Source: Spirochaetes bacterium RBG_16_67_19
GTDB lineage: Bacteria; Spirochaetota; Spirochaetia; SZUA-6; DRHE01
DNA: 11,030 bases
Direction: 5' to 3'
NCBI GenBank assembly: GCA_001829505.1
Contig: MIBK01000150.1
Span: 1 to 11,030, forward strand
Under the pieces are notes generated by a model. The model was not told where the DNA came from, made no database searches, and saw only the letters and a program-made list of their open reading frames with translations. The position numbers were made by a program, and so were the translations under genes. Each line of letters opens with the position of its first letter. Within the stretch, counting starts at the first letter, position 1. This document shows, piece after piece, positions 1 to 11,030 of this stretch.

Positions 1-329
1 CCATCGACATCGCCGACGTGGACGTGGGCGAAAACGTGGGTGCCAAGCTGCAGGCCGACCAGGCCGAGGCGGACAAGCGCCGCTTCCAGGCCGTGGCCGA
101 GCAGCGCCGGGCCGCCGCGCTGGCCCGCGAGGCGGAGATGGTAGCCCTGGTGCAGGAGAACCGCGCCCAGGTGGTGCTGGCCGAGGCGGAAATCCCCAAG
201 GCCATGGCCGAATCTTTCCGCCAGGGACACCTGGGGATCATGGACTACTACCGGATGCGCAACGTGCAGGCCGACACGCACATGCGGGAATCCATCGGCG
301 GGGAAGGCGCCCGCCCGCCCAAGGAGTAG
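1..329 (+). CDS. floA: Flotillin-like protein FloA, C-terminal part (5' end outside window)
   Basis: The reading frame is open from base 3 and begins [17 protein letters not shown], which matches the conserved region of FloA (UPF0365, formerly YqfA). About 108 C-terminal residues of a protein usually near 330 residues are present. FloA is an SPFH-family membrane scaffold that organises functional membrane microdomains. The visible part is the Ala/Glu-rich coiled-coil tail (repeated AEAD, AREAEM and AEAEIPKA blocks), followed by the typical ending with [19 protein letters not shown]. The N-terminal membrane hairpin and SPFH domain lie upstream of the window. The stop is followed three bases later by the next ATG, and the AAGGAG at 321-326 within the last codons serves that gene, so the two are probably co-transcribed. 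In many genomes floA follows an NfeD-type gene, which would be outside this window. The family assignment is from remembered motifs, not a search. Confidence 0.9.
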
Positions 330-332
330 GGC

Positions 333-689
333 ATGCCGAAGGGCCTGATCGAAGGGCTGCTCACCTTCCTGGGGATCCTGTTCTTCTTCGTCCTGCCGAT
401 GATCGCGCGGGCCCGCAGCGCGGCCAGGCGAGGCGGGCAGTTGGGCGGCCTGCGTCCCTCGGCGCCCGGGCGGCCGAGGGCCCCTGAGGTGGCGGAGGAA
501 GCCGAGGAGGAGCCGGAGGAAGAGCCCGTCACCGCGGCTGCGCCCATTCCGGCTACCCCGCAGCCCCCGCCGGCGGCGCTGGCCCCGGGCGGTGTGCCGG
601 GTGGGCCGCAGCGGCTGCGCAGGCTCACGCCCTGGCAGCGGGCCGTGGTCTGGGCGGAGATCCTGGGGCCGCCGCGCGGCCTGCAGTAA
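333..689 (+). CDS. Small single-span membrane protein with acidic Pro/Ala-rich linker, unknown function
   Basis: A 118-residue protein. Residues about 5-25 form one hydrophobic segment (LIEGLLTFLGILFFFVLP) followed by Arg-rich residues (RARSAARR), which suggests an N-terminal anchor with a cytoplasmic C-terminal part. The middle is low complexity: an acidic stretch (EVAEEAEEEPEEEP) and then Pro/Ala/Gly. The last 22 residues return to an ordered-looking amphipathic motif, LTPWQRAVVWAEILGPP. I recall a similar EILGPP-like ending on other small hypothetical proteins, but cannot verify it. The start is well supported by AAGGAG six bases upstream of the ATG, overlapping the end of floA, so translation is likely coupled. 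Proximity to floA makes a membrane-microdomain role possible, but that is inference only. It converges on the aldo/keto reductase gene with only 15 bases between the stops and no terminator hairpin visible. Confidence 0.72.
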   Translation: MPKGLIEGLLTFLGILFFFVLPMIARARSAARRGGQLGGLRPSAPGRPRAPEVAEEAEEEPEEEPVTAAAPIPATPQPPPAALAPGGVPGGPQRLRRLTPWQRAVVWAEILGPPRGLQ

Positions 690-704
690 GAACCGCGTTC
701 GCGC

Positions 705-1736
705 TCAGCCGGCGTTGCTGGACTGGGACCAGAGGTTGATGCCCCCGTCCACCGCATCCTTGTCGATGCGCGCCAGCTCTTCGGCGGAAAAGCGCAGGTT
801 GGCCAGCGCGCCCACGTTCTCGGTGATCTGCTCGGCGCTGCTGGCCCCCACCAGCGCGGTGGTCACGCGCGGGTCGCGCAGCACCCAGGCCAGCGCCATC
901 TGGGCCAGGCTCTGTCCCCGGCCGCGGGCCAACTCGTTCAGGGCCCGGATGTGACGCCGGTTTTCCTCGGTGATCAGCTTCTTGTCCAGGAAGGTGCCCG
1001 GCGTGCCCGCCCGGCTGCCCGCGGGCACTCCCGACAGGTACTTGTCCGAGAGCATGCCCTGGGCCAGCGGGGAGAAGGCGATGCAGCCGATGCCCTCTTT
1101 TTCCAGCACCTCCAGCAGGCCCTTCTCCACCCAGCGGTTGAGCATGGAGTAGGAGGGCTGGTGGATCAGGATCGGCACCTGGTGGGCCTTGAGGATCGCC
1201 GCGGCTTCCGCGGTCTTTGCCGCCGAGTAGGAGGAGATGCCGGCGTACAGCGCCTTGCCCTGCTTGACCGCGGCGGCTACCGCCCCCAGGGTTTCCTCCA
1301 GGGGCGTGTCGGGGTCCAGGCGGTGGGAGTAGAAGATGTCCACGTACTCCAGGCCCATGCGCTTCAGGCTCTGGTCCAGGCTGGCCAGCAGGTTCTTGCG
1401 CGAACCCCATTCCCCGTAGGGACCCGGCCACATCAGGTAGCCGGCCTTGGTGGAGATGATCAGCTCGTCGCGGTGGGCGGCCAGGTCCTGGCGGAGGATC
1501 TTGCCAAAGTTCTCCTCGGCCGACCCGGGGGGAGGCCCGTAGTTGTTGGCCAGGTCGAAGTGGGTGATGCCCAGGTCGAAGGCCCGGAAAATCATCCGCC
1601 GGGCCGGCTCCAGCGGGTTGACCCCGCCGAAGTTGTGCCACAGCCCCAGGGAGATCGCCGGCAGGAGCAGGCCGCTGCGCCCGCACCTGCGATACTGCAT
1701 CGAATCGTACCGGTTGGTTGCCGCCTGATAGCTCAT
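705..1736 (-). CDS. gpr: Aldo/keto reductase, YghZ/Gpr type (L-glyceraldehyde-3-phosphate reductase-like)
   Basis: A 343-residue cytoplasmic NADPH-dependent aldo/keto reductase, close in length and sequence to E. coli YghZ/Gpr (AKR14). Shared blocks include MQYRRCGRSGL near the start, LGLWHNFG, FDLGITHFDLANNYGPPPG, ELIISTKAGY and SLDQSLKRMGLEYVDIFYSHR. The catalytic tetrad is visible as D61, Y66, K97 and H138. The cofactor-binding end reads VGASSAEQITENV. In E. coli the enzyme reduces L-glyceraldehyde 3-phosphate and methylglyoxal-type aldehydes, so a detoxification role is likely here. The ATG at 1736 is chosen over an in-frame TTG at 1772 because the family N-terminus aligns there and the TTG overlaps a predicted -35 box. 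No Shine-Dalgarno sequence precedes the ATG; the predicted promoter suggests a leaderless transcript. The gene appears monocistronic and unrelated to the sugar locus. Confidence 0.93.
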   Translation of the reverse strand: MSYQAATNRYDSMQYRRCGRSGLLLPAISLGLWHNFGGVNPLEPARRMIFRAFDLGITHFDLANNYGPPPGSAEENFGKILRQDLAAHRDELIISTKAGYLMWPGPYGEWGSRKNLLASLDQSLKRMGLEYVDIFYSHRLDPDTPLEETLGAVAAAVKQGKALYAGISSYSAAKTAEAAAILKAHQVPILIHQPSYSMLNRWVEKGLLEVLEKEGIGCIAFSPLAQGMLSDKYLSGVPAGSRAGTPGTFLDKKLITEENRRHIRALNELARGRGQSLAQMALAWVLRDPRVTTALVGASSAEQITENVGALANLRFSAEELARIDKDAVDGGINLWSQSSNAG

Positions 1737-1743
1737 GGTGGGA

Positions 1744-1772
1744 AGTATACGTGCGGCTCGGGCGGCGGGCAA
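1744..1772 (-). promoter_or_regulatory. Sigma70-type promoter of the aldo/keto reductase, probably giving a leaderless mRNA
   Basis: On the minus strand TTGCCC (1772-1767) is followed by 17 bases and TATACT (1749-1744). Only seven bases separate the -10 hexamer from the ATG at 1736, so a start 7-8 bases downstream of the -10 falls on or next to the A of the ATG. This agrees with the absence of a ribosome binding site. Confidence 0.65.
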
Positions 1773-1862
1773 GGACCGTGAATTGCGATCCCAGAATGCT
1801 GTTGCGACCGGTGAGCCGCATGCAGGAGTCCTTCACGTGGCCATGGAAGATGCGCCGAGCCG

Positions 1863-1893
1863 GAGAAAAAGGGCTGCCCCTCGCGGGGCAGCC
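1863..1893 (-). terminator. Intrinsic terminator of the ABC transporter/GH172 operon
   Basis: Read on the minus strand, a perfect 9-bp stem (GGCTGCCCC / GGGGCAGCC, 1893-1885 with 1880-1872) closes a four-base loop and is followed by CTTTTTCTCC. It lies just past the stop of the substrate-binding protein gene (1907). On the plus strand there is no T-run after the hairpin, so it should act in one direction only. Confidence 0.88.
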
Positions 1894-1906
1894 TCTGCAT
1901 CGGTCT

Positions 1907-2908
1907 CTACTTTCCCATATAGGCGCTCAGGGGCTCGCCGTACAGTTCCCGATAAATCTGCTCCACGGAATTGGCGTCCAGCAGCGGAGCGGGCACGTAG
2001 TAAGGGACGGGGAAGGTTTTCTTGGCCGTCATGTTCTCGTGGGCGACCCTCACGCACTCCACCCCGAAGGGGTAGGAGTTGTTGACCCCTGAGCCGTCGA
2101 TGATGCCCAGCTTGACGAACTTGCATACTTCCTTGTCAGCGTCGATCCCCGTGAGCACCACGTCCGTTTTCTTTCTCGACTGCTTGGCTCGCGCCGCGCC
2201 GATCAGGGCAGCGGAGTAGGTGGCGAAAATCGCGTCGAGATCGGGATTGGCGGTGAAGAGGTTCTCGCTCACCTTCAGCGCGTCCTCCACAGATCCGGCG
2301 CGTTCAGTGGCCACGATCTTCATGCCGGGGTATTGGTCCACGGTCATGAACTTGAAGGCCTGCACCCGCAGGTCCAGGGCGTGCATGTTGAAAGTGGCGT
2401 CGATGATGGCGATTTTGGCGTCGCTCTTCCCCTTGCGCAGCAGGACCTCCGCCATCTGCCGGCCGGAGACGATGCCCATCATGGTGTTGTCGGTCCAGAT
2501 ATTGGAGATGTAGCCCTTCTCGTAAAATATGTCGGTGGGCAACCCGGAGCCCACGACGGTGATTCCTCGCTTGATCGCCTTGTCCAACACCGGCAGGATC
2601 TGCTCCGTATTCAGCGCGATCACGATCAGCGCGTCCACCTTGCGCAGGATAAGGCTTTCTACCTGCTCGAGCTGGCGGGCCGGATCGAAGTTGGCGTCCA
2701 CGACCGCTACGGCGTAGCCGTACTTCTTGGCCGTCTCTTCGACTGCCCTTTTCATGCTCAGGGACCAGTCGTCCTGCATGAAATGCATAGCCAGGCCGAT
2801 GGTCTTCGGCGCCGCCTGCGCTGCCGCGGGACTGAGCAGCAAGGCCATTGCGACAGCCAGGCAGAACAGGCCGGCAACGAACGGTTTGCTGAGATTTCTC
2901 CTTACCAT
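1907..2908 (-). CDS. Sugar ABC transporter substrate-binding protein (RbsB-like, Peripla_BP_4), secreted
   Basis: A 333-residue binding protein of the ribose/galactose type (CUT2 transporters). It captures the sugar outside the membrane and delivers it to the permease encoded in the same operon. Residues 1-32 are a Sec signal peptide: a basic start (MVRRNLSK), the hydrophobic core FCLAVAMALLL, and AQA before a likely cleavage at residue 32/33. The core Cys is not in a lipobox, so a soluble rather than lipid-anchored protein is predicted. The mature part begins KTIGLAMHFMQDDWS. It continues with family blocks such as QVESLILRKVDALIVIALN, GSVEDALKVSENLFTANPDLDAIFATY and VVLTGIDAD. The ATG at 2908 is chosen because GGGAGGAAGG lies just upstream and the signal peptide begins there; a TTG at 2962 would add an implausible 18 residues. 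It is the last gene of the operon, 50 bases after the GH172 gene, behind a hairpin. The ligand cannot be read from the sequence. Confidence 0.92.
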   Translation of the reverse strand: MVRRNLSKPFVAGLFCLAVAMALLLSPAAAQAAPKTIGLAMHFMQDDWSLSMKRAVEETAKKYGYAVAVVDANFDPARQLEQVESLILRKVDALIVIALNTEQILPVLDKAIKRGITVVGSGLPTDIFYEKGYISNIWTDNTMMGIVSGRQMAEVLLRKGKSDAKIAIIDATFNMHALDLRVQAFKFMTVDQYPGMKIVATERAGSVEDALKVSENLFTANPDLDAIFATYSAALIGAARAKQSRKKTDVVLTGIDADKEVCKFVKLGIIDGSGVNNSYPFGVECVRVAHENMTAKKTFPVPYYVPAPLLDANSVEQIYRELYGEPLSAYMGK

Positions 2909-2934
2909 TTCCTTCCTCCCTCGATAAATGAATG

Positions 2935-2956
2935 ACGGTTCGCTAACGCAAACCGT
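2935..2956 (-). promoter_or_regulatory. Intercistronic RNA hairpin between the GH172 and binding-protein genes
   Basis: On the minus strand ACGGTTTGC (2956-2948), a GTTA loop and GCGAACCGT (2943-2935) form a 9-bp stem with one G-U wobble. On the plus strand that position would be an A-C mismatch, so the fold suits minus-strand RNA. No T-run follows, so it is not an intrinsic terminator. It begins three bases after the GH172 stop and ends about 15 bases before the ribosome binding site of the binding-protein gene. Intercistronic hairpins next to binding-protein genes can stabilise mRNA segments; that role is inferred here. Confidence 0.55.
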
Positions 2957-2958
2957 TC

Positions 2959-4218
2959 TCAAAGCACATAGGTATTCAAAAACGACAGATTGCCCTGGTA
3001 GATGCCCAGAGCATCCTCCAGGCGGTTCTCCCGGATGGCCTGCGCGCCGTCGCTGATGAACTTCCAGGTCAGGCCGAAGGCGTCGGACTCCCCATAGCGC
3101 TTTTCGAGCTTCTTTTGAAAAGTCAGGATTTCGGCGATCCGGTCTTCCACCCGCAGGAGGGCTTCGGGGACCCGGGGCAGCCTGCCTTCCACGGACGGCA
3201 GGGGCTCGAAGCGCTCGTGCGGCTCCACCTGGTACCAGTAGGCCACGCTGGAGTAGTCGTTCTCGAAGTTGTTCGCGTGGCCGTGTTCAATGGACAGCTC
3301 GATGGACTCCCGGAAGCGAAGCGGATCGTTGACGTACCAGCGGTACATCCCGTTCTTTCCTGAGAAATTCTCATTTTCAATCAGTTGAAAGCCGCTGTAG
3401 GGGCCGCTGTACTCGCTGCTGGGGCAGGCCCCACCGCCGAAGATCTCTTCGGTGCCTGTCCCGTGGAGGGCGGGGGGCCACTTCCGCCCGTCGATGAAGA
3501 CCATGTCATCCCCTTCCCCATACCAGCCGCCGGCCACGTTGTCGATCTGCAGATGCATCCCGATGACCTGTCCCTGTCCCTTGGCCTTCAAGATCCGGTA
3601 GTTTTCCTTGCCGTCCAGATTCACCCCGTCCCAGAGAGGCACGTTCTTCTTTGACGGGTCGGCCGAACGGGTAAGCGGGTTCCGGCGCCACTGGGCGTGA
3701 AACCGGGCCTGCTCCTGCCTGTAGGCGGCTCCTTCCTCGTAGTCGACGTGGTACCAAAACATGAGCGGGTAGCCTCTCCGGTCCGTATACGCCGGGTACT
3801 CCAGGGTAATGCGGGCCTGCTTGGAAAAAGGCATGGGGAAATACGAGTTCAGGCCGAAAGAGCTCGGACACCAGGCGCCGCCGTTGCCCGGATTCACGGT
3901 GACCAGCAGGGAGCGCACCGGCCGGGGCAGCCCGTGAGATATGCAAAAAAAGTCCCCCAGTGGCGCCTCGACGCTGGGTGAAGTTTCGCCGTCCCAGTAC
4001 ATGCGCAGCACCATCTTGCGGTAGGCCAGGCAGGTGGGATCGATGAGGATGCAGTAGAGGTGGTTGATCCTTCCGGCGCCCTGTATGTCGGCCAGGACCG
4101 CTTCCTGGCCCGGCTCGAGCAGGACATAGTCGCGGTTCATCCCCCGCGTGTCCCAGCTGCTGACCCGCCTGCTGCGGTTTTCGTTCAGCTGGTAAAGGTG
4201 CTCCAAACCGCTGCTCAT
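2959..4218 (-). CDS. DUF2961 / glycoside hydrolase family 172 protein, cytoplasmic
   Basis: A 419-residue DUF2961 (GH172) protein. Characterised GH172 members act on alpha-D-fructofuranosides, difructose anhydride and alpha-D-arabinofuranosides, with two catalytic glutamates. Visible family features are SSWDTRGMNRDYV (21-33) near the start, GRINHLYCILIDP (49-61), RMYWDGETSPSVEAPLGDFF (72-91), WCPSSFGLNSYFPMPF (116-131), GQVIGMHLQIDN (216-227) and the signature GTGTEEIFGGG (253-263). E257 and E258 in that signature are the best candidates for one catalytic carboxylate; I cannot assign the second with confidence. There is no signal peptide or membrane segment, so it should act in the cytoplasm on an imported glycoside. 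The start at 4218 has GAGAGGAG just upstream. It lies 22 bases after the permease gene, in the middle of the transporter operon, which ties it to the transported compound. The family is clear; the substrate is inferred. Confidence 0.88.
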   Translation of the reverse strand: MSSGLEHLYQLNENRSRRVSSWDTRGMNRDYVLLEPGQEAVLADIQGAGRINHLYCILIDPTCLAYRKMVLRMYWDGETSPSVEAPLGDFFCISHGLPRPVRSLLVTVNPGNGGAWCPSSFGLNSYFPMPFSKQARITLEYPAYTDRRGYPLMFWYHVDYEEGAAYRQEQARFHAQWRRNPLTRSADPSKKNVPLWDGVNLDGKENYRILKAKGQGQVIGMHLQIDNVAGGWYGEGDDMVFIDGRKWPPALHGTGTEEIFGGGACPSSEYSGPYSGFQLIENENFSGKNGMYRWYVNDPLRFRESIELSIEHGHANNFENDYSSVAYWYQVEPHERFEPLPSVEGRLPRVPEALLRVEDRIAEILTFQKKLEKRYGESDAFGLTWKFISDGAQAIRENRLEDALGIYQGNLSFLNTYVL

Positions 4219-4240
4219 GAGCGCTCCTCTCGTACTGCCC

Positions 4241-5236
4241 TCATTTGTTTCCCGACAGGCTGACCTGTCTGAGGTGGTCCCAATACATGGCCGCGACGAT
4301 GATGCCGCCTTTGATGATCAGGCGCGTATAGAAATTGATCCCGAGCAGATTGAGGCCGTTGTCGATGATGGCAATGATCATCGCCCCGATGATCGTGCCG
4401 ATGATGCTCCCTTTGCCTCCCATGAAGCTCGTGCCGCCCAGCACGGCCGCCGAAATGGCGTCCAACTCGAGGCCTGAACCGTAGTTGGGCAGCCCGGCGG
4501 ACAGCCGCCCCGTGGCGACCAGCCCGCTGAAGCCGGCGAGCAGCCCGCTGAGCGTGTAGGCAAAGACCCGGATGCGCTTGATGTTGATCCCGGAAAGCAG
4601 GGCCGCGGTGGGATTGCCTCCGACCGCGTACACGTTCCTGCCCAGCCGGCTCGTGCGCAGCAGGGTGTGCAGAAGCGCGAATATCACCGCGGAGTACAGG
4701 ATGAGCAGCGGCACCTGCAGCAGCTGCCCGTCGGCAAAGAGGAACACGAAGCGTTCGTTCTTCACCGGCACGACGGAGCCCTGGGCGAACAGCAGGGCGG
4801 CTCCCCTGGCCATCGACATGGTGCCCAGCGTGACCAGGAAAGGCTCGATCGCGGCATACACCACGAGCAGGCCGTTCAGCAGGCCGAAGAGCAAACCGAC
4901 GAGCAGCCCGACGATCAGGGCGATGAAGATGGAGTTGTCGAACAACAGGAGCGACTGGGCGGACAGCACGCTGGCCAGGGCCAGAACGGCGGCCACCGAC
5001 AGGTCGATCCCGCGCGTCAGAATGACGATGGTCATGCCGCAGGACAGGATGAAAAAGATCGAAGTCTGGATGCCGATGTTCAGCCAGTTTTCCAGCGTCA
5101 GGAAGTACGGGCTCAGGATGCTGAAGGCCAGGATGATGATGAGCAGGGCGAGGAGCAGGCCGAAGAGCTCGTTGCGCAGGAGGCGCTGCATGACCGCCCT
5201 GCCGGCCCGCCGGGATTTCCCTTCCGATTCCGTCAT
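4241..5236 (-). CDS. Sugar ABC transporter permease (RbsC-like, BPD_transp_2, CUT2 family)
   Basis: A 331-residue integral membrane permease of the ribose/galactose/autoinducer-2 type. Many hydrophobic helices are evident from about residue 25 to the C-terminus. Family landmarks include the conserved segment around TRGIDLSVAAVLALASV (74-90), the stretch FLVTLGTMSMARGAALL (133-149) and LDAISAAVLGGTSFMGGKGS (258-277), which lies in the characteristic C-terminal motif of RbsC-type permeases. A homodimer of this subunit would form the pore, energised by the upstream ATPase. The start at 5236 is chosen because it makes an ATGA overlap with the ATPase stop (5235-5233) and gives a normal-length N-terminus. 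A longer frame to 5371 reads through ATPase sequence and is Pro/Gly/Arg-rich, unlike a permease. Translation is probably coupled, as no strong ribosome binding site is visible. Confidence 0.94.
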   Translation of the reverse strand: MTESEGKSRRAGRAVMQRLLRNELFGLLLALLIIILAFSILSPYFLTLENWLNIGIQTSIFFILSCGMTIVILTRGIDLSVAAVLALASVLSAQSLLLFDNSIFIALIVGLLVGLLFGLLNGLLVVYAAIEPFLVTLGTMSMARGAALLFAQGSVVPVKNERFVFLFADGQLLQVPLLILYSAVIFALLHTLLRTSRLGRNVYAVGGNPTAALLSGINIKRIRVFAYTLSGLLAGFSGLVATGRLSAGLPNYGSGLELDAISAAVLGGTSFMGGKGSIIGTIIGAMIIAIIDNGLNLLGINFYTRLIIKGGIIVAAMYWDHLRQVSLSGNK

Positions 5237-6786
5237 CTGCGAACTCCGGATTGATTTCGGGCGCCCCGGCTTTCGACCGTGCCGCGCCTCTCGAACTGGG
5301 TGGCCCGGGCCAGCAGGGTCTCCTGGGTCACCTCCTCGGCCTGGAACTCCCCGGTCATCCTGCCCTGGCACATTACGATGATGCGATGGCAGACCCTGAG
5401 CAGTTCGTTCAGCTCGGAGCTGATCAGGAGGATCGAAACGCCCTGGGCGGCCAGGTCGGCGAGGATGTTGTAGATCTCGAACTTGGCGCCAACGTCGATG
5501 CCCACAGTAGGCTCGTCCAGGAGCACGATCTGGGGGCTGGTGAGCAACTCCCGGGCGATCAGCGTTTTCTGCTGGTTGCCGCCGCTTAGGAAGTTGACCA
5601 GCTGGTTTATGCTGGAGACCTTGATCTTCAGGGAATCGATATAGCGGCGTCCCGCCTCCCGCTCAGAATTGCGGTCGATGAAACCGAAGCGCGTGTACTT
5701 TTCCAGCGCGGCCATCGAAATATTCTTGTCCACCTCGAGGAAGGGGAAGAGGCCTTCCTCCTTGCGGTTTTCCGAAAGATAGGCAATGCCAAGGCTGAGC
5801 GCTTCGCGTGGGGAGGAGTAGCGCACGGGCTTTCCGCGCAGCAGGATTTGCCCGCTGGTCGGTTTCCGGCGGCCGAACAGGGTCTGGAACAGTTCGGTTC
5901 GCTTCGCCCCCACCAGGCCGGCGAAGCCGAGGATCTCCCCCTCGCGCAGCACAAAGCTGATTGCCTCGAAGTGCCCCTGCAGGCAGAGCTCCCGGACTGA
6001 CAGGACGGGATTGTCTTTGGGAGCGACTTTCGCCTGCGGCCGGACGCTCTCGATGTCCCGTCCGACCATCAAGCGGATGAGCGACTCCACGCTCTCCGCG
6101 CGGGTCTCCCCCAGCTTGACCAGCTCCCCGTCCCTCAGGACCGCCACCCGATCGGTGATCTCCAGGACCTCTTTCAGCCTGTGGGAAATGAACACGACCG
6201 TGATGCCCTGTTCCTTCAAGCCGCGGATCAGCGCGAACAGCGCTCCGACCTCCTCCTCCGAGATGGAGGCGGTGGGCTCGTCCATGACGATGACCCGGCT
6301 GCGAAAGGAGATCGCCCGGCCGATCTCGACGAGCTGCTGCTCGGCGACCGAAAGGCTGGCTACCGTCCGCGCAGGCTCGAGATCGCTCTGCAGCTGCCGC
6401 AGGATTTGCCCGGTCTCCTGATGCAGTTTTTTCCACCGGATGAAGGCGCCCAGTTGCAGCGGTTGCCGCCCGGCGAAGATGTTCTCCTGGATGCTCAGCT
6501 GAGGGCAAAGGTTGCGGTCCTGCAGGATGAAGCTGAGGCCTTTTTGCTGCGCATCGACGGGATCCTCGATCGATTCCCGGTTCCCGTAGAGGAGGATCTC
6601 TCCCTTGTCCTTGCGATAGATGCCGGCCAGGATTTTCACGAGGGTGGATTTCCCCGCCCCGTTTTCCCCGATCAAGCCGAATACCTCTCCCTGCTTGATG
6701 TCCAGGCTGACATCGTGGAGCGCCCTGACACCGGGAAAGCTCTTCGAGATTCCTCTAAGCTGGACGGCCGGTTCGGGATTACTCAT
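5233..6786 (-). CDS. Sugar ABC transporter ATP-binding protein with two ABC domains (RbsA/MglA-like)
   Basis: A 517-residue tandem ATPase that powers CUT2 sugar uptake on the cytoplasmic side of the membrane. Domain 1 has Walker A GENGAGKST (40-48), a signature-like LSVAEQQLVEIGRA (145-158), Walker B VIVMDEPTAS (165-174) and the H-loop SHR (201-203). Domain 2 has a degenerate Walker A region (FAGLVGAKRTEL, 288-299), a full signature LSGGNQQ (400-406), Walker B IVLLDEPTVGID (420-431), and SSELNE where the H-loop histidine would be. This asymmetry is usual for RbsA/MglA proteins. It is the first gene of the minus-strand operon. The ATG at 6786 gives the expected N-terminus (VQLRGISKSFPGVRAL follows), but the upstream bases (GAATTCGACTTT) show no clear Shine-Dalgarno. 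The predicted promoter and operator array lie directly in front. Confidence 0.95.
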   Translation of the reverse strand: MSNPEPAVQLRGISKSFPGVRALHDVSLDIKQGEVFGLIGENGAGKSTLVKILAGIYRKDKGEILLYGNRESIEDPVDAQQKGLSFILQDRNLCPQLSIQENIFAGRQPLQLGAFIRWKKLHQETGQILRQLQSDLEPARTVASLSVAEQQLVEIGRAISFRSRVIVMDEPTASISEEEVGALFALIRGLKEQGITVVFISHRLKEVLEITDRVAVLRDGELVKLGETRAESVESLIRLMVGRDIESVRPQAKVAPKDNPVLSVRELCLQGHFEAISFVLREGEILGFAGLVGAKRTELFQTLFGRRKPTSGQILLRGKPVRYSSPREALSLGIAYLSENRKEEGLFPFLEVDKNISMAALEKYTRFGFIDRNSEREAGRRYIDSLKIKVSSINQLVNFLSGGNQQKTLIARELLTSPQIVLLDEPTVGIDVGAKFEIYNILADLAAQGVSILLISSELNELLRVCHRIIVMCQGRMTGEFQAEEVTQETLLARATQFERRGTVESRGARNQSGVRR

Positions 6787-6800
6787 AAAGTCGAATTCAT

Positions 6801-6824
6801 GTATACGTTTACGTATACGTCTAC
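6801..6824. promoter_or_regulatory. Operator array A: four tandem GTNNAC hexamers (LacI-family binding sites)
   Basis: Four consecutive hexamers of form GTNTAC on the plus strand, at 6801, 6807, 6813 and 6819. They create two overlapping near-palindromes relative to an ideal TGTAAACGTTTACA: TGTATACGTTTACG (6800-6813, 12/14) and CGTATACGTCTACA (6812-6825, 11/14), with CG centres 12 bp apart. The array touches the -10 box of the transporter promoter and covers its predicted start site, so a bound repressor would block initiation. It matches the array at 7959-7982 in layout. The adjacent LacI-family gene is the obvious candidate for the binding protein. Confidence 0.8.
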
Positions 6825-6853
6825 ATTCTCCCGCATGACTTGGTATTTGTCAA
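6825..6853 (-). promoter_or_regulatory. Sigma70 promoter of the ATPase-permease-GH172-binding protein operon
   Basis: On the minus strand a perfect TTGACA (6853-6848), a 17-bp spacer and GAGAAT (6830-6825). The -10 is weak (4/6), but the -35 and spacing are ideal. The operator array starts at the very next base. The start site should fall near 6818, inside the array, giving a leader of about 30 bases before the ATG at 6786. Confidence 0.75.
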
Positions 6854-6885
6854 GAGCTTTTTCTTGGTAGAGTTGCTATTTTGCA

Positions 6886-6899
6886 TGTAGTCGTTTACA
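6886..6899. promoter_or_regulatory. Solo operator-like site B in front of the LacI-family gene
   Basis: TGTAGTCGTTTACA matches TGTAAACGTTTACA at 12 of 14 positions and has the same CG centre as the two arrays, but it stands alone. It is 17 bases upstream of the regulator ATG, so it could mediate autorepression. It also lies about 33 bp upstream of the -35 of the divergent operon. Its centre is 74 bp from the nearer centre of array A. Confidence 0.6.
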
Positions 6900-6916
6900 C
6901 TCCGAATTGAGGGCTT

Positions 6917-7915
6917 ATGCCGACCCAGAAGGATGTCGCCAAGAGAGCGGACGTTTCTGTAGCCACCGTATCCAGGTACATCAATGAGAAGGGCTACATC
7001 AGTCCTGCGGTCAAGGAGCGCATTCGCAGCGCCATCGAGGATCTCCAGTACAAACCGAACCTTGTCGCCCGCAGCCTGAAGATGCGCAGCTCCAACATCA
7101 TCGGCCTGATCTTTCCGGACATCGAAAACCCATTCTTTATTTCGCTGATCAAGAAGGCGGAGGAAGTCGCCCAGAAGAACGGATACAACGTCATCCTGTG
7201 CAACACCAAGAACAGTCCGGGGAAAGAGGCCGAATACCTGGAAGTGCTGAAAGGCAAGCAGGTGGACGGGTACATCCTCATCCCCTCCATTACCACCGGC
7301 AGCGATATCTGGAAAGCGCTGCGCAATGAGAAGGTCGTTTTCCTGGACCGGGCGATCGACGAGGGCGGGGAGTGCATCACGGTCAAGCTGGACAATCGAA
7401 AGGGAGTGAAGATCGCCATCGACTGCCTGGCGGGCCTGGGGCACCGGCGCATCGGGACGATCACCGTGCCGATCAACATCACCACGGGATTCGAGCGGCT
7501 CGAAGGCTACAGAGCCGCACTGTCCGCCAACAACCTGGGATATGACGCGGCGCTGGTCCGCACCGCCGATTACACCGCGGAAAACGCCTACCTGCACACC
7601 CAGGACCTGCTGGCGCAGGGCGACCGGCCCACGGCCTTGCTGCCCATGAGCGGGCCCACGACGGTGGGAGCCCTTAAAGCCATCAAGGACGCGGGGCTGC
7701 AGATCCCCAGGGACATCTCCGTCATCGGATTCGACGAGTTCGAGTATGCGAAGCTGTTGAATCCTCCGCTCAGCACGATCGCCCAGCCGGCGTACGAGTT
7801 CGGCGAGAAAGGCATCGAGCTCCTCTTGCGGCTTCTCCGGGGTGAGGAGATCTCGCCGACCACGGTGATCCTCGATCCCATTTTCATGGAGCGCGATTCT
7901 TGCCGAGGGATCTAG
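6917..7915 (+). CDS. LacI-family transcriptional regulator of the sugar locus
   Basis: A 332-residue LacI/GalR-type repressor. Residues 1-48 hold the helix-turn-helix (KDVAKRADVSVATVSRYINEKGYISPAVKERI). The hinge helix is NLVARSLKMRSSN (48-60), with L54 at the position where PurR and LacI insert a leucine into the central CpG of the operator; the CG-centred sites around this gene fit that. Residues from about 61 form a periplasmic-binding-protein-like sensor domain (IIGLIFPDIENPFF, GYNVILCNTKN, VDGYILIPS, GLGHRRIGTI, ISVIGFDEFEYAKLLNPPLSTIAQP), which binds the sugar effector. The start has TGAGGG just upstream. The gene sits between the two operons with GTNNAC arrays, and a single similar site lies before its own ATG, so it probably represses both operons and itself until a pathway sugar binds. 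The effector is unknown. Confidence 0.95.
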   Translation: MPTQKDVAKRADVSVATVSRYINEKGYISPAVKERIRSAIEDLQYKPNLVARSLKMRSSNIIGLIFPDIENPFFISLIKKAEEVAQKNGYNVILCNTKNSPGKEAEYLEVLKGKQVDGYILIPSITTGSDIWKALRNEKVVFLDRAIDEGGECITVKLDNRKGVKIAIDCLAGLGHRRIGTITVPINITTGFERLEGYRAALSANNLGYDAALVRTADYTAENAYLHTQDLLAQGDRPTALLPMSGPTTVGALKAIKDAGLQIPRDISVIGFDEFEYAKLLNPPLSTIAQPAYEFGEKGIELLLRLLRGEEISPTTVILDPIFMERDSCRGI

Positions 7916-7929
7916 AGAGCGAGTTTTTC

Positions 7930-7958
7930 TTGACAGGCGTCCCTTTATATGCCAAAAT
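7930..7958 (+). promoter_or_regulatory. Sigma70 promoter of the kinase-isomerase operon
   Basis: A perfect TTGACA (7930-7935), a 17-bp spacer and CAAAAT (7953-7958, 4/6 to TATAAT). The start site should fall near 7965, inside the operator array that begins at 7959. The layout duplicates that of the divergent transporter promoter. An ATG at 7949, in frame with the kinase, lies upstream of this start site and so cannot be the translation start from this promoter. Confidence 0.78.
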
Positions 7959-7982
7959 GTAAACGTATACATAAACGTTTAC
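7959..7982. promoter_or_regulatory. Operator array C: four tandem hexamers in the kinase promoter
   Basis: Hexamers begin at 7959, 7965, 7971 and 7977; three are GTNNAC and the third is ATAAAC. Two overlapping near-palindromes result: TGTAAACGTATACA (7958-7971, 13/14 to TGTAAACGTTTACA) and CATAAACGTTTACA (7970-7983, 12/14), again with CG centres 12 bp apart. The array abuts the -10 and covers the expected start site, as in the transporter promoter, which predicts the same repressor and coordinated induction. Confidence 0.82.
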
Positions 7983-7996
7983 ACAGCGAGGAATCC

Positions 7997-8941
7997 ATGG
8001 CAAAGGTTGTGAGCTTGGGCATTCACATTGCGGACGTCCTGGGCAGGCCTGTCACAAACATACCGGAAGGCCAGAACCTGGCCTTGTTGGAGGAGATTCG
8101 CCTTACCGTGGCCGGAACAGCGGCAGGAACCAGCGTAGATTTGGCAAAGCTGGGCTTGGATGTATATGCAATAGGAGCGATCGGGCAGGATGAACTGGGG
8201 GATTTCGTTGTCTATACGATGAAACGCTACGGCATCCACACTGATGGCCTGGTGAGGAAGAAAGGCGTGCAGACTTCCGCTACCATGCTCCCCATACGAC
8301 CGAACGGCGAGCGGCCGGCGCTGCACGTGCCCGGGGCCAACGCCCACTTTAGCCTGGAGGACGTGAACTTCGACCTGATCGCTGCTGCGGACTACCTGCA
8401 CATTGGAGGCACACCCTTGATGCCGCGTTTCGACGGGGAGCCCATGCGCAAGGTGTTCGAGTTTGCCCGCCAGCACAAAGTGGTCACCACTTATGACTTG
8501 CTGGCAATCAACAAGCCTAACTTATTGGAGCAGGTCGAAATGGTGCTGCCTTTTGTCGATTATTTCATGCCTGGCTTCGAAGAGGCCGTCATGATGTGCG
8601 GGCTGCGGGATCGCCATGAGGCAATCCGCTTTTTCCTCGAGAGGGGAGCGGGGCACACCGTCTTCAAAATGGGCAACAAAGGCAGCAGCGCAGCATGGTT
8701 GGAGGACGGAATGCTCAAAGAGATCATCGTCCCGGCCATGAAGGTGCCGGTTGTAGATTCCACCGGCTGCGGTGACGCTTACTGCGCGGGGTTCATCAGC
8801 GGGCTGTCGCTGGGCTACGATCTGCAAAAAGCCTGCCGGTTGGGGACCGCGGCCGGAGGACTGGTCATCCAGGGGCTGGGTTCCGACGCCGGAATCGTCG
8901 ACTTAAAAAGCACGCTTCGTTTCATGGAGGAGCAAGCATGA
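7997..8941 (+). CDS. PfkB-family carbohydrate kinase
   Basis: A 314-residue ribokinase/PfkB-type sugar kinase that would transfer phosphate from ATP to a primary hydroxyl of its sugar. Visible features are an N-terminal sheet (AKVVSLGIHIADVLGRPV), the glycine-rich substrate-side segment VAGTAAGTSVDLAKLGLDVYAIGAIGQDELGD (38-69), the VFKMGNKGSSAAW region (222-234) and the ATP/anion-hole motif VVDSTGCGDAYCAGF (252-266), with D260 as the catalytic base. The motif departs from the common DTTGAGD by Ser for the first Thr and Cys for Ala. The start at 7997 is supported by GCGAGGAA upstream and by the predicted transcript start near 7965. An upstream in-frame ATG at 7949 would encode the operator sequence. 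The stop overlaps the next ATG (ATGA), so the kinase and isomerase are translationally coupled. The likely substrate is the ketose made by that isomerase. A ribokinase, ketopentokinase or fructokinase role cannot be distinguished by eye. Confidence 0.92.
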   Translation: MAKVVSLGIHIADVLGRPVTNIPEGQNLALLEEIRLTVAGTAAGTSVDLAKLGLDVYAIGAIGQDELGDFVVYTMKRYGIHTDGLVRKKGVQTSATMLPIRPNGERPALHVPGANAHFSLEDVNFDLIAAADYLHIGGTPLMPRFDGEPMRKVFEFARQHKVVTTYDLLAINKPNLLEQVEMVLPFVDYFMPGFEEAVMMCGLRDRHEAIRFFLERGAGHTVFKMGNKGSSAAWLEDGMLKEIIVPAMKVPVVDSTGCGDAYCAGFISGLSLGYDLQKACRLGTAAGGLVIQGLGSDAGIVDLKSTLRFMEEQA

Positions 8942-10515
8942 AGCAGGCGATCCTTCTCTCCAATGGCGATTTCCGGGAGGCGGTCGGGCGGAACTGCTGG
9001 CCTAAGCAGGAAGAAACCCTCCGGCAGGTCGAAAGCGTGCTGCAAAAGTTGCGGTGTTCCCCGGTTCGAGGCCACCCCTACAATCGCGACAGGGGACACG
9101 GTTTCATAACCACCCAGGCGGAGGCCTGCGAGGTTTTCGCGCACCTGTCCCCGGAGGCTCCCCTCATCCTCGTGCTTTCCTCCTGGACCTGGGCTCATCA
9201 CGTGGCTTCTTGTCTGAAGCTGCACCGGGGCCCGATCCTCGTCCTGGGCAACTTCGACGGCACCTGGCCGGGTCTGGTATCGTTGCTGAACCTTTCCGCC
9301 AGCCTGGAGCGGCTCGGAGTGCGTCACTCGAGAGCCTGGACGGAGGCCTTCGACCGAGATCCCGCTTTCCTCGGCAACCTTCGACAATGGCTGGAGACCG
9401 GGACAATCAAGTACTCTCAGAATCACCTTTCCGCCCTGGATCTCCGTCAGCTCTCTACGCAAGCTAGAAACTTTGGCGCTGAGTTGGCTGGGGATATCCT
9501 GCGCACCAAGAGGATCCTGGGGCAGATGGATCCAGGCTGCATGGGCATGCTGAATGCCGTAATGAGCCCGGACAAACTTGCCGGGATCGGCATGCCGTTG
9601 GAGCTCTTGAACCAGTCCGATCTGCTCGCTGAGATGGCTCTGGTCAGGGAGGAAGAAGCTCATTTGGCATTGGGCTGGCTCAAAGAGCGCGGGGTGCGCT
9701 TTGATTGGGGAGCCGATGAGAGCGGGCTGACCGAGCGGCAGGTGCTGGAGCAGATGAAGATGTATACCGCTGCCGGCAGGATCTATAGCCGTTACGGGTT
9801 GAAAGCCATCGGCATTCCCTACCAGTACGGACTGGTACGCTGCACGATGGCTTCAGATCTGCCGGAGGGAATGCTCAATAATAGCGACCGGCCGGAGATT
9901 TTCGATCCTGAAAAGAGCGTGGCAATCAATCCCGGATCGCCGATTGTGCATTTCAACGAGGGGGACGTCGGCTCTGCAGTGCCCCAGGTGCTGATGCACG
10001 ATATCCTCCGCCGCAAAGGGATGGCCCCCGAGACGACCCTTCATGATGTGCGTTGGGGAGATGATTGGGACGGAAAGTTTATCTGGAGCCTGGAAATCTC
10101 CGGCGGTGCCCCAGCCGCGCACTTTGGCGGCTGGTCCCGGGTATCCGTGTATCGGCAAACCCCGATGTATTTCCCCAAGGGCGGTGGAACCTGTAGCGGT
10201 GTGTCCAAGCCGGGAGCCATCAGCTGGGCTCGGTTCTACGAGAGTTTCGGGAACATCGGCATTGATGTCGGGCTGGGCGAGGTGATCGAGCTTCCTGAAT
10301 CAGAATTGGCTCGTCGGCGGGAGGCAACTTCCAAGGAATGGCCTATTGCCAATGTGTATATTCCAGGCTACGGGCGCGATGAGCTGATGAGCAGCCACAG
10401 ATCGAACCACATTACTATTTGTTACGGAGACATCCTGGAAGAGCTCAGCTCAACCGCCCTGCAACTCGGCATTCCCACCACTGTCGCCGGAGAGGCTAGA
10501 CAGCGGCTAGCCTAG
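8938..10515 (+). CDS. L-fucose/L-arabinose isomerase-like protein (probable aldose-ketose isomerase)
   Basis: A 525-residue protein that resembles the fucose/arabinose isomerase fold family, which interconverts aldoses and ketoses with a Mn ion; FucI itself also isomerises D-arabinose to D-ribulose. Classical FucI is about 590 residues, so this is a shorter variant. Features seen: GPILVLGNFDGTWPGLVSLLNLSASLERLG (98-127) in the N-terminal domain, DPGCMGMLNAVMSP (198-211) and, in the C-terminal half, PIVHFNEGDVGSAVPQVLMHDIL (335-357). E341, D370 (in LHDVRWG) and H487 or H491 (SSHRSNH) are in the order expected of the Glu/Asp/His metal ligands, but this assignment is by pattern only. It overlaps the kinase gene by ATGA and ends the operon. 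The stop is 30 bases from the convergent FHA gene and no terminator hairpin is visible. The family is fairly sure; the substrate is inferred from neighbours. Confidence 0.75.
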   Translation: MKQAILLSNGDFREAVGRNCWPKQEETLRQVESVLQKLRCSPVRGHPYNRDRGHGFITTQAEACEVFAHLSPEAPLILVLSSWTWAHHVASCLKLHRGPILVLGNFDGTWPGLVSLLNLSASLERLGVRHSRAWTEAFDRDPAFLGNLRQWLETGTIKYSQNHLSALDLRQLSTQARNFGAELAGDILRTKRILGQMDPGCMGMLNAVMSPDKLAGIGMPLELLNQSDLLAEMALVREEEAHLALGWLKERGVRFDWGADESGLTERQVLEQMKMYTAAGRIYSRYGLKAIGIPYQYGLVRCTMASDLPEGMLNNSDRPEIFDPEKSVAINPGSPIVHFNEGDVGSAVPQVLMHDILRRKGMAPETTLHDVRWGDDWDGKFIWSLEISGGAPAAHFGGWSRVSVYRQTPMYFPKGGGTCSGVSKPGAISWARFYESFGNIGIDVGLGEVIELPESELARRREATSKEWPIANVYIPGYGRDELMSSHRSNHITICYGDILEELSSTALQLGIPTTVAGEARQRLA

Positions 10516-10545
10516 AGCGGAGTAATAGGCCAATACTGTATGGCA

Positions 10546-10965
10546 TCACTCGTTCGGGATGGGACCGGCGGTGCCCTCGTCCCCGGACTCTTCTTCCGGT
10601 TTGTCGGCCGCTTCCTCCGCCACTCCGTGCTCGCGCCGCCAGGCAAGGTAGTCGGTCCACACGAAGCGCAGCCTCGTTTCGCCGAGATTGATCAGGCCGC
10701 CGGTCATCAGGTTCTTCTGGATGTACTCCTTGCCTTTGACCACGGTCTTGTTCAGGGAGCCCAGGTCCATGACCGTGAAGTGGTCGCCCCGGAAGACGAT
10801 CTGGCAGTGCTTGCGCGAAACGTACTCGTCCTCCAGGCGCAGGTCGCAGTTCGGATCCCTGCCGATGGTCACGGTTTTCTTGGTGATGGGGAAGTGGAAG
10901 GTCTCGCCGTTCTTCTTGGTCACTTCCAGGTACACGTCCGGGGGCAGCTCGAGGTCCGGTTCCAT
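10546..10965 (-). CDS. Small FHA-domain protein
   Basis: A 139-residue protein that is essentially one forkhead-associated domain, a phosphothreonine-binding module. From about residue 10 it reads VYLEVTKKNGETFHFPI and then TIGRDPNCDLRLEDEYVSRKH (33-53). The usual phosphopeptide-contacting residues are present: R36, S50, H53 and N72 (in GSLNKT). The GGLINLGETRLRFVW block completes the fold. The C-terminus is an acidic, probably disordered tail (EEAADKPEEESGDEG). No kinase, phosphatase or secretion gene is adjacent in the window, so its partner is unknown. The ATG at 10965 is preferred to one at 11022 because the domain starts soon after it and a promoter-like element ends seven bases upstream. 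The longer form would add 19 residues with no ribosome binding site visible. It converges on the isomerase gene. Confidence 0.88.
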   Translation of the reverse strand: MEPDLELPPDVYLEVTKKNGETFHFPITKKTVTIGRDPNCDLRLEDEYVSRKHCQIVFRGDHFTVMDLGSLNKTVVKGKEYIQKNLMTGGLINLGETRLRFVWTDYLAWRREHGVAEEAADKPEEESGDEGTAGPIPNE

Positions 10966-10972
10966 GAGGATA

Positions 10973-11002
10973 AGTGTAGTCCATCCGCTTCGCGCTTGCC
11001 AG
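10973..11002 (-). promoter_or_regulatory. Probable promoter of the FHA gene, leaderless geometry
   Basis: On the minus strand CTGGCA (11002-10997), an 18-bp spacer and TACACT (10978-10973), then exactly seven bases to the ATG at 10965. No Shine-Dalgarno is present. The distance from -10 to ATG is the same as at the aldo/keto reductase gene, which supports both calls. Confidence 0.5.
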
Positions 11003-11030
11003 CGGCGGAGGGGATATAGCATGATGTGGC

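What the first reader, a model, noticed from the sequence alone, without database searches (positions are those of the whole stretch)
1907..10515. Complete, apparently undescribed furanoside/pentose utilisation locus combining GH172, CUT2 transporter, FucI-like isomerase and PfkB kinase
Seen: two operons with matching promoters and operators encode uptake, a DUF2961/GH172 hydrolase, an isomerase of the fucose/arabinose type, a PfkB kinase and a LacI regulator. Known: GH172 enzymes act on alpha-D-fructofuranosides and alpha-D-arabinofuranosides, and FucI-type isomerases convert D-arabinose to D-ribulose. Inferred: the locus takes in a D-arabinose-containing compound, releases D-arabinose, makes D-ribulose and phosphorylates it to a pentose phosphate. 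The absence of an aldolase in either closed operon argues against a 6-deoxyhexose route such as L-fucose. The pairing of a PfkB kinase with a FucI-like enzyme, in place of the FGGY kinase of the fuc operon, is unusual.
Basis: partly seen in the sequence, partly recalled or inferred. Interest (0 to 1): 0.75.

Follow-up and report, generated by a model that had tools for sequence, protein, structure and literature searches.

The report
Likely D-arabinose furanoside utilisation locus
An uncultured, probably spirochaete, bacterium carries a self-regulated set of genes that most likely imports a small furanose-type sugar compound, cuts it inside the cell and turns the released sugar, probably D-arabinose, into fuel; the general scheme is known, but the cutting enzyme belongs to an untested branch of its family and the kinase is of an unexpected type.

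Summary
Seven genes (1907-10515) form two operons: CUT2 importer plus GH172 (DUF2961) hydrolase; LacI, PfkB kinase and FucI-fold isomerase. Four operator matches (none in 200 shuffles) tie them together; the operators and the LacI-PfkB pair recur in a MAG of another phylum. D-arabinose is favoured, not proven. For: the isomerase has the FucI fold and metal triad; 26 of 80 relatives lie within 6 kb of an FGGY kinase resembling D-ribulokinases; known GH172 enzymes cut alpha-D-arabinofuranosides. Against: this GH172 lies in a clade without solved members, with two active-site changes (Tyr to Trp, Asp to Glu); GH172 is near the isomerase in 0 of 80 relatives; the orthologous kinase in that other MAG sits with another isomerase and near a D-ribulokinase-type gene. 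The same logic (cytoplasmic GH172, isomerase, kinase, ABC importer) is published for D-arabinan degraders, so this is a new variant of a known kind. The Trp/Glu GH172 clade is the most novel part. Nothing was assayed.

The parts
5233..6786 (-). CUT2 sugar ABC transporter ATPase (duplicated ATP-binding domain)
   Evidence: PF00005, two stretches; best NCBIfam RbsA 532.4 bits, below its cut-off 745
4241..5236 (-). CUT2 permease, start overlaps the ATPase by 4 bp
   Evidence: PF02653 1.9e-43; nearest NCBIfam ribose, allose and arabinose permeases, all below cut-off (scanned from 5200)
2959..4218 (-). GH172 (DUF2961) hydrolase, no signal peptide seen by eye; Glu235, Glu257, Trp232 kept; Trp155 and Glu258 stand for Tyr187 and Asp292 of alphaFFase1
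   Evidence: PF11175 247.5 bits (cut-off 27); PDB hits 7v1v 2.3e-65, 4kq7, 8ah3, 8ic8; residue mapping and tree
1907..2908 (-). periplasmic sugar-binding protein with a signal-peptide-like N-terminus
   Evidence: PF13407 5.3e-45; best PDB hit 2ioy, named Periplasmic sugar-binding protein, 6.5e-23 (scanned from 2929)
1872..1893 (-). hairpin, probable terminator of the transporter operon
   Evidence: 9-pair stem, 8 GC, T-rich tail; sites of this class did not exceed shuffles
6825..6853 (-). promoter-like site of the transporter/GH172 operon
   Evidence: TTGACA-17-GAGAAT, 10 of 12
6800..6825 (.). double LacI-type operator touching the leftward -10 and covering the start region
   Evidence: 12/14 and 11/14 to TGTAAACGTTTACA, 12 bp apart
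6886..6899 (.). single operator just upstream of lacI (autoregulation likely)
   Evidence: 12/14
6917..7915 (+). LacI-family regulator
   Evidence: PF00356 and PF13377; a 54.5% identical LacI with the same operators in G458
7930..7958 (+). promoter-like site of the kinase-isomerase operon
   Evidence: TTGACA-17-CAAAAT, 10 of 12, TG before the second hexamer
7958..7983 (.). double operator touching the rightward -10
   Evidence: 13/14 and 12/14, 12 bp apart
7997..8941 (+). PfkB-family sugar kinase, substrate unassigned (D-ribulose proposed)
   Evidence: PF00294 2.6e-47; all NCBIfam models below cut-off, best IolC-N 137.9 of 300
8938..10515 (+). FucI-fold aldose isomerase, metal triad Glu341, Asp370, His491

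Best explanation
A LacI-type repressor keeps two operons shut until a sugar inducer appears. The CUT2 importer takes up a small furanoside intact; the cytoplasmic GH172 enzyme, a retaining hydrolase with two catalytic glutamates, releases the sugar; the metal-dependent FucI-fold isomerase turns the aldose, most likely D-arabinose, into the ketose D-ribulose; the PfkB kinase phosphorylates it, most likely to D-ribulose 5-phosphate, which enters the pentose phosphate pathway. Shown by sequence: gene identities, operators, operon layout, isomerase fold and triad, GH172 catalytic glutamates; location only by the look of the N-termini. Inferred: every substrate and product, the inducer, the order of steps and the position phosphorylated.
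Against: The GH172 lies in a clade without solved members and differs at two active-site positions; changing the Asp left about 1% activity in alphaFFase1 (PMC8605356), and an important role of the same residue is stated for DgGH172c (PMC10115798). GH172 is near the isomerase in 0 of 80 relatives. The kinase at E up to 1e-60 is in only 1 of 49 isomerase-bearing genomes searched; in that one, G458, it is followed by a RhaI-like TIM-barrel gene and preceded, beyond lacI, by a TIGR01315 kinase gene, while the FucI-like gene is 13 kb away. The 73% paralogue in this genome sits with a RhaB-like kinase and a TIM-barrel gene. So PfkB may not be the D-ribulose kinase. In the 56 closer relatives (L007-L062) FGGY was found in only 6 and LacI in none. 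The KDO route is a guess from gene order.
Confidence: 0.5

Rival explanations
1. Same import-hydrolyse-isomerise-phosphorylate scheme, but the furanose is not D-arabinose: for example an L-galacto/L-fuco, D-altro or D-ribo furanoside, with the altered GH172 pocket tuned to it.
For: Trp155/Glu258 double change in all 32 rows of the GH172 clade; a FucI also acts on L-fucose/L-fuculose, with lower rates on other sugars (PMC6894278); the nearest NCBIfam models of regulator, binding protein, permease and ATPase are ribose-type, all below cut-off.
Against: No aldolase in the operons, which a 6-deoxyhexose or hexose 1-phosphate route would need; TIGR01315-type kinases and RpiB near relatives point to a pentulose.
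Confidence: 0.22
2. The modules serve different sugars: GH172 and CUT2 handle one glycoside, and the kinase and isomerase another sugar (or the two halves of one heteroside); PfkB phosphorylates the product of another isomerase as may happen in G458.
For: LacI-PfkB pair followed by a RhaI-like TIM-barrel gene and near a TIGR01315 kinase in G458; paralogous PfkB with a TIM-barrel gene and a RhaB-like kinase in this genome; no GH172 near other isomerases.
Against: Kinase and isomerase genes overlap by 4 bp here behind one promoter and operator pair, and seem to recur together on other contigs.
Confidence: 0.17
3. An alpha-D-fructofuranoside (such as difructose anhydride) locus, with PfkB as fructokinase.
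For: Best PDB sequence hit of the GH172 is alphaFFase1, 7v1v, 2.3e-65, though 4kq7 and 8ah3 are close behind.
Against: In the tree alphaFFase1 lies in another clade; its +1 subsite Lys147 aligns with Gly111 here; [quoted passage not shown]
Confidence: 0.08

Closest known systems
D-arabinan degradation locus of Microbacterium arabinogalactanolyticum (PMC10509167; passages read)
   Same: GH172 without signal sequence, ABC importer, putative isomerase and kinase feeding D-ribulose 5-phosphate
   Different: There: secreted GH183 endo-D-arabinanases, a GH116 exo-enzyme and an SBP_bac_8 importer. Here: no gene of those families was recognised in the window, a CUT2 importer, a PfkB kinase and a different GH172 clade
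PUL42 of Dysgonomonas gadei (PMC10115798; passages read)
   Same: GH172 enzymes with a predicted fucose isomerase
   Different: Bacteroidota PUL with GH183; its solved GH172 (DgGH172c) has Tyr and Asp where this one has Trp and Glu
alphaFFase1 of Bifidobacterium dentium, GH172 (PMC8605356; passages read)
   Same: Family, both catalytic Glu and Trp267
   Different: Tyr187 to Trp, Asp292 to Glu, Lys147 to Gly; separate clade
L-fucose/D-arabinose isomerase FucI
   Same: Fold and metal triad
   Different: 16-20% identity in the structural alignments, 525 against about 590 residues, no NCBIfam match
Rbl D-ribulose locus of Citrobacter rodentium (PMC12307932; passages read)
   Same: ABC importer with a simple-sugar binding protein and a pentulose kinase in one operon
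   Different: FGGY kinase and KpsF-like isomerase; no hydrolase or FucI-type isomerase is mentioned in the passages

Membership tests
GH172 (DUF2961) | Pfam PF11175 above its cut-off | tested here: met
   247.5 bits, cut-off 27
GH172 (DUF2961) | catalytic pair Glu270/Glu291 of alphaFFase1 | tested here: met
   Glu235, Glu257
GH172 members of known structure | -1 subsite Asp292 and Tyr187 | tested here: not met
   Glu258 and Trp155; all 4 PDB sequences have Asp and Tyr. This does not remove it from GH172, but blocks transfer of substrate
GH172 (DUF2961) | alpha-D-arabinofuranosidase or alpha-D-fructofuranosidase activity | not testable with these tools
   needs assay
FucI/AraA isomerase superfamily | fold | tested here: met
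FucI/AraA isomerase superfamily | metal-binding Glu-Asp-His | tested here: met
   Glu341, Asp370, His491 in a multiple alignment with E. coli FucI; invariant in the 25-row alignment
L-fucose isomerase proper (FucI) | curated NCBIfam model | tested here: not met
   0 NCBIfam families; the 5 PDB sequence hits up to E 10 are not isomerases
PfkB kinases | PF00294 above cut-off | tested here: met
   162.1 bits, cut-off 25.8
any named PfkB equivalog (ribokinase, IolC, tagatose kinase and others) | NCBIfam cut-off | tested here: not met
   22 families listed, all below cut-off, best 137.9 of 300
CUT2 transporters | Peripla_BP_4 binding protein, duplicated ATPase, BPD_transp_2 permease | tested here: met
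D-arabinan PUL | endo-D-arabinanase GH183 in the locus | tested here: not met
   the genes of the locus are otherwise assigned; the rest of the genome was not searched for GH183
D-ribulokinase TIGR01315 elsewhere in the genome | match over cut-off in G000 | tested here: not met
   best 151.1 of 408.7; genome about 84% complete; no control genome passed the cut-off either

The most novel reading that the evidence does not exclude
The GH172 branch marked by Trp155 and Glu258 is a furanosidase subfamily with a sugar specificity not yet seen in GH172, and in this locus it feeds a D-ribulose pathway in which a PfkB kinase, not an FGGY kinase, is the D-ribulokinase; the isomerase clade is a D-arabinose isomerase hub that elsewhere is fed by a KDO-cleaving lyase.
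Probability: 0.22. Interest if true: 0.6.

Novelty: new variant of a known kind. Interest (0 to 1): 0.42.

Why it matters
If right, D-arabinose furanosides are food for uncultured bacteria outside the actinobacteria and Bacteroidota in which such loci were described, and two enzyme groups gain a testable role: the Trp/Glu GH172 branch (all 120 proteins listed in the homology search, the window's own included, carry Glu at this position) and a FucI-like isomerase family (2641 proteins at E up to 0.001 among the 7999 candidates scored). The isomerase neighbourhoods also offer a candidate operon for KDO breakdown; one library search for KDO aldolase or KDO catabolism listed 3 papers, none about such a locus by title and abstract.
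Full report
What is there. The window is the first 11030 of 12586 bases of contig C150 of a 3.80-Mb metagenome-assembled genome, 83.7% complete. Its phylum is probably Spirochaetota: the two other phylum members that carry this isomerase have sequences identical to, or containing, L007 and L060, whose records are named Spirochaetes bacterium. The leftward operon reads ATPase, permease, GH172, binding protein and is followed by a strong hairpin. The rightward genes are lacI, then a second promoter-like site, then the PfkB kinase and the isomerase, which overlap by 4 bp.

Regulation. The palindrome TGTAAACGTTTACA occurs in tandem pairs 12 bp apart at both operon promoters, and once before lacI. 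Four matches with at most two mismatches were found and none in 200 shuffles; the fifth half of the pattern, at 6812, has 11 of 14. An independent check: in G458, a MAG labelled Deltaproteobacteria, a LacI 54.5% identical and a PfkB 75.6% identical lie side by side, with two such tandem pairs upstream of lacI (13/14 and 11/14; 12/14 and 11/14) and none between lacI and pfkB. This makes LacI the likely regulator of both operons.

What relatives of the isomerase sit beside. A scan of GTDB species genomes gave 176 relatives, of which the best 80 were kept. Within 6 kb, as far as contigs reach, 26 of 80 have an FGGY kinase (two of them under 120 bits), 19 of 80 a DHDPS-family gene (16 just downstream on the same strand, 3 weak or far), 3 of 80 a PfkB (one adjacent on the same strand, L014, whose kinase was the query), 14 of 80 a LacI-type gene, 0 of 80 a GH172. 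FGGY was found in 20 of the 24 loci of 42-45% identity (Proteobacteria and one Streptomyces) but in 6 of the 56 closer loci, many of which are Hydrogenedentota; there the neighbours scanned in two loci were amino-acid biosynthesis genes (leuB-like, lysA-like). The one FGGY kinase of these loci tested is a TIGR01315 member above cut-off, the model used to collect FGGY kinases in PMC12307932, which describes D-ribulokinases among them, DarK of D-arabinose metabolism included (passages). In G815 the isomerase follows an RpiB gene above cut-off for PRK05571. These point to D-ribulose. TRAP parts in L021 and L014 and a peptide-type binding protein in L072, a DHDPS/NanA-like gene, the isomerase and a pentulose kinase could form a KDO pathway, since KDO aldolase would give D-arabinose; that reaction is recalled, not from a call, and the one library search for it listed 3 papers, none about such a locus by title and abstract.

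GH172. All 120 proteins listed (the window's own included) read GTG[TS]EE where the four solved members read GTGTED. In a 54-row tree the window protein lies in a 32-row clade (100/98) without any solved member; alphaFFase1, the DgGH172c/BACUNI pair and ExoMA1 fall in three other places. All 32 rows carry Trp for Tyr187 and Glu for Asp292; of the other 22 rows 15 have Tyr/Asp, 5 Phe/Asp, 1 Phe/Glu and 1 a gap with Asp. Both catalytic glutamates stay. Alanine or asparagine at Asp292 left 1.4% activity or less on both substrates (PMC8605356), and the text on DgGH172c stresses Asp255 next to the catalytic Glu254 (PMC10115798; the mutant itself is printed there as D225A). So the change is unlikely to be neutral, but Glu keeps the carboxylate and the clade is conserved, so an active enzyme with another preference is more likely than a dead one. 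Other characterised GH172 proteins (DgGH172a, DgGH172b, NocGH172, MycGH172) were not in my comparison.

Kinase. All named PfkB models are far below cut-off. Close relatives are numerous: the 119 others listed have 68-82% identity. Six contig lengths are shared between the isomerase and kinase lists, one being the window's; above 5 kb five are shared against 0.11 expected. On contigs of 5531 and 6076 bases the two genes must be close; for 2772 bases they would be adjacent, but at that size a chance match is possible. This is inference from lengths; those contigs could not be read. Against a simple reading, the kinase was found at 1e-60 in only 1 of 49 isomerase-bearing genomes (49 of the 81 at hand). 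In that one, G458, it is followed by a TIM-barrel gene (RhaI-like, 100 of 531 bits) and preceded, beyond lacI and on the same strand, by a TIGR01315 kinase of 596.9 bits; the operators lie between that kinase and lacI, none was found before it, and the FucI-like gene lies 13 kb away. A 73% paralogue in the window's own genome lies with a CUT2-like ATPase end, a RhaB-like kinase (342.9 of 528 bits) and a TIM-barrel gene, without the operators. No TIGR01315 kinase above cut-off was found in the own genome (best 151.1 of 408.7), which leaves PfkB as the local candidate; the genome is incomplete.

Literature. The closest published loci are D-arabinan systems with a GH172, an importer, a putative isomerase and a kinase (PMC10509167, passages) and with a predicted fucose isomerase (PMC10115798, passages). 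So the pathway idea is known; the CUT2 importer, the PfkB kinase, the divergent isomerase and the GH172 clade are the differences. A search for GH172 or DUF2961 returned 16 papers; I read passages of three. No paper was read whole.

Verdict. A real, well-regulated sugar locus; a new variant of a known kind. D-arabinose is the best single reading at about even odds.

Noticed in passing
L011, L014, L017, L018, L021, L026, L068, L070, L072, L075, L076, L079, L080, L081, L085, L086: Isomerase relatives with a DHDPS/NanA-family gene just downstream, mostly with a pentulose kinase; TRAP parts confirmed in L021 and L014, a peptide-type binding protein in L072: a candidate KDO (3-deoxy-octulosonate) catabolic operon.
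   Followed up: partly
L146 1-9151 (G000 contig 49): Second sugar locus in the same genome with a 73% identical PfkB, a RhaB-like kinase, a DUF6786 protein, a TIM-barrel gene, a Zn dehydrogenase, a URO-D gene and ABC transporter parts.
   Followed up: partly
L152 11197-11948, just beyond the window: Readable pieces of what may be a DHDPS-like gene on the + strand past the FHA gene; first piece 20 bits of 22.1 in Pfam, second piece no match; part of the stretch reads N.
   Followed up: partly
window 705-1772: Aldo/keto reductase of the L-glyceraldehyde 3-phosphate reductase subfamily (530 bits, cut-off 448), with its own promoter-like site.
   Followed up: no
window 3-329 and 10546-11022: End of a flotillin-like FloA gene and an FHA-domain gene flank the locus; third-position GC is about 0.92 in FloA and the reductase but 0.71-0.90 in the locus.
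   Followed up: no
L157 975-7879 (G815): Zn dehydrogenase, RpiB and isomerase in a row, beside an ABC permease (PF00528) and a solute-binding protein (PF13416) on the other strand.
   Followed up: partly
L003, L004, L005: A more distant FucI-like family (about 480 aa, same metal triad) in genomes of the window's class; in L003, and by similarity L004, between a sugar-binding protein and a TIM-barrel gene.
   Followed up: no
window 2935-2956: Weak hairpin between the GH172 and binding-protein genes that could set different expression levels.
   Followed up: no
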